NCBI RefSeq assembly: GCF_000385135.1
Contig: NZ_ARQM01000004.1
Location: 1-64,000 of the forward strand
Direction of reading: 5' to 3'
Origin: Promicromonospora sukumoe 327MFSha3.1
Lineage (GTDB): Bacteria; Actinomycetota; Actinomycetes; Actinomycetales; Cellulomonadaceae
DNA length: 64,000 nt
Below the pieces are notes generated by a model. That model saw only the letters and a program-made list of their open reading frames with translations. It was not told where the DNA came from and did not search any database. This document shows positions 1 through 64,000 of this stretch, in pieces. Position 1 is the stretch's first letter. Each line of letters opens with the position of its first letter. A program made the position numbers and the translations under genes.

Positions 1-230
1 GTGCCCCACACTGCGGCGTACTCCAGGTTCGCCGATTGCGCCGGCCACGGCCGTGACTGCACCGCCCGCGTGATCGTGAATCCGCCTGCGACCATCGCGT
101 CCAGACCGACCTCGCGAGTGTCGCCCTGTGCCACCGTGTTCGTGGCGATCAGGCCGACCATCCCCTTCGCTGACAGGAGCGAGGTCGCAATACGTCGTCG
201 CAGGTCAGGCACCCTGTCGTGGGTGAACAT
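1..230 (-). pseudogene. C-terminal part of a large DNA methyltransferase, truncated at its 5' side
   Basis: Read on the minus strand, this stretch gives RRRIATSLLSAKG, GMVGLIATNTVAQGDTREVG and AVQSRPWPAQSANLEYAAVW. I know these as the conserved block following the catalytic domain of large class I SAM-dependent N6-adenine DNA methyltransferases (MmeI/Eco57I-like, including the type used as DrmMI in class 1 DISARM). The reading runs off the window at base 1. Upstream it meets an in-frame TAG at 255-257 inside the recombinase gene, so the SAM-binding motif and the NPPY/F catalytic motif are missing. A fortuitous ATG lies at 230. The gene therefore looks cut by the recombinase-bearing DNA. No matching N-terminal half was found elsewhere in the window. 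The family call is from memory of conserved motifs; which system it belonged to is inference. Confidence 0.72.
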
Positions 231-1554
231 CAACCAAGTCCGTCGCTGCGTCCTCTATGCCCGCCTCAGCGTGACCAAGGAGGAATCTGTCTCGATCGCG
301 CGCCAGCTCGAATCCGGCCGCAAGTACGCAGAAGCCCGCGGATGGGAAGTCGTCGGCGAGTTCATCGACGACGGCGTCTCCGCGACAGTGAACCGTCCAG
401 AGGACCGCAAGGGCTGGGCCGCGCTTCTGGCGGCCGGGAAGTTCGATGCCGTCGTGATCTGGAAGGTCGACCGCCTCGCCCGTCGCGTTCTCGACTTCCT
501 TCATGCTGACGAGGCACTCCAGACTCGGGGCGCTGGCCTAGTGGCGGTCGAGGATCCCATCGACATGACGAGTCCGCAGGGCCGGGCCTTCGCGGTGATG
601 CTCGCCGTCTTCGGCGAGATGGAAGCCGAGGGCATCCGGGCGCGAGTCCGCGCGGCTCGCGCCCACCTCATCAAGGACGGTCGCTTCGTCGGAGGCGGCA
701 TTCCTTACGGATACCGATCGACCGAGAACCCCGACGGTCCTGGGCGGGTGTTGGAGAAGGACCCGGAGCGGATCGGCTGGCTCGGAGAGGCGGTGCGACT
801 CGCGCAGCACGGTGAGACTGTCAACGCGATCGCAACATGGCTTACTGCCCAGGAGGCGCCGCTCCCGGTGAGACGCAAGGCTCGCCTCGACCCGGAGAAT
901 CGCGCGTGGAATCGCCAGACCGTCGAGCAGCTCTTGCGGAACCCGATCCTGGCCGGGATGACGCCACACAACCCCGGCCGGGCGAAGAGCGACAAGCGGG
1001 CAGACCCATTCGCGGTTGTCCGCGACGAGCATGGTGCCCCAGTCATCGACGAGTCCCTCGCCCTCCTTACGTACGAGGAGTTCGAGCAACTACAGCACTC
1101 TCTGGACTCGCGCGACAGCCCCCAGGCTCGTAAGCGCTCTGAGCGCAAACCGACGAGCGCGTTCCTGTCGCGGGCCGTGCTCTGCGATGACTGCGACGTC
1201 TTTCTCTACCGAGGCACAAACCAGAAGCAGCCCGTTCTGTACTGCCCGCGGTGCCGTCAGACCATCGGACGCTCTCGCCTCGATTCGCACCTCGTTGACC
1301 GACTTCTGGCCGAACGTGGTGATGAGCCCCGTGCTGGATCGACTGTTCGGGAGCGCTGGGACGCGGCGGGCGCAAATGAACTGATCCGCCGCGAGATCCT
1401 TCTGTCGCAGACCGCGACACTGCGTGTGCGGCGTGGCGTGATCGGGCGTTACTTCGACAGCGAACGTGTGCTGTTGGAGTGGTTGCCATCAGCGTTGTCT
1501 GTCGAAAAATCGGAGCGGCCGGATGACGCGCTTGTCGTCGTGATGAGCGCGTGA
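223..1554 (+). CDS. Serine recombinase (resolvase/invertase family, large serine recombinase type)
   Basis: Catalyses site-specific DNA strand exchange through a serine-DNA intermediate. The N-terminal resolvase domain shows YARLS with the probable nucleophile Ser16, then VIWKVDRLARR and the PQGRAFAVMLAVFGEMEAE helix. A recombinase DNA-binding domain follows (GGGIPYGYRS, then VEQLLRNPILAGM). A zinc ribbon has LCDDC and YCPRC near residues 320-350. I start it at GTG 223 (443 aa), just before the resolvase fold. The reading frame stays open to base 1, but that stretch overlaps the methyltransferase fragment on the other strand and translates to arginine-rich non-homologous sequence. The stop at 1554 lies 150 bp before drmA. 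The gene sits exactly where the methyltransferase homology ends, as expected for an integrase next to its attachment site. Mobility of the island by this enzyme is inference. Confidence 0.88.
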   Translation: MNINQVRRCVLYARLSVTKEESVSIARQLESGRKYAEARGWEVVGEFIDDGVSATVNRPEDRKGWAALLAAGKFDAVVIWKVDRLARRVLDFLHADEALQTRGAGLVAVEDPIDMTSPQGRAFAVMLAVFGEMEAEGIRARVRAARAHLIKDGRFVGGGIPYGYRSTENPDGPGRVLEKDPERIGWLGEAVRLAQHGETVNAIATWLTAQEAPLPVRRKARLDPENRAWNRQTVEQLLRNPILAGMTPHNPGRAKSDKRADPFAVVRDEHGAPVIDESLALLTYEEFEQLQHSLDSRDSPQARKRSERKPTSAFLSRAVLCDDCDVFLYRGTNQKQPVLYCPRCRQTIGRSRLDSHLVDRLLAERGDEPRAGSTVRERWDAAGANELIRREILLSQTATLRVRRGVIGRYFDSERVLLEWLPSALSVEKSERPDDALVVVMSA

Positions 1555-1703
1555 TCCGAGAGCCGCGGGCCGTTCAGGGTCATGGACTACCGCGCTTCGG
1601 GGTGATCCCGCTGTCTCATGTCGCTTTCAGCAGGTTCGTGCCAGTGCTTCCCGCTACGGTGGTACCCGTCCCTGACCAGGCCATCTACAGGAGGCGACCC
1701 TTC

Positions 1704-4700
1704 ATGTCCGAGCTGGCTGAGGTGCCGTCGGGTAAGACGCCACCACCCGCTCGTCGGGAGTACGAACTCTCACACGTTCCGAGCGGCGAGTGGACCTCCT
1801 GGGACGTCCGGGAGAACTTCTCAGACATCTTGGAGCGTGAGCTGCTAGGTCCCGGCCACGGTGACGACGAACGGCTGGATGCCCCGCCGGATGTGCTGTA
1901 CCTGGTAGGGCGAATCGCGCCCGCAAAGCTGCTCGGCAAGGGCGTGGTCCGCAACGCCGACGGCGAGGACGGCGACGCGGACGTCGTCGAGGCCGAGGAA
2001 GCGGACCTCGGGCGGGGCGTGCCGGTGGGGACCGTCGAGGAAGCATCGTCGTCGGACGACGACGGCGTCGAGGACGCGCCAGTGCGCAAGGGGCTGATGA
2101 TCCCGGCGTCGATGGGGCTGCGCTTCCAGGTGCCGACGGACCTAGCGGCGGTGACGGTGCGGGCCGAGTGGGGCTCCTACAAGGTCGAAACGACCGACGA
2201 AATGGACCGTTCCGGCCGGCCGGTGCGGAAGTACGCCCGCACGCAGCACGTGCACTCGATAGAGCTCGACCTGCGGTCTCTCACGCACGGGACGACGAAG
2301 GACCTGTCACTCGAGGAAGCGGTCATCGTCCGGGTGGACGTCATGGACGACGTCGTCGGCTCCGCGAGCCGTCGCATCGTCGAACTGGCGCTGTGCAACG
2401 ACCGGGTCTCGCCGCGACGTATCCCTACCGACATGTGGATGTACCAGACCCGCCTACACGTCGATGCGGGCGGGCAGGCGGTCTTCCTGCCGGTGTCCGA
2501 CATACTCGACGACCCAGTGGCCCTGGATCCCGACGACGCGGAGTTGCGGCGGCTGCAGCTGCAGTACCGGGATCGACTGCAGTTCGCCGTCGGCAGGACC
2601 TGTTCGGCGGACTGGACCGTCGCTACTGGTGCCCGTCGTGCGACCCAGGTGCGGACGACGTGGCTGCCGGTCTCAGAGACCCCGCAGACACATGCGCGGG
2701 AGATATCCGGGGCTCTGCTCGACATGGTCGCGCTATCGACAGCCTCGGCCGAGACCCTGGAGGCCGGGCTGCGCCCCGTGGTCACGGGTTATCGCGCCTG
2801 GCTCGACGAGCAGGAATCGACCGCGGAAACCCTGCCGGAGCATCTGCGGGAGGTCGCCGCGGACACGATCCAGGACGCTCGCAAGGTCGCCACTCAGCTG
2901 GGGCGCGGTCTGGACTTTCTACTGAGCGACGATGAGGCACTACGGTGCTTCCGGTTCATGAACAGAGTCATGGCCGATCAGCGCATGCAGTCACAGGTCG
3001 CTGCGCTGCGGACGACAAGACCGGACCTCTCGCTTGCAGAGGCTCGTGCCGAGGTGGAGGAGAGAGGCCCGAGCGCGCACTCGTGGCGTACGTTCCAGCT
3101 CGCCTTCGTCCTCATGCAGATCGAGGCGCTGGCCGTGCCCGGCCTGGTGCGGCGTTCTTCGGACGGTGCTCGTGCGGAGCTCCTGTTCTTCCCGACCGGC
3201 GGCGGCAAGACCGAGGCGTACCTGGGCTTGGCGGCATTCACCTTCGCTATCCGACGGCGCCAAGGCGTCGTCGGTTCGGTCGACGGCGACCTGGACGGGA
3301 GCGACGGCGTCGCAGTCCTGATGCGCTACACACTGCGCTTGCTGACAGCCCAGCAGTTCCAGCGTGCCACCGCGTTGGTGTGTGCGGCGGAGGTCGCACG
3401 TCAGGAGGACCCGGAGGCATGGGGGACGACGCCGTTCCGGATCGGCCTGTGGGTCGGGACGTCGGTGTCGCCGAAGCGGTACCAGGAGGCGGAGGAACAG
3501 CTCAAGAAGGCAGCCGAGCTCAACTCAAAGTATGGCCTGACGGTACTGCAGCTCCAGCGCTGCCCGTGGTGCGGCACCCCGATCGAGGGGGCAAAGCACG
3601 TCAAAGGCGATCCGGTCACGGCCCGAATCCTCGTGTACTGCGGCGACCGGTTCGGCGATTGCCCGTTCTCGATGCGTGACGGCGGGGAGGGCCTGCCGGT
3701 CCTGACGGTGGATGAGGAGATCTACCGGCTCACGCCGTCGTTCGTCATCGCGACCGTCGACAAGTTCGCACGCCTGGCTCGCGAGGGCGAGGCTGCCGCG
3801 CTGTTCGGATATGTCGGTCGGCGGTGCGACCGGCACGGGTACGTCCACGAGGACTACGACGGCTGCTCGGTCGCGACCGGGGGCACGCACCCGAGCAACG
3901 GTGCCTACGGCGCGGCGCGGGTCCGGAAGACTGGCCGGCTTCGGCCGCCGGATCTGATCATCCAGGACGAGCTGCACCTGATCACCGGGGCGCTCGGCAC
4001 GGCCGTCGGCGCGTTCGAGATGGCGATCGACGTGCTTGCCACCTGGGACCAGGTCGACGGGACCCCAGTCCGGCCGCTCGTCGTCGCCTCTACGGCGACC
4101 GTCCGCAACGCGGTCGATCAAGTCAAGGCGTTGTACGGGCGCAGGGTCACGATGTTCCCGCCGCAAGTCCTCGACGTCGCCGACACGTTCTTTTCTCGCG
4201 AGGTGCCCGTCACCCTGCAGACACCAGGGCGCCGCTACGTTGGGGTGAGCACCACCGGAGTGCGTCTGACTGCGGCGGAGATCGTCGTCTCGTCCAACCT
4301 GCTGTCAGTCGGACAGCTCATGATGGACCGCGCCGGGAAGCCCGCGGACCCGTACATGACGCTCGTCGGCTACTTCAACGCGACCCGTGAGCTGGCCGGC
4401 ATGGCCCGCTACGTCGCCGACGACGTGCAGACAGCGATCAGCCGGCCCCGGCGTGGGAAGTATTTCCCGTTCCGTTACGGCACCGTTGGCGCGTTGAACG
4501 TCGCCGAACTGACCTCCCGCATCGCCTCGACCGAGATCAGCGGGAACCTCGACCAGATGGCCGTCGGGTTCGACCCGGAATTCGACAGCACCGCCAGCCG
4601 GGTTGCATGGCGTGCGTTGACCGATGCCGAGAAGAAGACTCGGTCGCGCGAGGTGCTGCCGTTCGACGTGGTGCTCGCTACCTCGATGCTGCAGGTCGGC

Positions 4701-5447
4701 GTCGACGTTTCCCGGCTCGGACTGATGCTGATGGTCGGGCAGCCGAAGAACACCGCCGAGTACATCCAGGCATCCTCCCGTGTTGGCCGCGAGGCCCGTT
4801 GGCCCGGCCTCGTGGTGACGCTCGGAAACTGGGCCCGTCCGCGAGACCTGGCGCACTTCGAGCAGTTCCGGTACTACCACGAGACTTTCTACGCGCAGGT
4901 GGAGCCGCTGTCCGTCACGCCCTACTCGCTGACCTCATTGGAACGGTCGCTCGACGGCGTACTCGTCTCCGCTGCCCGCGTCCTCGATGCGCCGCGCGGT
5001 GAGGAGGGATTGTCGCCAGAGCGGAACGCTGGGTGGATCGAGGACGCGGCGGACCGTATCGAGGCTCTCGCTGAGCGGCTCGTCGCGCGAGCGACGGTTG
5101 CCGCGGGCGAGGAAGCTGCGCATGAGGTATCCGAGCTGCTGAACAACCGGATCGGGAAGTGGAAGGCACGCCGCAAGATTGTCGCCGTGGACCAGCACAG
5201 GCTCGTCTACGAGAAGGTGGGCGACGGTTCCAAGTTCGCTGCGCTCCTCCGGTCCGCGGAGAACCGCAGCACTGGTGAGGGTGTGAGTCACGTGCCGTTC
5301 GTGGTGGCGAATTCGATGCGTGAGGTGCAGCCGGAGATCAACCTCCTGGTGACCCCGATGAAGGAGAAGCTCATGGCGCGCGAGCTGTACGACGCACCGT
5401 CCTGGGGTGCTTCCGAGACCACGGCTGTGGACGGAGGCGACCGATGA
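1704..5447 (+). CDS. drmA: DISARM helicase DrmA
   Basis: Large superfamily 2 helicase-like protein of the DISARM anti-phage system, where DrmA and DrmB are thought to form the DNA-recognising core. Visible motifs are Walker A FFPTGGGKTEAYLGL (about residues 494-508), RYTLRLLTAQQFQRA, DELHL in place of DEAD/H (about 755), SATV-type motif STAT (about 795), and the motif V/VI block ATSMLQVGVDV...SSRVGRE (about 992-1025). A cysteine insertion, CPWCG...YCGDRFGDC, lies near 620-650. Length 1247 aa fits DrmA. ATG 1704 is chosen because AGGAGG lies 9 nt upstream; the in-frame GTG at 1551 would add an unrelated 51-residue leader. The stop overlaps the drmB start (ATGA), implying translational coupling. 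No methylase gene is adjacent. Confidence 0.88.
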   Translation: MSELAEVPSGKTPPPARREYELSHVPSGEWTSWDVRENFSDILERELLGPGHGDDERLDAPPDVLYLVGRIAPAKLLGKGVVRNADGEDGDADVVEAEEADLGRGVPVGTVEEASSSDDDGVEDAPVRKGLMIPASMGLRFQVPTDLAAVTVRAEWGSYKVETTDEMDRSGRPVRKYARTQHVHSIELDLRSLTHGTTKDLSLEEAVIVRVDVMDDVVGSASRRIVELALCNDRVSPRRIPTDMWMYQTRLHVDAGGQAVFLPVSDILDDPVALDPDDAELRRLQLQYRDRLQFAVGRTCSADWTVATGARRATQVRTTWLPVSETPQTHAREISGALLDMVALSTASAETLEAGLRPVVTGYRAWLDEQESTAETLPEHLREVAADTIQDARKVATQLGRGLDFLLSDDEALRCFRFMNRVMADQRMQSQVAALRTTRPDLSLAEARAEVEERGPSAHSWRTFQLAFVLMQIEALAVPGLVRRSSDGARAELLFFPTGGGKTEAYLGLAAFTFAIRRRQGVVGSVDGDLDGSDGVAVLMRYTLRLLTAQQFQRATALVCAAEVARQEDPEAWGTTPFRIGLWVGTSVSPKRYQEAEEQLKKAAELNSKYGLTVLQLQRCPWCGTPIEGAKHVKGDPVTARILVYCGDRFGDCPFSMRDGGEGLPVLTVDEEIYRLTPSFVIATVDKFARLAREGEAAALFGYVGRRCDRHGYVHEDYDGCSVATGGTHPSNGAYGAARVRKTGRLRPPDLIIQDELHLITGALGTAVGAFEMAIDVLATWDQVDGTPVRPLVVASTATVRNAVDQVKALYGRRVTMFPPQVLDVADTFFSREVPVTLQTPGRRYVGVSTTGVRLTAAEIVVSSNLLSVGQLMMDRAGKPADPYMTLVGYFNATRELAGMARYVADDVQTAISRPRRGKYFPFRYGTVGALNVAELTSRIASTEISGNLDQMAVGFDPEFDSTASRVAWRALTDAEKKTRSREVLPFDVVLATSMLQVGVDVSRLGLMLMVGQPKNTAEYIQASSRVGREARWPGLVVTLGNWARPRDLAHFEQFRYYHETFYAQVEPLSVTPYSLTSLERSLDGVLVSAARVLDAPRGEEGLSPERNAGWIEDAADRIEALAERLVARATVAAGEEAAHEVSELLNNRIGKWKARRKIVAVDQHRLVYEKVGDGSKFAALLRSAENRSTGEGVSHVPFVVANSMREVQPEINLLVTPMKEKLMARELYDAPSWGASETTAVDGGDR

Positions 5448-7516
5448 CTGAGGTGACGCAACAAAGAACGCTGCCGCCAAACCCGGTGGATGACGGCCTC
5501 GACCCCCTGGGCGACCTGGACGCGATCGACGCGCAGAAGGCGACGAAGAATCGGGCGAAGGTCGGCTCGGCTCGGCCGTCGTCGTTGCTGTACACGTACG
5601 GGCCTGGCGCGATCATGGACCTGCCGCACTTCACGGTCATGCCCGCTGGGCTCGACGACTGGGAGAAAGTCTGGGCTCGGCGTCCCTCCGTGCCCACGAT
5701 CCATGCGCCGCGTCTGCTCGACGCCGTGCGGCGCTTCCCTGGCCACTGGAACGTCGGCGAGCTGCGGCCGTTCCCGTGGGCGCCTAAGCAGACCCAGTTC
5801 TCCAAAGAGACGGACGACCTCGGCGTGCCCGCTCGTGTCTTCCCCCAGTGGCTGCGCTGCCCCGGCTGCGATCTGCTCGGGCCGCTAACACGGTTCGACT
5901 ACGTCAACACGAACCCGTTCCGGCCCGACCGCGCCCGCTTCGAGCACGCTGGATGTCCGAAAGCACCCAAGGGCCGTAAGGTCGGCATCCAGGCAGTTCC
6001 CGCGCGCTACCTGCTGGCCTGCCCAGATGGGCACCTCGACGAATTCCCCTACGACTGGTGGGTCCACGAGGGCGGCTACTGTCCGACGCCCGGCGTCACC
6101 AGCGCAACCCTCAAGATGACCGAACGCGCCGGAGGCAAGGGTGCCTCCGCGACCGTGCACTGCGCACCGTGCGGGGCGTCGCGGCCCATGAACCAGGCCC
6201 AGGGTGAGGTCGGGCGAGCGAAGCTCCCCGCCTGCCGTGCCAGGCACCCGCACCTGGGAATGTTCGACCCGCGCGGTTGCACCGCCGAGACGCGCCTCAT
6301 GCTGCTCGGCGCGTCGAACCTGTGGTTTGCTGCGACCCAGTCCATCGTCGTCATGCCTGAGGCGGAGAAGGCCGTGCCCTCGACGCTTGGGTTCCAGCTC
6401 CTGGAAGCCGTTGGCGCCAAGCGCCTCGAGAAGTACGGCGATGACTTGGCCCGCTACCGCGACTACCTCGACGAGGAGGACTCGCCGCTCGCGGCCTGGA
6501 GCGACGAACAGCTCGCCGCGGCGATCACGCAGGCGCATGAGCCTGAACCCACAGCCGAAGAACAGCTCGTGGCGCTGGGGGAGTGGGACCCGATCGATCT
6601 GCTCGTGCCCGAGTGGAACTATCTCCAGATAGATCCCATCGGGCCTCGGCACGAGGGTGATGCGCTCAGCGGGCTGGCACTCACGAAGCAGCCCGTCCAC
6701 GCGAACCTGTCCAGTCGTGGTGTGTCCCGGGTCCTTTCCGTGGACCGGCTGCGGAAGGTCAACGCCGTCGTCGGATTTACCCGCATCGATGAGATGGAAC
6801 GCGCCAACGACATGCCCGCCCGCATCGTCCCACTCACCCGTTCCGGACGCCCGACCTGGACCGTCGCCACTTTGGACAAGGGCGAGGGCGTCTATCTGCA
6901 GCTCGACGAGGGCCGCGTGACAGCCTGGGAGCAGCGCGTGCTGGACGCACGCTCCTGGCGTGCCGATGCCGTCGATCTGTGGGAGGCCCATCGGGAGTCC
7001 CACGAGCGCAACTTTGCGAACCGGTACTCCGACACCGCCGTCGGTGACGCCGAAGGCCGCTTCAAGCCACCGCGCTACTGGCTGCTGCACACGCTCTCAC
7101 ACGTACTCATCCGAGAGATGGCGATGTACTCGGGATACTCCGCTGCTTCGCTCTCCGAGCGCGTCTACGCATGGGACGAGACCGACGACCGCCCGCCGGC
7201 GGCTGGGCTCATGATCATCACCACGGCCTCGGACTCCGACGGGACGCTCGGCGGGCTCGTGCAGCTGTCCAAGCCGGAGAAGCTGAAGCGTGTCCTGGAG
7301 CGAGCGTTGACGCGAGCTCGGCGATGCTCGTCGGACCCGGTCTGCGGGCAGCGAGTCCCGAAGGAACCCGAGGACTTCCTGCATGGGGCCGCCTGCCACA
7401 CATGCGCGATGGCGTCGGAGACCTCGTGCGAGCGGGCCAACCGGTTCCTCGACCGCCGGTTCCTTGTCAACCTTCCCGGGTTCATGGGGTACGGGTTCTT
7501 CGAGCAGAGTGCCTGA
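5444..7516 (+). CDS. drmB: DISARM protein DrmB (DUF1998 domain)
   Basis: Second core DISARM component, 690 aa. The N-terminal part has RPSSLLYTYGPGAIMDLP, which I recognise as the usual beginning of DrmB-like proteins. Zinc-ribbon-like cysteines follow (CPGC near 140, CAPC near 240). The C-terminal DUF1998 region carries KPPRYWLLHTLSHVLIREMA and the cysteine cluster CHTCAMASETSCERANRFLD with LVNLPGF. DrmB is reported to associate with DrmA and to load it on DNA; no enzymatic motif is evident here. It starts 4 bp inside drmA and overlaps drmC by 8 bp, so the three genes form one transcription and translation unit. Confidence 0.88.
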   Translation: MTEVTQQRTLPPNPVDDGLDPLGDLDAIDAQKATKNRAKVGSARPSSLLYTYGPGAIMDLPHFTVMPAGLDDWEKVWARRPSVPTIHAPRLLDAVRRFPGHWNVGELRPFPWAPKQTQFSKETDDLGVPARVFPQWLRCPGCDLLGPLTRFDYVNTNPFRPDRARFEHAGCPKAPKGRKVGIQAVPARYLLACPDGHLDEFPYDWWVHEGGYCPTPGVTSATLKMTERAGGKGASATVHCAPCGASRPMNQAQGEVGRAKLPACRARHPHLGMFDPRGCTAETRLMLLGASNLWFAATQSIVVMPEAEKAVPSTLGFQLLEAVGAKRLEKYGDDLARYRDYLDEEDSPLAAWSDEQLAAAITQAHEPEPTAEEQLVALGEWDPIDLLVPEWNYLQIDPIGPRHEGDALSGLALTKQPVHANLSSRGVSRVLSVDRLRKVNAVVGFTRIDEMERANDMPARIVPLTRSGRPTWTVATLDKGEGVYLQLDEGRVTAWEQRVLDARSWRADAVDLWEAHRESHERNFANRYSDTAVGDAEGRFKPPRYWLLHTLSHVLIREMAMYSGYSAASLSERVYAWDETDDRPPAAGLMIITTASDSDGTLGGLVQLSKPEKLKRVLERALTRARRCSSDPVCGQRVPKEPEDFLHGAACHTCAMASETSCERANRFLDRRFLVNLPGFMGYGFFEQSA

Positions 7517-8252
7517 CCGCGTCTCCGTGACAGCGAACGAGGAAGAAGCGGTGACCCGGCTCGGGGCGCTGCTGACCGGGACCGAGGCCCGGCTCGCTGC
7601 CCAAGCACTCGGTGAGGGGGAGTCCGTGTCCTCGGCGTTCGGCATCGTCGAAGCCGGACGTCGCGCGGAGGCCCTCGAGCTCGTCGCCGCCGCAGGGTTG
7701 CGTGCCCGGCGAGACGTCCTCATCACTGTGCTGCGCGGCATCGAGGGCGCGCGATTCCGTGCCACGAGAGTGGACACGCTGTGGACCATGCCCGCACACC
7801 TCGCCGGGAGCGGAGGCCTCACGTCGTCACTCGTCGAGCTCGTCGACAGGGCACGCGAGTCGATCGTGTGCTCGACGTTCAACTTCCAACGCACGTCAGG
7901 GATGTGGGTTGCGCTGCGACAGGTTGCCTTACGGCCAGAAACGAGCGTGCGCATCTACCTCGACTCGGCCGCTGCCGCTGGCGGTCGGGCGGCGTCTCCT
8001 GAGGATGTTGCCGTGCAGTTGGCACCAGCTGTCGTGCTGGCGACCGGGACCTTCGATGGCAAGCCGGTCCGCAACCATGCGAAGTTCGTGTCGATCGACC
8101 ACCGGTGGGTTGTGATCACCAGCGCGAACTTCTCCTGGAGCGCCGAGTACGGAAACGTCGAGCTAGGCGTCGTCATCGACGACCCGAACCTGGCCGACCG
8201 GATCGAGCGGGAGATGCGCGATGCCGAGGACATCGTCTACAAGCATGCTTGA
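7509..8252 (+). CDS. drmC: DISARM phospholipase-D-like protein DrmC
   Basis: Third gene of the drmABC core, about 247 aa with GTG 7509 as start (GTG 7527 is also possible). It contains one PLD/HKD signature: HAKFVSID (about 190-197) followed by SANFSWSAEYGN. The conserved His, Lys, Asp and Asn of PLD-family nucleases are present. An upstream half-motif region, ESIVCSTFNFQ, resembles the first beta-strand of PLD folds. DrmC is a putative nuclease, dispensable in some tested DISARM systems. It overlaps the drmB stop. The stop at 8252 faces the UvrD gene stop with 3 bp between, so any terminator must lie in coding DNA. Confidence 0.85.
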   Translation: MPDRVSVTANEEEAVTRLGALLTGTEARLAAQALGEGESVSSAFGIVEAGRRAEALELVAAAGLRARRDVLITVLRGIEGARFRATRVDTLWTMPAHLAGSGGLTSSLVELVDRARESIVCSTFNFQRTSGMWVALRQVALRPETSVRIYLDSAAAAGGRAASPEDVAVQLAPAVVLATGTFDGKPVRNHAKFVSIDHRWVVITSANFSWSAEYGNVELGVVIDDPNLADRIEREMRDAEDIVYKHA

Positions 8253-8255
8253 CAC

Positions 8256-10478
8256 CTACTCTGCATCGGGCAAGAGCGAACTCTTCGGACCGTCCCACAC
8301 GATCGCCAGCTGGTCCCGTGCGCGAGTCGCCGCCACGTACAGCACAGACCTCTCCTGCTGCACCCGCTCCTTGCGTTCCTCCGCAGGCACCTTGTTCATG
8401 CCCGCTGGCACCACGTCTGCGGAGATACCGAACAGCAGCACCCGGCGGAACTCCATGCCCTTGGCGCGGTGCATGGTCATCACCGGAACGTTGCCCTTGC
8501 CCAGAGTCGAGCTGGTCCCAACGTACTTCGCCGGGATTCCGCGCTCTCGGAGGTCGTCGGCCAGTATCTTTCCTTCGTTACGGTTTCGGACGAGCACCGC
8601 GAGGTCCGACGCGTCGTCTACCTTCGTTCGCCAGCCTGTCAGGATGCGGGCGGTCGCGGCATAGGCCTCATCCATCTGTGCGAAGCCGTGTTCCTCAGGC
8701 GGCGGGCCGATCCGGGACGAGCGGTAGCCGAGGGAAGAAGTGGCGTCGTTCTCCATGTCGACCAGAGATTCTCCACCTAGGACGCTTACCGCGTACCGGA
8801 GGGTCTGCGCCGTCGTTCGGTAGTTCAGGGTCAGCCTGCGTGACCGGCCGGCCAGCCGGATGCCCAGGCGGGCGGGAACGACGCGAGGGCTGTAGATCCG
8901 CTGCTGAGAGTCTTCGGCGATGAAGAAGTCGTTGCCGCCCGGCGCCACGAGCGCGCGGAGGAACAGCAGGTGGGCGGGAGTAAGGTCCTGCGCCTCGTCG
9001 ACCAGCACATGGTCGGCGAACCGAGGTTGTCCTGCGGCAGCCATCGCGTCAAGCGCCGTGGCAACGACGAGCGAGCACTCGTCGAACCCGATCTTTCCGC
9101 CGTGCGCGAGGCGGGCGCGGTAGTCCTCGATCACGTCCCACACGGCGGATCGCTGCACCCTGTTCAGCGCTACGCCCCGGCCAGGCCGGCCAGCTTGTAG
9201 GTACTCGGCACGGTTGGTGATCCGTCCAGCAAGCACGACCTGGCCGTACTCTCCGGACAGGAACGCAGCAGTGCGGAGTGACTCGGGCAGTTCCCAGCCG
9301 GCGGCACTGAGCGCAGCCCGCCACGTGCGGTCCACCTCCGGGTCGAGATCGAGCCCATGCCGCTGCCCACCGATGACGTGGACGGCGCTGTCGATCGGGA
9401 TTCCTCGTCGCGACGCATGGTTGAGCAGGTTGACGCTGATGGCGTCCACATTGCTCACGTACACGCCTGGTTCCCCAGGCTCCCTGGCGATCCGCACCCC
9501 GGGGTCCAGGATCGTCAACTGCCTGAGGAGCTCCTCGGCCAGTGTCCGGTTGAACGTCGTCAGGACGATCCGCGCCTCTGGATCTGCCGTGGCGAGCCAT
9601 CGCGCGCGGTGGAGCAGCACGACGGTCTTGCCGGTACCGGCGCCGCCCGAGAGCCGGAAGGATCCTGTCATCGGCGACTCGGCGTACCGGCGCTGCTCCG
9701 GGTGAAGGAACACACGCCAGCGGCCGAAGTTGGGATCCTCGATGGCGTCCCGCAGTGCCTTGTCATCTCTGACATAGGCGAACTCCATTTGCGTGGCGGG
9801 GTGGTCGAGGGCACTCAGGACGCTCTCATCCGAGTTCGGATCGCCGGACGAGGGGCGCAGCTCATATCGGGCGCGCACCTCGCTGAGTGGTGTGCCTATG
9901 GCAAGGTCCAGGAGGACCTCGGCTTGCCATTTTGCACGGGCGGTATCCGTCAAGGCTGAGAACGCGTTCTCGTCGCTCTCGGCGATCGCCTGCTCTGCCA
10001 GGTCGTCCGTGATGCCGATCTCAAGGAGATCGGTGAGGGAGATACCGTGCTTCGTGAGCAGGGGCGATGCTGTGTCTTCTCGCGGCGGGGTGCGGTCATA
10101 GGTGGACGGGTACGGGCGAGAGACGGGCGCGGGCGCGGGCGCGGACGCCTCGATCAGCTCCAGGACGCCGCTTGCTGGGTTGACGCGTAGCGTTGCCTTC
10201 TTCGCGAATGTGATCGCGTCGTCGTGCGGGTACGTACCCAAGTAGACATAGTGAGCCTCGTAGCCACCCTGCGGTGCCAGCTTTACCAGGACGGCTCGCC
10301 AGAACTTGTCGACTCGTCCAGTCCGGACACGCGGGTCGACGGTCCCGGTGATGGGCTCGATGTGCAGTCCAGGGACTGTGTCGTCGGAGCGGAGCTTCTC
10401 CAGGAAGGTAAACACCTTGCCACTCACGCTCTTGTCGAGTGCAGGCCGCTGCGCTGGACCGAGAGTCACATGAGGCAC
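8256..10478 (-). CDS. UvrD-like superfamily 1 helicase with N-terminal RelE/ParE-like domain
   Basis: 740-aa ATP-dependent DNA helicase. Motifs in order: Walker A GGAGTGKTVVLLHRA (about 278-292), LVDEAQDLTP (about 493-502, motif II), LTLNYRTT (motif IV), MTMHRAKGMEFRRVLL (motif V) and VLYVAATRARDQL (motif VI). Residues 10-110 do not belong to the helicase. KVFTFLEKLR...PGLHIEPI...RVDKFWRAVLVK...YLGTYPHDDAITFA resembles RelE/ParE/HigB toxins, a fusion I know from other actinobacterial UvrD proteins. The gene lies 73 bp downstream of the TOPRIM-like gene on the same strand, so the three minus-strand genes probably form one operon. Gabija also pairs an ATPase-TOPRIM nuclease with a UvrD helicase (GajB), but GajB is smaller and lacks this N-terminal domain. 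Participation in a shared system is inference. Confidence 0.85.
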   Translation of the reverse strand: MPHVTLGPAQRPALDKSVSGKVFTFLEKLRSDDTVPGLHIEPITGTVDPRVRTGRVDKFWRAVLVKLAPQGGYEAHYVYLGTYPHDDAITFAKKATLRVNPASGVLELIEASAPAPAPVSRPYPSTYDRTPPREDTASPLLTKHGISLTDLLEIGITDDLAEQAIAESDENAFSALTDTARAKWQAEVLLDLAIGTPLSEVRARYELRPSSGDPNSDESVLSALDHPATQMEFAYVRDDKALRDAIEDPNFGRWRVFLHPEQRRYAESPMTGSFRLSGGAGTGKTVVLLHRARWLATADPEARIVLTTFNRTLAEELLRQLTILDPGVRIAREPGEPGVYVSNVDAISVNLLNHASRRGIPIDSAVHVIGGQRHGLDLDPEVDRTWRAALSAAGWELPESLRTAAFLSGEYGQVVLAGRITNRAEYLQAGRPGRGVALNRVQRSAVWDVIEDYRARLAHGGKIGFDECSLVVATALDAMAAAGQPRFADHVLVDEAQDLTPAHLLFLRALVAPGGNDFFIAEDSQQRIYSPRVVPARLGIRLAGRSRRLTLNYRTTAQTLRYAVSVLGGESLVDMENDATSSLGYRSSRIGPPPEEHGFAQMDEAYAATARILTGWRTKVDDASDLAVLVRNRNEGKILADDLRERGIPAKYVGTSSTLGKGNVPVMTMHRAKGMEFRRVLLFGISADVVPAGMNKVPAEERKERVQQERSVLYVAATRARDQLAIVWDGPKSSLLPDAE

Positions 10479-10551
10479 GTTGGCAGACTACGTCGCCTTC
10501 GCCTGGAAATCGTCCGTTACGCGCCGCCGTTTGTGATGTTGAGCAGGGGAT

Positions 10552-11169
10552 TCACCGGAGCAGAGCCCGAACAGCCCGCTCGGTTTCCTGCGCGAGCCGC
10601 TGGAACGAGGGAAGCTGCGCGACCGGACCGTCCAGGTCCAGGCGTTCGAGCAGGGCTCGCCGATGGTCGTTGAACCGATTCTTCGTCTGCTTTAGGCGTC
10701 GCCCAGTCGTCTCGCTTGCTCGGGAGCACGCTCGCATCAGGATGTCCTTCGAGCCCTTGGTGTCCTCGATCTGCCGGAAGAGAGGTACATCGAGGCTGAC
10801 GCGACCTCGGCTGTTACCGACGACATCGCGGATCGCTTGTTCGTCAGTGAGGAGCCAGGCCTCGGTCATCTGCACCGGGACGACAGGAACGCCTCGAAGG
10901 CCATGCTGGGCGAATGCCGCATGGATCTCTTCAACACGAGGTGTTGGGTCCGAGGAGTCCGCGTCACGGTGGAGGAAGACCAGGTCGTACGACACATCGG
11001 ACTTCATGAGGTCAGAGATCTTCTTCTCCGACGGGCCATGGGATGGCTGATGCAGGCCTTGTACTTCGTCGGCGCCGGCGCGCCGGACCAGTTCGCTGAT
11101 GATCCCGACGAGCGGGATGTCGCTCGTGCCCTCCGCGAGAAGGACGAACGAGATCATGCGAAGCCCCAT
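10552..11169 (-). CDS. TOPRIM-like protein (DUF4276-type), putative nuclease subunit
   Basis: 205 aa. The N-terminus shows FVLLAEGTSD with Glu13, and further on VFLHRDADS with Asp69 and Asp71. This E...DxD pattern is the metal-binding signature of TOPRIM folds and matches DUF4276/OLD-type TOPRIM partners of AAA ATPases. The middle has MTEAWLLTDEQAI, also common in that family. The ATG overlaps the stop of the ATPase gene (ATGA), so the two are translationally coupled and likely form one complex. In GajA or OLD nucleases both domains are on one chain; here they are separate, as in PARIS (AriA/AriB, whose TOPRIM is DUF4435). Nuclease activity is inferred, not shown. Confidence 0.75.
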   Translation of the reverse strand: MGLRMISFVLLAEGTSDIPLVGIISELVRRAGADEVQGLHQPSHGPSEKKISDLMKSDVSYDLVFLHRDADSSDPTPRVEEIHAAFAQHGLRGVPVVPVQMTEAWLLTDEQAIRDVVGNSRGRVSLDVPLFRQIEDTKGSKDILMRACSRASETTGRRLKQTKNRFNDHRRALLERLDLDGPVAQLPSFQRLAQETERAVRALLR

Positions 11170-12584
11170 CAGACACCTGCCTCGTCGTTCGAGAGTAGGT
11201 CGACGACGAGCTGGTCGCCCTCTTGCGTGACGAGATAGGCCTGGACGTCGGCCCTGGTCAGAGCGACACGTGCGGGTGTGCTGCGCCAGGTGCCGCGCAT
11301 CGAGTGGAGACGGACGGTTACGGCTGCACGGTTCGACCGGGTGATCGAGGTGTTGAACGCCAGCACCAGGTCCTCCGCGTTCTGCATGCTCACGAAGCGC
11401 GGGGAGTGAGTGTTGACAATGACCTGGCGCAAGGGGTTGGAGCGGTCCAGTGGCTCGTCGGGATCGACCGCGAGGCTGCGGACGAGGTCGACCATTGCGC
11501 GCATCCGTGCCGGGTGGATCCCGTTCTCGGGCTCCTCCATACAGATGACGCCGTTGAAGTCCGGGTCCTCGACCATGATGCAGAGCGCCAGAAACCGCAG
11601 CGTCCCGTCAGACAGGTTGCGGGCGGGAACCATCCGACCAGGCCCGATGCCGGCGTAGAGGGTGAGGAGTTCGCGTTTAGCATCGGAGTCGACGTCGATC
11701 TCGCGGACATCGGTCAGTCCGAGTGCGGCAGCCTTGACGCGCTCGTAGGCGGCACCGCCGTCGACCGCCGCCATGCGGCTCAACGCCGATGCCATGTGCG
11801 CGCCGTTCTCCGAGATCGTCGTCGGTGCCGTGACCTCGTCCGGCTGTCGCATCGCCGAGGGTTCGAGGGCCAGGAGGCTCCAGTGCCGCATTTCGTTGCG
11901 GGCGGCGAGGATCGTCGGCGCATCGATGGTCGTCGTCGTGCTCACAGCAGTGCGGGGTGCAAGGCGCGCAGGGGACTTCTGGGGCCGCCCGTCATGCCCC
12001 TCCGTGTGGACGAGCACGGCGACCTCACCGTCGTCCTCGTTGAGCGTGGAGATCAGTGTGGTGTGTCCCCCTTCGGCGGTGATTACGGCGTTGCGGAACG
12101 AATCCCGGCCACGGAGCCAGGCGATCCGATCGACAGCGCCGGTGGAGTCGATGCTGCTCAGGCTCTCGTGTAGGAGCCGGATCCCACCAGTGCGGCCGTG
12201 GGACTCGACTGCGGTTGGTACGTCCTCCAGCTCGAGCTCGTAGCGCAGGTATGTCGCCGTCGTTGTGCCCATGCGCCCGAAGTCGTCGGTGACTTCGCGC
12301 GGCACGATCATCTCGGCGGCAAGCCGCATAGTCCGGGGTTCGCCGGGCCGGGCGCCGTCCCAGAAGAGCAGCGAAAGGTCAGGCGGGCCACCATCAATGG
12401 CGCGCACTCGTGAGGCAGCCTCAATGAACGTCGTGTCCGCGAGCAGGGACAGGAAGCGGATCGCGTCAAAGATGTTCGACTTGCCGACCGCATTGGGCCC
12501 GGCGATGCAGGTGTAGGGACCGAAGTCCGCTTCGAATCCGAGCAGGTTCTTGAACCCGTCGATCTCCAGTCGGGTCAGCACCAT
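11169..12584 (-). CDS. AAA ATPase of the OLD/RecF-like (AAA15/AAA21) family
   Basis: 471 aa, SMC/ABC-type ATPase. It begins MVLTRLEIDGFKNL, the usual first strand, and has Walker A GPNAVGKSN at residues 29-37. The ABC signature-like NLSDGTLRFLALCIM lies near 320, Walker B with catalytic glutamate (ICMEEPENGIHP) near 348, and the switch histidine NTHSPRF near 390. No TOPRIM domain follows, so the protein ends where the ATPase of an OLD nuclease would end; the TOPRIM-like partner is encoded by the next gene, overlapping by one ATGA. The gene heads a minus-strand operon ending in the UvrD-like helicase. Such ATPases sense phage DNA or proteins in Gabija, PARIS and retron systems; the trigger here is unknown. 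Confidence 0.85.
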   Translation of the reverse strand: MVLTRLEIDGFKNLLGFEADFGPYTCIAGPNAVGKSNIFDAIRFLSLLADTTFIEAASRVRAIDGGPPDLSLLFWDGARPGEPRTMRLAAEMIVPREVTDDFGRMGTTTATYLRYELELEDVPTAVESHGRTGGIRLLHESLSSIDSTGAVDRIAWLRGRDSFRNAVITAEGGHTTLISTLNEDDGEVAVLVHTEGHDGRPQKSPARLAPRTAVSTTTTIDAPTILAARNEMRHWSLLALEPSAMRQPDEVTAPTTISENGAHMASALSRMAAVDGGAAYERVKAAALGLTDVREIDVDSDAKRELLTLYAGIGPGRMVPARNLSDGTLRFLALCIMVEDPDFNGVICMEEPENGIHPARMRAMVDLVRSLAVDPDEPLDRSNPLRQVIVNTHSPRFVSMQNAEDLVLAFNTSITRSNRAAVTVRLHSMRGTWRSTPARVALTRADVQAYLVTQEGDQLVVDLLSNDEAGV

Positions 12585-13370
12585 TCGACCCTACCTGTGA
12601 ACGGGTGTGGATCCCGCGATCTGGCAAGAGTCGGTGGACTCTCGGTGGCCGAAACGTGGGCTCGATCGCGGGTGAGGTGGGTTGTCGGGTCTTCGGAAGC
12701 CTCTATAAGGGAGAGGAGTTGTTTGTGCCCGCGACTCCCGAAGAGATCAAGGATCTGCGGGTGCCTCGTCCCGGTCTGTCCGCACGACGGCCATGAGACA
12801 CGAGCACGTCAAGTCGCGTGCCCACTAGGTACCACCCCGATTGCCCTTCTCGGCGGCGGGTTGCCCCCGCGCGGAGACCGGCAGATGATCCGTGTTCGAG
12901 CCGCAAGCACGACCCTCCGGTCGTGGGCCAGTGTCCGCGGCCGCCTTCTGCATCTCGAGTCGGGCCTCACACACGATGGGGCGCCGAGGGCCGCACTGGA
13001 TCCGCGACCTGGTCTTCGGAGAATCCCAGCCTTCGGTTCAAGCGAGGTGAATAGACTCGCCTACCGGGATCGCCCGGGTCCTGGACCAGGTGCGATCCGA
13101 CCAGGCTTTGGCGCCGATCCGCTGTACCGCAGCCGTCGATCGCCTGGCGCAAGGGTTTCGAGGCCCGGTGATCAGGCTCGACAACGGGGCATTGAGCGCG
13201 GCTAGCCGCCAAACATCGCCGGTGCCGACGGCGACCCCATCGGCACTTTCGAGACGTCCCAGCGTGGTGGCTTCGGTGAGGCCAGCGGCCCATGGGCATT
13301 GTTCCGACGCCTCGTGGACATCGATTCTGAGCCGCTGGACCTCAGATTTTATATTGGGGATGATTCCCAT
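12585..13370. other. 786-bp stretch with no convincing gene
   Basis: Divergent intergenic region between the ATPase operon (minus) and the next plus-strand gene, so it should hold both promoters. Open frames are present but arginine/proline-rich. The only protein-like piece is a short plus-strand reading at 12605-12796 ending EELFVPATPEEIKDLRVPRP, and another near 13060-13180 (IARVLDQVRSDQALAPIRC...). I matched neither to a family. They may be remnants of decayed genes. The last 40 bp before 13371 are AT-richer (cagattttatattgggga), fitting a promoter/ribosome-binding region for the downstream gene. Confidence 0.4.
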
Positions 13371-14726
13371 ATGGGTAAGAACCCCGCGCAGCTGAATCAG
13401 AAGCAGGTCGACGTCCTACGTTGGATCGACGACGGATGCCCCGACGGTGTCTACGTCGACGGCTATGAGCACCGGATTGTTGCCCGGGCGCTGCAGAACC
13501 GAGGTTTGGTGACGATCAGTGGCAGGGGACCGACCTGGAGTGCCCGTGTCACCAAAGCTGGCCGCCAGTGGCAGGCCGCGCCGCCTGCAGTGGTCCTGCC
13601 CGATGAGTCCGAGGCCGACCGGCTGATCGGCAGGGTCTTGGATGCGGGCGGTCGGCTGACGTTGCCCGAAGACCGAGAGGTCGAGTCAGCCCATGAGCGG
13701 CTTGTCCGCATGAGCCTCAAGTCGCCGGCGCGGCCCAGAGGCAAGCGGTTGGAGATGGTCTCGACCGGACACTGGGGCCAGGGGCCCAAAACGATCGAGT
13801 TTGTCGAGCACTTCGACGACCTGGTGGAGCCGCGGCCAGTGCCTATCCCCGAGGGGATCGGGAAGTACCACCCGGCGGTGAGGGCCTATGTGAGCAATAA
13901 GGAATGGCAATACGTCACCACGGAATACATCGGGCGGGCCGCTCGCATCTTGCAGGCCCTCGCCAACGAAGCTAGCAAGCGCGGGCTCGTCGCCACAGAC
14001 CCAGGCTCTGCAGCGAAGGGCCTCCCAGATCATCAAGCCCGAGAAGCGAGAGCAGGACACCTCGCTCTGCGAACGCCCGCAGGTGTCTACAGCATTCAGG
14101 TCAAGGAGATCGCCGGCAAGGGAGGGCAGAAGACCGCCCGGCGCGGGTGGAACGAACGCAAGGTAGACCCTGCGTGGATCGAGAACCGGGGATGGGAGTT
14201 CATCAGCACTGGGAAGCTCGAACTTATTGTCCGCGGCCCTGGAAGCGCCTACGGAGGCGACCACTACCGCGACGCCAAGACGATCACGGTCGAGGATCGA
14301 CTCCCTGAGCTGCTGCGCTCGTTCGAGGTCCACAAACTTCGCGCGGACTGGCAGGAGCAAGAGCGCAATCGCGAGAAGGCTGACAGGCGCCAGCGCTGGG
14401 AGCGCGCGATGGCCTTGGCCAAGGAAGAGTACTTTGCTCACGCGCGCTGGGAGCACTTCAAAGAGCGTTCACGAGAGTGGCAGGCGATCAATCAGCATCG
14501 AGGCTTCCTCAAATCGGCCAGAGCAGGCCTGGGACAGTACGAGGGCGAGGATCGAGACCTGATCGAACAACAATTGGATGAAGCCGAGCAGACGATCGAC
14601 ACTCTCGACTCCATCCGGCACCCTGCGCGCATCGTCCCGAATGTTCCGGAACCCAAGGCCGAGGACCTAAAGCCGTTCCTCCATGGATGGAGCGTCCACG
14701 GCCCGGACGGATCTCCCTGGGGGTGA
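13371..14726 (+). CDS. Hypothetical protein, winged-helix-like N-terminus and coiled-coil C-terminus
   Basis: 451 aa from ATG 13371. GGGGA lies about 10 nt upstream, and earlier in-frame codons give low-quality sequence. Residues 1-65 (LNQKQVDVLRWIDDGCPDG...ARALQNRGLVTISGRG...WSARVTKAG) read as a winged helix-turn-helix. The central part contains basic segments such as VKEIAGKGGQKTARRGW. Residues about 345-430 are highly charged and predicted helical (WQEQERNREKADRRQRWERA, then a Q/E-rich stretch), suggesting a coiled coil. Similar proteins occur, as far as I recall, as uncharacterised genes in actinobacterial mobile DNA. A DNA-binding role is inferred from the N-terminus only. A terminator-like palindrome follows at 14779. 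Confidence 0.6.
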   Translation: MGKNPAQLNQKQVDVLRWIDDGCPDGVYVDGYEHRIVARALQNRGLVTISGRGPTWSARVTKAGRQWQAAPPAVVLPDESEADRLIGRVLDAGGRLTLPEDREVESAHERLVRMSLKSPARPRGKRLEMVSTGHWGQGPKTIEFVEHFDDLVEPRPVPIPEGIGKYHPAVRAYVSNKEWQYVTTEYIGRAARILQALANEASKRGLVATDPGSAAKGLPDHQAREARAGHLALRTPAGVYSIQVKEIAGKGGQKTARRGWNERKVDPAWIENRGWEFISTGKLELIVRGPGSAYGGDHYRDAKTITVEDRLPELLRSFEVHKLRADWQEQERNREKADRRQRWERAMALAKEEYFAHARWEHFKERSREWQAINQHRGFLKSARAGLGQYEGEDRDLIEQQLDEAEQTIDTLDSIRHPARIVPNVPEPKAEDLKPFLHGWSVHGPDGSPWG

Positions 14727-14778
14727 CGGCCGGAAATGGATGAATCTCGCTTGCGATGGGCTCGATCGTCGACCCGAC

Positions 14779-14806
14779 GGCCTCCCCAGGCCTGGGGAGG
14801 CCTTTC
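14779..14806 (+). terminator. Perfect 12-bp palindrome followed by TTTCT
   Basis: The arms ggcctccccagg/cctggggaggcc (14779-14802) abut with no spacer and are followed by tttct. This is a rho-independent-like terminator 52 bp after the stop of the winged-helix gene. Confidence 0.65.
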
Positions 14807-14869
14807 TCACCCAGCGGTTCACCCGGGCCGCTGTTCCGCGCACTGGTGTGGCCGCGTAGCGTCCAGCCC

Positions 14870-15538
14870 ATGACTGATGCCGGTGATGTCGATGCCGTCG
14901 AGAAGCTTGTGCGTGACCGGCTTGGGTCGACCTCATCTTGGGTTGAGCCGGATGGCTACCCCGACTCGCTGGCCCTGTGTGCCATCGACTCGATCTACTC
15001 GCTGCAGTCGCACTACACCGCAACGGTCCGCGTCTTGGACCGCTATCGCGCGTACCGGCGCGAACAGGACGCTGACCCGAACAAGGATGGAGCGCCCGAG
15101 CTGCTGGCCGCGATTCAGGAAGCCGACGGCCCGGCCGCGGCCGCGGACAGCCTCTTCGGTAATCGCGCGAAGGCGCCCGGTACGAAGCGACTTAAGTCGG
15201 AAGCTCTCGCCGACGCGGTGGCGAGGCTAGCTGGCATCGGCGTAGAGACCACGGCCCATCTCCGCTCCGCTGAAGCGTCGGAGGCGCGGCGCGCCTGGAG
15301 TGTCAAGGGACTCGGGCCCGTCTCGTGGGACTACCTCCTGATGCTCGCCGGCGCTCAAGGCGTCAAAGCGGACACCAAGGTCCGGCAGTTCGTCACGACT
15401 GCGGTTGGGGAGAGCTGCATTGTCTCGAAGGGCCGCGCGGAGCGTGCGGTGAAGGCTGCATCGGAACGTCTCGGATCGACGCAGCGCGCTCTCGACCACG
15501 CGATCTGGCAGTACCAGCGGACGGTCCAGAAGCTATGA
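14870..15538 (+). CDS. Hypothetical protein with HhH-GPD-like segment
   Basis: 222 aa from ATG 14870; an upstream extension to 14756 reads through the terminator palindrome and is rejected. The segment GLGPVSWDYLLMLAGAQGVKADTKVRQFV (about residues 145-172) matches the helix-hairpin-helix plus GPD loop layout of DNA glycosylase-like proteins: a G-x-G-P/V hairpin, then helix and an acidic residue. The rest of a true base-excision glycosylase, for example the iron-sulphur cysteines of EndoIII, is absent. N-terminal helices precede it (ALCAIDSIYSLQSHYTATVRVLDRY). No clear ribosome-binding site is seen, which may mean leaderless translation. Function unknown; DNA binding is plausible in this island. 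Confidence 0.55.
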   Translation: MTDAGDVDAVEKLVRDRLGSTSSWVEPDGYPDSLALCAIDSIYSLQSHYTATVRVLDRYRAYRREQDADPNKDGAPELLAAIQEADGPAAAADSLFGNRAKAPGTKRLKSEALADAVARLAGIGVETTAHLRSAEASEARRAWSVKGLGPVSWDYLLMLAGAQGVKADTKVRQFVTTAVGESCIVSKGRAERAVKAASERLGSTQRALDHAIWQYQRTVQKL

Positions 15539-15625
15539 GCATGCCGCGCCCCCATCCGGCAGATCAGCCGATGCAGGGCAAGACGACGTGATCTTCCACG
15601 AGGCTCCTTGCGGAGGGACTGACCT

Positions 15626-17212
15626 ATGAGCGTTCTCTATCGAGCGGTGTGGTCGGACGCAGCAACGTCGAACCATGCGCTGGCTCTTGACCGCTTGCGA
15701 GCTTGCGTCGCTGCGTGGATCCAGGAGACGTCCGATCCCGTACCAATGGTTGACGGACACAGTAGGTTCGAGGTCTCTCAGGGGCGGCATCGGAAGGTAT
15801 TCGCACGCTCGATCAACTCCGAGGCCTTCGAGGTCAGCGCAACTGATCAGGCGCTCGGAGACCCGACCGAGTGGGTGACCGTCATTCGCGTCGTTGCGGA
15901 CGGTGAGCGAGTGCACACGTTCGTCGAGCTGAGCATGTCCTCCGACGACCTTGCCCGTCGGGTGGCCGTCGGCCGGCCGAGGATCGTGCATGAGTTGCTT
16001 GAGGCGGCCGGGAAGCCGGTGCTGGGCACGAGCGGCCTGCTGACCGGGCCGCTTGCGTTGCCGGCCAACGGAGTCACGATTCTTACCGACATGCTCGCCA
16101 ACCCCGCTCGCAGCCTCCCGGTCATCGTCTGCGCCGAGCCGAACGGTGAGCACGACGGCGCATGGCTTCGTACTGCAGGCAAGATCGCCGCTCGCGCAGA
16201 AGGTATTGCAGTAGTCATCACCTTGGATGCGAAAGCGGTCGTGGCATTCAGGCGCGAGCTCGGACAGCTGGCGATCTGGGACGGTGGCATGCGCGTTTAC
16301 GTACCCAGCGTCGTTGCCAGGGACTCAGAGGGCTGGCGGCACCGCTACTACGTGCGCTCACGGTTCGAGGAATCTGTTTCGTCGGTGATCGATCGGATCG
16401 TCTATTCAGTCGCCCAGCTCTCCACCCGCCGTCGGGTTCCCGCTGTCTTCCGGGTGTTCGGCGAGCAGAGCGGCCTGCCGGTAGATGCGCTGGACGGGAT
16501 GATCCCGGCAGGTGAGCTGACCGAGGCGCGCGATCAGTGGGAGTTCGACCTTGAGGTCGCGCGCGATGAGCAGAGCTCGTTGGAGCGCGAGCTCGCCGGC
16601 GCGAACGGCCACTTGGCCCGCCTCAAGGACGCGCTGATCGCTCAAGGTTTGGCCGACTTGCTGTGGGGCACCCTGCACGAGGATCCGGACTCGATACCGG
16701 ACGAAGTGCAGGTCACCTCGGAGGCGGTGCTGGCCGCACAGATGTATCTGTCGGACTGGCTCTCGCTGCCCGACTCCGCCGTTCGTGAGCTCGAGGACAT
16801 CGACACCGCTCCCGAGGCGTACAACTGGGGCAACAAGACCTGGCGCGGGCTGCGAGCCCTTGCCGCCTATGCCGAGGACCGTGCCAACGGCTGGGACAAA
16901 GGTGGCTTCTGGGAATGGTGCGCTTCGGGCCCCTTGCTCGGATGGCCAGCCACCAGCAAGAAGTTGTCGATGGTCGAGAGCGAGACGGTCCGCAACAACG
17001 ACAAGCTCAGCTGGACGCGCGTCTTCGAGATCGACCGAGCGGTTCAATCGTCAGGTGAGATCACGATGCTCGCACACCTGAAGATATCCGAAGGCGGCGG
17101 GAACCTCGCCCCTCGCGTGTACTTCTACGACGACACCGGCGGCTCCACCAAGCAGATGCACGTCGGTCTCGTCGGGCCGCACTACCTCGTACCGAACAAG
17201 TCAACGAACTAG
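15626..17212 (+). CDS. Hypothetical protein, first gene of a two-gene unit
   Basis: 528 aa, ATG 15626 preceded by CGGAGGG. I do not recognise a named family. The N-terminal quarter (MSVLYRAVWSD... FEVSATDQ... WVTVIRVV...) reads as mixed alpha/beta; the middle (SLPVIVCAEP... GIAVVITLDAKAVVAFRREL) as a Rossmann-like alternation. Residues about 305-335 form a probable coiled coil (DLEVARDEQSSLERELAGAN). The C-terminus ends with MHVGLVGPHYLVPNKSTN, a pattern I have seen at the ends of other uncharacterised actinobacterial proteins. Its TAG overlaps the AGGAGG of the following gene, so the two are expressed together. The position within a defence island suggests, but does not show, an immunity role. 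Confidence 0.6.
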   Translation: MSVLYRAVWSDAATSNHALALDRLRACVAAWIQETSDPVPMVDGHSRFEVSQGRHRKVFARSINSEAFEVSATDQALGDPTEWVTVIRVVADGERVHTFVELSMSSDDLARRVAVGRPRIVHELLEAAGKPVLGTSGLLTGPLALPANGVTILTDMLANPARSLPVIVCAEPNGEHDGAWLRTAGKIAARAEGIAVVITLDAKAVVAFRRELGQLAIWDGGMRVYVPSVVARDSEGWRHRYYVRSRFEESVSSVIDRIVYSVAQLSTRRRVPAVFRVFGEQSGLPVDALDGMIPAGELTEARDQWEFDLEVARDEQSSLERELAGANGHLARLKDALIAQGLADLLWGTLHEDPDSIPDEVQVTSEAVLAAQMYLSDWLSLPDSAVRELEDIDTAPEAYNWGNKTWRGLRALAAYAEDRANGWDKGGFWEWCASGPLLGWPATSKKLSMVESETVRNNDKLSWTRVFEIDRAVQSSGEITMLAHLKISEGGGNLAPRVYFYDDTGGSTKQMHVGLVGPHYLVPNKSTN

Positions 17213-17221
17213 GAGGTAGTG

Positions 17222-17959
17222 ATGGCCGAGATCCGCGGGAAGTTCGTCTACGACGATGCATTGCGGCCGGGGGAGGCGGCGGGTGGAGGACTGAGCCAGC
17301 TGCTCTTCGACGGCAGCGGGAAGCTCGCGGACCACGCTGTCTTCATCCCCGAGGCCAGCGACTATGCGTACGACGAGTACGTCGTGGGATCAAACGACGA
17401 CGGCTTGTCCCCGGAGGAGGTCGGCGAGGCGATCGGCGTCGTCATCGGGATTGCGGTCGTCGTGGTCGCCGGCGCAGTGCGAGCCGCGCCACACGTCAAA
17501 CGCTGGTGGCACTCCAGCGTCGCACTGCGGCTCCAGAGGTTCAGCCGAACCAAGCAGATGCGAGTGGGGGAACCGCTCGCGCTGACGGCCGCGCCAGCTG
17601 ACTTCCACCGCGCCGTCGAAGACGCGATTGACCTGTCCGGCGAGAGAATGAGCCGGGCCGAAGCGGACAAGCGCCTTGCCGCGACACTCGCCGCCGCAGC
17701 CTTCATCGCCGATCAGGTCAAAACTTTGGCAGATGCCCGCGACGATGCGGATCTCGCTGAGCTGCATCGCGCGATGGAGAAACTGATGACTCAAGAGGTT
17801 ACTGATCGCCTGAACCAGGCGCTCGAGACGGGGGCCTTGGTGCTCGATGAAAGGACCTCGAACGGGTTCATGGGGGTGTTCGGCGGGGGACGGACGGCCG
17901 ACGGCCGCTACGTACCTATCCGGAACGAGCGAATCAGGAGCGTGCTCCGACTCGCTTGA
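17222..17959 (+). CDS. Hypothetical single-pass membrane protein, partner of the preceding gene
   Basis: 245 aa; ATG 17222 lies 5 nt after AGGAGG (17211-17216), better placed than the GTG at 17219. One transmembrane helix is visible, EAIGVVIGIAVVVVAGAVRA (about residues 68-87), flanked by basic residues. A helical, charged C-terminal half follows (AEADKRLAATLAAAAFIADQVKTLAD). It has no signal peptide. A membrane partner downstream of a soluble protein is a recurrent design in abortive-infection effectors, but no effector motif is identifiable here. The gene is followed by a 138-bp gap before the convergent HEPN-like gene. Confidence 0.6.
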   Translation: MAEIRGKFVYDDALRPGEAAGGGLSQLLFDGSGKLADHAVFIPEASDYAYDEYVVGSNDDGLSPEEVGEAIGVVIGIAVVVVAGAVRAAPHVKRWWHSSVALRLQRFSRTKQMRVGEPLALTAAPADFHRAVEDAIDLSGERMSRAEADKRLAATLAAAAFIADQVKTLADARDDADLAELHRAMEKLMTQEVTDRLNQALETGALVLDERTSNGFMGVFGGGRTADGRYVPIRNERIRSVLRLA

Positions 17960-18097
17960 GGAGAAGGATCCCTCCCTAGACCCGCAAGGTGGAACCTCCC
18001 AGGCACTCGCGCTCGGAGACGCCTGCGTCACATCACCCGACCTCCACGCCTACCCGCGCGATCCAGTGGTGGCCCGGTTCTGGCGCGTCGACGGGGT

Positions 18098-19996
18098 TCA
18101 GGATGACGGCTGCGTGGCGAGCCACTGCCGCCAGTAGGCGGCGGCGTCCTGACCGGACTGCATCGCGATGACATCCGGGGACCGCCAGGCAAGGAAGTCA
18201 CGCGCTTCGGCTTGCTGGACATAGGCCTCGATGCCGAGCCGGAGCGCGCCGCTACTGAGAAAGGTCGCGTACTCACGTACAGACTTGACGATCTCGAAGC
18301 TGGTCGGGTTGCCATGCACGAGTCCATTGCGCACCCGCCGTCGTCGGGCCTCGAGTACTGCGCCGTCTGCGCTGTACTGCTTGATGAGCTCGCCGTAGAT
18401 GGCAGCGTCGCTCACGCTTCGCAGCATCCGAGCGATCCACGGACGTTCGGACTCGATCTGGCAGACGGAAAGCAGGTCCTCAGCGTGGTCGGCGATGAAC
18501 AGAGGCCGGGGCTTGGAGAGGCCAACGGAGTACCAGGCACCGAGCAGGCTCCCTTGCCTGTCGTCGCCGCCGAAGGTGCACAGATGGACGGCGAGCTCGA
18601 GATCGGATAGCCATCGGGCGTGGGGCCAGAGCTGACCCAGCAGTTCGAATGCCTCGTCCGGTCCGATCCCTGCGTGGGCGGCGACGTGCTGAACTACCCG
18701 GTCGGCGAGCGGCACCACGCTCCTGATGTCGGCGTCGGACGGGGTATGCATCGCCATGTCGCGACTGAAGGGATGATCGGCAGCGGCCTGAACCTCGATC
18801 GCGGCGGCGAGGAACCGGGGGAGCGCTTCGCGGCTGAGCGCGTCCGCGATTCGGGGACCATGGTGATGCACCGCTTCAAACATTATGCTTGCCCCGTAGG
18901 TGTCATCGGTGAATCCCGTCGCATCCGGGTTCACCGTGAAGCTCGACGAGACGCGGCGGCCAGAGCGCAGGACGGCATGCTGGGTGAGGCGCGGGCGGAT
19001 CCCGCCATGGTTGTGGATTGCGACGCTCAGGATCGTGTCAACGATGTTGGCAGCCTTTACAGCGGCGTCGAGCGTAGTGGTCTGCCCGAGGTCCACGCGC
19101 ACTAAGAGGTCCACATCCCACCTCTTGCCGTTCTCTTCGCGTACCTGGAAGGCGAAGCCGTGCTGCACGAGCTGCCACAGCTCGGCCTTGTGCTCGAAGT
19201 CCTGGCCGGCAGGCCCGGCGTTCGGGACGGTCCAGTGCGCGTCCATGAACGTGACCCGGCCAGCGTCGAGGCGCGGAGCCGGGCGGCCTCCCCGGTAGCC
19301 GAGCCACACGACGACGGGCTCGACCGGCACGGGGGCGCACACCATGGCGCGCGCCTGCGCGAGTCGGTCTTCGGCCGGGAGCTCGACGTGGGTGAGTGGG
19401 TCATCCTCGGACACCGAACCGAGAGCAATCAGAGAGGCCAGGGTACTGAACAGGCCGTCCGCGTCCTGGCCGCGGCGTTGCAGCTGGTCAAAAAGCAGAT
19501 CGGCGACCGGCCTGTGCTGCCCGCCCGCCAGAGTCCGATTGTGGGCTACGGCGACCAGGTCGTCCCAGCTCGCTACCGTCGCCTCCTCCGAATCAAGCAC
19601 GGTCAGGAGTTCGCTGGCAGCCTCGGCGATGTCGGCCCACGCCGCGTCGGTACGTGTACCTGGTGGTTGGGCAAGGACGCTCTTTGGGCCGGTGGTCAGT
19701 CGCGTGAAGGCAGCGTCGAACCGGGCCAGTGGCACGGCGACGGCTGCACGGACCGATGAACCCAGAGCGTTGGTGGACTGGTCGAGATCGAGTCGGAACG
19801 AGTTCCGGTTCGGTGCCGGCTTCCATGCGTCCACGCCGCTTGCCAGGTCGACCCACGTGGCGATCTCGTCCACGACGACCGTCAGCGGTAGCACGCTGGT
19901 GGCCCCGTAGCGACGATCGAATGAGGACGCCAGCGACTTGAGCCAGACGGGAGTGTCGACCGTCGAGTAATCGCCATTGTTGGCACCGGGTGTCAT
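18098..19996 (-). CDS. Hypothetical protein with C-terminal HEPN-like RNGLVH motif
   Basis: 632 aa from ATG 19996; an upstream frame to 20125 gives unlikely sequence. Most of the protein is unrecognised, with motifs such as PVPVEPVVVWLGYRGGRPAP, VDLLVRVDLGQTTTLDAAVKAANIVDTIL and LSDLELAVHLCTFGGDDRQ. Near residue 570, RRRRVRNGLVHGNPTSF contains R-N-x3-H, the catalytic signature of HEPN ribonucleases, within a helical C-terminal domain. The architecture, a large sensor-like N-terminus and a HEPN C-terminus, recalls stand-alone abortive-infection proteins such as ApeA, but homology is not established. It is monocistronic on the minus strand; the next gene upstream starts at 20937 with a 215-bp gap. 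Confidence 0.6.
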   Translation of the reverse strand: MTPGANNGDYSTVDTPVWLKSLASSFDRRYGATSVLPLTVVVDEIATWVDLASGVDAWKPAPNRNSFRLDLDQSTNALGSSVRAAVAVPLARFDAAFTRLTTGPKSVLAQPPGTRTDAAWADIAEAASELLTVLDSEEATVASWDDLVAVAHNRTLAGGQHRPVADLLFDQLQRRGQDADGLFSTLASLIALGSVSEDDPLTHVELPAEDRLAQARAMVCAPVPVEPVVVWLGYRGGRPAPRLDAGRVTFMDAHWTVPNAGPAGQDFEHKAELWQLVQHGFAFQVREENGKRWDVDLLVRVDLGQTTTLDAAVKAANIVDTILSVAIHNHGGIRPRLTQHAVLRSGRRVSSSFTVNPDATGFTDDTYGASIMFEAVHHHGPRIADALSREALPRFLAAAIEVQAAADHPFSRDMAMHTPSDADIRSVVPLADRVVQHVAAHAGIGPDEAFELLGQLWPHARWLSDLELAVHLCTFGGDDRQGSLLGAWYSVGLSKPRPLFIADHAEDLLSVCQIESERPWIARMLRSVSDAAIYGELIKQYSADGAVLEARRRRVRNGLVHGNPTSFEIVKSVREYATFLSSGALRLGIEAYVQQAEARDFLAWRSPDVIAMQSGQDAAAYWRQWLATQPSS

Positions 19997-20211
19997 CGGC
20001 GCTATCTCCGATCGTTGAGTTGTTGTTAATCGTGCGGCGGTGGCTTCCATCAGTCTGTGACACGCTCTTGCTGACCTCGATACCGTCGTGATGGAGCAAC
20101 TCGGTTCGGACTGGCAGAGCGTCACTTGCGCGGGTGGGAGCGCGGGCCCCGCTGCGGATGAAGGCGCGACAGTTGTCCGTCGCGTCGGTCTGGGCAGTGG
20201 CGTTGACGGAG

Positions 20212-20937
20212 TCAGTCGGCGTCGCCGGACGCGATCCGGTCACGCAGGATCTGGACGTAGTCCGGGCGGAGTACGCGGGAGGCGCTTGGGCGCTTGCCTG
20301 TCTTGATGTCGCGTACATACTTGGCCAGATGCGCGGGGTTCTTGCCGGACCAGCCATGCGCGAGGGCCCAGCCCTGCATCGTGTCGGCGTCCATGGGCAG
20401 CCCGGCGTCGTGCAGAGCCAGCAGGGCGCTGACAACGTGGTCCTTCTCGTAGCCGGCTGCAATCGTGTTGTTGTGGTTCACCGTGACGGTCAGCCCTTTC
20501 AACGCTTCCAGCACGACAGGGTCGATGTCGGAGGACTGGTGCTGCCAGTCCGAGCCGTCTCCAAGGATCTGCGGGTTGGTGACGGTGACCCATGGGCGGA
20601 TTCGGTCGGGGACCCATGTGATCACGCACAGCGCGGTGATGCCGTAACCGTGCTGGACCAGCTTGCCGATGTCGTCCATATCTGGCCAGGCCATGAGGAC
20701 GGGCCCGCGGCCGGTCGGTGTCCCGCCGCCGCGGCCGGTGATGTGCTTGACGTTGCGGTTGCGCTGGACGAACCGGTCGAGCTCGGCGCTGTTGGCGAGG
20801 TTGGACTTCAATGACGTCCACACCGAGATCGTGTGGCCGTCCCGGAGGTGTTCGATGCACCAGTTCATCGCGGCGTTCACGCCGCTGTCGTCATAGCTGG
20901 CTACGGCTGTGGGGTAGTCGACGTTCCGGTCGAACAT
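20212..20937 (-). CDS. Hypothetical protein
   Basis: 241 aa, ATG 20937 preceded by GGAG. The N-terminus, MNWCIEHLRDGHTISVWTSLKSNL followed by RGPVLMAWPDMDDIGKLVQHGYGITALCVITW, reads as an alternating beta/alpha nucleotide- or substrate-binding fold. The second half (VLEALKGLTVTVNHNNTIAAGYEKDHVVSALLALHDAGL) is helical and ends with a basic tail. I associate this sequence type with uncharacterised genes in actinobacterial islands, but no function is known to me. No signal peptide or membrane segment. It precedes the HEPN-like gene on the same strand, and the 215-bp gap leaves room for a separate promoter. Confidence 0.6.
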   Translation of the reverse strand: MFDRNVDYPTAVASYDDSGVNAAMNWCIEHLRDGHTISVWTSLKSNLANSAELDRFVQRNRNVKHITGRGGGTPTGRGPVLMAWPDMDDIGKLVQHGYGITALCVITWVPDRIRPWVTVTNPQILGDGSDWQHQSSDIDPVVLEALKGLTVTVNHNNTIAAGYEKDHVVSALLALHDAGLPMDADTMQGWALAHGWSGKNPAHLAKYVRDIKTGKRPSASRVLRPDYVQILRDRIASGDAD

Positions 20938-21529
20938 GGCGCTCCATCGGTGATCTAGATCGTTGAGCCCACGTTAGCCGGGGTCACCGACACTCATCGG
21001 AGCGGAGCGGTCTCCCGGAACGCACCGGTGATGGCGCACATTCGTCAGCAGGCCACGGTGTCGTATGCAGGCTGGTCTGGTCCGTGGGGTGGGACGCGAA
21101 CCGGACGTGGGCTGCGACCCGACTTGTTCAGCTTCTTCGCGCGCTGCTCGCACCTCAGGCGCTGGTAGAGGATGCCCCCGCCCTGCGTGAACCAGCGAAG
21201 GTTGCTGAGGGGCGCCGACTGTCGGTACCGATCGCGTCCTGGGACCATGATCGTCGAACAAGCCTTCGCGAAAGCCTTCTTTCAGAAAACTTCAAAACCC
21301 GAACCAGCGCCCCGGGATTATTCGACGACGCGCAGGTGTTAGACCAGTCACATCAGCGGTAGCCTGCGTCGCCCGGCTGCCCTTGCGACAACTGAATACT
21401 TCTGAGCTGGTCAGCACGCGAGGGTTTAACTCCCTCGTTCCAGTGGTGCTTATCGCGCTCGCCTTCTTCGCCATCGTCCAGAAGTCAACCAACATGACCT
21501 CGTCCGCGATCAACAAGAAGGAGGACGAC
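20938..21529. other. 592-bp stretch, mostly non-coding
   Basis: Contains the promoter region of the minus-strand hypothetical gene. A minus-strand frame at 21045-21248 (67 codons; LRWFTQGGGILYQRLRCEQR) has no supporting start signal. The plus-strand frame from TTG 21383 enters the small gene at 21530 and carries a hydrophobic run VPVVLIALAFFAIV. A small hairpin cgaggg-tttaact-ccctcg lies at 21419-21437. Nothing else is recognised. Confidence 0.35.
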
Positions 21530-21676
21530 ATGGGTGATAACCCTGCGTACAGCCGTAAGCAACGCATGTTCCGCGCCGCACGAGAGATCGTGCACTACGT
21601 GCTCTGGGCAACCGGAGCAGTCGGCGTTGAGGTGGCGGGCGCCGTGCTGGCACCACCTACGAAGACCCTCCGGTAA
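21530..21676 (+). CDS. Small hypothetical membrane-associated peptide
   Basis: 48 codons from ATG 21530, with AAGGAGG about 6 nt upstream. The peptide is basic at the start (YSRKQRMFRAAREIV) and hydrophobic in the middle (YVLWATGAVGVEVAGAVLA), suggesting one membrane helix. The same frame can be read from TTG 21383, giving 97 residues with a second hydrophobic run, in which case the AAGGAGG would be coding (NKKEDD). The stop TAA lies in the loop of a strong hairpin. No family recognised; the strong ribosome-binding site plus terminator make a real small gene more likely than chance. Confidence 0.4.
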   Translation: MGDNPAYSRKQRMFRAAREIVHYVLWATGAVGVEVAGAVLAPPTKTLR

Positions 21677-21695
21677 CGACGCCGGAGGGTCTTCG
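21660..21695 (+). terminator. Perfect 14-bp hairpin overlapping the stop of the small gene
   Basis: Arms cgaagaccctccgg (21660-21673) and ccggagggtcttcg (21682-21695) with an 8-nt loop holding the TAA of the upstream small gene. No T-run follows on either side. Confidence 0.7.
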
Positions 21696-21991
21696 CGTTC
21701 CTGGCTGGCAGAGCGCAGCAACGTCGAGTCGACTTTCAGAACAGGGCGTGAACCAGTCGCCGACATCCTGTTGTGGAGCCTCAACCCAGTCAGGTAGGAG
21801 GTCGACTCGGAAGTGCTCAGGCGGCTGGGCTGCACTGCCGGCCCTTGGAAGAAGCAGTCGCCGACACTTGGGCCGGCTACCAGATTCGACCTCCGGTCTC
21901 GCACCCGCGACATGCCTATCAATCAGCGGAGTACCAATCGTCGTCGACTCCTGTGGCGTCATCGCCGAGCACGGTAGGGACCGACCGGGCT
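21696..21991. other. Intergenic stretch of about 300 bp without a recognised gene
   Basis: Holds short repeats: cagtcgccgaca occurs at about 21755 and again near 21857, and inverted gtcgagtcgac/gtcgactcgg pieces at about 21725 and 21799. A minus-strand frame at 21657-21995 (EHFRVDLLPDWVEAPQQDVG) is protein-like over part of its length but lacks a start signal. Confidence 0.35.
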
Positions 21992-22861
21992 TCAACGGCC
22001 CGTACCGGCCGCGGACGGACCTGGGTCGGCGTCGGTCTGCTCCTTGAGGAGATAGTCCAAGACGTGTGAGCCGAGATCTGTGGCCTTCCAGTGCATCTTC
22101 AGATCTCGAGTCTTGAACTCGGGCTGCGGTGGCCGGGCGGACTTTGAGTTGGCAGCCTTGCGGACGTCCTTCTGGTACTGCTCGAGCACCTTCTTGATGT
22201 CTTGCTCAGTTACGGCCAAACCGTGTCGTTGCAGGGTCCCAAGCAGGCTCGGGACTGAACCATGAAAACCGGGCCGGGCGACGTCGAGGTCGTGCTCCGT
22301 CCAGCGAGTGCGGATCGGGCCTCCACTTGGCGTGCGCCGATCGGGGTCGACGCGCGTCGGCGGTTCCCAGCGCCCGTCGAAGTAGCCGGAGCCCGGGTAG
22401 TAGTTCACGAGGAGGTCCAGTACCGCAATATGTGGTGTCTCGAGGTCGTCGATGGCGCGGAGGATGAGATGTGTTTCGTCGATTCGCGCATCATCGTCGG
22501 CCAGGATCCCGTCAGACAATGCCCGTCCAAGCCCTCTGATCTTGTCCTTGTTCCGAGTTCTGGATCCGGCAGAGAACGCTATGCCTCCGAGAAGGCGGCT
22601 AGTCTCGTCTCGGCTGATGCGGTCCGCAAACTCTTCAGGTGTCAGACCGCTGTGAACACTTGCTGCAACGAGGACCTCCTCGGTCGATGCACGCGAGTCG
22701 GAAGCGAGCTCGTCCCAGACCCGCAGCATGATCGGCTCGAGAAATGGCCCTGCTGCTGCACCCACCATGGCACCGGCGGGCCCCGCGATGGCGGTCCCTA
22801 CCAGCGCTCCGACCGCAGCTGCCGATGCCTTCGCGGCCGTGTCTTTCGAACCCTCCGACAT
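21992..22861 (-). CDS. Hypothetical protein with glycine-zipper N-terminus
   Basis: 289 aa, ATG 22861. Residues about 10-45 (AAAVGALVGTAIAGPAGAMVGAAAG) form an alanine/glycine-rich hydrophobic stretch with GxxxG spacing typical of membrane-inserting glycine zippers. The remainder is soluble: SGLTPEEFADRISRDETSRLLGGIAF, a central WEPPTRVDPDRRTPSGGP linker and a lysine-rich C-terminus (IKKVLEQYQKDVRKAANSK). DETHLILRAIDDLETPHIAVLDLLVNY looks like a regular helical repeat. No homologue is known to me. No genes share its strand nearby, so it is probably transcribed alone. A membrane-acting role is speculative. Confidence 0.55.
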   Translation of the reverse strand: MSEGSKDTAAKASAAAVGALVGTAIAGPAGAMVGAAAGPFLEPIMLRVWDELASDSRASTEEVLVAASVHSGLTPEEFADRISRDETSRLLGGIAFSAGSRTRNKDKIRGLGRALSDGILADDDARIDETHLILRAIDDLETPHIAVLDLLVNYYPGSGYFDGRWEPPTRVDPDRRTPSGGPIRTRWTEHDLDVARPGFHGSVPSLLGTLQRHGLAVTEQDIKKVLEQYQKDVRKAANSKSARPPQPEFKTRDLKMHWKATDLGSHVLDYLLKEQTDADPGPSAAGTGR

Positions 22862-22884
22862 TCTTAAAGAGTACGGCCAGACGC

Positions 22885-23120
22885 CGCGTTCCCCCGGTGA
22901 CGCTGCGAGCCAGTTGCAGGCTCAGTTCGAGCTCGACGGCTGTGAGCAGAGCGTGGTGCTGCAACGCAGCAGCGACAAACTGGTCGATGCGTTCGTCGAG
23001 GGCGCGAGCCTCACCGTGGCCGCGCCGCTCCCCGCGGTGAGTTCTTGGCGCTCCCGGTCGAAGCGGCTGGTGAGCTCGTGGCGACGTTCGCCGATCTGTG
23101 CGTGTCCTACACGGTGCGCA
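22885..23120 (-). pseudogene. Possible decayed gene fragment
   Basis: On the minus strand, protein-like sequence appears in two different frames: IGERRHELTSRFDRERQELTA (about 23100-23038) and then ARALDERIDQFVAAALQHHALLTAVELEL (about 23010-22925). A frameshift between them and the lack of a start suggest a remnant. The family is not identifiable by eye. Confidence 0.25.
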
Positions 23121-23986
23121 GAGCCCAGGGCCTACGCGACGTTTTCCTAACCACCTTGTAGAGAGGCCAGGTCGAGGTGGTGCCGCCTCATAGGACGGAA
23201 GTGAGACGCTGGCCGAGGCGATCAGCGGAGCGATGCCCATTCGGCAAGGTCGCGCACAACCGTATCGATCCGGCCGGAGTTTGGGCGGAAGGAACACCTG
23301 GCGCTAGTTCGGGCTCCCGAGTGCGAGATGAGCGAGCGCGTTCTCGCGGACTCGTGCTACTCGATAGCCAGCGGATATCTCGTAGGCGATGCCAGCACGG
23401 TGCCTGACACCGCTCAACTGCCCCGGTTGCCCAGAGAGTGTGCTGGAGAGCTCTGGATCGCCGTCCGCGCGGATACATAGGGGCCGATGCGGCAGGACAG
23501 GGCAGCTTCCACGGTTCACACCGTGGAAGCGACGAGGTCCGGACCGATCTGCCAGAGGATGATCCGGATTCGGGCATCGCGATCGACGGTTGGGATCCCC
23601 GCCGTGCGGGAGCCGTGTCGATCGAGAAGTGGACGGGTAACCTCGACTGCGAGCAGGCGAGAGTCCTGCCTCGCGAATCACGACCAATCCGTCGAGGTCC
23701 CAACGGCTCCCACCAGCGGGAGCGGCACACCGGCCCGATTCCCCCACAGTTCCCCCAAGGCGCCAAGCCCAACGGTGAACCACGAGGTCAGGGCCACATG
23801 ACACGCTTCAACGTCTGAGCATCACCTGAGTTTCGGCCTGGTCCTCTGCCCAGGCCGGATGCCGGCCGACCTGCGCTCCGCGACGTTGCGTCCATTCGCC
23901 CTGCCCCATCCTGATCGTCCATCGCTCCGAACCCTCTAGGTCCTGCTCAGGCGGCAGCCCGCCGCCAGCACCAAGGAGGATCGGTC
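23121..23986. other. About 870 bp at the island/core boundary without a recognised gene
   Basis: Several frames are open on both strands but give arginine/proline/serine-rich sequence without start signals or conserved motifs. The stretch contains a perfect hairpin at 23505-23530 and the phrase cccccacagttcccccaagg at 23743-23762. Downstream of about 23940 the GC content and gene style switch to those of the core genome. The right border of the island probably falls here, but I could not identify a duplicated attachment sequence. Confidence 0.4.
23505..23530. repeat. Perfect inverted repeat (11-bp arms, 4-nt loop)
   Basis: Arms gcttccacggt and accgtggaagc around tcac, in non-coding DNA near the island border, with no T-run. 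It could be an RNA hairpin or a recombination-related site; nothing decides between them. Confidence 0.6.
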
Positions 23987-24100
23987 ATGCGTATGTCAGG
24001 AATCGCTCTCTTCGCTGCCACAGCGGCCCTGGTGGGCCTGCCAGGGGTAGCCGCGCCAGCCGGTGCGGTGGAGAGCAACGAGCTCACGCCAAGCGCATGA
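23987..24100 (+). CDS. Secreted mini-protein or leader remnant upstream of the molybdopterin oxidoreductase
   Basis: 37 codons with a strong AAGGAGG 8 nt before ATG 23987. The product is essentially a signal peptide: short basic start, hydrophobic core IALFAATAALVGLPGV, then APAGA with a likely cleavage site, leaving about ten residues (VESNELTPSA). Its TGA overlaps the ATG of the next gene (ATGA), so it would drive coupled translation of the oxidoreductase. It may be the surviving 5' end of a deleted secreted gene, or a genuine leader peptide gene. Confidence 0.55.
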   Translation: MRMSGIALFAATAALVGLPGVAAPAGAVESNELTPSA

Positions 24101-25701
24101 CACGGGCAGCTGAGAGCCCCGCGGCGCCTTCGGTCGAGCGCTCTTCGGGCGGCGCGGCCTGGGCCGCCCTCGCGGGCGTGCTCGCCGGAGGTGCCGGGCT
24201 GGCCGTCGCGGAGCTCGTGGCCGCGGTCGTCGCACCCGGTGCCAGCACGCTGTTCGCGGGCGGCGCCGCCGTGGTCGACGCCGTGCCCCCAGGGCTCAAG
24301 GACGTTGCCGTGGAGTGGTTCGGCACCAACGACAAGGCCGTGCTGCTCGCCTCGATGGGTCTGGTGCTGGCCCTGGGGGCGGCTCTCGCGGGCTGGCTGG
24401 AGCTGCGCCGCCCGCCGGCGGGCTCGGTGCTGATGGGAGCCGTCGGCGTCGTCGGGGTCGTGGTCGCGTTGCTGCGCCCGAGCGCGACTCCGTTGTGGGC
24501 ACTGCCCAGCGCCATCGGGCTGGGCGTCGCGGTGCTCCTGCTGCGTGCCGCCGTGGCACGGCTGCGGCCTGTGCCGGGGCGGAGCGAGGCCTCCGCGGAC
24601 GGGACAGCGGCCGAGACTCCGGGCGGCGCCGTGAACCGGCGTGGCTTCCTGGCCGTATCGGGCATCACCGTGGGTGTCGCGGTGCTCGCGCTGGCCGGCT
24701 CGCGGGTGCTGTCGATGGGCTCGACCGCGATCAGCGCCGTGCGGGAGAAGCTCCGCCTGCCCGCTGCGCGCACGCCCGCGCCGGCGGTGCCCGCCGGGGC
24801 TGACCTGAAGCTCGACGACCTGGCGCCGTACGTCACCCCGAACGCGGACTTCTACCGGATCGACACCGCGCTGATCGTGCCGCAGGTGAACCCGCAGGAC
24901 TGGTCGCTGGAGGTCCGTGGTCTGGTGGACGAACCGTTCACGCTCACCTGGGACGAGCTCATGGAGCTGCCGATGGAGGAGCACTACGTCACTCTCTCGT
25001 GCGTGAGCAACGCCGTGGGCGGCGACCTGGTCGGCAACGCGCTGTGGCTCGGCTACCCGGTCCGCGCGCTGCTGGAGCGCGCCAAGCCGCAGGTCGGCGC
25101 CGACATGGTGCTCTCCCGCAGCGACGACGGGTTCAGCGCCGGCACGCCGCTGGACGTGCTCCAGGACCCGGACCGCGAGTGCCTGCTCGCGATCGGCATG
25201 AACGGCGAGCCGCTGCCCTTGGAGCACGGTTTCCCCGCACGGCTGGTGGTGCCGGGCCTGTACGGGTACGTCTCGGCCACCAAGTGGGTCACCTCGCTGG
25301 AAGTGACCACGTTCGACGCCGACGAGGGTTACTGGACGCCGCGCGGCTGGGACGCACTGGGGCCCATCAAGATCGGGTCGCGCATCGACGTGCCGCGCTT
25401 GTCCGCACCCCCGTCCGCCGGCGCCGTCACCGTCGCGGGCGTCGCCTGGGCGCAGCACACCGGCATCAGCAAGGTCGAGGTCCAGGCCGACGGCGGGGAC
25501 TGGGTCACCGCCGAGCTCGCCGAGACGGTGGGGCGGGACACCTGGCGCCAGTGGCACACGTCGATCGATCTGGAGGCCGGCTATCACAGCCTCGCGGTGC
25601 GCGCGACGGACTCGGACGGACAGGTCCAGACCGAGACCAAGGCTCCGCCGGCTCCCAACGGCGCGTCGGGCTGGCAGACCGTCTCGATCACCGTGCAGTG
25701 A
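24097..25701 (+). CDS. Membrane-anchored molybdopterin-dependent oxidoreductase (sulfite oxidase family)
   Basis: 534 aa. The N-terminal 165 residues hold four or five hydrophobic segments (AALAGVLAGGAGLAVAELVA; LASMGLVLALGAALAGWLEL; VLMGAVGVVGVVVALL; AIGLGVAVLLLRAAVARL). Next comes NRRGFLAVSGITVGVAVLAL, a twin-arginine-like motif before another hydrophobic run. From about 235 the sulfite-oxidase Moco domain begins (YRIDTALIVPQVNPQDWSL), with the probable Mo-ligand Cys302 in TLSCVSN and MNGEPLPLEHGFPARLVVPG. A C-terminal Mo-co dimerisation domain follows. It probably works outside the membrane with Moco loaded before Tat export. The physiological substrate is unknown. The start overlaps the leader mini-gene. 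Confidence 0.85.
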   Translation: MTRAAESPAAPSVERSSGGAAWAALAGVLAGGAGLAVAELVAAVVAPGASTLFAGGAAVVDAVPPGLKDVAVEWFGTNDKAVLLASMGLVLALGAALAGWLELRRPPAGSVLMGAVGVVGVVVALLRPSATPLWALPSAIGLGVAVLLLRAAVARLRPVPGRSEASADGTAAETPGGAVNRRGFLAVSGITVGVAVLALAGSRVLSMGSTAISAVREKLRLPAARTPAPAVPAGADLKLDDLAPYVTPNADFYRIDTALIVPQVNPQDWSLEVRGLVDEPFTLTWDELMELPMEEHYVTLSCVSNAVGGDLVGNALWLGYPVRALLERAKPQVGADMVLSRSDDGFSAGTPLDVLQDPDRECLLAIGMNGEPLPLEHGFPARLVVPGLYGYVSATKWVTSLEVTTFDADEGYWTPRGWDALGPIKIGSRIDVPRLSAPPSAGAVTVAGVAWAQHTGISKVEVQADGGDWVTAELAETVGRDTWRQWHTSIDLEAGYHSLAVRATDSDGQVQTETKAPPAPNGASGWQTVSITVQ

Positions 25702-25807
25702 CCTGACCTGGTCGGGTCGTGGCCCGCGATCGGTACGCGTGCCCCACAGGCAGTCCTTGACCGTGCTCCAGGGGCAGGCGCAAGTCGCTGCGGCCTGCCC
25801 GGTTCGG

Positions 25808-27376
25808 TCACACGTCGCCGGGCTTGGGTCTCCGGTCGGCACGGACGATCGCGACGGCCGGGAGCGGACCGAGCAGGAGCGAGCTGAGGCGTTCGAAGGT
25901 CGCGCGCGCGTCGAGCTCGTCGAGGTCCCAGCTGTCGATGTGCTCGATCCCGCAGGCGGTCAGCAGGGCCGGGAAGTCGGCCTGCGGTACGGGCTGCCCT
26001 CCGGTCTGCGCCTGGGTGTCGTTCGCGAGGACGACGGTCAGCACCGGGAGCCCGTCGGTCACGATCTCCAGCACCGACTGCAACCCGCTGTGCAGCAGGC
26101 CGTAGTCGCCGATCACGCCGACGGCGCGCTGACCGGTGCGGGCCGCCCCGCCGGCGACGGAGATCGCGGACCCGAGGCACAGGGCGGCGTCCGCGGCCTC
26201 GTAGGGCGGGTAGCAGAGGCGTACCGCGGACCCGACGTCCGCGGCGACGAAGGTGCCCGACCGGTGGAGCCCGGCCACCGCCTCGAAGAGCGTCGCGTAC
26301 ACCCCGGGATCGGCGGGGGCGCCGTCCTTCGACCGGGCCGTCTCCCACGTGTCGGGTTCCGGAGCGGTCAGGGCACGGACGACCGCCGGCGACGACAGGG
26401 AGCCCTCCGGCGGGAGGTGTCCCGTGGTGCGGCCCAGGATCTCGACCCCGCCGCGGGTGCGCTCGAGAAGATGGCGCTCGACCTGGGGATCCGAGTCCTC
26501 GACGACCAGGACGCGGCCGTGGCCGGACGCGAAGTCGACGACCGCCTCCGGAACCGGCCAGCACACCCGCAGCGTGACGGCGCAGCAGACGTCGTCCGGC
26601 AGGCACTCCGCAGCAGCGCCCACGGCGACCACGGCCGTGGTGCCGTCACAGGCACAGCGTGTCTCGGTGGCCCGCGACGCCGAGGCCTGCTCGAACGTCG
26701 GCATCGTGACCAGCCGCTGCCACTGCACCCGGCCCAGCTTCGTGAGCCGGTGCGCGACCGCCGCACGGTCGTGGCGCTCTCCGACCAGCGCCGGCGGGAT
26801 CACGGCGCCGGCGCGTGCGGCCGGGGCCCCGCCGGAGCAGGGCGCGTGCAGCCGGGGAGTCACGCGGACCAGCACCGGGGTCTTCGCCTGCTCGGAGAGC
26901 GTGACCGCCATCTCGACGGTGGCCGCGACGTCCCCGTTCCCGACGGGCTCCAGGATGGGCACGCGCGCGGCGGCGGCGAGCTCGCGACTGTCCAGCACGC
27001 AGGTGGAGTTCGCCGCGTCCGGGTCGTCGCCGACCACGATCACCAGCGCGGCACCGATCGTGTGGACCCCGGCGTTGGTGATCGTGTCGAGGGCGAGGCC
27101 CAGCCCGTTGTGCTTCATCACCACGCAGCTCCGGGTCCCCGCGATCGAGGCGCCGACCGCGTTCTCCACGGCCGTCTTCTCGTTGAACGCCCAGACGAAG
27201 CCGGGAAGGTCGCGGTGGAGGTGCTCGATCAGGTGGGTGACCGGTTTGCCGGTGACGCCGCTGATCACGGGGAACCACCCCGCGACCGCGTCGGCGAGGT
27301 CCTGACAGGACTCTCGCGCGCCTGCGCTCGTTGCTGCGGCCGCCGTCGGGGCGACGTTCGGGTGTGCACCGGACAT
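25808..27376 (-). CDS. Thiamine-pyrophosphate-dependent enzyme, IorA-like
   Basis: 522 aa from ATG 27376; longer frames upstream are rejected. The PYR domain has WAFNEKTAVENAVGASIAGT with the conserved cofactor-activating glutamate, then MKHNGLGLALD. The PP domain near residue 410 has GVIGDYGLLHSGLQS and ANDTQAQTGGQP (the GD-x-N metal/TPP motif). The order PYR then PP and the MKH motif match the alpha subunit of indolepyruvate:ferredoxin oxidoreductase. The C-terminal 4Fe-4S ferredoxin part of IorA is absent, and no IorB gene is adjacent. It may be a non-redox 2-oxoacid decarboxylase. It is convergent with the molybdenum enzyme gene. Confidence 0.7.
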   Translation of the reverse strand: MSGAHPNVAPTAAAATSAGARESCQDLADAVAGWFPVISGVTGKPVTHLIEHLHRDLPGFVWAFNEKTAVENAVGASIAGTRSCVVMKHNGLGLALDTITNAGVHTIGAALVIVVGDDPDAANSTCVLDSRELAAAARVPILEPVGNGDVAATVEMAVTLSEQAKTPVLVRVTPRLHAPCSGGAPAARAGAVIPPALVGERHDRAAVAHRLTKLGRVQWQRLVTMPTFEQASASRATETRCACDGTTAVVAVGAAAECLPDDVCCAVTLRVCWPVPEAVVDFASGHGRVLVVEDSDPQVERHLLERTRGGVEILGRTTGHLPPEGSLSSPAVVRALTAPEPDTWETARSKDGAPADPGVYATLFEAVAGLHRSGTFVAADVGSAVRLCYPPYEAADAALCLGSAISVAGGAARTGQRAVGVIGDYGLLHSGLQSVLEIVTDGLPVLTVVLANDTQAQTGGQPVPQADFPALLTACGIEHIDSWDLDELDARATFERLSSLLLGPLPAVAIVRADRRPKPGDV

Positions 27377-27605
27377 GGCGATACCTCTCTGCAGGGTGGG
27401 ATCGGTACGTCTCCGGTGCGCTGCCGGAACGAGCTGCGCGTCGTGCTCGGCCGCGGGTAGACCGCGCGGCGATGCTACGCGACCGGCGCGGACGCGGTCG
27501 TCTGAAGCGAGAGTCGGCGACGAATCCTGGTGGTCCGCCCGGGGTATCACACCCTGCCGCTAGGCTCTGGCCCGGTCAACGAAACGACGAGCGAGAGGCA
27601 GCTCC

Positions 27606-27983
27606 GTGGGTACCTGGGGTCCGGGCAACTTCGACGACGACGCCGCGGCGGACCACCTGTCGCGCCTCACCGACCAGCTCGTGACCGAGGTCGCCGAGGC
27701 GATGTCCGGTGACCCGGTCGGGATCGAGCCCGACGAGTACTGGGGCGTTGCCGTCCCCGCGAACCTGGAGCTGCTGGCAGTGCTCGCCCGCACCGACTAC
27801 GTCGGCGTCCTGCTGCCGGAGGTCGCGACCATCGAGGCGTGGAAGAACGACTACCTGGCGGTCTGGGACAGCACGGTGGACGGGCTCGGCCCCTCGCCGG
27901 AGTTCCGGGCGGCCCGGCGTGCCGTGCTGGTCCGCACGTTCGACGACCTCACCGAGCTCCGCCGGCTGGCCGACGCCGGCTGA
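27606..27983 (+). CDS. DUF4259 family protein
   Basis: 125 aa, GTG 27606 after GAGAGGCA. The start MGTWGPGNFDDDAAADHL is the characteristic opening of DUF4259 proteins. The middle is helical (LELLAVLARTDYVGVLLPEV). Small cytosolic protein of unknown role, often found alone. About 230 bp separate it from the divergent TPP-enzyme gene. Confidence 0.8.
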   Translation: MGTWGPGNFDDDAAADHLSRLTDQLVTEVAEAMSGDPVGIEPDEYWGVAVPANLELLAVLARTDYVGVLLPEVATIEAWKNDYLAVWDSTVDGLGPSPEFRAARRAVLVRTFDDLTELRRLADAG

Positions 27984-28033
27984 GCGCCGGAACGGGCTCG
28001 GTGCCGATGTCCCGCGCAGTAGCCTCGGGCCCC

Positions 28034-28588
28034 ATGACCCTGGGTGTGCTCTACGTCGTGGTGACCGGTGCCGGCGCGACCCGGCAGGTCCCGTCCCTGC
28101 TCCTGCCGCCGGCCACGGAGCGCGGCTGGGACGTGAGCGTGCTGGCCACCGAGCAGGCGGCGAGCGCCTTCCCTGAGGCGATGGCGCGGATCGAGGAGGT
28201 CACGGGGCGTCCGGTGCGGACGGGCTTCCACACCACGGTCGGGTACTCGCTGCCCGACCCGGACGCAGTGGTCGTGGCCCCGGCGACGTACAACACGCTC
28301 ACGAAGTGGGCGCTGGGCATCGCTGACACCTACGTGCTGACCCGCCTGGCCGAGCAGGTCGGACGCGGTGTCCCGATCGTCGCTTCGCCTTACGTCCACA
28401 CCAGGTTCGCCGCGCACCCGACCTACGCGGGCAGCCTGGCGACGCTCGAGGAGTGGGGCGTGCGCCTCGTGACCGGCCCGAGCGAGCCGCACGAACCGGG
28501 TGCCGCCGAGCCGGACGACTTCCCGTGGGCGGAGGTCCTGGACACGGTGACCTCGGCCCGCGCGGGAGCGGTCACGCCTCGACCGTGA
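28034..28588 (+). CDS. Flavoprotein-like protein (HFCD/Ubi X-type flavoprotein fold)
   Basis: 184 aa from ATG 28034; ATG 28007 would add nine residues. The sequence MTLGVLYVVVTGAGATRQVPSLL, then WDVSVLATEQA, PDAVVVAPATYNTLTKWALGIADT and VPIVASPYVHTRFAAHPTY follows the FMN-binding flavoprotein fold of PPC decarboxylase/UbiX-like proteins, in which the PATYNT-type loop binds FMN. The catalytic cysteine seen in decarboxylases is not apparent, so the reaction is unknown. Its 3' end overlaps the convergent gene by 17 bp. Confidence 0.7.
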   Translation: MTLGVLYVVVTGAGATRQVPSLLLPPATERGWDVSVLATEQAASAFPEAMARIEEVTGRPVRTGFHTTVGYSLPDPDAVVVAPATYNTLTKWALGIADTYVLTRLAEQVGRGVPIVASPYVHTRFAAHPTYAGSLATLEEWGVRLVTGPSEPHEPGAAEPDDFPWAEVLDTVTSARAGAVTPRP

Positions 28589-29024
28589 CCTCCACGGCGA
28601 CGTCGTCGACGTCGAACCGCACGGCCGGCCAGTAGCCGTCCAGGAAGTGCGCGCCGCACGAGTCGTCGAGGTGCAGCACGACGTCGCCGTCGGCGAGCAC
28701 CTCCACCGTCTGCAGCAGGAGGTCGTGCGCCGCCTCGGCGAGCTCGTCCGCCGTCGGCTCCTCGGTGCTGAACTCGTTGACGACGGCGTCGGTAGCGCGC
28801 CGCTGCCAGCCCGCGCGGTCCGCGAAGAACGCCGCGACGCGCGGCAGCAGGGCGGACGCCGTGGCGGCGTCGGTCGCCCGGAGCATGAGCTCGGGATCGC
28901 CGTCAGCGGCGCCGGCGTCGACCGAGTACCAGTCGTGGACCAGGGTCTCGCCGCTGGTCAGCGTGGTCGTGGCACGGGTGAGCTCGCCCCAGGGGGACGG
29001 GACGGTAGGGGCGTCGTCGGGCAT
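28572..29024 (-). CDS. Hypothetical acidic protein
   Basis: 150 aa, ATG 29024, acidic. It starts with PSPWGELTRATTTLTSGETLVHDWYSVD and ends in a beta-rich segment (VVLHLDDSCGAHFLDGYWPAVRFDVDDVAVEVTVEA). It resembles small DUF2004/DUF2262-like cytosolic proteins, but I am not certain of the family. It is divergent from the TPP-riboswitch operon and overlaps the flavoprotein gene tail to tail. Confidence 0.6.
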   Translation of the reverse strand: MPDDAPTVPSPWGELTRATTTLTSGETLVHDWYSVDAGAADGDPELMLRATDAATASALLPRVAAFFADRAGWQRRATDAVVNEFSTEEPTADELAEAAHDLLLQTVEVLADGDVVLHLDDSCGAHFLDGYWPAVRFDVDDVAVEVTVEA

Positions 29025-29088
29025 GCGCTGATGCTAGCGAGCGGACGCGTGCCGACCACGTCCGGCCCTGCTGTTACGGTGAGCGCAG

Positions 29089-29177
29089 TGCACGGGAGTC
29101 CGGTATGCCGGGCTGAGAGGGAGTACTCGAACTCCGACCGTAGAACCTGATCCGGATCATGCCGGCGCAGGAAGCGA
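29089..29177 (+). promoter_or_regulatory. TPP riboswitch (THI element)
   Basis: Shows the conserved blocks of the thiamine-pyrophosphate aptamer: a gggagtccggtatgccgggctgagagg segment in which ctgagag is the pyrimidine-sensing J3-2 motif, and accgtagaacctgatccggatcatgccggcgcaggaag containing the pyrophosphate-sensing arm and closing P1. It lies 73 bp upstream of ykoF, whose genes import thiamine or its HMP precursor. That is the classical target, repressed when TPP is plentiful. Confidence 0.92.
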
Positions 29178-29249
29178 CTCAGGACGTGGGGCCGTAGGGC
29201 GCCCGTCCTCCTGTGCCGACGGACATCCGACGGACAGGGAGTACACCCG

Positions 29250-29924
29250 ATGGCAGACCTTGCCACCAGTACCGATGCCACCAGCACCGACGAGACGGCC
29301 GGGCTGCGCGGCGACCCGATGCGCTTCGGCGTCGGCGCCCGGATCACCGCGGCGGTCATGTCGGACGACTACGTCGACGTGATCCTGGGCGCGCTGCGCC
29401 AGGCCGACAGCACCGGGCTGGTCGTGGAGACGGGCGACGTGAGCACCTACGTGGGCGGCTCCGAGGCCGACCTGCTGCGGTACGTGACCGACCTGACCGC
29501 CGGGATCGCGGCGTCCGGAAAGCACGCCGCGATCACCGTGCACCTGTCCCGGGGCTGCCCGGGCGAGGTGGTCTGCGAGCTGCCGGGCGGCGCGGGGCCG
29601 CGCGTCACCGAGGTGCCGGAGGGCCGCGACACCGGCCGGTTCGTCACGGCCGAGTGGGCCCTGTACCCCCTGGCCGACGACGTCCGCGCCGACGTGACGC
29701 CCGACCACATGCGCGACATCTACGCCGCGATCGAGCTGGCCAAGGAGAACGGGACGTTCCAGGGCTCCCAGCACTTCGTCACGCGCCTGGAGGGTGACGC
29801 CGGACGCGTGCTCGCCAGCGCGTTCGCCGGGTGGGTCCTCGCGGGCCGCACGGTCCAGCACGTGACCAGCCACCTCACCCTCTCGGTGAACAGCCCGAGC
29901 CACGCGGGTGGCACCCATGAGTGA
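29250..29924 (+). CDS. ykoF: Thiamine/HMP-binding protein YkoF
   Basis: 224 aa with AGGGA before ATG 29250. YkoF proteins are cytosolic dimers of two ACT-like Ykof domains that bind thiamine or hydroxymethylpyrimidine. Two related halves are visible: MRFGVGARITAAVMSDDYVDVILGAL...VSTYVGGSEADLLRYV, and FVTAEWALYPLADDV...MRDIYAAIELAKENGTFQGSQHFVTRLEG. First gene under the TPP riboswitch; it overlaps ykoE by 8 bp. No signal peptide, so it acts inside the cell. Confidence 0.88.
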   Translation: MADLATSTDATSTDETAGLRGDPMRFGVGARITAAVMSDDYVDVILGALRQADSTGLVVETGDVSTYVGGSEADLLRYVTDLTAGIAASGKHAAITVHLSRGCPGEVVCELPGGAGPRVTEVPEGRDTGRFVTAEWALYPLADDVRADVTPDHMRDIYAAIELAKENGTFQGSQHFVTRLEGDAGRVLASAFAGWVLAGRTVQHVTSHLTLSVNSPSHAGGTHE

Positions 29925-30543
29925 GACGACGGAGCGCCGTCGCGCGCGGCTGCCGCTGCGCGACATCGTGCTCATGGTGATGCTCGGCGTCGTGTTCGGG
30001 TTCCTGTACTGGGCGCTCGTGCAGGCGTGGAACGGGCTCGCCGTGGCCATGGGACCGGCCGGCGACCTGGCCCAGCACGTGCTGCTCGGCGGCTGGCTGC
30101 TGGTGGCGCCGATCGCCGTCGCGATCATCCGCAAGCCCTTCGTCGGCATCATCGCCGAGGTGATCGCGTCCGTGGTCGAGGTGGTGTTCCTGGGCTCCCC
30201 GGTCGGGCCGCTCCTGCTGGTGGCCGCCGCGATCCAGGGCGCGGGCAGCGAGCTGCCGTTCGCCCTCACGCGCTACCGGAGGTTCGGGTGGGGCGTCTAC
30301 GCGCTCTCGGGCGTGCTCGGCGCGGGCCTGGTCTTCGTCTGGTCCGCGTTCCGGTTCGACTGGTACGGCCAGGACATCCTGGCCCTGCGCCTGGGCCTCC
30401 AGCTCGTCTCCGGCCTGGTGCTGGGCGGGCTGCTCGCCAAGGTGATCGTCGACCGCCTGCACGGCACGGGCGTGCTCGACGAGTTCGCGATCGGCCGCGC
30501 GGCCGCCGCCGGCCGCGGACCCGTGGTGCGGCGTGAGCGCTGA
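29917..30543 (+). CDS. ykoE: ECF transporter S-component YkoE (thiamine/HMP)
   Basis: 208 aa from ATG 29917; GTG 29908 is an alternative. Five to six membrane helices: RDIVLMVMLGVVFGFLYWAL, HVLLGGWLLVAPIAVAII, VIASVVEVVFLG, GPLLLVAAAIQGAGSELPFAL, WGVYALSGVLGAGLVFVW and LGLQLVSGLVLGGLLAKVI. YkoE gives substrate specificity in the YkoEDC ECF importer. The conserved GSELPFALTRYR loop is typical of the family. Translationally coupled to ykoF and ykoD. Confidence 0.88.
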   Translation: MSETTERRRARLPLRDIVLMVMLGVVFGFLYWALVQAWNGLAVAMGPAGDLAQHVLLGGWLLVAPIAVAIIRKPFVGIIAEVIASVVEVVFLGSPVGPLLLVAAAIQGAGSELPFALTRYRRFGWGVYALSGVLGAGLVFVWSAFRFDWYGQDILALRLGLQLVSGLVLGGLLAKVIVDRLHGTGVLDEFAIGRAAAAGRGPVVRRER

Positions 30544-32320
30544 CGCCGTCGTCGAGACCAGCGGCCTGGAGGCCGTGTACGGCACCGGCTACGGCGTGGG
30601 GCCCGTCGACCTGCGGATCGCCGCCGGGCAGAGCGTGCTCGTGCTCGGCCCGTCGGGGTCGGGCAAGTCCACGCTGCTGCGCCTGCTGCACGGCGCGGTC
30701 CCGTACGCCGTGCACGCGCAGGTGGACGGCGTCGTGCACGTGGCGGGCCGGGCGCTCTCCGGCACGGGGATCGCCGGGCTCGCCGACGTCGTCGGCGTCG
30801 TCGCGCAGGACCCCGAGTCCGGGGTCTGCCTGCCCGACGTGCTCGACGAGGTTGCCTTCCCGCTGGAGAACCTCGCCGTCGAACCCGCCGCGATCGGCCC
30901 GCTCGTGCGCACAGCGCTCGAGCGGGCCGGGGCGGCGGGCCTGGCCGGGCGGGCGACGGCGGAGCTGTCGGGCGGCGAGCTGCAGCGCGTGGCGCTCGCG
31001 GCGGCCGTCGCGCCGTCGCCCCGCCTGCTCCTGCTCGACGAGCCGACCTCCATGCTCGACGCCGACGGGATCGACGCCGTGCGCCGCGCGCTCGACGTGG
31101 TGCGGCGCGAGACCGGCGCCGCCTGCGTGCTCGTGGAGCACCGGCTCGACGAGCTGGCGGGCGACGCCGGGGCGGCCGGCCTGCCAGAGCGCTGGATCGT
31201 GCTCGGCACGGCCGGGCGGGTGCGGCACGACGTCGCGGTCGAGGACCTGACGGTGCCGATGCTCCGCGACCTGGTGGGGGAGGGCTGCTGGCTCCCGCTC
31301 GACCTGGAGCTCCGGGCGCTGCTGGGCGACGGTGCGGCGGTATCCGGAGGTGCGCTTCTACCCCGCGATTACGCCCGGAAACAGCCCGATTCCGGGCCTA
31401 ATCGCTGGGTAGAAGCGCACCTCGACGGCGGGTCGCTCGCGGCCCGGCTGCTGCGGGAGCTCGGTCGGGGCGACGTCGCGCCGGGTGCCCGGTCCGCGCC
31501 TGACGTCGCGAACGTGCCCGACGTCGGCCCCCGCCCCACCCCGCCCGGCGCCACCCCGCTCCGCGCCCACGACCTCGCCGTGTCCCGCGGACCCCGCGCC
31601 CGGCGCCGCGACGTGCTCCGCGACGTCGACCTGGAGCTGCGCCCCGGCACCACGACGGCCCTGGTCGGCGCCAACGGCAGCGGCAAGTCCACGCTGCTGG
31701 CCTGCCTCGCGGGCCTCGACCGCCCGGCCGCCGGCACCGTGGACGGCCCCCGCGCCGGGCTCGTGTTCCAGAACCCGGAGCACCAGTTCACCGCTACCAC
31801 CGTGCGCCAGGAGGTCGGGCACGGCCTGCCCCCGGACGCCGCGCCCCGCGTCGAGGAGGCCCTGGCCCGCTTCGGCCTGACCCGGCTCGCCGACCACAGC
31901 CCCTACCGGCTGTCCGGCGGGCAGAAACGCCGCCTCAGCCTGGCCGCCATGCTCGTCCACGAGCACCCGTTCCTGCTCGCCGACGAACCCGGGTTCGGCC
32001 TGGACCGGCACGCGTCCGTCGGCGTGCTCCGCGCCCTGCGCGACGTCGCCGCGGCCGGCCGGGGCGTGCTGTTCTCCAGCCACGACCTGCGCGCCGTGGC
32101 CGGCTACGCCGACCGCGTGCTCGTGCTCGCCGACGGCACCCTGCTCGCCGACACGACGCCCCTGGAGCTGCTGCGCGACGAACCGCTCCTGGAGCGCGCC
32201 GGGCTGCGACCACCCGTCCTGCTGCGCCGGCTCGCCGCCGAGGTGAGCGACGGCCCCACCCTGGTCACGGTGCTGCGGGCCATGGACGCCGCAGCCCTCG
32301 CGCTGGGGGTGGCCGCATGA
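30533..32320 (+). CDS. ykoD: ECF transporter ATPase YkoD (two fused ABC domains)
   Basis: 595 aa from GTG 30533, which overlaps ykoE. First ABC domain: Walker A LGPSGSGKSTLLR (about 39-51), signature LSGGELQRVALAAA, Walker B LLLLDEPTSMLD. Second domain: GANGSGKSTLLACLAGLD (about 380), LSGGQKRRLSLAAML, LLADEPGFGLDR. Both domains look catalytically intact. It energises thiamine/HMP uptake with YkoC and YkoE. The linker between the domains, about residues 271-297, is encoded by a 77-bp near-perfect palindrome that stays in frame, an insertion not expected in the family. Confidence 0.9.
   Translation: MSADAVVETSGLEAVYGTGYGVGPVDLRIAAGQSVLVLGPSGSGKSTLLRLLHGAVPYAVHAQVDGVVHVAGRALSGTGIAGLADVVGVVAQDPESGVCLPDVLDEVAFPLENLAVEPAAIGPLVRTALERAGAAGLAGRATAELSGGELQRVALAAAVAPSPRLLLLDEPTSMLDADGIDAVRRALDVVRRETGAACVLVEHRLDELAGDAGAAGLPERWIVLGTAGRVRHDVAVEDLTVPMLRDLVGEGCWLPLDLELRALLGDGAAVSGGALLPRDYARKQPDSGPNRWVEAHLDGGSLAARLLRELGRGDVAPGARSAPDVANVPDVGPRPTPPGATPLRAHDLAVSRGPRARRRDVLRDVDLELRPGTTTALVGANGSGKSTLLACLAGLDRPAAGTVDGPRAGLVFQNPEHQFTATTVRQEVGHGLPPDAAPRVEEALARFGLTRLADHSPYRLSGGQKRRLSLAAMLVHEHPFLLADEPGFGLDRHASVGVLRALRDVAAAGRGVLFSSHDLRAVAGYADRVLVLADGTLLADTTPLELLRDEPLLERAGLRPPVLLRRLAAEVSDGPTLVTVLRAMDAAALALGVAA
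31346..31422. repeat. 77-bp imperfect palindrome inside ykoD
   Basis: 33-bp arms, 31346-31378 and 31390-31422, match in inverted orientation at 31 of 33 positions (mismatches at arm positions 18 and 26) around an 11-nt loop containing cagcccga. The outer arm begins gaggtgcgcttctaccc. It encodes residues of the inter-domain linker without disrupting the frame. It looks like a REP/MITE-type element. A hairpin at 34027-34082 shares the loop cagcccga and the ttctacc/ggtagaa arm ends. Confidence 0.85.
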
Positions 32321-33087
32321 CCGCCGTCGACCCGCGGCCCGGACCACAGGCCCCGTCCCTGCTCGCCCGCCGCAACCCCACGGTCAAGGCCGCGATCCTC
32401 CTGGCGGCGTCCCTCGCGACCCTCGGCTTCCTGGACCCGCGCCCCCTGCTCGTGCTCTGGGCGCTCGCGGTCGTGGCGGTCCTGGCGGCTGCCCGCCTCC
32501 CGGTGCGCACGCTGCTGCTCGGCCAGGTGCCGTTCGTCGTGTTCGGGGTGGGGCTCGTCGCGATCAACGCCCTGAGCCGCCCGGGGACGCCGGTCGTCCC
32601 GGGCGCGCCGGTCAGCGTCGAGGGGCTGACGATCGGCGTCGCCCTCGCGCTGCGCGGCCTCGTGATCGGCGTGCTCACCATCGGCTTCCTGGCCTCGACG
32701 CCGCCGCGCGACCTGATGGTCAGCCTCGTGCAGCACGCTCGCCTCAGCCCGCGGTACGCGTACTCGGTGCTCGCCGGCCACCGCATGCTCGCGGCCATGC
32801 CCGCACGGTGGGCCACCATCCGGGCGGCGCACGCGGTGCGCGCGCCCCTGCGCCGGGGGCGCCCCCGCTTCGGCCTGCCCGACGCCGGACGGGCCGCCTT
32901 CGCGCTGCTCGTCACCTCGATCCGGTCGGCCGAACGGATCGCGCTCGCTCTGGAGTCCCGCGGCCTCGGCGAGGGCCCCCGCACGGTTTGGCGGCCGGTC
33001 CCGATCGGCCGCGCCGACGTCGTCCTCGTGCTGGTGGTGGTGGCCGCCTGGGCGGGCGCGGCGGTGCTCGGCGTGCGCCTCGGGTGA
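32317..33087 (+). CDS. ykoC: ECF transporter T-component YkoC
   Basis: 256 aa; ATG 32317 overlaps the ykoD stop. Membrane helices include VKAAILLAASLATLGFL, LLVLWALAVVAVLAAARL, LLLGQVPFVVFGVGLVAI, IGVALALRGLVIGVLTIGFL and a C-terminal ADVVLVLVVVAAWAGAAVLG. The cytoplasmic coupling helices with A-R-G motifs that contact the ATPase are represented by ILAALESRG-type sequence (IALALESRGLGEGPRT). Last gene of the riboswitch operon. Confidence 0.88.
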   Translation: MTAVDPRPGPQAPSLLARRNPTVKAAILLAASLATLGFLDPRPLLVLWALAVVAVLAAARLPVRTLLLGQVPFVVFGVGLVAINALSRPGTPVVPGAPVSVEGLTIGVALALRGLVIGVLTIGFLASTPPRDLMVSLVQHARLSPRYAYSVLAGHRMLAAMPARWATIRAAHAVRAPLRRGRPRFGLPDAGRAAFALLVTSIRSAERIALALESRGLGEGPRTVWRPVPIGRADVVLVLVVVAAWAGAAVLGVRLG

Positions 33088-33139
33088 GCGGGAACGGTTA
33101 CGGTCGAGGGACCTGAAGTCGATGCTGAGGAGCCCTCGA

Positions 33140-33976
33140 ATGTCGATCCCCACGGTCGCCACGCCGTCCGGATACACCCTGCCTGCCGTCGGGTTCGGCA
33201 CCTACCGCCTGCGCGGGGAGGCCGGGGCGAGCGCCGTCGGCGACGCGCTGGACGCCGGCTACCGGCTGCTCGACTCGGCCGCGAGCTACCAGAACGAGGG
33301 CGCCGTGGGCGCGGCGGTGCGGCGCTCCGCCGTGCCGCGCGAGGAGATCGTGGTGACCTCCAAGCTGCCCGGCAAGTACCAGGCGTTCGACGACGCGATC
33401 CAGACCGTCGAGGAGAGCGTGCTGCGCACCGGCCTGGACGCCGTCGACCTGTACCTCATCCACTGGCCCAACCCGTCCGTCGGCAAGTACGTCGAGGCCT
33501 GGCGCGCCCTGATCGAGGCACGTGAGCGCGGCCTGGTGGGCCAGATCGGCGTCTGCAACTTCCTGCCCGAGCACCTCGACCGGCTCGCGCAGGAGACGGG
33601 CGAGCTGCCGGCGGTCAACCAGATCGAGCTGCACCCGTACTTCCCGCAGACCGAGGCGCTGGCGTTCCACCGGGAGCACGGGATCCTGACCGAGTCGTGG
33701 AGCCCGATCGGCCGCGGCAACGACCTGCTGGACAACCCGGTGATCACCGAGATCGCGCAGGCGCACGAGGTGAGCCCGGCCCAGACCGTGCTCGCGTGGC
33801 ACGTGGCCTGCGGCGCGATCCCGCTGCCCAAGGCCGCGGGTCGCGACCGCCAGCGGGAGAACCTGGCGATCTTCGACGTCGCGCTCACCGACGACGAGGT
33901 CGCCCGGATCACTGCCCTGGGCCGCCCGGACGGCCGCACGGCGGGCCAGGACCCGGCGACCTACGAGGAGCTATGA
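33140..33976 (+). CDS. Aldo/keto reductase
   Basis: 278 aa from ATG 33140, chosen because AGGAG lies 8 nt upstream; ATG 33122 would add six residues. NADPH-dependent carbonyl reductase of the AKR5-like 2,5-diketo-D-gluconate reductase group. The TIM barrel carries LPAVGFGTYRL, LDAGYRLLDSAASYQNE (catalytic Asp and Tyr), VTSKLPGKYQ (catalytic Lys), DLYLIHWPNP (His) and the C-terminal cofactor loop IPLPKAAGRDRQREN. Probably single-gene transcription ending at the hairpin at 34027. The natural substrate cannot be told. Confidence 0.88.
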   Translation: MSIPTVATPSGYTLPAVGFGTYRLRGEAGASAVGDALDAGYRLLDSAASYQNEGAVGAAVRRSAVPREEIVVTSKLPGKYQAFDDAIQTVEESVLRTGLDAVDLYLIHWPNPSVGKYVEAWRALIEARERGLVGQIGVCNFLPEHLDRLAQETGELPAVNQIELHPYFPQTEALAFHREHGILTESWSPIGRGNDLLDNPVITEIAQAHEVSPAQTVLAWHVACGAIPLPKAAGRDRQRENLAIFDVALTDDEVARITALGRPDGRTAGQDPATYEEL

Positions 33977-34026
33977 GGCGGGGCCGTGCGCGGGCTCGCG
34001 CCCGTGTCCCCGCCCGAATGAGTGAT

Positions 34027-34082
34027 CGGTAGAAAGTCAGGTGGTCGGCAGCCCGAGCTACCGACCACCTGACGTTCTACCG
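34027..34082. terminator. Bidirectional terminator-like / REP-like hairpin
   Basis: Outer 8-bp arms cggtagaa/ttctaccg and inner 13-bp arms gtcaggtggtcgg/ccgaccacctgac, separated by one mismatch, close on a 12-nt loop starting cagcccga. It sits between two convergent genes. A partial copy of the motif (cgcttgacgttctgccgacca) follows directly. Confidence 0.7.
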
Positions 34083-34108
34083 ACCGCTTGACGTTCTGCC
34101 GACCACGG

Positions 34109-36430
34109 TCAGGCTGGCGGAGCGGGTCGCGGATGCCGCACGTGCTGTCCAGGTCCGCCGGCCTGCCGCAGCCGGGTACGGGCCACGATCAGGGCGATTC
34201 CCGCCAGCAGGAGCGCGAGCGCCGTCAGGCTCTGCCAGAGGCCGGAGAACCCGGTGGCCGCCAGCTCGTCGTCGGCCGGCGGATTGTTGGCGGACGGTTC
34301 CGGCTCGTCGGTTCCCGCACCGTCGCCCGGCCCGTCATCCGGGTCGCCGTCCTCGCTCGGGCCTGGTGTGGGTGTCGGTGTCGGCTCTGGGGAGCTCGGC
34401 TCCGTGTCCAGCGTCCCGCCGCCGAGCCAGGCAGTCCGGGCGTCGGCCTCCGGATCGACGTCGCGGTCGGGAACGGCCTCGTACTTCGCGGAGCGCACGC
34501 TCTTGGGCAGGGTCGGGTGCTCCTGTTCGAACTCCGCCTCGGGCATCGGGTCGCGCGGGGCCTTCGGGAACTCGATGCCGCCGGTGACGTCCATGTAGTA
34601 GTCCAGGCCGCCGTGCTGGTACTCGTACCGGAACTGCACGGTCTCGCGGGCTTCCAGGAACGCGTCGTACACGTTCTGCGGGTCCCAGCCCTCGCGCACC
34701 GGCCACTGCGACACGTCGCCGCTGTCGATGACCTCGTGGAACGCGCCCGGCCGCACGGCGTCCCGCTGCCGCAGCCACTCCGCGGCGATCCGCGCCGTGT
34801 AGACGCGGCGCAGGTCCGCGTACTCGGGAGCGGTGTTCACGGCCTCCTCGATCAGCGGCGTCATGCTCTCGATGAGCACCTGGGTGTTCGCGTCCAGGGT
34901 CGACTCCGGCACGAGGTCCTCGCAGGTCGGCCCAGGAGGCGCGGCGTCGACCTCGAACGGCTCCATCTGCACCCGCAGCGGCGAGTCCAGGATGTAGAGC
35001 TGATCGCCGTCCTCGCGGGCCGACGCCGGCAGCGGCTCGATCCACATGCGCCACGAGCCCCAGCAGAGCTCGCCGTTCGGGCCGGGCTCCAGCGACTCGA
35101 AGAACTCCGCGCCCGAATCGGTGTCCGGATGCATGTTCGCGTAGAGGGTGCTCTTCAGCTCGAAGTCGGCCTCCAGCAGCACCCGGCCCGCCTCGGTCCG
35201 TCCGAACTGCTCATCGATGATCTTGTCCGGCTGGTCGGGGTTGAGGTTTACCCAGAACTGTTTTGGATCGAGGGCCAGCCACGTGAACAGCGCGTCGGAC
35301 GACAGGTCGAGTGTCGCCTCGCCGCCGAACGAGTCCGCTTCCCCGGAGAGCTCGTCGGCCGAGAACGCGTAGTCGAACTCGCCCGAGTCCGGATCGTCGG
35401 AGACGTATCGCAGCTCGAGGCTCGTCCAGTCGATCCCACCGAGACGAAGTGGGCCGAAGGAACGCGGGTTGTTGGTCGTGACCCACGACTTGGCGGACTG
35501 CAGCTTCTGGTTGTCGAGCGGGTTCGAGCCCGAGACGCTCGCCCTGCTCTGCACCGCGCCGCCGCTGGGCTGCCAGGTGCTCCCGCGCGGGTTGAAGGCC
35601 GATCCCGGGCTCGGCCTGGTCGGGTTGGTCTGCACGCCGTTCGTGTTCTGCACCGAGTAGCTCGCGCCGGAGGCGCGCACCTGCTGCGCCGTGGTCGTGC
35701 TTGGCGTGCTGCCGAACACGTGATGTGCCCTGAAGCCCGACCTGGTCAGATCTCGGTACGAGTTGAGCTGCGCCTGCGAGACGCTGTTTCCGGGCGTGAC
35801 GTTGACAAGCTGCTGCCGGCGCTGATTGACCGCGCTCGTGGTCTGGCCGTTCTGCAGGTTGGTGTCCCGGCACATCCAGTCCGCGGTGTCCATCGGGAAG
35901 AGTGCCGACAGCGAGGCGCGTTCGAACCCGAGGTTGCTGCTGAATGCGCGGTTCTCCCGGCCGTAGACCCGCTTGAAGCCCTCCCACGATGCTGGATCGT
36001 CGGTTGCCGCGAGGTATTGCTTGTAGCTCCACTCGAGCCGCTTCTGACTGTCCAGCGGTTCGGCGGCCCACTCGTCGGGGATCCGGTCCATGTACTCGAG
36101 GGTCGGTTCCTTGAGCGTGCCCAGGATCTTGTCGAGCTCGGCCGAGTAGGTGTAGTTCGCCTGGTCGGTCTCGACGGGCGCTGCTCCCGGTTCGGGGAAC
36201 TCCTCGTAGATGTACTCCTCGGACTGCCCGACGAGCTCCGAGCAGAGCTGGGTGTGGGAGTGGGCGAAGGCGTCCGGCGGGTCGAGCGCCGGAACGAGCA
36301 CCGCCCCGCCGACGGCGGCGGTCACGCCGAGGGCTGCGATCCGCAGCAATGGCCGCCCGGTGCGTCCCCTCCGCCACCGTCTCGGGCGTTCAGGATCTCG
36401 GGTCTCGGGCAGAACGGGCGGATGTGTCAT
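34109..36430 (-). CDS. LAxTG cell-wall-anchored surface protein
   Basis: 773 aa. The N-terminus has basic residues then LLRIAALGVTAAVGGAVLVPAL and AFAHS, a signal peptide. The C-terminus has a proline/threonine/aspartate-rich wall-spanning stretch (EPTPTPTPGPSEDGDPDDG), then LAATG, then a hydrophobic helix (WQSLTALALLLAGIALIVA) and a basic tail RTRLRQ. LAxTG is the sorting signal of class E sortases of high-GC actinobacteria. The body contains an asparagine/glutamine-rich middle (SVQNTNGVQTNPTRPSPG) and acidic regions but no domain I can name. No sortase gene is nearby, so it must be encoded elsewhere. Confidence 0.75.
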   Translation of the reverse strand: MTHPPVLPETRDPERPRRWRRGRTGRPLLRIAALGVTAAVGGAVLVPALDPPDAFAHSHTQLCSELVGQSEEYIYEEFPEPGAAPVETDQANYTYSAELDKILGTLKEPTLEYMDRIPDEWAAEPLDSQKRLEWSYKQYLAATDDPASWEGFKRVYGRENRAFSSNLGFERASLSALFPMDTADWMCRDTNLQNGQTTSAVNQRRQQLVNVTPGNSVSQAQLNSYRDLTRSGFRAHHVFGSTPSTTTAQQVRASGASYSVQNTNGVQTNPTRPSPGSAFNPRGSTWQPSGGAVQSRASVSGSNPLDNQKLQSAKSWVTTNNPRSFGPLRLGGIDWTSLELRYVSDDPDSGEFDYAFSADELSGEADSFGGEATLDLSSDALFTWLALDPKQFWVNLNPDQPDKIIDEQFGRTEAGRVLLEADFELKSTLYANMHPDTDSGAEFFESLEPGPNGELCWGSWRMWIEPLPASAREDGDQLYILDSPLRVQMEPFEVDAAPPGPTCEDLVPESTLDANTQVLIESMTPLIEEAVNTAPEYADLRRVYTARIAAEWLRQRDAVRPGAFHEVIDSGDVSQWPVREGWDPQNVYDAFLEARETVQFRYEYQHGGLDYYMDVTGGIEFPKAPRDPMPEAEFEQEHPTLPKSVRSAKYEAVPDRDVDPEADARTAWLGGGTLDTEPSSPEPTPTPTPGPSEDGDPDDGPGDGAGTDEPEPSANNPPADDELAATGFSGLWQSLTALALLLAGIALIVARTRLRQAGGPGQHVRHPRPAPPA

Positions 36431-36541
36431 GGTGGCTCTGCTTCTCCGTGGGTCGGACGGCGGAAACGGGCAGAGGCAACGTAGGAACGCGGGATCGGCA
36501 CGGGCAACGAATCGCAGCCAGCCGCAAAGCCTTGCCGGAAT

Positions 36542-37522
36542 TCATCCGTTGTGGGCCAGGCCGTCGCCCATCGTGGTGCGCACGTGCAGCACGGACGTGC
36601 CGTTGCGCGTCGTGGTGATCAGCCCCGCCCGCCGCAGCACAGCGGTGTGCCGGCTGACGCTGGAGAGTGACGTGGACGTGCGCGCCGCGAGTGCCGTGGT
36701 CGTCAGCTCCGTGTCCAGCAGCCGGAGCACGGTGGCCCGCGTCTCGCCGAGCAGCTCGCGCAGGGCGTCGGTCCCGGGCCGGCCCGTCTCGTTGCCGGGC
36801 TGCCAGAAGGCCTCGCGGTGGACGGGGTAGACCAGCACGGGCCGCAGCGCAGGGTCGGCCAGGGCGATCGGATGGTTGATGCCGAAGAAGGTGGGGACGA
36901 GCGACAGCCCCCGTCCTTCCAGGTGCAGGTCCCGGGTCACCGGGTAGGCGACCTCCAGGACCGGGGACCGCCAGCGGGCGGCCGGGCCCAGCCCGCCGAG
37001 CGCGGCCTCGACACCGTGCGCCAGGGTCCGGTGCGCGAGCCGGGTCACCGCGCGGCCGGAGATCTGTGCCGCCTGGTCGCGGTGCGGCGCCACGACGGTC
37101 CGGTGGTAGCGCCGCATCGCGACGCCCAGCCGGTGCAGCGCGGCGGTTCGGCCCGCCGCGACGTCGGCGAGCCAGGAGCCGCTGCCCCGTGGGGCGTCGA
37201 GCCGCCCGACCTCGGCACACAGACGCTTCTTGTCCGTGGACAGGACGGTCTCGACCCCCTCCTCGAAGTCCGTCGGCACGCTCATGGGCGTCAGGAAGTC
37301 GGGAAAGTAGCCACTGGCAGGGGCGAGTGCCGCCAGCAGCTCCGCGTCGCGCAGGAGCCCGGACTCGTGGAGCCTGCGCCGGGAGCGCCGGCTCCACGAG
37401 GCGAAGTACGACTCGGGCCTGACCATCTGATGGATGCTCAGCACGAGCTCCCACATGGGGTCGAGCCGGTCGCCCACGCGGGTGCGCATCAGGTCGACGG
37501 CGGAGAAGTGAATGCGAAGCAC
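36542..37522 (-). CDS. ArsR-type winged-helix transcriptional regulator (DUF5937-like)
   Basis: 326 aa from GTG 37522 with GAGGGGG upstream; an extension to 37552 is less likely. The N-terminus VLRIHFSAVDLMRTRV...MWELVLSIHQM is the usual beginning of a large actinobacterial ArsR-like group whose first domain is DUF5937. The C-terminal 90 residues form a winged helix (LRELLGETRATVLRLLDTELTTTALAARTSTSLSSVSRHTAVLRRAGLI) followed by NGTSVLHV. No metal-binding cysteines are evident, so metal sensing is unlikely. The target is unknown. Confidence 0.8.
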   Translation of the reverse strand: MLRIHFSAVDLMRTRVGDRLDPMWELVLSIHQMVRPESYFASWSRRSRRRLHESGLLRDAELLAALAPASGYFPDFLTPMSVPTDFEEGVETVLSTDKKRLCAEVGRLDAPRGSGSWLADVAAGRTAALHRLGVAMRRYHRTVVAPHRDQAAQISGRAVTRLAHRTLAHGVEAALGGLGPAARWRSPVLEVAYPVTRDLHLEGRGLSLVPTFFGINHPIALADPALRPVLVYPVHREAFWQPGNETGRPGTDALRELLGETRATVLRLLDTELTTTALAARTSTSLSSVSRHTAVLRRAGLITTTRNGTSVLHVRTTMGDGLAHNG

Positions 37523-37663
37523 AGGTCCCCCTCGGACTGTTCCAGCTCTCACACCGGCGAGGCCGGCGTTCTGTAGAGAGGTGTGAGGGGGCCCTGTGGT
37601 ACGTCGTCGACGCAGGTCAGCAAGGGTTGTCGACCACCCAGCCCCGGCAGCGCCGCGCCATCC

Positions 37664-39388
37664 TCACCCGCAGCCCGCGAGCTCCTCGGCGTCCGGCGTG
37701 AACCGGATCCAGTCGAACGCCGCCGTGAGCTCCGGCGTCGCCGCCGGGCCCCGGTAGGCGAACGGCCCGACGTCGGTCGCGGCGAGCTGGCCGGCCGGCG
37801 TCGCACGCCCCAGGTTGACGAAGGTCGCGCCGTCCACGCTGTACGACGCCGTCAGCCACTCGCCGTGGTTCGTGATCCGCAGCCACACGGTGTCGCCCGT
37901 CTCCGGCGGGGCCAGCGCGGAGTCCTCCGCCGTCCACGAGTTGTTCCGGTCCACGCCGTTGTTGCGCCACACGAAGTCGAACCGCTTGCCGGCGTCCACG
38001 TGCGAGATGTCGACGCGCACCGAGTTGGCGTCGTCGCGCCGCACGATGAGCCCCGCCTGCTGGAAGTTGACCTGCGGGTCGAGCGTGACCTGCGTGGTCA
38101 CCTCCCAGGGCGTGGCCGGGACCGGCTGGAGCACGAGCGGCGCCGACGTCGAGTTGCCGGTGTACGTGGGGATGCGCCACGCGCCGTCGGCCACGACCGA
38201 GCGGTCCAGGGCGCCGCGCACCGACGTCGACCAGAGCGAGCGGTCCAGCGACGAGCCGTCGAGCTCGTCGGAGCCCGCGCCCGTGCACTGCGCGTACATC
38301 GGGTCCTCGGGGCGCGTGTTGAGCGGGTCCCGCACGCCGTCGGGGTCGAGCACCGCGTGCCCGATCGTCGTGTGCGAGCGCTCGCCGTACTCGTAGATCA
38401 GGTGCGTCCTGCCGCGCTCGGTGACGATCTGCGGGGACGACGCCCGCCCGGCCTCCGGCGGCGCGGGCCGCGGGATGAACAGCGGCTCGGGCTCGCCCAC
38501 CTGCGTGAGGGTCCGGTCGACCTGCCGGGCGAACACCGTGCCGACGGTGGAGCCGTAGACGATGTAGTCGCGGCCCTTCCAGCGCCACAGGTCGGCGGCG
38601 GACACGTTGGTGCCCTCGGCCGGGCCGGGCGTGATGATCGGCTCGGGCTCGACCCGCCAGTCCTTGCCGTCGCGGGAGTACGCCAGGTTGATGTGCCGCA
38701 CGTTGGTGTCGTAGTTGGTCATGAACAGCATCGCCCAGCGGTCGCGGGACGAGCGGTCGGGGTTGGGGAAGACCCGCGCGTACGACGTCTCGGTGGCGTG
38801 CCGGCCCGGCTGGGCGGCGTCGACCATCTCGGTGGTGACGGCCTCGTCGCCGTACTCGAAGGTGACGCCGTCGGTCGACGTCGCGTACCGCGTCACGGTG
38901 TTGTCCCCGTGGAAGTACAGGTACATCCTGCGCTCGGCGGCGTTCCACACGGCGTCGGGGGAGGAGACGTGGGGCACGTCGTAGATGCCCTCCCACTGGT
39001 TGGCGACCACCGGGCTGCCCTCGTACTGGGTCCACGGTCCGTCGAGCGAGTCGGCGTACATCAGGTTGATGCCGCCCGGGTCGTCGTGCGGCGCGTAGTA
39101 GACGTACCACTCGCCCAGCGGGTCGCTCAGGTGCGCCCCGGCGTGGAACACCGACGGGAAGATGAACTCCTGGTTGGGGTTGTGCGGCAGCGTGTCGTCG
39201 AGCGGGTCGACGATCGCCCCGGTCGAGGTGAAGACCGGCAGCCCGGCGCCGTGCGCGCCGTGCGCCCCGGACGCGCCGGGGGCCCCGGAGGAACCGGGCG
39301 TCGCCGCCTGCGTCACGCCGGGTATCAGCGTGACCAGGAGGGCGAGGGTTGCGCCGGCCAGAGCCCGGCGCGCGGTGAGGACAGCCAT
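37664..39388 (-). CDS. Secreted five-bladed beta-propeller glycoside hydrolase-like protein with DUF1349-like domain
   Basis: 574 aa from ATG 39388 with GAAGGAG upstream. Signal peptide RRALAGATLALLVTLIPGVTQA. The catalytic-like part (about 45-365) has propeller repeats: NPNQEFIFPSVFHAG, GEWYVYYAPHDDPGGINLMYADSLDGPW, VPHVSSPDAVWNAAERRMYLYFHG and NVRHINLAYSRDGKDW, in the style of GH43/GH117-type enzymes. Residues 395-565 resemble DUF1349/laminin-G-like sugar-binding modules (QQAGLIVRRDD...RFDFVWRNNG...WLRITNHGEWLTASYSVDG). It is divergent from the LacI regulator and sugar ABC genes, so it probably releases the sugar they import. The substrate is unknown; the exact GH family is uncertain. Confidence 0.7.
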   Translation of the reverse strand: MAVLTARRALAGATLALLVTLIPGVTQAATPGSSGAPGASGAHGAHGAGLPVFTSTGAIVDPLDDTLPHNPNQEFIFPSVFHAGAHLSDPLGEWYVYYAPHDDPGGINLMYADSLDGPWTQYEGSPVVANQWEGIYDVPHVSSPDAVWNAAERRMYLYFHGDNTVTRYATSTDGVTFEYGDEAVTTEMVDAAQPGRHATETSYARVFPNPDRSSRDRWAMLFMTNYDTNVRHINLAYSRDGKDWRVEPEPIITPGPAEGTNVSAADLWRWKGRDYIVYGSTVGTVFARQVDRTLTQVGEPEPLFIPRPAPPEAGRASSPQIVTERGRTHLIYEYGERSHTTIGHAVLDPDGVRDPLNTRPEDPMYAQCTGAGSDELDGSSLDRSLWSTSVRGALDRSVVADGAWRIPTYTGNSTSAPLVLQPVPATPWEVTTQVTLDPQVNFQQAGLIVRRDDANSVRVDISHVDAGKRFDFVWRNNGVDRNNSWTAEDSALAPPETGDTVWLRITNHGEWLTASYSVDGATFVNLGRATPAGQLAATDVGPFAYRGPAATPELTAAFDWIRFTPDAEELAGCG

Positions 39389-39499
39389 GGTGCGTACTCC
39401 TTCGTCGCGGTGCATGACGTCGCGGTTGTCGTGACGCGGCCAGCCTTCGTGCGGAGCGGAGCGGCGGTCAAGGCAGGTCATCAGATCTATCAACGAACC

Positions 39500-39520
39500 C
39501 GCTGATAATGCGCCACATCG
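39500..39520. promoter_or_regulatory. Operator-like site, proximal to the secreted enzyme gene
   Basis: The core gctgataatgcgccacatcgg is a weaker version of the site at 39581: the left half matches it at nine of ten positions, the right half is degenerate. It lies about 115 bp upstream of the minus-strand gene and is consistent with LacI-family binding. Confidence 0.4.
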
Positions 39521-39580
39521 GCGCCCGGACGGTGCCCCGGGCAAGCGGCCCGGCCCGCCGAGGGGCCCGCGGGGCAGCTG

Positions 39581-39600
39581 CTAATAATGCGCATCATCAG
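39581..39600. promoter_or_regulatory. Operator-like palindrome for the adjacent LacI regulator
   Basis: ctaataatgcgcatcatcag has half-sites ctaataatgc and ctgatgatgc (8 of 10 match) with a central GC, the form typical of LacI-family operators. It lies about 75 bp upstream of the lacI-type gene in the divergent promoter region. Confidence 0.6.
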
Positions 39601-39675
39601 ATTGACCGCGCGCTCGGCGCCCCGTGAGACTCCGGATGTCAACGATGACCCGACCGGGCGTTTCGAGGAGGAGCC

Positions 39676-40779
39676 GTGCCACGTCGTCGCATCACCCAGA
39701 CCGACGTCGCCGCGATGGCGGGCGTCAGCCAGGCCACCGTCTCGTTCGTGCTCAACGGGAGCACGCCGGCGGGCGTGCGGATCAGCGAGGAGACGCGCCA
39801 GCGCGTGCTCGACGCGATCCGCATCACGGGCTACACCGCGAACCCCGCGGCCCAGCGCCTGGCGGGCGGCCTCGCCCAGATCCTCGGCGTCTTCACGTAC
39901 GAGGCCACGTTCCCGCGCGCCAGCCGCGACTTCTACGGGCCGTTCCTGACCGGCATCGAGCACGCCGCCGAGCGGCTCGGCGTCGACATCCTGCTGTTCA
40001 CCAGCGCGCCCGTCGCCGACGGCCGCCGCCGGCTCACCCGGGACGGCTGGCAGCGGCTCGGCGTGGCCGACGGCTGCCTGCTCCTCGGGCAGCACGAGCA
40101 CCGTGGCGAGCTGCAGCACCTGCTCGACACCAACTACCCGTTTGTCTTCATCGGCAAGCGCGGCAGCGACGGCGGTCGCCTGCCCTACGTGGGCGCCGAC
40201 TACGTGGGCGGCACCGTGCGGCAGATCGACCGCCTCGTGGCCCACGGCCACCAGCGCATCGGCTACGTCGGCATGCGCGGCACGGACCAGCCCACGCTCG
40301 ACCGCGTCGAGGGGTACCGCGACGCGATGAAGGCGCACGGCCTGACCACTCGGTTCGTCGAGCTGGAGGACGTCGCCGCCACCGCCGCCGAGATCGTCGA
40401 CCAGCGCTTCACCGCCGTCGTCGTGGCCCCGGAGAACCACCCGGAGGAGCTCGCGGACGAGCTCGAACGCCGCGGCCGGCGCGTGCCCGACGACGTGTCG
40501 GTGCTGCTGCTCGGCCAGCCGCACCACCCGCGGCGCGACGGCCGGCAGTGGTCCGGCTTCTCCGTGCCGCGCGAGGAGATGGGCGCCCGCGCGCTGTACC
40601 TCCTCTCCCGCCTCGTGTCCGACGACGGCCCCCGCCGCGAGCGCGAGCGCGAGCGCGACGCGCGGCGTCCGGCTGCGGTGACCGAGGCCGAGCTGCACCA
40701 GATCCTCGTGTGCCCCGACGTCGAGGGCGCCACCGTGGCCCCGCCGGCCGGGGCGCCGCCCGGGGCGGACGCCCCGTGA
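39676..40779 (+). CDS. LacI-family transcriptional regulator
   Basis: 367 aa from GTG 39676 with GAGGAGGA upstream. The DNA-binding head is ITQTDVAAMAGVSQATVSFVLNG (recognition helix SQATVSFVL) and the hinge-like region NPAAQRLAGG. The ligand-binding periplasmic-binding-protein-like core follows (ILGVFTYEATFPRAS...YGPFLTGIEHAAERLGVDILLF, then HGHQRIGYVGMRGTDQPTLDRVEGY). The C-terminus ends with an unusual arginine/glutamate run (RRERERERDARR). It lies between the secreted hydrolase and the transport genes and probably represses both through the sites at 39500 and 39581. Confidence 0.88.
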   Translation: MPRRRITQTDVAAMAGVSQATVSFVLNGSTPAGVRISEETRQRVLDAIRITGYTANPAAQRLAGGLAQILGVFTYEATFPRASRDFYGPFLTGIEHAAERLGVDILLFTSAPVADGRRRLTRDGWQRLGVADGCLLLGQHEHRGELQHLLDTNYPFVFIGKRGSDGGRLPYVGADYVGGTVRQIDRLVAHGHQRIGYVGMRGTDQPTLDRVEGYRDAMKAHGLTTRFVELEDVAATAAEIVDQRFTAVVVAPENHPEELADELERRGRRVPDDVSVLLLGQPHHPRRDGRQWSGFSVPREEMGARALYLLSRLVSDDGPRRERERERDARRPAAVTEAELHQILVCPDVEGATVAPPAGAPPGADAP

Positions 40780-40820
40780 CCGAGACCCCGAACCGACACC
40801 CACTTAAGGACGGACCACGC

Positions 40821-42443
40821 GTGACCCCTCAAGACCTGCAGACCGACGTGCTCGTGGTGGGCGCGGGCCTCGGCGGCATCGCCGCCGCGCTGGCCGCCGC
40901 CGACCGGGGCGCGAGCGTCGTCCTCACCGAGGAGCACCCGTGGATCGGCGGACAGCTGACCTCGCAGGGCGTGCCGCCGGACGAGCACCCCTGGGTCGAG
41001 CGGTTCGGCGTGACCGCCCGCTACCGCGCGCTGCGCGACGGCATCCGCGACGTCTACCGCCGCCGCTACCCGCTGACCGACGGGGCGCTGGACTGGGCGG
41101 AGCTCAACCCGGGCGCCGGGTGGGTGTCCAAGCTGTGCCACGAGCCGCGGGTCGCGGTCGGCGTGCTGGAGGAGATGCTCGCCCCGCACCGCTCGGCGGG
41201 ACGGATCCGGCTGCTGGAGCGCGTGCGCCCCGTGTCGGCCACGACCGACGGCGACCGGGTCACCTCGGTGACGCTGCGCTCCGTCGTCGGCGGTGCGGAC
41301 GTGACGGTCACCGCGGCCTACACGGTCGACTCGACCGAGACCGGCGAGCTGCTGCCGCTGACCGGCACCGAGTACGTCACCGGGTTCGAGTCGCGGCACG
41401 AGACGGGGGAGCCCAGCGCCCCGGACGTGGCCCAGCCGGACAACGTCCAGGCCCTGAGCGTGTGCTTCGTCGTCGAGCACACCGACGGTGACCACACGAT
41501 CGACAAGCCCGAGCGCTACGACTTCTGGCGCACCTACGCGCCCGCCGCCTGGGGCGGCGAGCAGCTCCTGTCGTGGACGGCGCCCAACCCGCGCACCCTC
41601 GCGCTGGAGAAGCGGTCGTTCACCCCGAACCCCGGCGACGACCCGCTGGCCGTGGACGCCGACCAGTCCAAGAACGCCGGCGACGGCAACCTCTGGCTGT
41701 TCCGCCGCATCGCCGCGCGCGACCTGCACGAGCCGGGGTTCTACGAGAGCGACCTGTGCCTCGTGAACTGGCCGAGCATCGACTACTTCCTGGGCCACGT
41801 GCTCGACGTCCCCCGCGAGGAGGAGGAGGCCCGGATCGCCGACGCCCGGCAGCTCAGCCTCTCGATGCTCTACTGGATGCAGACCGAGGCGCCGCGGCCC
41901 GACGGCGGCACCGGGTTCCCCGGCCTGCGGCTGCGCCCCGACGTCATGGGCAACGCGGACGGCCTGGCCCAGGCGGCCTACCACCGCGAGTCCCGGCGCA
42001 TCCGGGCGGTCACGACGATCACCGAGAACGACGTCTCGTACGCCGTGCGCGGCGACCAGGGCGCCACCCGGTACGCGGACTCGGTGGGCGTGGGCATGTA
42101 CCGCATCGACCTGCACCCCTCCACGGGCGGCGACACCTACATCGACGTGCCGTCCACCCCGTTCGAGATCCCCCTGGGCGCCCTGCTGCCGCGCCGCACC
42201 ACCAACCTGCTGGCGGGCAACAAGAACATCGGCACCACGCACATCACCAACGGGTGCTACCGCCTGCACCCGGTGGAGTGGAACGTGGGCGAGGCCGCCG
42301 GCCACCTGGCCGCGCACTGCCTCGCGACCGGCCGCACGCCGCACTCCGTCCAGTCCCGGCCGGACCAGCTCGCCGACTACCAGGCCGAGCTCGTCGCCGC
42401 CGGCGTCGAGCTGCGCTGGCCGGACGAGGCCCACCCCTACTGA
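40821..42443 (+). CDS. FAD-dependent oxidoreductase (FAD_oxidored family)
   Basis: 540 aa from GTG 40821 with AAGGA about 10 nt upstream; GTG 40776, overlapping the lacI-type stop, is an alternative. The dinucleotide-binding motif DVLVVGAGLGGIAAALAAADRGASVVLTEE is at residues 8-37, followed by GGQLTSQGVPPDEHPWVE, a signature of PF12831-type flavoproteins, and YTVDSTETGELLPL. The C-terminus has LLAGNKNIGTTHITNGCYRLHPVEWNVGEAAG, the second FAD contact. Located between a LacI regulator and a sugar transporter, it probably oxidises or epimerises an imported sugar or derivative; the substrate is unknown. Confidence 0.82.
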   Translation: MTPQDLQTDVLVVGAGLGGIAAALAAADRGASVVLTEEHPWIGGQLTSQGVPPDEHPWVERFGVTARYRALRDGIRDVYRRRYPLTDGALDWAELNPGAGWVSKLCHEPRVAVGVLEEMLAPHRSAGRIRLLERVRPVSATTDGDRVTSVTLRSVVGGADVTVTAAYTVDSTETGELLPLTGTEYVTGFESRHETGEPSAPDVAQPDNVQALSVCFVVEHTDGDHTIDKPERYDFWRTYAPAAWGGEQLLSWTAPNPRTLALEKRSFTPNPGDDPLAVDADQSKNAGDGNLWLFRRIAARDLHEPGFYESDLCLVNWPSIDYFLGHVLDVPREEEEARIADARQLSLSMLYWMQTEAPRPDGGTGFPGLRLRPDVMGNADGLAQAAYHRESRRIRAVTTITENDVSYAVRGDQGATRYADSVGVGMYRIDLHPSTGGDTYIDVPSTPFEIPLGALLPRRTTNLLAGNKNIGTTHITNGCYRLHPVEWNVGEAAGHLAAHCLATGRTPHSVQSRPDQLADYQAELVAAGVELRWPDEAHPY

Positions 42444-42444
42444 C

Positions 42445-42495
42445 GCGGGCGGCGTCCGCCCGCACCGGCACACGCCGGCGACGTCCCGTCGCCGG
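42445..42495 (+). promoter_or_regulatory. Two hairpins between the oxidoreductase and sugar-binding protein genes
   Basis: gcgggcg-gcgtc-cgcccgc (42445-42463) and ccggcgacg-tcc-cgtcgccgg (42475-42495) are both perfect inverted repeats. In intergenic position before a binding-protein gene they may stabilise the downstream mRNA segment or attenuate upstream transcription, a common arrangement for high binding-protein expression. Confidence 0.55.
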
Positions 42496-42515
42496 ATCAG
42501 TCCAAAGGAGAACTG

Positions 42516-43829
42516 ATGTCTGTACACCACATCCGGAACCGCAGGACGGCGGGAACCGCCGCCGTCCTCGGGACGGCGCTGGCCCTGTCCGCGTGCGCGG
42601 GCGGGACCGACGCACCGGTCGGGGAGCCCGAGACCCCGTCCGAACCGGTCGACCTGCGCATGACCGTCTGGACGGCGGACGAGACGCAGCTCGACCTCTT
42701 CCAGTCCATCGCCGACGCCTACGTGGCCGAGAACCCGGAGCTGGTCTCGAGCGTGAAGTTCGAGACCATCCCGTTCGAGGACTACACCACCGCCCTGACC
42801 ACCCAGCTCGCGGGCGGCAACGCCCCGGACCTGGCCTGGATCTTCGAGAGCAACGCCCCGGAGTTCGTCTCCAGCGGCGCGCTCGTGGACCTGCGCCCGG
42901 TGCTGGAGGGCACCGAGGGCTACGCGTTCGACGACCTCGTGCCCAGCGCCCTGACCCTGTGGGAGGACGGCGACGGCCTGTACGCCTACCCCTTCTCCAA
43001 CAGCCCGTTCGCGATGTTCGTCAACACCGACCAGATCGAGGCGGCGGGCCAGCCCAACCCGGTCGACCTGGTGGCCGACGGCGGCTGGACGTTCGACGCG
43101 GCGCGCGACATCGCCGCGGCCACGGCCGAGAAGTCCGGCAAGCAGGGTCTGGTGGTGCGCGACTTCGACTACCAGTCGTGGGAGAACCTGGCCACGGTCT
43201 GGTCCGGCTGGAAGGCCGCTCCGTGGAGCGCGGACGGCACGCAGTGCACGTTCACGGACCCGGCGATGGTCGACGCCATGACCTGGTTCCACGACGCCGT
43301 GTTCACCGACGCCGCGATGCCCGCGCCGGGCACCACCGCCGACTTCTTCGCCGGTGACGCCGCCATGACGATCACGCAGATCAGCCGGGCCTCGGCGCTC
43401 GACGACTCCTTCCAGTGGGACATCGTGCCGCTGCCCGAGGGCCCGGCCGGCAAGCAGAACGTCGTGGGCCAGGCCGGGGTCGGGGTCTTCGCCGCGGGCG
43501 AGCACCCGGACGTTGCCGCCGACTTCCTGGCGTACTTCACCAACGCGGAGAACGCCGAGCAGCTCGCGGCCTACTTCCCGCCGCCGCGCCAGTCGCTGCT
43601 CAACGGCGAGAGCCTCGCGGCCGCCAACCCCAAGCTGACGTCCGAGCAGCTCGAGGCCGTGGTGGTCCAGGGCGTGGAGGACGCCGTCACCAAGCCGGCG
43701 CACAAGAACTTCGCCAAGCTGTCCGAGACCGTGCGCGCCGAGCTCGACGCGCTGTGGGTCGAGGACGCCGACGTCGAGGCCGTGCTGACCGACACCTGCG
43801 CGGCGGTCACGCCGCTGCTGGAGGACTGA
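42516..43829 (+). CDS. ABC transporter sugar-binding lipoprotein (family 1)
   Basis: 437 aa, AAAGGAG upstream of ATG 42516. Lipoprotein signal with lipobox LSAC near residue 27 after basic HHIRNRRTAG. The mature part shows the family-1 solute-binding pattern: LRMTVWTADETQLDLFQSIADAY, VKFETIPFEDYTTALTTQLAGGNAPDLAWI, and YPFSNSPFAMFVNTDQIEAAG. Captures a sugar for the two permeases that follow. No ATPase is encoded in the operon, so a shared MsmK/MsiK-type ATPase would energise it, as is usual in actinobacteria. Confidence 0.88.
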   Translation: MSVHHIRNRRTAGTAAVLGTALALSACAGGTDAPVGEPETPSEPVDLRMTVWTADETQLDLFQSIADAYVAENPELVSSVKFETIPFEDYTTALTTQLAGGNAPDLAWIFESNAPEFVSSGALVDLRPVLEGTEGYAFDDLVPSALTLWEDGDGLYAYPFSNSPFAMFVNTDQIEAAGQPNPVDLVADGGWTFDAARDIAAATAEKSGKQGLVVRDFDYQSWENLATVWSGWKAAPWSADGTQCTFTDPAMVDAMTWFHDAVFTDAAMPAPGTTADFFAGDAAMTITQISRASALDDSFQWDIVPLPEGPAGKQNVVGQAGVGVFAAGEHPDVAADFLAYFTNAENAEQLAAYFPPPRQSLLNGESLAAANPKLTSEQLEAVVVQGVEDAVTKPAHKNFAKLSETVRAELDALWVEDADVEAVLTDTCAAVTPLLED

Positions 43830-43831
43830 TC

Positions 43832-44722
43832 GTGGCAACAGCGTCAGCGGCGGTGCGCCGCGACTGGCTCGTCGGGTACACGATGGTCGCCCCGGTGGTC
43901 CTGGGGTCCCTCGCCTTCGTCGTCCTGCCGCTCGGCATGGTGGTCTGGTACTCCCTGCACGAGTGGAACGTCCTGGCGAACACCTTCACGTTCGTCGGGG
44001 CGGAGAACTACCAGCGGATGGCGTCCGACCCGGGGCTGGGCGACGCGCTCCTGGCGACCGTGTGGTTCTCGATCGGGCTCGTCGTGGTGAACATCGCGCT
44101 GGCGCTGTTGCTCGCCGTGCTGCTCAACCAGAAGCTGCCCGGCACCACCACGTTCCGGACCTTCTTCTTCTCGCCCGTCGTCGTCTCGCTCGTCGCGTGG
44201 ACCATCGTCTGGAGCTTCCTGCTCCAGGCCGACGGCGGCATCAACGGGTTCCTGTCCGTGCTCGGCGCCGAGGGCCCCAACTGGCTGCGGCACCCCACCA
44301 CGGCCATGATCGCCGTCGTCATCGTGCAGGTCTTCAAGAACGTCGGCCTGAACATGATCCTGTTCCTCGCCGCGCTGCAGGGCGTGCCCGAGGAGCTGCA
44401 GGAGGCGGCCCGGCTCGACGGCGCCGGCGCGTGGCGGCGCTTCCGGTCGATCACCCTGCCGCTGATCAGCCCCACCATCCTGCTGGTCTCGATCATCACG
44501 ATCGTCGGCTCGCTCGAGGTGTTCGCACAGATCGACGTCCTCACCGGCGGCGGCCCCGGCAACTCGACCACGGTGCTCGTCTACTACCTGTACCAGCAGG
44601 CGTTCCGGTTCAACGAGTTCGGCTACGCCAGCGCCCTGGCGGTGCTCCTGTTCCTCATCGTCCTCGTACTGACGCTGCTGCAGTGGCAGTCGCGCAAGAG
44701 GTGGGTCTTCCATGAAGTCTGA
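43832..44722 (+). CDS. Sugar ABC transporter permease, MalF-like
   Basis: 296 aa from GTG 43832, 2 bp after the binding-protein stop. Six membrane segments; first LVGYTMVAPVVLGSLAFVVLPL. The EAA coupling motif with G is at EELQEAARLDGAGAWRRFRSITLPLISPT (about residues 188-216). Forms the translocation pore with the next gene, which it overlaps by 11 bp. Confidence 0.9.
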   Translation: MATASAAVRRDWLVGYTMVAPVVLGSLAFVVLPLGMVVWYSLHEWNVLANTFTFVGAENYQRMASDPGLGDALLATVWFSIGLVVVNIALALLLAVLLNQKLPGTTTFRTFFFSPVVVSLVAWTIVWSFLLQADGGINGFLSVLGAEGPNWLRHPTTAMIAVVIVQVFKNVGLNMILFLAALQGVPEELQEAARLDGAGAWRRFRSITLPLISPTILLVSIITIVGSLEVFAQIDVLTGGGPGNSTTVLVYYLYQQAFRFNEFGYASALAVLLFLIVLVLTLLQWQSRKRWVFHEV

Positions 44723-45671
44723 CGTCATGCCCGCGCCCGCCCCCGGGCGGCCCGGGCCCAGCGCCCCGGCCGTGCCGCCGGGCGACACCCGGGACGCGGC
44801 GCCCGGCCCGGCACGGCGCCCGCCCCTGGGCGTCAGGGCCCGCCGCGGCCTGACCCGGTGGCTGCTCGTGCTCCTCCTGGCCGTGCTGAGCCTGCCGTTC
44901 GTCTTCCCCACGTGGTGGATGGCGACGTCCAGCCTCAAGCCGATGAGCGAGATCCTGCGCCGGGTGCCGACCATCTGGCCGCAGGACCCGTCCCTGGAGG
45001 CCTACGGCCGGGTCTTCACGCTCCAGCCGTTCGCGCAGCAGTACTGGAACTCCCTGTACATCGCGGTGCTGGTCACCCTCGGCACCATGCTGGTGGCGGC
45101 GATGGCGGGCTACGCGTTCGCGCGGATCCGCTTCCCCGGCGCCAACGCCCTGTTCGTGCTGGTGCTCGTGGGCCTGCTGGTCCCGTCCGAGGTGACGATC
45201 GTCCCGCTGTTCCGCATCGTCAACAGCCTCGGGCTCATCAACACCCACTGGCCGCTGATCGTCATCCCCGTGCTCGGGGCGCCCGCCGTGCTGGCCGTGT
45301 TCATCATGCGCCAGTTCTTCCTGGGGCTGCCCACCGAGCTGGAGGAGGCGGGCCGGATCGACGGGCTCGGCCGCTGGGGCGTCTTCTGGCGCATCGCGCT
45401 CCCGCTGTCCCGGTCGGCGCTGGGCGCCGTGGCGATCTTCACGTTCCTCAAGTCCTGGAACCTCTACCTCGAGCCCATCGTGTACCTCTCCAGCAAGGAG
45501 AACTTCACGCTCCCGCAGGCCCTGACGCAGTACGTCGACGCGTACGGCGGGCCCATGTGGAACGTCCAGCTAGCAGCGACGACGCTCACCGTGCTGCCCG
45601 TCCTGGCCGTCTTCCTCCTGGCGCAGAAGCAGTTCGTCCAGGGCCTCGCGCACAGCGGCCTCAAGGGCTGA
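44712..45671 (+). CDS. Sugar ABC transporter permease, MalG-like
   Basis: 319 aa from ATG 44712, with an unusual proline-rich leader of about 45 residues before the first helix (LLVLLLAVLSLPFVFPTWWM). The EAA motif is TELEEAGRIDGLGRWGVFWRIALPLSRSALG (about 212-242). The C-terminal QKQFVQGLAHSGLKG is diagnostic of MalG-type permeases. Last gene of the operon, followed by a terminator hairpin. Confidence 0.9.
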   Translation: MKSDVMPAPAPGRPGPSAPAVPPGDTRDAAPGPARRPPLGVRARRGLTRWLLVLLLAVLSLPFVFPTWWMATSSLKPMSEILRRVPTIWPQDPSLEAYGRVFTLQPFAQQYWNSLYIAVLVTLGTMLVAAMAGYAFARIRFPGANALFVLVLVGLLVPSEVTIVPLFRIVNSLGLINTHWPLIVIPVLGAPAVLAVFIMRQFFLGLPTELEEAGRIDGLGRWGVFWRIALPLSRSALGAVAIFTFLKSWNLYLEPIVYLSSKENFTLPQALTQYVDAYGGPMWNVQLAATTLTVLPVLAVFLLAQKQFVQGLAHSGLKG

Positions 45672-45673
45672 CC

Positions 45674-45705
45674 GACGGCGGCGCGCCCACTGGCGTGCCG
45701 CCGTC
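45674..45705 (+). terminator. Terminator-like hairpin after the sugar ABC operon
   Basis: gacggcggc/gccgccgtc arms (45674-45682, 45697-45705) with a 14-nt loop that itself contains gcgcc..ggcgt pairing. It starts 3 bp after the stop of the last permease. Confidence 0.6.
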
Positions 45706-45838
45706 CGCTCGCCGGGGTGAAAAGCAGGTGTGGTGCTAACGTGAAGCGCTCGGTAAATCGTCGCTTCATGTGTAAAGGAGTCCTGGCCTTCCCTGTGTGA
45801 CCACCCGGCAGACCCGGGCGGAGCGGAGGGCCGTTGTG

Positions 45839-47680
45839 ATGAGTACTTCAGAATCCACCAAGACCCTGCTGGGACGGGTCCAGCACGCGGCGCGCCGGGT
45901 CGAGCGGGCCGCGAAGGGCCCGCAGGACCAGCGCGTCGGCACCGACCGGATCGTCTTCGGCGTCGCAGGTCTTATCGCGCTCGCGTTCATCGTGTGGGGC
46001 TTCGCCAGCCCCGACAGCCTCGGCACGGTGGCGGACAGCGCGCTCAACGGCGTCCTGAAGAACTTCGGCTGGCTGTTCGTCACGGCCGCCACGATCTTCA
46101 CCGTCTTCGTGATCGTGGTCGCGATGGGCAAGTTCGGCAAGATCCCGCTGGGTCAGGACGGCGAGAAGCCGCAGTTCTCGACCCCGTCGTGGATCGCGAT
46201 GATGTTCGCGACCGGCATGGGCATCGGCCTCATGTTCTACGGCGTCGGCGAGCCCCTCTACTTCTACATGGCGCCCCCGCCCGGCACCGTCGACGGCTCC
46301 ACGCCCGCCGCCGCGGCCACGGCGATGGGACAGACCCTCTTCCACTGGACCCTGTACCCCTGGGCCATGTACGCCATCGTCGGTCTCGGCATGGCCTACG
46401 GCACCTACCGCCTGGGCCGCGCGCAGCTGTTCAGCGCGATGTTCACCTCGCTGTTCGGCCGCAAGGCCGTCAACGGCGCCGGCGGCCGGGTCATCAACAT
46501 CCTCGCGATCCTCGCCACCCTGTTCGGCTCCGCGTGCTCCCTGGGCCTCGGTGCCCTGCAGATCGGCGGCGGCATCCAGCACTCGGGCGTCATGGAGTCG
46601 GTCGGCACGGCCACGCTCGTCATGATCATCGCGATCCTGACCTGCCTGTTCGTCGTCTCGGCCGTGTCCGGCATCGAGCGCGGCATCCAGTGGCTGTCCA
46701 ATGCCAACATGTGGCTCGCGCTCCTGCTTGCGATCATCGTCTTCATCGGCGGCCCCACGCTCTTCATCCTGAACGTGCTGCCCGCCTCCCTCGGCGCCTT
46801 CGTCGGCGACCTGCCCGAGATGGCCTCGCGGACCGCCGCGTCCGGCGACCAGTCGCTCGCGGACTGGATGGGCTCCTGGACCATCTTCTACTGGGCCTGG
46901 TGGGTGTCCTGGACGCCGTTCGTCGGCCCGTTCATCGCCCGCATCTCGCGCGGCCGCACGGTGCGCCAGTTCGTCACCGGCGTGCTGCTGGTGCCCTCGA
47001 TCGTGTCGACCATCTGGTTCGCGATCTTCGGTGGCGGTGCCATCGGCCTCCAGGAGCGCGCCGAGCAGGCGCAGGACGCGGGCAAGGCCCTCGCCGCGAT
47101 CGGGGAGGGCGGGGCCGACATCAACTTCGACCTCATCTTCTTCCAGATGCTCGGCGCGCTGCCGGTGCCCACCTGGGTGGGGGTCGCGCTGATGATCCTC
47201 GCGGTCGTGCTCGTGGCCATCTTCTTCGTCACCGGTGCAGACTCCGCGTCGATCATCATGGGCGGGCTCTCGGAGAACGGCGCCGAGGACCCCACCAAGA
47301 AGTCGGTGATCTTCTGGGGCGTCAGCACGGGTGCCGTGGCCGCGGCGATGCTGCTGGCCGGCGGCGACGATCCAGCCGCCGCGCTGAACGGCCTGAAGAA
47401 CATCACCATCGTCTCCGCGCTGCCGTTCGTCGTGGTGATGCTCGTGCTCTGCGTGGCGTTGTGGAAGGACCTCTCCAGCGACCCGCTGGTCCTCAAACGG
47501 GAGCTGGCGGTGCAGGTGCTGGCCGAGACGGTCGACACCGGCGTCGAGAAGCACGACGGCGAGCCGTTCGAGCTCTCCACCTCGGCGTCGTCCGCCACGG
47601 AGGACGCCGACGACACCCCGGCCACGCCGGAGAACGGTGTCCCGGTGGTCGCCGACGGCGGCACCATCACCAAGGACTGA
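45839..47680 (+). CDS. BCCT-family transporter (betaine/choline/carnitine type)
   Basis: 613 aa from ATG 45839 (GGAGGG 8 nt upstream). GTG 45797 is possible but its AAAGGAG is 16 nt away. Twelve membrane helices. Characteristic segments are SPSWIAMMFATGMGIGLMFYGVGEP-like (TPSWIAMMFATGMGIGLMFY, the Gly-rich substrate/sodium site) and FYWAWWVSWTPFVGPFIARISRGR (the tryptophan box of helix 8). Takes up compatible solutes driven by sodium or proton gradients. The charged C-terminal tail (about 55 residues) may sense osmolality as in BetP. Not in an operon with its neighbours. Confidence 0.9.
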   Translation: MSTSESTKTLLGRVQHAARRVERAAKGPQDQRVGTDRIVFGVAGLIALAFIVWGFASPDSLGTVADSALNGVLKNFGWLFVTAATIFTVFVIVVAMGKFGKIPLGQDGEKPQFSTPSWIAMMFATGMGIGLMFYGVGEPLYFYMAPPPGTVDGSTPAAAATAMGQTLFHWTLYPWAMYAIVGLGMAYGTYRLGRAQLFSAMFTSLFGRKAVNGAGGRVINILAILATLFGSACSLGLGALQIGGGIQHSGVMESVGTATLVMIIAILTCLFVVSAVSGIERGIQWLSNANMWLALLLAIIVFIGGPTLFILNVLPASLGAFVGDLPEMASRTAASGDQSLADWMGSWTIFYWAWWVSWTPFVGPFIARISRGRTVRQFVTGVLLVPSIVSTIWFAIFGGGAIGLQERAEQAQDAGKALAAIGEGGADINFDLIFFQMLGALPVPTWVGVALMILAVVLVAIFFVTGADSASIIMGGLSENGAEDPTKKSVIFWGVSTGAVAAAMLLAGGDDPAAALNGLKNITIVSALPFVVVMLVLCVALWKDLSSDPLVLKRELAVQVLAETVDTGVEKHDGEPFELSTSASSATEDADDTPATPENGVPVVADGGTITKD

Positions 47681-47686
47681 CCCCAC

Positions 47687-47730
47687 GTGTCAGACGTACA
47701 GGTCCCTGGAGGGACCTGTACGTCTGACAC
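47687..47730. terminator. Perfect 21-bp hairpin terminator
   Basis: Arms gtgtcagacgtacaggtccct (47687-47707) and its exact complement (47710-47730) with a 2-nt loop, followed by gggcaaaatc. Begins 6 bp after the BCCT stop. Confidence 0.75.
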
Positions 47731-47778
47731 GGGCAAAATCCGTTGCTCGGGGCGCCTTCGACGAAGGACGGTGTCCCC

Positions 47779-48567
47779 ATGACCGATCTTTCCCGCCTGC
47801 TGAAGGCGTACGACGAACAGCTCCGTACCGACGCCGAGACGCCCAGCGCCGTCTCCGTCACGCTCCTCGGGCCCCTGCGGCTCGTGACCTTCCTGGGCGG
47901 CCGGGGCTTCGTCACCTACCGCGACCTCGGCGGTGCCGACGAGGCGGGCGTGCGCGAGCTGGCCGACGGCGCGGTGGCCCACTTCCGGGCCGACGGTGGG
48001 ATCACGAAGGTCGAGTGGAAGACCCGCGGCCACGACCACGCGCCGGGGCTGCACGAGGCCCTGCTGGCGCACGGGTTCGAGCCCGAGGAGCCGGAGTCGA
48101 TCATGATCGGCGAGGCCCGGGCCCTCGCGGTCGACGTCCCGCTGCCCGACGGCGTCACCCTGCGCCGCGTCACCGAGGAGCCGGACGTGCGCGCCATGTG
48201 CGCCATGCAGGACGAGGTGTTCGGCGCCCCGGTCTCGGACAAGACGGCGAACGCGATCCTGCGCCGGCAGTCCATCGACCCCGAGATGGAGCTCTGGGTC
48301 GCCGAGGCCGACGGCCAGATCGTCACCGCCGGCCGGCTGGAGCCCGTTCCGGGCACCGACTTCGCGGGGATCTGGGGCGGCAGCACCCGGCCGGAGTGGC
48401 GCCGCCGGGGCATCTACCGGGCGCTGACGGCGGCCCGCGCGCGCTCGGCGCTGGCGCAGGGCAAGACGCTGATCAACAGCGACTCCACCGAGTACTCGCG
48501 TCCCATCCTGGAGCGTTACGGCTTCGCCAAGGTGTCCACCACGACGCCCTACGTCTGGGAGCGCTGA
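47779..48567 (+). CDS. GNAT-family acetyltransferase
   Basis: 262 aa from ATG 47779. The first 120 residues are a degenerate N-terminal domain; the GNAT core is C-terminal. LWVAEADGQIVTAGRLEPV and FAGIWGGSTRPEWRRRGIYRALTAARARSAL carry the acetyl-CoA-binding R/Q-x-x-G-x-G/A pattern (RRRGIY), followed by INSDSTEYSRPILERYGFAK. The acceptor is unknown. Overlaps the convergent second GNAT gene by 19 bp. Confidence 0.85.
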   Translation: MTDLSRLLKAYDEQLRTDAETPSAVSVTLLGPLRLVTFLGGRGFVTYRDLGGADEAGVRELADGAVAHFRADGGITKVEWKTRGHDHAPGLHEALLAHGFEPEEPESIMIGEARALAVDVPLPDGVTLRRVTEEPDVRAMCAMQDEVFGAPVSDKTANAILRRQSIDPEMELWVAEADGQIVTAGRLEPVPGTDFAGIWGGSTRPEWRRRGIYRALTAARARSALAQGKTLINSDSTEYSRPILERYGFAKVSTTTPYVWER

Positions 48568-49091
48568 GCCCGCCGCCGGCCCATGATGTTGGCCGGCTCG
48601 CTGACGCCGGCGTACCGGAAGCCGGGCACCAGGTCCACGAACCCGAGGCGCCGGTAGAGCACCTTGGCCCGGTCGGCCGGGTCGGCGGTGGTGGACAGCA
48701 GGGTGTGGCGGTGCGGGGTCCGGTCGAGCAGCGTGCGCAGCAGCGCGGTCCCGAGGCCTCGCCCCTGGTAGCCGGGCAGGATCTCCAGCTCGTTGAGCTC
48801 GAACGTGTCCACCGTCCACTCGCCGTGCCCGGCCCGGTCGAGCGCGGGACCCACCTGCTGCGGCCACCAGTGGCCGGGCTGGTAGTCGAACCCGTACACG
48901 AAGCCCACCAGCGCGTCGTCCTCGAACGCGCCGAAGGTCAGCGCGCCGTCGTAGAGGGGCAGGTAGGCGAGCCGGGTGTCGCGGAAGTGGTCGCGGCGCT
49001 CGTCCGAGTAGCCGAAGGCGCGCTGGAAGATGCGGGCGATCTCGTCCGCGCGCCGCAGCACCTCGGAGGTCTCCAGCGCCCGGATCGTCAT
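48549..49091 (-). CDS. GNAT-family acetyltransferase
   Basis: 180 aa, ATG 49091. Core motif LNELEILPGYQGRGLGTALLRTLLD gives the acetyl-CoA pyrophosphate loop QGRGLG; VLYRRLGFVDL is the C-terminal motif B. Unrelated in detail to the convergent GNAT gene, with which it overlaps at the 3' end, and separated by 9 bp from the GGCT-like gene upstream on the same strand. Substrate unknown. Confidence 0.87.
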   Translation of the reverse strand: MTIRALETSEVLRRADEIARIFQRAFGYSDERRDHFRDTRLAYLPLYDGALTFGAFEDDALVGFVYGFDYQPGHWWPQQVGPALDRAGHGEWTVDTFELNELEILPGYQGRGLGTALLRTLLDRTPHRHTLLSTTADPADRAKVLYRRLGFVDLVPGFRYAGVSEPANIMGRRRAQRSQT

Positions 49092-49100
49092 GTCGGCACG

Positions 49101-49742
49101 CTAGCGCCGTCCGCCGGGCTCGGCGCGAGGGACGACGGCGGCCAGATAGGTCGCGACCTCGGCGTCCGTCCAGCCGTGCGCCTCGCGCAGGCCCGCCGAG
49201 ATCATCGCCAGGTACGCCGCGGACGGCGCCGCGTGGGGCCGGCCCGCGTGCCCGTGCGGCGCGGTGAAGGTGAGCATCGGCAGCCCGTCCAGCCGCCCGA
49301 CGGCGACGAGCGTCTCGTACCGGCCCGGTCCCGCGGTGTGGCGAGCGGTGTGGCCCGCGACGCCCGAGCGCAGCCAGGCCTCCATCGGGTCGGCCACGGG
49401 GTAGCGGTGCATCTCCTGGGCGGCGATGTCGGCGAGCTGGGCGGCCGTGATCCGGTACGCGCGGGCCGGTGTCGGGCCCTCGGCGTCGTGGTCGTAGAAG
49501 GCGGTGCCGCCGCCCCACACGGCGGACTCGCCGGCGAACCAGAGCCGCCCGGGCAGGTGGACCGCCCGGTCCTCGCGGGGCGGGGTGCGGTCCCGGGCGC
49601 CGGGGTAGCGCCGCCGCGCGCCGGGCGGCCGCCCGCCCTGGAGGTAGCAGGCCAGCCGGGCCCGGGCCATGTTCGACCCGTAGCTCGCGTACCAGACCTC
49701 GGCGCTCAGCGGGCTCGCCTCGGACTGCTCGGTGGCAGGCAC
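49101..49742 (-). CDS. Gamma-glutamylcyclotransferase-like protein
   Basis: 213 aa, ATG 49742. The N-terminal WYASYGSNMARARLACYLQGG has the YGSNM motif that binds the gamma-glutamyl substrate in GGCT-fold enzymes. RLWFAGESAVWGGGTAFYD and ARAYRITAAQLADI follow the fold. Proteins like this are often called histone deacetylase in actinobacterial genomes, which the sequence does not support. The general-base Glu is not certain. Likely cotranscribed with the downstream GNAT gene (9-bp spacing). Confidence 0.65.
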   Translation of the reverse strand: MPATEQSEASPLSAEVWYASYGSNMARARLACYLQGGRPPGARRRYPGARDRTPPREDRAVHLPGRLWFAGESAVWGGGTAFYDHDAEGPTPARAYRITAAQLADIAAQEMHRYPVADPMEAWLRSGVAGHTARHTAGPGRYETLVAVGRLDGLPMLTFTAPHGHAGRPHAAPSAAYLAMISAGLREAHGWTDAEVATYLAAVVPRAEPGGRR

Positions 49743-49920
49743 ATGGCCGCCACGCTACGTGGTATGCCACCGCCGGGGAACCGTGGTGGTCGTGAACCCG
49801 CCATGACCCGGACCTGGCCCGGACGGAACGCAGGACCCCTCGCGCGCGTTGCCCAGGCGGAGTTGGACAAGCGTCCTAGACTCGATCACGCAGGGATTCT
49901 TACGAGGCGGAGTGTGTGTC

Positions 49921-50376
49921 GTGGTTCAAGGCAAGGTCATCAGGTTCGACGAGGTTCGCGGCTACGGGTTCGTTGCACCGGACACCGGTGGGGACGACGT
50001 GTTCATCCACGTCAACGACCTCGAGTTCGACAAGCGCAACCTCGCCGTGGGCGCGGTCGTGGACTTCGCGGTGGAGGACGGCGACCGGGGCCTGAAGGCC
50101 TCCACGGTCACCCTGGTGGCACCGGCCCCCGCCCTGGCCCCGTCGATGACGGCGGCCGCGGTCGGCGCGGGTGCGGCCACGGCGCCGGTCCCCACCTTCC
50201 TCCCGCCCCTGCCCGACGCCGGTTCGCGGCCCGAGGGCGACGGCCCGTCCGAGCGCGAGCTCGCCGTCGAGGTGACCGAGGTGCTGCTCGCCGGCGTGCC
50301 CACCCTCACCGCCGAGCAGGTGCTCGCGACCCGGGGTGCCTTCGTCGCGGTGGCGCGTTCCCACGGATGGGTGTGA
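49921..50376 (+). CDS. Cold-shock-domain protein with C-terminal extension
   Basis: 151 aa from GTG 49921 with GGAG 8 nt upstream; GTG 49912 is possible. The cold-shock domain (1-67) shows GKVIRFDEVRGYGFVAPDTGGDDVFIHV, i.e. RNP1-like YGFV and RNP2 VFIHV with aromatic nucleic-acid-binding residues. Unlike classic 65-70-aa Csp proteins it has an alanine/proline linker and a helical C-terminal part (ELAVEVTEVLLAGVPTLTAEQVLATRGAFVAVARSHGW), a design seen in other Micrococcales. Probable RNA chaperone. Confidence 0.85.
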   Translation: MVQGKVIRFDEVRGYGFVAPDTGGDDVFIHVNDLEFDKRNLAVGAVVDFAVEDGDRGLKASTVTLVAPAPALAPSMTAAAVGAGAATAPVPTFLPPLPDAGSRPEGDGPSERELAVEVTEVLLAGVPTLTAEQVLATRGAFVAVARSHGWV

Positions 50377-50545
50377 AATTTCACCCGAGGTGTTACCACT
50401 CTGTTTCCGTTCTTGATGCGCGGCGACGGCGCCGCTACGGAGCGATATCAGGTCGGTAACGATCAGATCCGCCAAACGGCGAACTAGGGCAAACCCTCCC
50501 ATCGCGTGAGTAGCGTGAGCGGAAACCATGACGGTGACGGACATC

Positions 50546-50578
50546 TCACCCCCGTGCGCTGCGGCGTAGCGGGGGTGA
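50546..50578 (+). promoter_or_regulatory. Leader hairpin upstream of the oligopeptide-binding protein
   Basis: tcacccccg/cgggggtga arms (50546-50554, 50570-50578) enclose a 15-nt loop, 32 bp before the TTG start. No T-run; may act in mRNA stability or translation. Confidence 0.45.
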
Positions 50579-50610
50579 CCACGGCGCCGGCATTCCCCTG
50601 AGGAGGAACA

Positions 50611-52425
50611 TTGAAGATCAGGCGACTGAGCGCCGCCGTCGCGGTGGCCGCCAGTGGCGCGCTGCTGTTCTCGGCGTGCACCAGCCCGGCGGGCAACGAC
50701 GACCCGGCTGAGGGTGAGTCCACGGCGACGTCGGCCGCGGCCGACGGTCCGTGCAAGGCTGACCTCGGGGACGTCACCACCGCCGACGGTGAGATCAAGG
50801 TGTCGGTCGAGGACGAGTTCCTCGGCTACAACACGAACACCCCGGAGACCTACTCCACGTACAACAGCGCGGTCACCGAGCGTCTGTTCGGCGGCTTCTG
50901 GTACTTCGGCAACGACGGCTCCATCTGCACCGACGACGAGTACGGCACCTACGAGGCGACGTCCGAGGACCCGCTGCAGGTCGAGTACACCCTCAACGAC
51001 GAGGCTGCCTGGTCCGACGGCACCCCGATCACCTACGCCGACTACCTGCTCGACTGGGCGGCCCAGGCCATCACCGAGGACGGCAAGGTCACCGACGACG
51101 GCTCCGAGACGCCGCTGTTCAACCACATCTCCGGCCTGACGCTGGGCGACTACGTGCCCGAGGGTCCGCAGGCGGACTCCCCGGACGCCAAGTCGTTCAC
51201 CTACGACTACGAGCGCGTCTACGCCGACTGGAAGATCCAGATCGGCTCGCCGTTCCCGGCCCACGTGGTCGCCGAGCAGGCGGGCGTCTCCACGGAGGAG
51301 CTCGTCACCGCGATCCAGGACCTCGACCTCGACGTCCTGAAGAAGGCCGCCAAGTTCTGGAACGAGGGCTGGCTGTCGCAGCCGGGCGAGGTCCCGGACC
51401 CGGCGATCGCCCCCGTGAGCGGCCCGTACGACTTCAAGGCCGACGGCTGGGAGGCCGGTCAGTACATCACCCTCGAGGCGAACGACAAGTACTGGGGCAC
51501 GCCCGCCGCGACCAAGGAGCTGACCTTCCGCTTCGTGGCCGCCGACGCGCAGATCCAGGCGCTCGCCAACGGTGACCTCGACGTCATCCAGCCGAACGGC
51601 CCGACCGTCGACACGGTGACGCAGCTCGAGCAGCTCGGTGACGCCGTCACGGTGGACACCAACCAGAACCTGACCTGGGAGCACCTCGACTTCAACTTCA
51701 ACTCGGGCATCTTCTCCGACTCGCTGGAGGCCCGTGAGGCGTTCGCGCTCTGCGTGCCGCGCCAGAAGATCGTGGACGACCTGATCAAGCCGATCGCCCC
51801 CGAGGCCGTCGTCATGGACGCCCGCGAGGTCTTCCCGTTCCAGGACAACTACGAGGCCACGGTCTCCGAGTCCTACGACGGCCGGTACGACGAGGTCGAC
51901 CTCGAGGCCGCCAAGGAGAAGTTCGCTGCCGCGGGCCTCAAGGAGGGCGAGAAGGTTCGCATCGGCTACGCCGCGCCGAACCCGCGTCGTGCCGCCGAGG
52001 TCGAGGCCATCAAGTCCTCGTGCGACCAGGTCGGCTTCGAGATCGTCGACTCCGCCGCGCCGGACTTCTTCGACAAGGACCTGCCGAATGGTGACTACGA
52101 GGTCGCGCTGTTCGCCTGGGCCGGCTCGGGTCAGATCGCCTCGGGCGAGAACATCTACTCGACCACCGGTCAGCAGAACTACGGTGGCTACTCCGACAAG
52201 ACCGTGGACGAGGCCTGGAAGACCCTGGCCGGCACCACGGACGAGGCGGTGCACGCCGAGCAGACCGTGATCATCGAGAAGCAGCTGTGGGACACCCTGT
52301 TCGGTATCCCGCTGTTCGCCCACCCGGGCGTCATCGCCAGCAGCTCGAGCCTGGAGAACGTGCGGAACACCGCCGCTCAGAGCGGTGTGCTGTGGAACTC
52401 CGAGCAGTGGGCCCGCGCCTCCTGA
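50611..52425 (+). CDS. Peptide/oligopeptide ABC transporter binding lipoprotein (SBP family 5)
   Basis: 604 aa from TTG 50611 with TGAGGAGG upstream. Lipoprotein signal RLSAAVAVAASGALLFSAC with lipobox FSAC. Family-5 landmarks: VTERLFGGFWYFGNDGS, WSDGTPITYADYLLDW, ANDKYWGTPAATKELTFRFV and the C-terminal NYGGYSDKTVDEAWKTL. Delivers peptides to the permeases downstream; a terminator-like hairpin at 52444 would make its message more abundant than that of the permeases. Confidence 0.88.
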   Translation: MKIRRLSAAVAVAASGALLFSACTSPAGNDDPAEGESTATSAAADGPCKADLGDVTTADGEIKVSVEDEFLGYNTNTPETYSTYNSAVTERLFGGFWYFGNDGSICTDDEYGTYEATSEDPLQVEYTLNDEAAWSDGTPITYADYLLDWAAQAITEDGKVTDDGSETPLFNHISGLTLGDYVPEGPQADSPDAKSFTYDYERVYADWKIQIGSPFPAHVVAEQAGVSTEELVTAIQDLDLDVLKKAAKFWNEGWLSQPGEVPDPAIAPVSGPYDFKADGWEAGQYITLEANDKYWGTPAATKELTFRFVAADAQIQALANGDLDVIQPNGPTVDTVTQLEQLGDAVTVDTNQNLTWEHLDFNFNSGIFSDSLEAREAFALCVPRQKIVDDLIKPIAPEAVVMDAREVFPFQDNYEATVSESYDGRYDEVDLEAAKEKFAAAGLKEGEKVRIGYAAPNPRRAAEVEAIKSSCDQVGFEIVDSAAPDFFDKDLPNGDYEVALFAWAGSGQIASGENIYSTTGQQNYGGYSDKTVDEAWKTLAGTTDEAVHAEQTVIIEKQLWDTLFGIPLFAHPGVIASSSSLENVRNTAAQSGVLWNSEQWARAS

Positions 52426-52443
52426 CGCGAGCCTGACGCAAGA

Positions 52444-52481
52444 CCTGCGGGGAAGGGCGCCTCTGGTCCCTTCCCCGCAGG
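52444..52481 (+). terminator. Hairpin terminator after the peptide-binding protein gene
   Basis: 14-bp arms cctgcggggaaggg (52444-52457) and cccttccccgcagg (52468-52481), 10-nt loop, followed by gctgttcgctt. Probably partial termination before the permease genes. Confidence 0.7.
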
Positions 52482-52619
52482 GCTGTTCGCTTCCGGTCAG
52501 GATTATTTCCAGTCCTGACCAGGGCGAATGGCAGCAATTTTCATCCTGTGTCCTATAGTGACACGCTGATCGCATTCCCCAGCAGACGCCGTGCTGCGTC
52601 CGCCTCGAAGGGCCACCCC

Positions 52620-54140
52620 GTGCTCAAGTTCATCCTCCGGCGCATCGGCGCCTCGGCGCTCGTCCTGCTGGGCGCCTCACTGCTCGTGTATGTCCTGACC
52701 ATCAACTCGGGCGACCCGCTCAAGGACCTGCGCGAGTCCAACTCCCAGAACAAGCAGCAGCTCATCGACCAGCGGATCGCGCTGATGCGGCTCGACGATC
52801 CCTGGTACGAGCGCTACTGGGACTGGCTCAGAGGCGTGGGAGGCTGCTTCACCGGGAACTGCGACCTCGGCGTCACCGTGAACGGCGTCGACGTGCTCGG
52901 CCTGACGCAGCAGGCGGCCAGCTCCACGCTGCGCCTGGTGACCGTGGCCACGCTGCTCGCCATCGTCGTCGGCATCGCGCTCGGCATCCTGACCGCGATC
53001 CGGCAGTACTCGGGCTTCGACTACTCGATCACGTTCAGCGCGTTCCTCTTCTTCTCGCTGCCCGTGTTCTGGGCCGCCACGCTGCTCAAGGAGTTCGCGG
53101 CCATCCAGTACAACAACTGGATCGCGGACGGCCACTACGCGCCGTTGACCATCGTGATAGTCGCGGTGGTGGCGGCCTTCCTGCTCCAGGCCGTGCTCGG
53201 CGGCACGAGGAAGCGCCGGCTGCTGACGGCGGCGGTCGTGTTCGCGTTCGTCACCGTCGTCCTCTTCGTCTTCAACGCCCTCGACTGGTGGCGCAACCCG
53301 ATGTTCGGCGTCGGTGGCGTGCTCGTGACGTCGCTCGCCGCGGGCGTGCTCGTCACGTCGCTCGTCGCCGGCATCCGGAACAGGCGGGCGCTCTACGCGG
53401 CGCTCACCACCGCCGTCGTCGGCACGCTCTCCTACCTCGTGTTCGCGCAGCCCCTGTTCAACAGCCCGAGCTGGCTGCTGCTCGCCGGGCTGTTCGTGCT
53501 CGCGGTGCTCGTCTCGGTGGGCATCGGTGCCGCCTGGGGCGGCTACGCCCGCAAGCAGGCCATGCTCATCACCGGCATCACGGGTGTCATCACCAGCCTC
53601 GTGGTCGTCGTCGACATCCTGATCGTGCACTGGTCCGGCTTCCTGGGCATCAAGTCGCGCCCGATCTCGACGATCGGCTCGCAGACGCCGAACTTCACCG
53701 GCGACTTCTGGGAGCAGGTGCTCGACAAGGGCACGCAGATCCTGCTGCCGACCATCCTGCTCACGCTGGTCTCCGTGGCGAGCTACTCGCGGTACACGCG
53801 GTCCTCGATGCTCGAGACGCTGAACCAGGACTACGTGCGCACCGGCCGGTCCAAGGGCCTGTCCGAGCGTGAGGTCATCGTCAAGCACGCGTTCCGCAAC
53901 GCGCTGATCCCGATCACCACGATCATCGCGTTCGACTTCGCGGGCATCATCGGCGGCGCGATCATCACGGAGCAGGTGTTCGGCTGGAAGGGCATGGGTG
54001 CCCTGTTCCAGGACGGCCTGAACGCCGTCGACCCGGCGCCCGTGATGGCGTTCTTCCTCGTCACGGGTATTGCGGCCGTGCTGATGAACCTGCTGGCAGA
54101 CATCGCGTACGCGGCCCTCGACCCCCGGATCCGGCGCTGA
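52620..54140 (+). CDS. Peptide ABC transporter permease, DppB-like with membrane insertion
   Basis: 506 aa from GTG 52620, where the DppB-type opening VLKFILRRIGASALVLLGASLLVYVL begins; the frame is open to 52548. The usual DppB is about 310-340 aa. Here residues about 180-330 form an extra block with several hydrophobic helices (VVAAFLLQAVLGG, LLTAAVVFAFVTVVLFVF, VLVTSLAAGVLVTSLVAG, LLLAGLFVLAVLVSVGIGAA). The conserved coupling region SMLETLNQDYVRTGRSKGLSEREVIVKHAFRNALIP is intact near 400-435. Such enlarged DppB proteins occur in related actinobacteria. Confidence 0.87.
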   Translation: MLKFILRRIGASALVLLGASLLVYVLTINSGDPLKDLRESNSQNKQQLIDQRIALMRLDDPWYERYWDWLRGVGGCFTGNCDLGVTVNGVDVLGLTQQAASSTLRLVTVATLLAIVVGIALGILTAIRQYSGFDYSITFSAFLFFSLPVFWAATLLKEFAAIQYNNWIADGHYAPLTIVIVAVVAAFLLQAVLGGTRKRRLLTAAVVFAFVTVVLFVFNALDWWRNPMFGVGGVLVTSLAAGVLVTSLVAGIRNRRALYAALTTAVVGTLSYLVFAQPLFNSPSWLLLAGLFVLAVLVSVGIGAAWGGYARKQAMLITGITGVITSLVVVVDILIVHWSGFLGIKSRPISTIGSQTPNFTGDFWEQVLDKGTQILLPTILLTLVSVASYSRYTRSSMLETLNQDYVRTGRSKGLSEREVIVKHAFRNALIPITTIIAFDFAGIIGGAIITEQVFGWKGMGALFQDGLNAVDPAPVMAFFLVTGIAAVLMNLLADIAYAALDPRIRR

Positions 54141-54167
54141 GCGCGGGCCACGGCAGGAGACACAGAC

Positions 54168-55166
54168 ATGAGTGACATCAGGAACAGCAACCCCGGTGGC
54201 GAGGACTACGAGCCGCAGGTGACCGCCTCGGGCGTCGACGCGGTCGGCCTCGCGGCCGGCGGCTCGGCCGACCCGCTGCCCGGCGAGGACAAGTCCTACA
54301 GCCAGGGCCAGCTCGTCGCGCGGCGCTTCTTCCGGCACCGCGCCGCCCTCACCTCGATGATCGTGCTGGGCATCATCATCGTGGTGGCCTTCACCTCCAT
54401 CGGCGTCGGCGACATCCCCGGCTGGTGGCCCAAGGACTACCGGCTCCAGTACGACAAGATCGGCGACGGCGCGCCCACCTGGGAGTATCCGTTCGGTCAG
54501 GACACCGGCGGCAAGGACTACTTCGCGCTGGTCATGCGCGGCACGCAGTTCTCGCTGATCATCGCGTTCGCCGTCGGCATCATCTCCACGATCGTGGGCA
54601 CGCTCATCGGTGCGCTGGCGGGGTTCTACCGCGGGTGGCTGGAGTCGATCCTCATGCGGGTCACCGACGTCTTCATCGTCATCCCGCTGCTGGTGATCGC
54701 GGCCGTGCTCGGCAAGACGGCCTCGAGCTGGGGCATCCTCGGCCTGGCCCTCGTGCTCGGCCTCGTCACCTGGACGAGCCTGGCCCGGCTGGTGCGCGGT
54801 GAGGTGCTCTCGCTGCGCGAGCGCGACTTCGTGCTCGCCGCCCAGGCGGTCGGCACCGGCCCCTGGCGCATCATCACGCGGCACGTGCTGCCCAACGCCG
54901 TCGGCGTCATCATCGTGTCCGCGACGCTCTCGATCTCGGCGGCGATCCTGCTCGAGACGTCGCTGAGCTTCCTCGGGTTCGGCGTCCAGGCGCCCGACAC
55001 CTCGCTGGGTACCCTCATCTCCGACTACCAGGCCGCCTTCGCGACGCGGCCGTGGCTGTTCTGGTGGCCGGGCCTGATGATCCTGACCATCGCCCTGTGC
55101 GTGAACTTCATCGGCGACGGCCTGCGCGACGCGTTCGACCCCCGCCAGAACCGGACCAAGGACTGA
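54168..55166 (+). CDS. Peptide ABC transporter permease, DppC-like
   Basis: 332 aa, GGCAGGAGA upstream of ATG 54168. It has a hydrophilic leader of about 50 residues, then six helices starting RAALTSMIVLGIIIVVAFTSI. The coupling motif EVLSLRERDFVLAAQAVGTGPWRIITRHVLPNA lies at about 204-236. PFGQDTGGKDYFALVMRG before helix 2 is typical of DppC. Pairs with the DppB-like permease. Confidence 0.9.
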   Translation: MSDIRNSNPGGEDYEPQVTASGVDAVGLAAGGSADPLPGEDKSYSQGQLVARRFFRHRAALTSMIVLGIIIVVAFTSIGVGDIPGWWPKDYRLQYDKIGDGAPTWEYPFGQDTGGKDYFALVMRGTQFSLIIAFAVGIISTIVGTLIGALAGFYRGWLESILMRVTDVFIVIPLLVIAAVLGKTASSWGILGLALVLGLVTWTSLARLVRGEVLSLRERDFVLAAQAVGTGPWRIITRHVLPNAVGVIIVSATLSISAAILLETSLSFLGFGVQAPDTSLGTLISDYQAAFATRPWLFWWPGLMILTIALCVNFIGDGLRDAFDPRQNRTKD

Positions 55167-55168
55167 GA

Positions 55169-56983
55169 ATGACGACTCTCGACATCAGCGCCTCCGGCCC
55201 TGCCACGGCGACCGGCGACGCCGTCCTCGCCTTCGAGGACCTCACCGTCACGTTCAAGACCGAGTTCGGCGACGTGCACGCCGTCAAGGGCATCGACCTG
55301 GAGGTCCGGCCCGGCGAGGTCGTCGCGCTCGTGGGCGAGTCCGGCTCGGGCAAGTCCGTCACGTCGATGACGGCGCTCGGCCTGCTGCCCCGCAACGCCC
55401 GCGTCGGCGGCACCATCCGCGTGGGCGACAAGGAGGTGGGCGCCCTCGACGGCCGGGGCCTGCGCAACATGCGCGGCAACGACGTGGCCATGGTCTTCCA
55501 GGAGCCCATGACCGCGCTCAACCCGGTGCTCACCATCGGCGACCAGCTCACCGAGGGCCTGCAGCTGCACGGCATCGCCTACGGCAAGCAGGCGACGGCG
55601 CGGGCCGCCGAGCTGCTCGCCATGGTCGGCATCCCCGAGCCGGAGCGCCGCCTCAAGCAGTACCCGCACGAGCTGTCCGGCGGCCAGCGGCAGCGCGTCG
55701 TCATCGCCATGGCGATCGCGTGCGACCCCAAGGTGATCATCGCCGACGAGCCCACCACGGCCCTCGACGTGACCGTGCAGGCCGACATCCTCGACCTGCT
55801 GCGCTCGCTCAAGGACAAGCTGAACACCGGCATCCTGCTGATCACCCACAACATGGGTGTCGTGGCCGACATGGCCGACCGCGTCGCCGTCATGCTCAAG
55901 GGCGACCTCGTGGAGACGGGCACCGCCGACCAGGTGCTCAACCACCCGCGGCACGACTACACCAAGCGCCTGCTGGCCGCCGTGCCCCACCTGGGGTCCG
56001 GGCCGGGGCAGTTCGGCGACGTCGCGCCCGTGGAGGCGGCCGCCGAGGACCTGCCCGCGCTCGACCTGAACAACCTCGTCATCGAGTACCACCGCCTGGG
56101 CAAGCCCACCTTCCGGGCCGTCGACGACGTGTCGCTCTCGGTGGCGCAGGGCGAGATCGTGGGCCTCGTGGGCGAGTCGGGCTCCGGCAAGTCCACGATC
56201 GCCAAGTGCGCGCTGGGGCTCATCCCCGCGGCCTCCGGCTCGGTGTCGATCCTCGGCACGGGCTTCGGCAAGCTGCGCGGCAAGGAGCTCAAGGCCCTGC
56301 GCAAGCGCATCGGCGTCGTGTTCCAGGACCCGGCGTCGTCGCTCAACCCGCGCCTGCCGATCGGTGACGTGATCGCCGAGCCGCTGGTGGTGCACAAGGA
56401 GGGCGACGAGCGGTCGCGCCGCCGCCGCGTGCTGGAGCTGCTCGACGCCGTCGAGCTGCCCCGCAGCGTCTACAACCGCTACCCGCACGAGCTCTCCGGC
56501 GGCCAGCGCCAGCGCGTGAGCATCGCCCGCGCGCTCACGCTCGACCCCGAGCTGCTGGTCGCGGACGAGCCGACGTCGGCCCTGGACGTGTCCGTGCAGG
56601 CCAACGTGCTCAAGATGTTCACGTCGCTGCAGGAGCGGTACAAGTTCGCGTGCCTCTTCGTGAGCCACGACCTCGCGGTGATCGACCTGCTGGCCCACCG
56701 CGTGGTGGTGCTGCAGAACGGCCGCATCGTGGAGCAGGGCCCCCGCGAGGAGGTGCTGCACCACCCCCGCGAGGAGTACACGCAGCGGCTCATCGCGGCC
56801 GCCCCGGTGCCGGAGCCGCTGGAGCAGCGGCGCCGGCGCGAGGCGCGGCACGCGCTGCTGAACAAGCTCGGCGAGGACATCGCGGAACTGCACGTCGACG
56901 ACGACTACGAGCGCCCCACGCCGCGCCAGGACGAGGGCGGCAACTCGTCCGGCCTCGGCGGCCTCCTGGGCGGCGGCAGCTGA
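55169..56983 (+). CDS. Peptide ABC transporter ATP-binding protein, DppD-DppF fusion
   Basis: 604 aa from ATG 55169, 2 bp after the DppC stop. Two complete ATPase domains. The first: LVGESGSGKSVTSMTALGLL, HELSGGQRQRVVIAMAIACD, VIIADEPTTALDVTVQA. The second (from about 295): LVGESGSGKSTIAKCALGLI, HELSGGQRQRVSIARALTLD, LLVADEPTSALDVSVQAN. Each ends with the oligopeptide-specific region (NHPRHDYTKRLLAAVP; HHPREEYTQRLIAAAP). Energises peptide uptake. Confidence 0.92.
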   Translation: MTTLDISASGPATATGDAVLAFEDLTVTFKTEFGDVHAVKGIDLEVRPGEVVALVGESGSGKSVTSMTALGLLPRNARVGGTIRVGDKEVGALDGRGLRNMRGNDVAMVFQEPMTALNPVLTIGDQLTEGLQLHGIAYGKQATARAAELLAMVGIPEPERRLKQYPHELSGGQRQRVVIAMAIACDPKVIIADEPTTALDVTVQADILDLLRSLKDKLNTGILLITHNMGVVADMADRVAVMLKGDLVETGTADQVLNHPRHDYTKRLLAAVPHLGSGPGQFGDVAPVEAAAEDLPALDLNNLVIEYHRLGKPTFRAVDDVSLSVAQGEIVGLVGESGSGKSTIAKCALGLIPAASGSVSILGTGFGKLRGKELKALRKRIGVVFQDPASSLNPRLPIGDVIAEPLVVHKEGDERSRRRRVLELLDAVELPRSVYNRYPHELSGGQRQRVSIARALTLDPELLVADEPTSALDVSVQANVLKMFTSLQERYKFACLFVSHDLAVIDLLAHRVVVLQNGRIVEQGPREEVLHHPREEYTQRLIAAAPVPEPLEQRRRREARHALLNKLGEDIAELHVDDDYERPTPRQDEGGNSSGLGGLLGGGS

Positions 56984-56987
56984 GGTA

Positions 56988-57037
56988 GGTCTCGACAGGC
57001 TCGACCACCGGCACCGCTGGTCGAGCCTGTCGAGACC
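56988..57037. repeat. Perfect 20-bp inverted repeat between convergent genes
   Basis: ggtctcgacaggctcgacca (56988-57007) and its exact complement (57018-57037) with a 10-nt loop ccggcaccgc. Sequences with tcgacaggctcgacca are a common intergenic dispersed palindrome in Micrococcales genomes, as I recall. Here it probably also ends transcription from both sides. Confidence 0.75.
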
Positions 57038-57040
57038 CCG

Positions 57041-58009
57041 TTACTCGGTGGCGTCCACCGTGATGCTGACCTCGCCCGGGGGCAGCCGCGTCTCGGCGTC
57101 GACCCACGCGGCCTCGTCGCGCAGCCACACGCGGTTGTCCACGTGCACCGCGACGGCCTGCGTGGACTGGGCCGTCGCGACGGCCCACTGGCCGGTCGCC
57201 CAGCCGCCGCGCTGGGGGTCGTCCGGCGTCAGGGGCGTGGCGTCGACCGTCACGGTGACCGACGCCGGGTCCTGCCGGTTCGGGTCCGCCGCGCCGGTCG
57301 CGGGCGCGAGCCCGAGGTCCCGGCCCAGCCGGCCCGCCACCGCATCCCGGGCGGCGTCGGGGGCGACCTGGTCCGCGTCGGCCACCGGTGCGAGCTCGCA
57401 CGACAGGGCCGCGGGGGAGTTGCCGGTCAGGGCGGAGGCCCAGGCGCGCGACCGCGTCTCGTGCTGCGCGTAGGCGTCGGGGTAGGCGGAGCGCTGCACG
57501 GTCTGCGCGGCGTCCGTCACCTCCATGTCCTCGTACCCCTCGACCTCGACCAGCACGTCGTAGAAGGCGTTGGTCGAGTACACCGGGTCCAGGATCTGCT
57601 GGGGGTCGCCCCAGCCCTGGGACGGCCGCTGCTGGAACAGCCCCACCGAGTCACGGTCGCCGTAGTCGATGTTGATGAGCTTGGACTCCTGCAGCGCCGT
57701 CGCCAGGCCGATCGTGGCCGCCCGGGCCGGCAGGCCGCGGGCGACCGCGGTGCCGGCCACGAGCGCCGCGTTGTCCGCCTGGTCGGGCGAGAGGTACCAG
57801 TTCGAGCCCTCGAGCACGGCGGTGCAGCGCTCGGTGACGGGCCCGGACCCCGTCAGCCGGTTCAGCCCGACGACGACGCCCACCGTGGCGACCGCGCACA
57901 CGGCGCAGACCGTCACGATGTACTTCAGGGCGCGCCCCAGCTGCCGTCGCGGCGGGGGGCCGTCGACGGGTGGCGGGACCGGCGGGCCGGTCTCGGCCAG
58001 GATGGCCAT
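57041..58009 (-). CDS. Membrane-anchored lytic-transglycosylase-like protein
   Basis: 322 aa, ATG 58009. One helix, ALKYIVTVCAVCAVATVGVVVGL (about 27-49). The extracytoplasmic segment GLPARAATIGLATALQESKLINIDYGDRDSVGLFQQRPSQGWGDPQQI has the E (ALQES) and GLFQQRPSQGWG pattern of a lysozyme/transglycosylase fold seen in many actinobacterial membrane proteins, some misnamed heavy metal transporters. The C-terminal part (about 195-320) is a beta-rich region rich in VTVTVDATPL-type sequence. Peptidoglycan hydrolysis is plausible but unproven. Confidence 0.65.
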   Translation of the reverse strand: MAILAETGPPVPPPVDGPPPRRQLGRALKYIVTVCAVCAVATVGVVVGLNRLTGSGPVTERCTAVLEGSNWYLSPDQADNAALVAGTAVARGLPARAATIGLATALQESKLINIDYGDRDSVGLFQQRPSQGWGDPQQILDPVYSTNAFYDVLVEVEGYEDMEVTDAAQTVQRSAYPDAYAQHETRSRAWASALTGNSPAALSCELAPVADADQVAPDAARDAVAGRLGRDLGLAPATGAADPNRQDPASVTVTVDATPLTPDDPQRGGWATGQWAVATAQSTQAVAVHVDNRVWLRDEAAWVDAETRLPPGEVSITVDATE

Positions 58010-58099
58010 ACGTGCTCCCTGTCGTCCGGGGCGGTACCAGAAGGGCCACGAATTGTAATCCGCCTGGTCAGGGATGGTGCAAAACGGGTACGGGGCGCC

Positions 58100-59047
58100 T
58101 CAGTTGGCGTGCAGCACCTCGTTGAGCTCGATGCCGACGCCGGTCCGGTCGAGCACCTCGACGGCGCCCGTGGTGGAGTTCCGGCGGAAGAGCAGGTTGC
58201 TGCGGCCCGCGAGGTCGCGCGCCTTGACGGGCGCGGTGCCGTCGCCGTACGGGTCGGCGGCCGCGCCGAGCACCGTCACCTTGGTGCCGGCGGTCAGGTA
58301 CAGGCCGGCCTCGACCACGCAGTCGTCGCCGAGGGGGATACCGAGGCCGGCGTTGGCGCCCAGCAGGCAGCGCTCGCCGAGCGACACGACCTGCTTGCCG
58401 CCGCCGGACAGGGTGCCCATGATCGAGGCGCCACCGCCGACGTCGGACCCGTCGCCCACGGTGACCCCGGCCGAGATGCGGCCCTCGACCATGGACACGC
58501 CGAGCGTGCCGGCGTTGAAGTTCACGAAGCCCTCGTGCATCACCGTGGTGCCGGGGGCGAGGTACGCGCCCAGGCGCACCCGGTCGGCGTCGGCGATCCG
58601 GACGCCCGACGGGACGAGGTAGTCGACCATGCGGGGGAACTTGTCGACGCCGAACACCGTGACGTGGCCGCGGGCGCGCAGGCGCAGGCGGGTCTCCTCG
58701 AAGCCCTCGACGGCGCACGGGCCGGCGCTGGTCCAGACCACGTTCGTCAGCGCGCCGAAGATGCCGTCCATGTTGAGGCCGTGCGGCTTGACCAGGCGGG
58801 CCGAGAGCAGGTGCAGGCGCAGGTAGGCGTCCGAGACGCCCTTCGGGGGGTCGGCGAGGTCGATCTGCGTGGTCACGACCTCCAGCCGGACGCCGCGGAC
58901 GGCGTCCGCGCCCGCGGCCGCCGCGAGAGCCTCGGGCGGGGTGGCGCCGTCGGGCGCGTCGCCGAGGGCGGGCTCCGGGTACCAGGTGTCGAGGGTGGTG
59001 CCGTCGTCGGCGATCGTGGCAAGGCCGAAGCCCCATGCGGTCGTCAT
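58100..59047 (-). CDS. dapD: 2,3,4,5-tetrahydropyridine-2,6-dicarboxylate N-succinyltransferase
   Basis: 315 aa, ATG 59047. Succinylates tetrahydrodipicolinate with succinyl-CoA in the DAP/lysine pathway that feeds peptidoglycan. The actinobacterial DapD hallmark [21 protein letters not shown]...GTLSGGG is present, with the catalytic-site stretch [15 protein letters not shown] before it and the left-handed beta-helix after. Divergent from dapE with 42 bp between the starts, so overlapping promoters are likely. Confidence 0.93.
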
Positions 59048-59089
59048 GCGTCCAGCCTAACGGCCACGACGAGCGCCTAGGCTTGCCCT

Positions 59090-60217
59090 GTGGACAACGC
59101 GATCGACCCTGCCCTGCTCGACCCGTCCGGCGAGGGGGCCGACCTCGTCGCCCTCACCCGGATCCTGTGCGACATCCCGTCCGTCAGCGGCGACGAGAGG
59201 GCCCTCGCCGACACGATCGAGGCGGTCCTGCGGGCCTGCCCGCACCTGGACGTGCTGCGCGACGGCGACGCCCTGGTGGCCCGGACGCACCTCGGCCGGG
59301 ACCGGCGCGTGGTGGTGGCCGGCCACATCGACACCGTGCCGATCGCGGACAACCTGCCGACCCGCCTCGTCGAGCAGGACGGCACCACCGAGCTCTGGGG
59401 CCGCGGCACCGTGGACATGCTCGGCGGGGTCGCCGTCGCGCTCGCCCTGGCGGTCGAGCTCGGCGCGCCCGGCACGGCGCCCGCGCACGACCTGACGTGG
59501 ATCTTCTACGACCACGAGGAGGTCGACTCCGCGCTGAACGGCCTGGGCCGCCTGGCCCGCAACCACCCGGAGCTGCTGCGGGGCGACTTCGCGATCCTGG
59601 GCGAGCCGTCCAACGCCGGCATCGAGGGCGGCTGCAACGGCACGATGCGGGTCGAGGTGCGCACCCACGGCGTCGCCGCGCACTCGGCGCGCGCGTGGAC
59701 GGGCGAGAACGCGATCCACGCGGTCGCGCCCGTGCTGACCCGGCTCGCGGCCTACGCGCCGCGCGAGGTCGAGGTGGACGGCCTGGTCTACCGCGAGGGC
59801 CTCAACGCCGTGCGGATCGACGGCGGCATCGCGGGCAACGTCATCCCCGACGCCTGCACGGTGGAGGTGAACTATCGTTTCGCCCCCTCGCGCTCCGTGG
59901 CCGGGGCGGAGGCCCACCTGCGGGAGGTCTTCGAGGGCTTCGAGGTCCTCGTGACGGACGCCGCGGGCGGCGCCCGCCCCGGCCTCGACGACCCGTTGGC
60001 GGCCCAGTTCGTGCAGTCGGTGCTGGCCACGACGGGTGGCGCGCCCGCCCCCAAGTACGGGTGGACCGACGTGGCCCGGTTCGCCGAGCTGGGAGTGCCC
60101 GCGGTCAACTTCGGCCCGGGTGACCCGCTGCTCGCGCACAAGGACGACGAGCACCTCCCCGTCGCGCAGCTCGCGCAGTGCCGCGACGCGCTGCGAGCGT
60201 GGCTGCTCGACGACTAG
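59090..60217 (+). CDS. dapE: Succinyl-diaminopimelate desuccinylase
   Basis: 375 aa from GTG 59090. M20-family zinc peptidase-like enzyme removing succinate from N-succinyl-LL-DAP. Metal ligands and catalytic residues are visible: [10 protein letters not shown] (His, and Asp two residues on), [11 protein letters not shown] (bridging Asp), YDHEEVDS (catalytic Glu, metal Glu), [14 protein letters not shown], and the C-terminal [10 protein letters not shown] (His). Acts two steps after DapD, in agreement with the divergent neighbour. Confidence 0.92.
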
Positions 60218-60226
60218 TTTGGTCGC

Positions 60227-61078
60227 ATGAGCGACGACGGCATCCCACAGTCCGGCCGCGGCTATCGCCGTGGTCCGGTGCTCCTGCGCGGGAACCAGAT
60301 CCCCCGCACCACGACGGACCAGCGCCTCCTGGCACCCGACCAGGACACCGACTGGCTGCACTCGGACCCCTGGCGGGTGCTGCGCATCCAGAGCGAGTTC
60401 GTGGAGGGCTTCGGCGCGCTTGCCGAGCTGGGCGAGGCGGTCTCGGTGTTCGGCTCCGCACGCACCAAGCCCGGTCACCCGGACTACGACGCGGGCGAGA
60501 CCGTGGGCCGGCTGCTGGTCGAGGCGGGCTACGCCGTCATCACGGGCGGCGGGCCCGGAATCATGGAGGCCGCGAACAAGGGTGCGGCGGAGGCCGGCGG
60601 CACGTCGGTCGGCCTCGGTATCGAGCTGCCCTTCGAACAGGGCGTCAACGAGTACGTCAATCTGGGTATCAACTTCCGCTACTTCTTCGCGCGAAAGACG
60701 ATGTTCCTGAAGTACGCGCAGGGATTCATCGTGATGCCCGGAGGATTCGGCACCTTCGACGAGCTCTTCGAAGCGGTCACCCTGGTGCAGACCCACAAGG
60801 TGACCCAGTTCCCGATCGTCCTGGTGGGAAAGAAGTACTGGGGCGGGCTCCTGGAGTGGGTCCGGACCACCGCGCTGGAGCACGGTGTCATCAGCGAGGC
60901 GGATCTCGACATCATCCACCTGACCGACGACCCGGCCGACGCGGTGCGGCACGTCGTCGACCGGGCCCACCAGATCGCGGCCGAGCAGGCGGCGCTGCAG
61001 GCCGCGGTGGCGGCGGAGCGCGCCACCGAGCAGGCGTCGGCCGCGGCCCGGCACGACGCCGTCGTGGGCAACTCCTAG
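60227..61078 (+). CDS. LOG-family (TIGR00730) Rossmann-fold protein, probable nucleotide 5'-monophosphate phosphoribohydrolase
   Basis: 283 aa, ATG 60227, 9 bp after dapE. Motifs: SVFGSARTKPGHPDYDAG, ITGGGPGIMEAANKGA and the LOG signature MPGGFGTFDELFE (PGGxGTxxE), which binds the nucleotide. The family releases the base from cytokinin-like or other nucleoside monophosphates; M. tuberculosis Rv1205 is at the same relative position. The N-terminal 70 residues extend beyond the minimal LOG fold. Confidence 0.88.
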   Translation: MSDDGIPQSGRGYRRGPVLLRGNQIPRTTTDQRLLAPDQDTDWLHSDPWRVLRIQSEFVEGFGALAELGEAVSVFGSARTKPGHPDYDAGETVGRLLVEAGYAVITGGGPGIMEAANKGAAEAGGTSVGLGIELPFEQGVNEYVNLGINFRYFFARKTMFLKYAQGFIVMPGGFGTFDELFEAVTLVQTHKVTQFPIVLVGKKYWGGLLEWVRTTALEHGVISEADLDIIHLTDDPADAVRHVVDRAHQIAAEQAALQAAVAAERATEQASAAARHDAVVGNS

Positions 61079-62017
61079 GTGGACCGTCCGGAGGAGCCCG
61101 CGGGCGCCGTCCCGCCGCCGTCCGCCCCGCTGGTGCTGCGCGGGCGTGAGGTCGGACGGGACGGGCGCGCGGTGCGGCCGGTGGTGATGGCGGTGCTGAA
61201 CCGCACCACCGACTCGTTCTACGCGCCCGCCCGCGTGCCCGACGACGCCGCGGCGCTGGCCGCCGCGGAGCGTGCGTACGCCGACGGCGCCGAGATCCTC
61301 GACGTCGGCGGCGTGCGGGCCGGCAACGGCACACCGGTCGACGAGGCAGAGGAGATCCGCCGCGTCGTGCCGTTCGTGGCCGCGGTGCGCCGCGCCGTGC
61401 CCGACCTGCTCGTCTCGGTCGACACCTGGCGCGCCGGGGTCGCCCGCGCGGCGATCGACGCCGGGGCGGACCTGATCAACGACACCTGGGCAGGACACGA
61501 CCCGGGCCTGGTGGAGGTGGCGGGCGCGGCCGGTGTCGGCGTCGTCTGCTCGCACACCGGCGGGGCCGTGCCCCGCACGGACCCGTACCGCGTGGAGTAC
61601 CCCTCGACCGACGACCAGGACGCCCTGCTGGGCGACGTCGTGGCCACCCTGCGGGCCGCCGCCGAGCGGGCCGTGGCGTGCGGCGTGCCGCGCGCGTCCG
61701 TGCTCGTGGACCCCACGCACGACTTCGGCAAGAACACGTGGCACTCGCTGCGTCTGCTGCGCCGTACCGGCGCCCTGTCGGGGCTCGGCTTCCCGCTGCT
61801 GATGGCGCTGTCCCGCAAGGACTTCGTGGGGGAGACGCTCGACCTGCCGCCCGAGGAGCGCCTGGAGGGCACGCTCGCCGCGACGGCGGTCGCCGCGTGG
61901 CTCGGCGCGCGGGTCTTCCGGGCGCACGACGTGACCGCGACCCGCCGGGTGCTCGACCTCGTCGCCGCGGTGCGCGACGAGGCGCCGCCCGCCGCCGCGC
62001 TGAGGGGTCTCGCCTGA
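61079..62017 (+). CDS. folP: Dihydropteroate synthase family protein
   Basis: 312 aa from GTG 61079, directly after the previous stop. TIM-barrel pterin-binding motifs: MAVLNRTTDSFYA (usual MGILNVTPDSF), ADGAEILDVGG, VSVDTWRAGVARAAIDAGADLINDTW and VLVDPTHDFGKNTWHSLRLL. The asparagine of NVTPDS and the lysine region near PLLMALSRKDFVGE are kept, but the first motif is altered (NRTTDS). In M. tuberculosis the gene at this position is folP2, a DHPS homologue reported to lack normal synthase activity. True folate function is therefore uncertain. Confidence 0.8.
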   Translation: MDRPEEPAGAVPPPSAPLVLRGREVGRDGRAVRPVVMAVLNRTTDSFYAPARVPDDAAALAAAERAYADGAEILDVGGVRAGNGTPVDEAEEIRRVVPFVAAVRRAVPDLLVSVDTWRAGVARAAIDAGADLINDTWAGHDPGLVEVAGAAGVGVVCSHTGGAVPRTDPYRVEYPSTDDQDALLGDVVATLRAAAERAVACGVPRASVLVDPTHDFGKNTWHSLRLLRRTGALSGLGFPLLMALSRKDFVGETLDLPPEERLEGTLAATAVAAWLGARVFRAHDVTATRRVLDLVAAVRDEAPPAAALRGLA

Positions 62018-62186
62018 GCCCACGCACGATTCGACCGGCTTCCCGGCACCCGATCCGGTGAAGCGCCACGAATGGGCGAGTGGAAAGTAAGGGGCGCCAT
62101 TTGAACTAGAATGGGTCTGTGCCCTCGGCGTTCGCCGGACACATGAATGCTGCTACACACCGGACAACGGAATGGGAGAGCCACAC

Positions 62187-62354
62187 ATGGCTGCGATGAA
62201 GCCGCGAACGGGTGACGGACCGCTCGAGGTCACCAAGGAGGGGCGCGGCATTGTCATGCGTGTGCCGCTCGAGGGCGGCGGTCGGCTCGTCGTCGAGCTC
62301 AACGCGACCGAGGCGAGCGAGCTCGGGGACGCACTCCAGACCGTCGTCGGCTGA
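62187..62354 (+). CDS. DUF3117 protein
   Basis: 55 aa, GGGAGAG before ATG 62187. MAAMKPRTGDGPLEVTKEGRGIVMRVPLEGGGRLVVELNATE is the nearly invariant sequence of actinobacterial DUF3117 (Rv1211-like). Function unknown; it may be a small regulatory or binding protein. Highly conserved and present at the expected place between folP and sigE. Confidence 0.93.
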   Translation: MAAMKPRTGDGPLEVTKEGRGIVMRVPLEGGGRLVVELNATEASELGDALQTVVG

Positions 62355-62489
62355 GCCGGAGGTGTAGCGCAGGGTGCGGGCCGAGGTACGAGGCACGCGC
62401 CTGTAGCGGAACCGCAGGCTCTGCCGACGTCTGACAGAGCCTGAGCTCGTTCGACGGTCGTCCGCCGCGGGGACCAGCCTCTTCGAGGG

Positions 62490-63140
62490 TCAGCGGCGGA
62501 CGGCCAGCAGCAGGCCGTCCCCGCTCGGCAGCATGGCGGGGAGCACCCGCTCGTCGTTGCGCAGCGTCCGGCCCACCTCGCGGACCACGGTGGTGAGCTC
62601 GTCGCGGCGAGCGGGGTCCGCCACCCGGTCGCGCAGCAGCGCGCCGTCGACGGCGAGCACACCGCCCGGGCGCAGCAGGCGCAGGGCCTCGTCGACGTAC
62701 TCGGGGTAGGCCAGCGGGTCGCTGGCCACCAGCACCAGGTCGTAGGCGCCGTCGGCCAGCCGGGGCAGCACGTCCGCGGGCCGGCCGGGAATGATCCGGG
62801 TGCGCTGCGGGGCCACGCCGTCCTCGGCGAACGCCGTCCGCGCGGCCCGCTGGTGCTCGACCTCGCGGTCGATCGTGGTGAGCTGGCCGTCGGCCGGCAT
62901 GCCCCGCAGCAGCCACAGCGCGGCCACGCCGGCGCCGGTGCCCACCTCGACCACGGCGTGCGCGTTCGAGGCGGCGGCGAGCACCCGCAGCACCGCGCCC
63001 ACCCCCGGCAGGACGGCCGGGCAGCCCAGCTCCGAGGCGCGTTCGCGGGCGCGCAGCAGCACCTCGTCCTCGGGGACGAAGGCCTCGCTGTAGACCCAGG
63101 CCGCGACCTTCCCGTGGCCTGACGGCTCCGCTGTGCTGAT
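62490..63140 (-). CDS. O-methyltransferase (Rv1220c-like)
   Basis: 216 aa if translation starts at ATC 63140, which follows GGAGGAAAGCC at ideal spacing; there is no ATG/GTG/TTG at a matching distance (a GTC follows). The length then equals that of Rv1220c. SAM-binding motif [19 protein letters not shown], motif [18 protein letters not shown] and [36 protein letters not shown] are as in class I O-methyltransferases. Divergent from sigE with about 100 bp between. The methyl acceptor is unknown. Confidence 0.85.
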
Positions 63141-63203
63141 GGCTTTCCTCCGCTGAACCAGGCAGTTGTGTACATCACGTGCGGCGTCAGGGTACAGCCC
63201 GTG

Positions 63204-63229
63204 GGAACGCCTGGGCTTTGACGTACGTT
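63204..63229 (+). promoter_or_regulatory. SigE-type ECF promoter for sigE
   Basis: ggaac (63204-63208), 17 bp, cgtt (63226-63229): the consensus of ECF sigma factors of the SigE/SigR class. Transcription would start around 63235-63237, a few bases before the ATG at 63239, so the message would be nearly leaderless. Suggests positive autoregulation. Confidence 0.7.
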
Positions 63230-63238
63230 GAGAGGACG

Positions 63239-63844
63239 ATGACTTCCGTGAGCACTCGACCAGCAGCAGACGCATCCGCGTCGGTACCCTCCGGGGCCGG
63301 CGCCGCCGACCTGCCCTGGCAGCCGCCGACCTGGGAAGAGATCGTGCGGGAGCACTCCGCACGCGTCTACCGGCTCGCCTACCGGCTGACCGGTAACAAG
63401 CAGGACGCCGAGGACCTGACCCAGGAGACGTTCATCCGGGTGTTCCGCTCGCTGTCGAGCTACACCCCGGGCACGTTCGAGGGCTGGCTCCACCGCATCA
63501 CGACCAACCTGTTCCTGGACCAGGCGCGCCGCAAGAAGCGCATCCGCATGGAGGCGATGGGTGACGACGACGGCCACGTCGCCGACACCGGTGACTTCGG
63601 CCGCCCGGAGCGTGGCTACGAGCACGCCAACCTGGACCAGGACGTGCAGAAGGCGCTCGACGCCTTGCGCCCCGAGTACCGCGCCGCGGTGGTGCTCTGC
63701 GACATCGAGGGCCTGAGCTACGAGGAGATCGCCGTGACCCTGGGCGTCAAGCTCGGTACCGTCCGCTCCCGCATCCACCGCGCCCGCGCCCAGCTCCGCG
63801 ACGCGCTGGAGCACCTGGCCCCGACGCGCGGCGGCGCACGATGA
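63239..63844 (+). CDS. sigE: ECF sigma factor SigE
   Basis: 201 aa from ATG 63239. Sigma-70 region 2: [38 protein letters not shown], then [20 protein letters not shown]. Region 4: [48 protein letters not shown]. The neighbouring O-methyltransferase and downstream ZAS anti-sigma gene match the sigE-rseA locus of mycobacteria, where SigE responds to envelope and oxidative stress. The stop overlaps the anti-sigma start. Confidence 0.92.
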
Positions 63845-64000
63845 GCCACCTGGGCGACCTCGTCAGCGCGCTGGCTGACGGGCAGCTCTCGCCCGCCGAG
63901 ACGGAGCGCGCCCTGGCCCACGTGACGATGTGCCGGCTGTGCGCCCGCGAGCTCGACACCGCCCGCGCGGCCCGCCGCGCGCTCTCGTCCGCCGCCGACG
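63841..64000 (+). CDS. rseA: Zinc-associated anti-sigma factor (partial)
   Basis: Starts at ATG 63841 overlapping the sigE stop (ATGA) and runs off the window after 53 codons. [17 protein letters not shown] contains the H-x3-C-x2-C zinc motif of ZAS anti-sigma factors, following the [18 protein letters not shown] helix. It should bind and inhibit SigE, releasing it on stress. Confidence 0.85.

Follow-up and report, generated by a model that had tools for sequence, protein, structure and literature searches.

A HEC-01 pair and an ArmD-type helicase beside class 1 DISARM: probably two neighbouring defence modules

The question raised by this locus is whether three genes lying together on the minus strand form one defence operon or are neighbours of different origin. 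The functions of an ATPase, a TOPRIM protein and a UvrD helicase are all found inside 4.3 kb of the window (the whole stretch of 64,000 nucleotides that was analysed), and the earlier note had read them as a Gabija-like operon with a divided nuclease, proposed as a new variant bridging Gabija and PARIS. The three minus-strand ORFs lie where that note had placed them, the second beginning with the final base of the ATPase stop codon (1-base overlap), and the division of the nuclease over two genes (ORFs of 471 and 205 aa) has been borne out. The helicase gene follows in the same direction after a gap of 73 bases, in which a crude scan found no promoter- or terminator-like site; given the common direction and this gap, co-transcription of the helicase with the other two genes is possible. 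The three look like genuine antivirus genes, belonging to two known kinds of module placed side by side. The explanation preferred here, with a probability of about 0.75, is that two independent defence modules share one island (Table 1), namely a HEC-01 pair that would work like PARIS and an ArmD helicase that would assist class 1 DISARM.

Table 1. Features of the island, with positions in the window and the evidence for each assignment.
Feature	Position	Strand	Evidence
Inverted-repeat arm, reverse-strand piece of drmMI	1..189	.	exact copy in opposite orientation ends contig C11
Large serine recombinase	190..1554 (true start inside this stretch; scanned as 1-1554)	+	Pfam Resolvase 3e-31, Recombinase 1.8e-10
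DISARM DrmA helicase	1551..5447	+	NCBIfam DISARM_DrmAS 1325.6 bits, cut-off 950
DISARM DrmB	5444..7516	+	NCBIfam DrmB_fam 650.1 bits, cut-off 240
DISARM DrmC (PLD)	7512..8252 (scanned as ORF 7383-8252; start inferred from drmB overlap)	+	NCBIfam DISARM_DrmC_I 153.4 bits, cut-off 133
ArmD-type SF1 (UvrD) helicase with N-terminal RelE-fold domain, 740 aa	8256..10478	-	Pfam, homologues in ARMADA-type operons, tree
RelE/ParE-fold N-terminal domain of the helicase, residues 1-116	10131..10478	-	AlphaFold, Foldseek, invariant residues
HEC-01B, DUF4276-type TOPRIM-fold protein, probable nuclease, 205 aa	10552..11169	-	PADLOC HEC-01B 2.8e-23, AlphaFold, Foldseek, conserved residues
HEC-01A, OLD-type ABC ATPase, 471 aa	11169..12584	-	PADLOC HEC-01A 2.6e-90, Pfam AAA_21, kept motifs

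The first two genes match the PADLOC models HEC-01A and HEC-01B as adjacent, overlapping genes, which is what HEC-01 calls for, and judged from these sequence models the ATPase and the small protein fit a HEC-01 pair. The ATPase is of the OLD type, as had been supposed, on the evidence of Pfam (AAA_21, 6.3e-24; AAA_15, 1.3e-16) and of the motifs GKSN, EEPENG and HSP, which are retained in an alignment of nine sequences. The small protein had been described as TOPRIM-like with an E...DxD motif, and for the predicted fold this description holds. Its AlphaFold model (pLDDT 96.8) follows the TOPRIM order of strands and helices, with E13 after strand 1 and D69 and D71 after strand 3, and the OLD C-terminal (TOPRIM) domains 6nk8 and 6njv take ranks 2 and 3 in a Foldseek search of the PDB (probabilities 0.97 and 0.98), as modest matches (E 0.016-0.017, TM 0.41-0.43) in a search with zero matches at E <= 0.001. 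Among 78 aligned sequences, position 13 carries E (70 sequences) or D (8), D and E are found at position 71 in 68 and 8 of them, D69 and E103 occur in all 78, and K141 is also conserved. The match to Pfam DUF4276 (29.5 bits) is slightly below the cut-off of 30.2; no mention of DUF4276 was found in the literature searched, and the word HEC is absent from the PADLOC server paper. HEC-01B has a predicted TOPRIM fold with a plausible metal site, and the model lends it structural support as a TOPRIM-fold protein.

The linkage of the ATPase and the TOPRIM protein is lasting, whereas the helicase is independent of the pair. In 78 of 80 wider genome loci, HEC-01A is directly followed by HEC-01B (the 78 include L142, with HEC-01B in the same ORF; the misses are L158 and L166, the latter at a contig end), and the same holds for 7/8 loci of the order, the exception being L079; no HEC-01 relatives were found in viral contigs. 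The closest relative of the pair (64% and 55% identity; locus L078 of genome G008) is flanked on one side by glycoside-hydrolase genes and has no ArmD-type match within 20 kb. The ATPase has been found in 7 of 297 genomes of the order and 6 of 394 of the class, and the helicase in 36 and 91 of them, respectively, the window's own genome being included in each count. A survey of co-occurrence, which the earlier note had proposed, found the two as neighbours in 1/297 order and 1/394 class genomes, the one in each case being that of the window, and in 1/80 wider loci, 54 of which have two flanks of 5 kb or more; contig ends conceal some neighbourhoods, for example that of the HEC-01A of G562 (C175:56-541). 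Likewise, HEC-01 is absent from all 31 other order-level helicase loci, in stretches of about 10-20 kb that cover 32 of the 36 places outside the window (the shortest, core-only matches, in G089, G121, G144 and G263, were left out). The trio is therefore not a conserved unit, and the UvrD gene occurs independently of the ATPase pair, a result that had been named in advance as counting against the original proposal.

It is very improbable that the three genes form a single Gabija-like system, with the split ATPase and TOPRIM protein as GajA and the RelE-UvrD helicase as GajB. The shared strand, the overlap and the 73-base gap argue for it, as do the GajB similarity of the helicase (best PADLOC value 3.5e-25) and an Actinophytocola locus (L112), the sole one of the 80 with both HEC-01 and an ArmD-type helicase, where a methyltransferase, an McrB-like protein, HEC-01A, HEC-01B, McrC and ArmD are encoded in one operon-like run. 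Against it stand the neighbourhood counts, the far better match of the ATPase to HEC-01A (2.6e-90) than to GajA (3.6e-11), and the partners of its own that ArmD has in a published account (PMC12458937). Since the pair fits HEC-01 and the RelE-UvrD protein fits ArmD, the trio does not bridge Gabija and PARIS; in itself it adds little, and it shows how easily island neighbours are mistaken for an operon.

Another reading takes the pair for PARIS proper, in which, according to PMC10568477, an OLD-type ABC ATPase and a TOPRIM protein are likewise carried on separate genes, ariA and ariB. The ATPase matches the AriA model of PADLOC (6.6e-24), and its profile matches AriA chains in the PDB (3.9e-5). 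However, the score of the AriA model is no better than that of the general AAA_21 family, and the small protein matches neither the AriB model in PADLOC nor an AriB chain in the PDB, so that little credence is given to this identity. A further mark of PARIS is the cleavage of tRNA in response to a phage trigger. HEC-01 is more probably a PARIS-like guard. HEC-01A would restrain HEC-01B, presumably in a complex, and might sense a phage factor, for example an inhibitor of nearby restriction-type systems; it would then release HEC-01B, a putative two-metal nuclease that would act on its presumed substrate and so stop the infected cell.

The third gene encodes a helicase by its Pfam matches (UvrD_C, 1.6e-22; UvrD-helicase, 3.6e-16), and the RelE-like domain earlier recognised on it has found support in structure prediction. 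The N-terminal domain is modelled with a RelE/ParE-like fold (pLDDT 86.4), and among the first 25 rows from Foldseek, 24 belong to toxins (YoeB, ParE, RelE, YafQ or HigB kind) or their relatives, as judged in part from entry titles, and the remaining one is Txp40. The best match is 6n90 (probability 1.00, TMt 0.66, E 1.0e-3). Searched alone, the domain gave no Pfam match, and D48, R55, R61, H85 and A92 are invariant in it (28 aligned sequences). An ArmC-like (DruE-model) helicase is found directly upstream of the ArmD-type helicase in 26 of the 31 order loci, while two are beside DISARM and one is beside McrBC; and of the ArmDs in eight of 90 plasmid records, six are behind a methyltransferase and an ArmC-like helicase, one is with McrBC and one with a type III R-M system. 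In a tree of 40 of 41 sequences (L097 was left out), the window ArmD and the DISARM-linked one of G231 are sisters with support of 100/100, and they are nested among the ARMADA ArmDs.

For the ArmD of this island, DISARM is the likeliest partner. Of the class 1 set, drmA, drmB and drmC are in the window, and contig C11, to which the window's contig would be joined, has drmD and the 5' portion of drmMI at its end; drmC and the helicase gene converge, their ends separated by 3 bases. Twelve genomes of the order have a near-full-length DrmA; three of these carry ArmD, adjoining DISARM each time, and the remaining nine have no ArmD match at E <= 1e-40 anywhere. The arrangement is convergent in the window, divergent in G231 and co-directional in G177, where a separate ArmD lineage is located after drmC; since it differs each time, the two may merely share an island. 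It has also to be considered that the helicase is an orphan of a lost ARMADA operon, idle with regard to both DISARM and HEC-01. This is unlikely: the own genome has no ArmC orthologue (a single 36% match over 131 query residues) and the layout is not conserved, as expected of an orphan, but the frame is open, the residues of the helicase and of the RelE domain are retained, the sister gene of G231 is also at DISARM, and so is the separate lineage of G177. In another locus (L207), a UvrD protein encoded some 4.5 kb away from DISARM was rejected as ArmD, its best PADLOC model being NERD+UvrD and the RelE-domain profile giving no match. When ten proteins, nine from the window and one from L207, were scanned with PADLOC, only the L207 helicase and a HEC-07-like protein at 15626-17212 of the window gave matches. 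According to the two-module explanation, the ArmD-type helicase, drawn from the ARMADA stock, would most likely assist DISARM as an accessory translocase or helicase.

The DISARM module has a further peculiarity. A large serine recombinase gene sits between drmMI and drmA, just before drmA, and is at the same place in three other loci (L206, L212 and L215); none was found in plasmids at E 1e-60. An exact inverted repeat of 189 bases within drmMI marks the break of the window's contig, and in the assembly of the relative G229 the target-recognition segment of drmMI is present in both orientations. The presence of both orientations is possibly an artefact of assembly across the inverted repeat: in one copy the frames of drmA and drmB are broken, much as at the end of an unpolished contig. 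It is nonetheless highly probable that the DISARM methyltransferase swaps its target-recognition domain by means of the dedicated recombinase, that is, that this is a phase-variable DISARM, of which no account was found in the literature searched. If true, the flipping of the recognition domain would open DISARM specificity, self-protection and population-level bet-hedging to direct testing. Rather doubtful is the wider idea that the whole island is one layered phase-variable defence, in which recombinase-switched class 1 DISARM has recruited the RelE-UvrD helicase of ARMADA and HEC-01 serves as guard, stopping the cell on any block of the restriction layer.

Compared with known systems, the locus shares with Gabija the ATPase, TOPRIM and UvrD functions, but ATPase and TOPRIM are fused in GajA and divided here, GajB is a constant partner of its nuclease whereas the linkage of ArmD to HEC-01 is not conserved, and the window helicase is ArmD-type with a RelE domain. 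The separate genes recall PARIS (PMC10568477); the small protein differs in being of the DUF4276 type. MADS offers an AAA family ATPase in MAD3 (NCBIfam NF047739), although the 115.9 bits of the window ATPase are far under the curated cut-off of 420, and membership was set aside. With HEC-01, a candidate defence pair of PADLOC, both genes agree as an overlapping pair; no difference was found within the pair, and what is particular is its setting beside ArmD and DISARM. Finally, in ARMADA type II the RelE-UvrD helicase ArmD is reported to be essential, and ArmC, a YprA-like helicase, accompanies ArmA and ArmB (preprint of Bell et al., 2025; PMC12458937); the window helicase fits this ArmD but lacks ArmC and lies beside DISARM instead. 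ArmD is thus not tied to ARMADA, and because its neighbours also include DISARM, McrBC and type III R-M, this toxin-domain helicase may serve several modification-linked defences as a common accessory.

The three minus-strand genes which the earlier note had joined into a single Gabija-like defence operon are present where it placed them (Table), and the trio consists of two adjacent modules, each of a known kind: a HEC-01 pair, and an ArmD helicase of the RelE-UvrD type known from ARMADA type II (Bell et al. 2025, preprint PMC12458937). The helicase belongs to the UvrD family, and its residues 1-116 are predicted to adopt a RelE/ParE-like fold (pLDDT 86.4) that retrieves YoeB, ParE, RelE, and YafQ with Foldseek; sequence matches of this domain are weak (best E 0.041), and these 116 residues gave no Pfam match.

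Table. Coordinates of the features discussed, in the window unless another locus is named.
Feature	Locus	Coordinates	Strand	Detail
Serine recombinase	window	190..1554	+	
drmA	window	1551..5447	+	
drmB	window	5444..7516	+	
drmC	window	7512..8252	+	
ArmD	window	8256..10478	-	740 aa
HEC-01B	window	10552..11169	-	205 aa, TOPRIM-fold
HEC-01A	window	11169..12584	-	471 aa, OLD-type ABC ATPase
HEC-07 match	window	15626-17212	+	PADLOC, 1.3e-17
drmD, partial drmMI	L228 (contig C11)	8751-15000		
Tandem RelE-UvrD genes	L060	7019-12272		
HEC-01A/HEC-01B single frame	L142	7462-9195		Streptomyces contig
McrBC/HEC-01/ArmD run	L112	5507-15330		Actinophytocola

The two modules are distributed separately. In two partly overlapping genome sets, own genome included in each count, the helicase was found in 36/297 genomes of the order and 91/394 of the class (E up to 1e-40), the ATPase in 7/297 (E up to 1e-30) and 6/394 (E up to 1e-40), and the small protein in seven order genomes (E up to 1e-5). 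In these sets, helicase and ATPase were seen adjacent in the window's genome only; elsewhere they lie about 25 kb (G535) or megabases (G151) apart, or on separate contigs (G562, with the ATPase at a contig end, and G575). HEC-01 is absent from all 31 other helicase stretches read in the order set (about 10-20 kb each). Reciprocally, a single locus bears ArmD among the best 80 of 529 confirmed HEC-01 loci, 54 of these 80 keeping at least 5 kb on each side. This locus (L112) is an operon-like run of an Eco57I-type methyltransferase, an Mrr_N/AAA_5 (McrB-like) gene, HEC-01A, HEC-01B, McrC, and RelE-UvrD, with HEC-01 thus placed between the McrB-like and McrC genes.

The usual neighbour of ArmD is a helicase resembling ArmC of ARMADA, which lies directly upstream in 26/31 order loci, 17 of them also with a co-directional methyltransferase match within the stretch read. 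ArmD adjoins DISARM in two further loci (genomes G231 and G177) and McrBC in one, and in two loci (L094, L097) no known setting was recognised. Among 90 plasmid records with a helicase match, eight were read: six helicases follow a methyltransferase and an ArmC-like helicase, one is linked to McrBC, and one to type III restriction-modification. In L060, two tandem RelE-UvrD genes stand behind a single ArmC-like helicase.

A tree built from 40 helicases joins the window's protein and its G231 counterpart as sisters (support 100/100), nested among ARMADA ArmDs, while the ArmD of G177 groups in a different clade with McrBC-linked ArmDs; by this tree, the link to DISARM thus had two or more separate origins. 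G231 also holds the DrmA closest to the window's in the survey (72% identity). The orientation of ArmD relative to DISARM differs in each of the three genomes: convergent with drmC, three bases apart, in the window; divergent from drmD in G231; and co-directional, after drmC, in G177. Near-full-length DrmA occurs in 12 order genomes, three of which carry ArmD, in all three beside DISARM; the helicase search found no ArmD in the other nine. A more distant DrmA/DrmB pair adjoins a whole ARMADA operon in G024 and G099. In L071 and L072, from two genera, a GajB-like helicase accompanies a second pair of DrmA/DrmB-like genes, convergent to an ARMADA operon. A search of the window's genome gave no ArmC orthologue. 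DISARM is therefore regarded as the likeliest candidate partner of the window's ArmD.

This DISARM is probably phase-variable through the target-recognition segment of its methyltransferase gene drmMI. A serine recombinase lies just 5' of drmA in 3/12 DrmA genomes (the window, G197, and G229), a count outside which falls the site in G239, whose contig begins inside drmA. In G197 and G229, a second 3' part of drmMI, with an MmeI target-recognition domain of its own, lies on the reverse strand between drmMI and the recombinase. Inverted repeat arms surround it (307 bases, 79%, in L206; 570 bases, 90%, in L212 and L215, the first 240 identical in L212), and, counting the arms, the segment also includes the target-recognition domain of the main gene. 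The first 21 kb or so of the G229 contig recur at the opposite end, with 99.9% identity over 8,480 bases and 97-99% over the remainder, as in a circular chromosome left unclosed; between the arms within this repeat, a core of 1,180 bases is 100% identical and inverted, and the two drmMI forms have swapped C-terminal parts, either one matching the opposite copy's reverse part at 97.6-97.7%. An isolate whose DNA carries both orientations would produce this pattern; an assembly error might also have led to it, as the broken drmA and drmB frames in one copy could indicate. For switching by inversion, an assembly break would be expected where the window's contig and C11 end: C11, from the same genome, holds a drmD that matches G231's at 72% and stops inside drmMI, its last 189 bases being an exact inverted repeat of window positions 1-189. 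The literature searched, with few subscription papers and PMC7365801 in part, yielded no account of an invertible DISARM; hsdS inversion is known in a pneumococcal type I system.

In 2-kb bins, GC is 0.64-0.68 over 1-24000 and 0.69-0.77 over 24001-64000 (one bin of 0.66 excepted), and this lower content suggests an acquired island whose end lies near 24 kb. The HEC-07 match adds a further candidate defence gene to that island.

The HEC-01 assignments come from PADLOC models; a MAD3 identity for the ATPase was rejected, the NCBIfam match being far below that model's cut-off. HEC-01B starts on the final base of the ATPase stop codon, and its confident AlphaFold model (pLDDT 96.8, 78 aligned sequences) arranges its strands and helices in the TOPRIM order, E13 following strand 1 and D69/D71 following strand 3. 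In these sequences, D69 and E103 are invariant, position 13 is acidic in 78/78 and position 71 in 76/78, and K141 is conserved in 77/78. Against the PDB, Foldseek gave no match at E 0.001 or better: rank 1 was a large redox complex subunit (7bkb, TM 0.29), and ranks 2 and 3 were TOPRIM domains from the C-terminal ends of two class 2 OLD proteins (probability 0.97 and 0.98, E 0.016-0.017, TM 0.41-0.43). A PDB sequence search with this protein found no nuclease.

The pair itself is tightly linked. Contigs of 84,980 species were scanned, and the best 80 of 529 confirmed loci are, by record titles, mostly from Actinomycetota, with some from Pseudomonadota, Chloroflexota, and others. HEC-01B lies directly downstream of HEC-01A in 78/80 (77 plus L142, where it shares an open frame), the exceptions being L158 and, at a contig end, L166; counted more strictly by ORF distance, the figure is 73/80, which leaves out these two, L142, and four loci with over-long starts drawn (L112, L117, L133, and L173). 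Within the order, the pair occurs in 7/8 loci, all but L079. The closest relative, in G008 (64% and 55% identity), has glycoside hydrolase genes on one flank and no ArmD-type match inside its 20 kb. In L142, the C-terminal part of HEC-01A is in frame with HEC-01B, either a fusion or a frame change.

HEC-01 resembles PARIS in that ATPase and TOPRIM are split. The phage trigger of PARIS is detected by AriA, which then switches on AriB, and this two-metal Toprim nuclease cleaves tRNA (PMC12839542, PMC12409363). The first of these papers, a comparative BREX study, places units of OLD-ABC and nuclease in a backup layer of effectors that answers counter-defence by phages. By analogy, HEC-01A may serve as the sensor of an attack on restriction, with HEC-01B as the putative effector.
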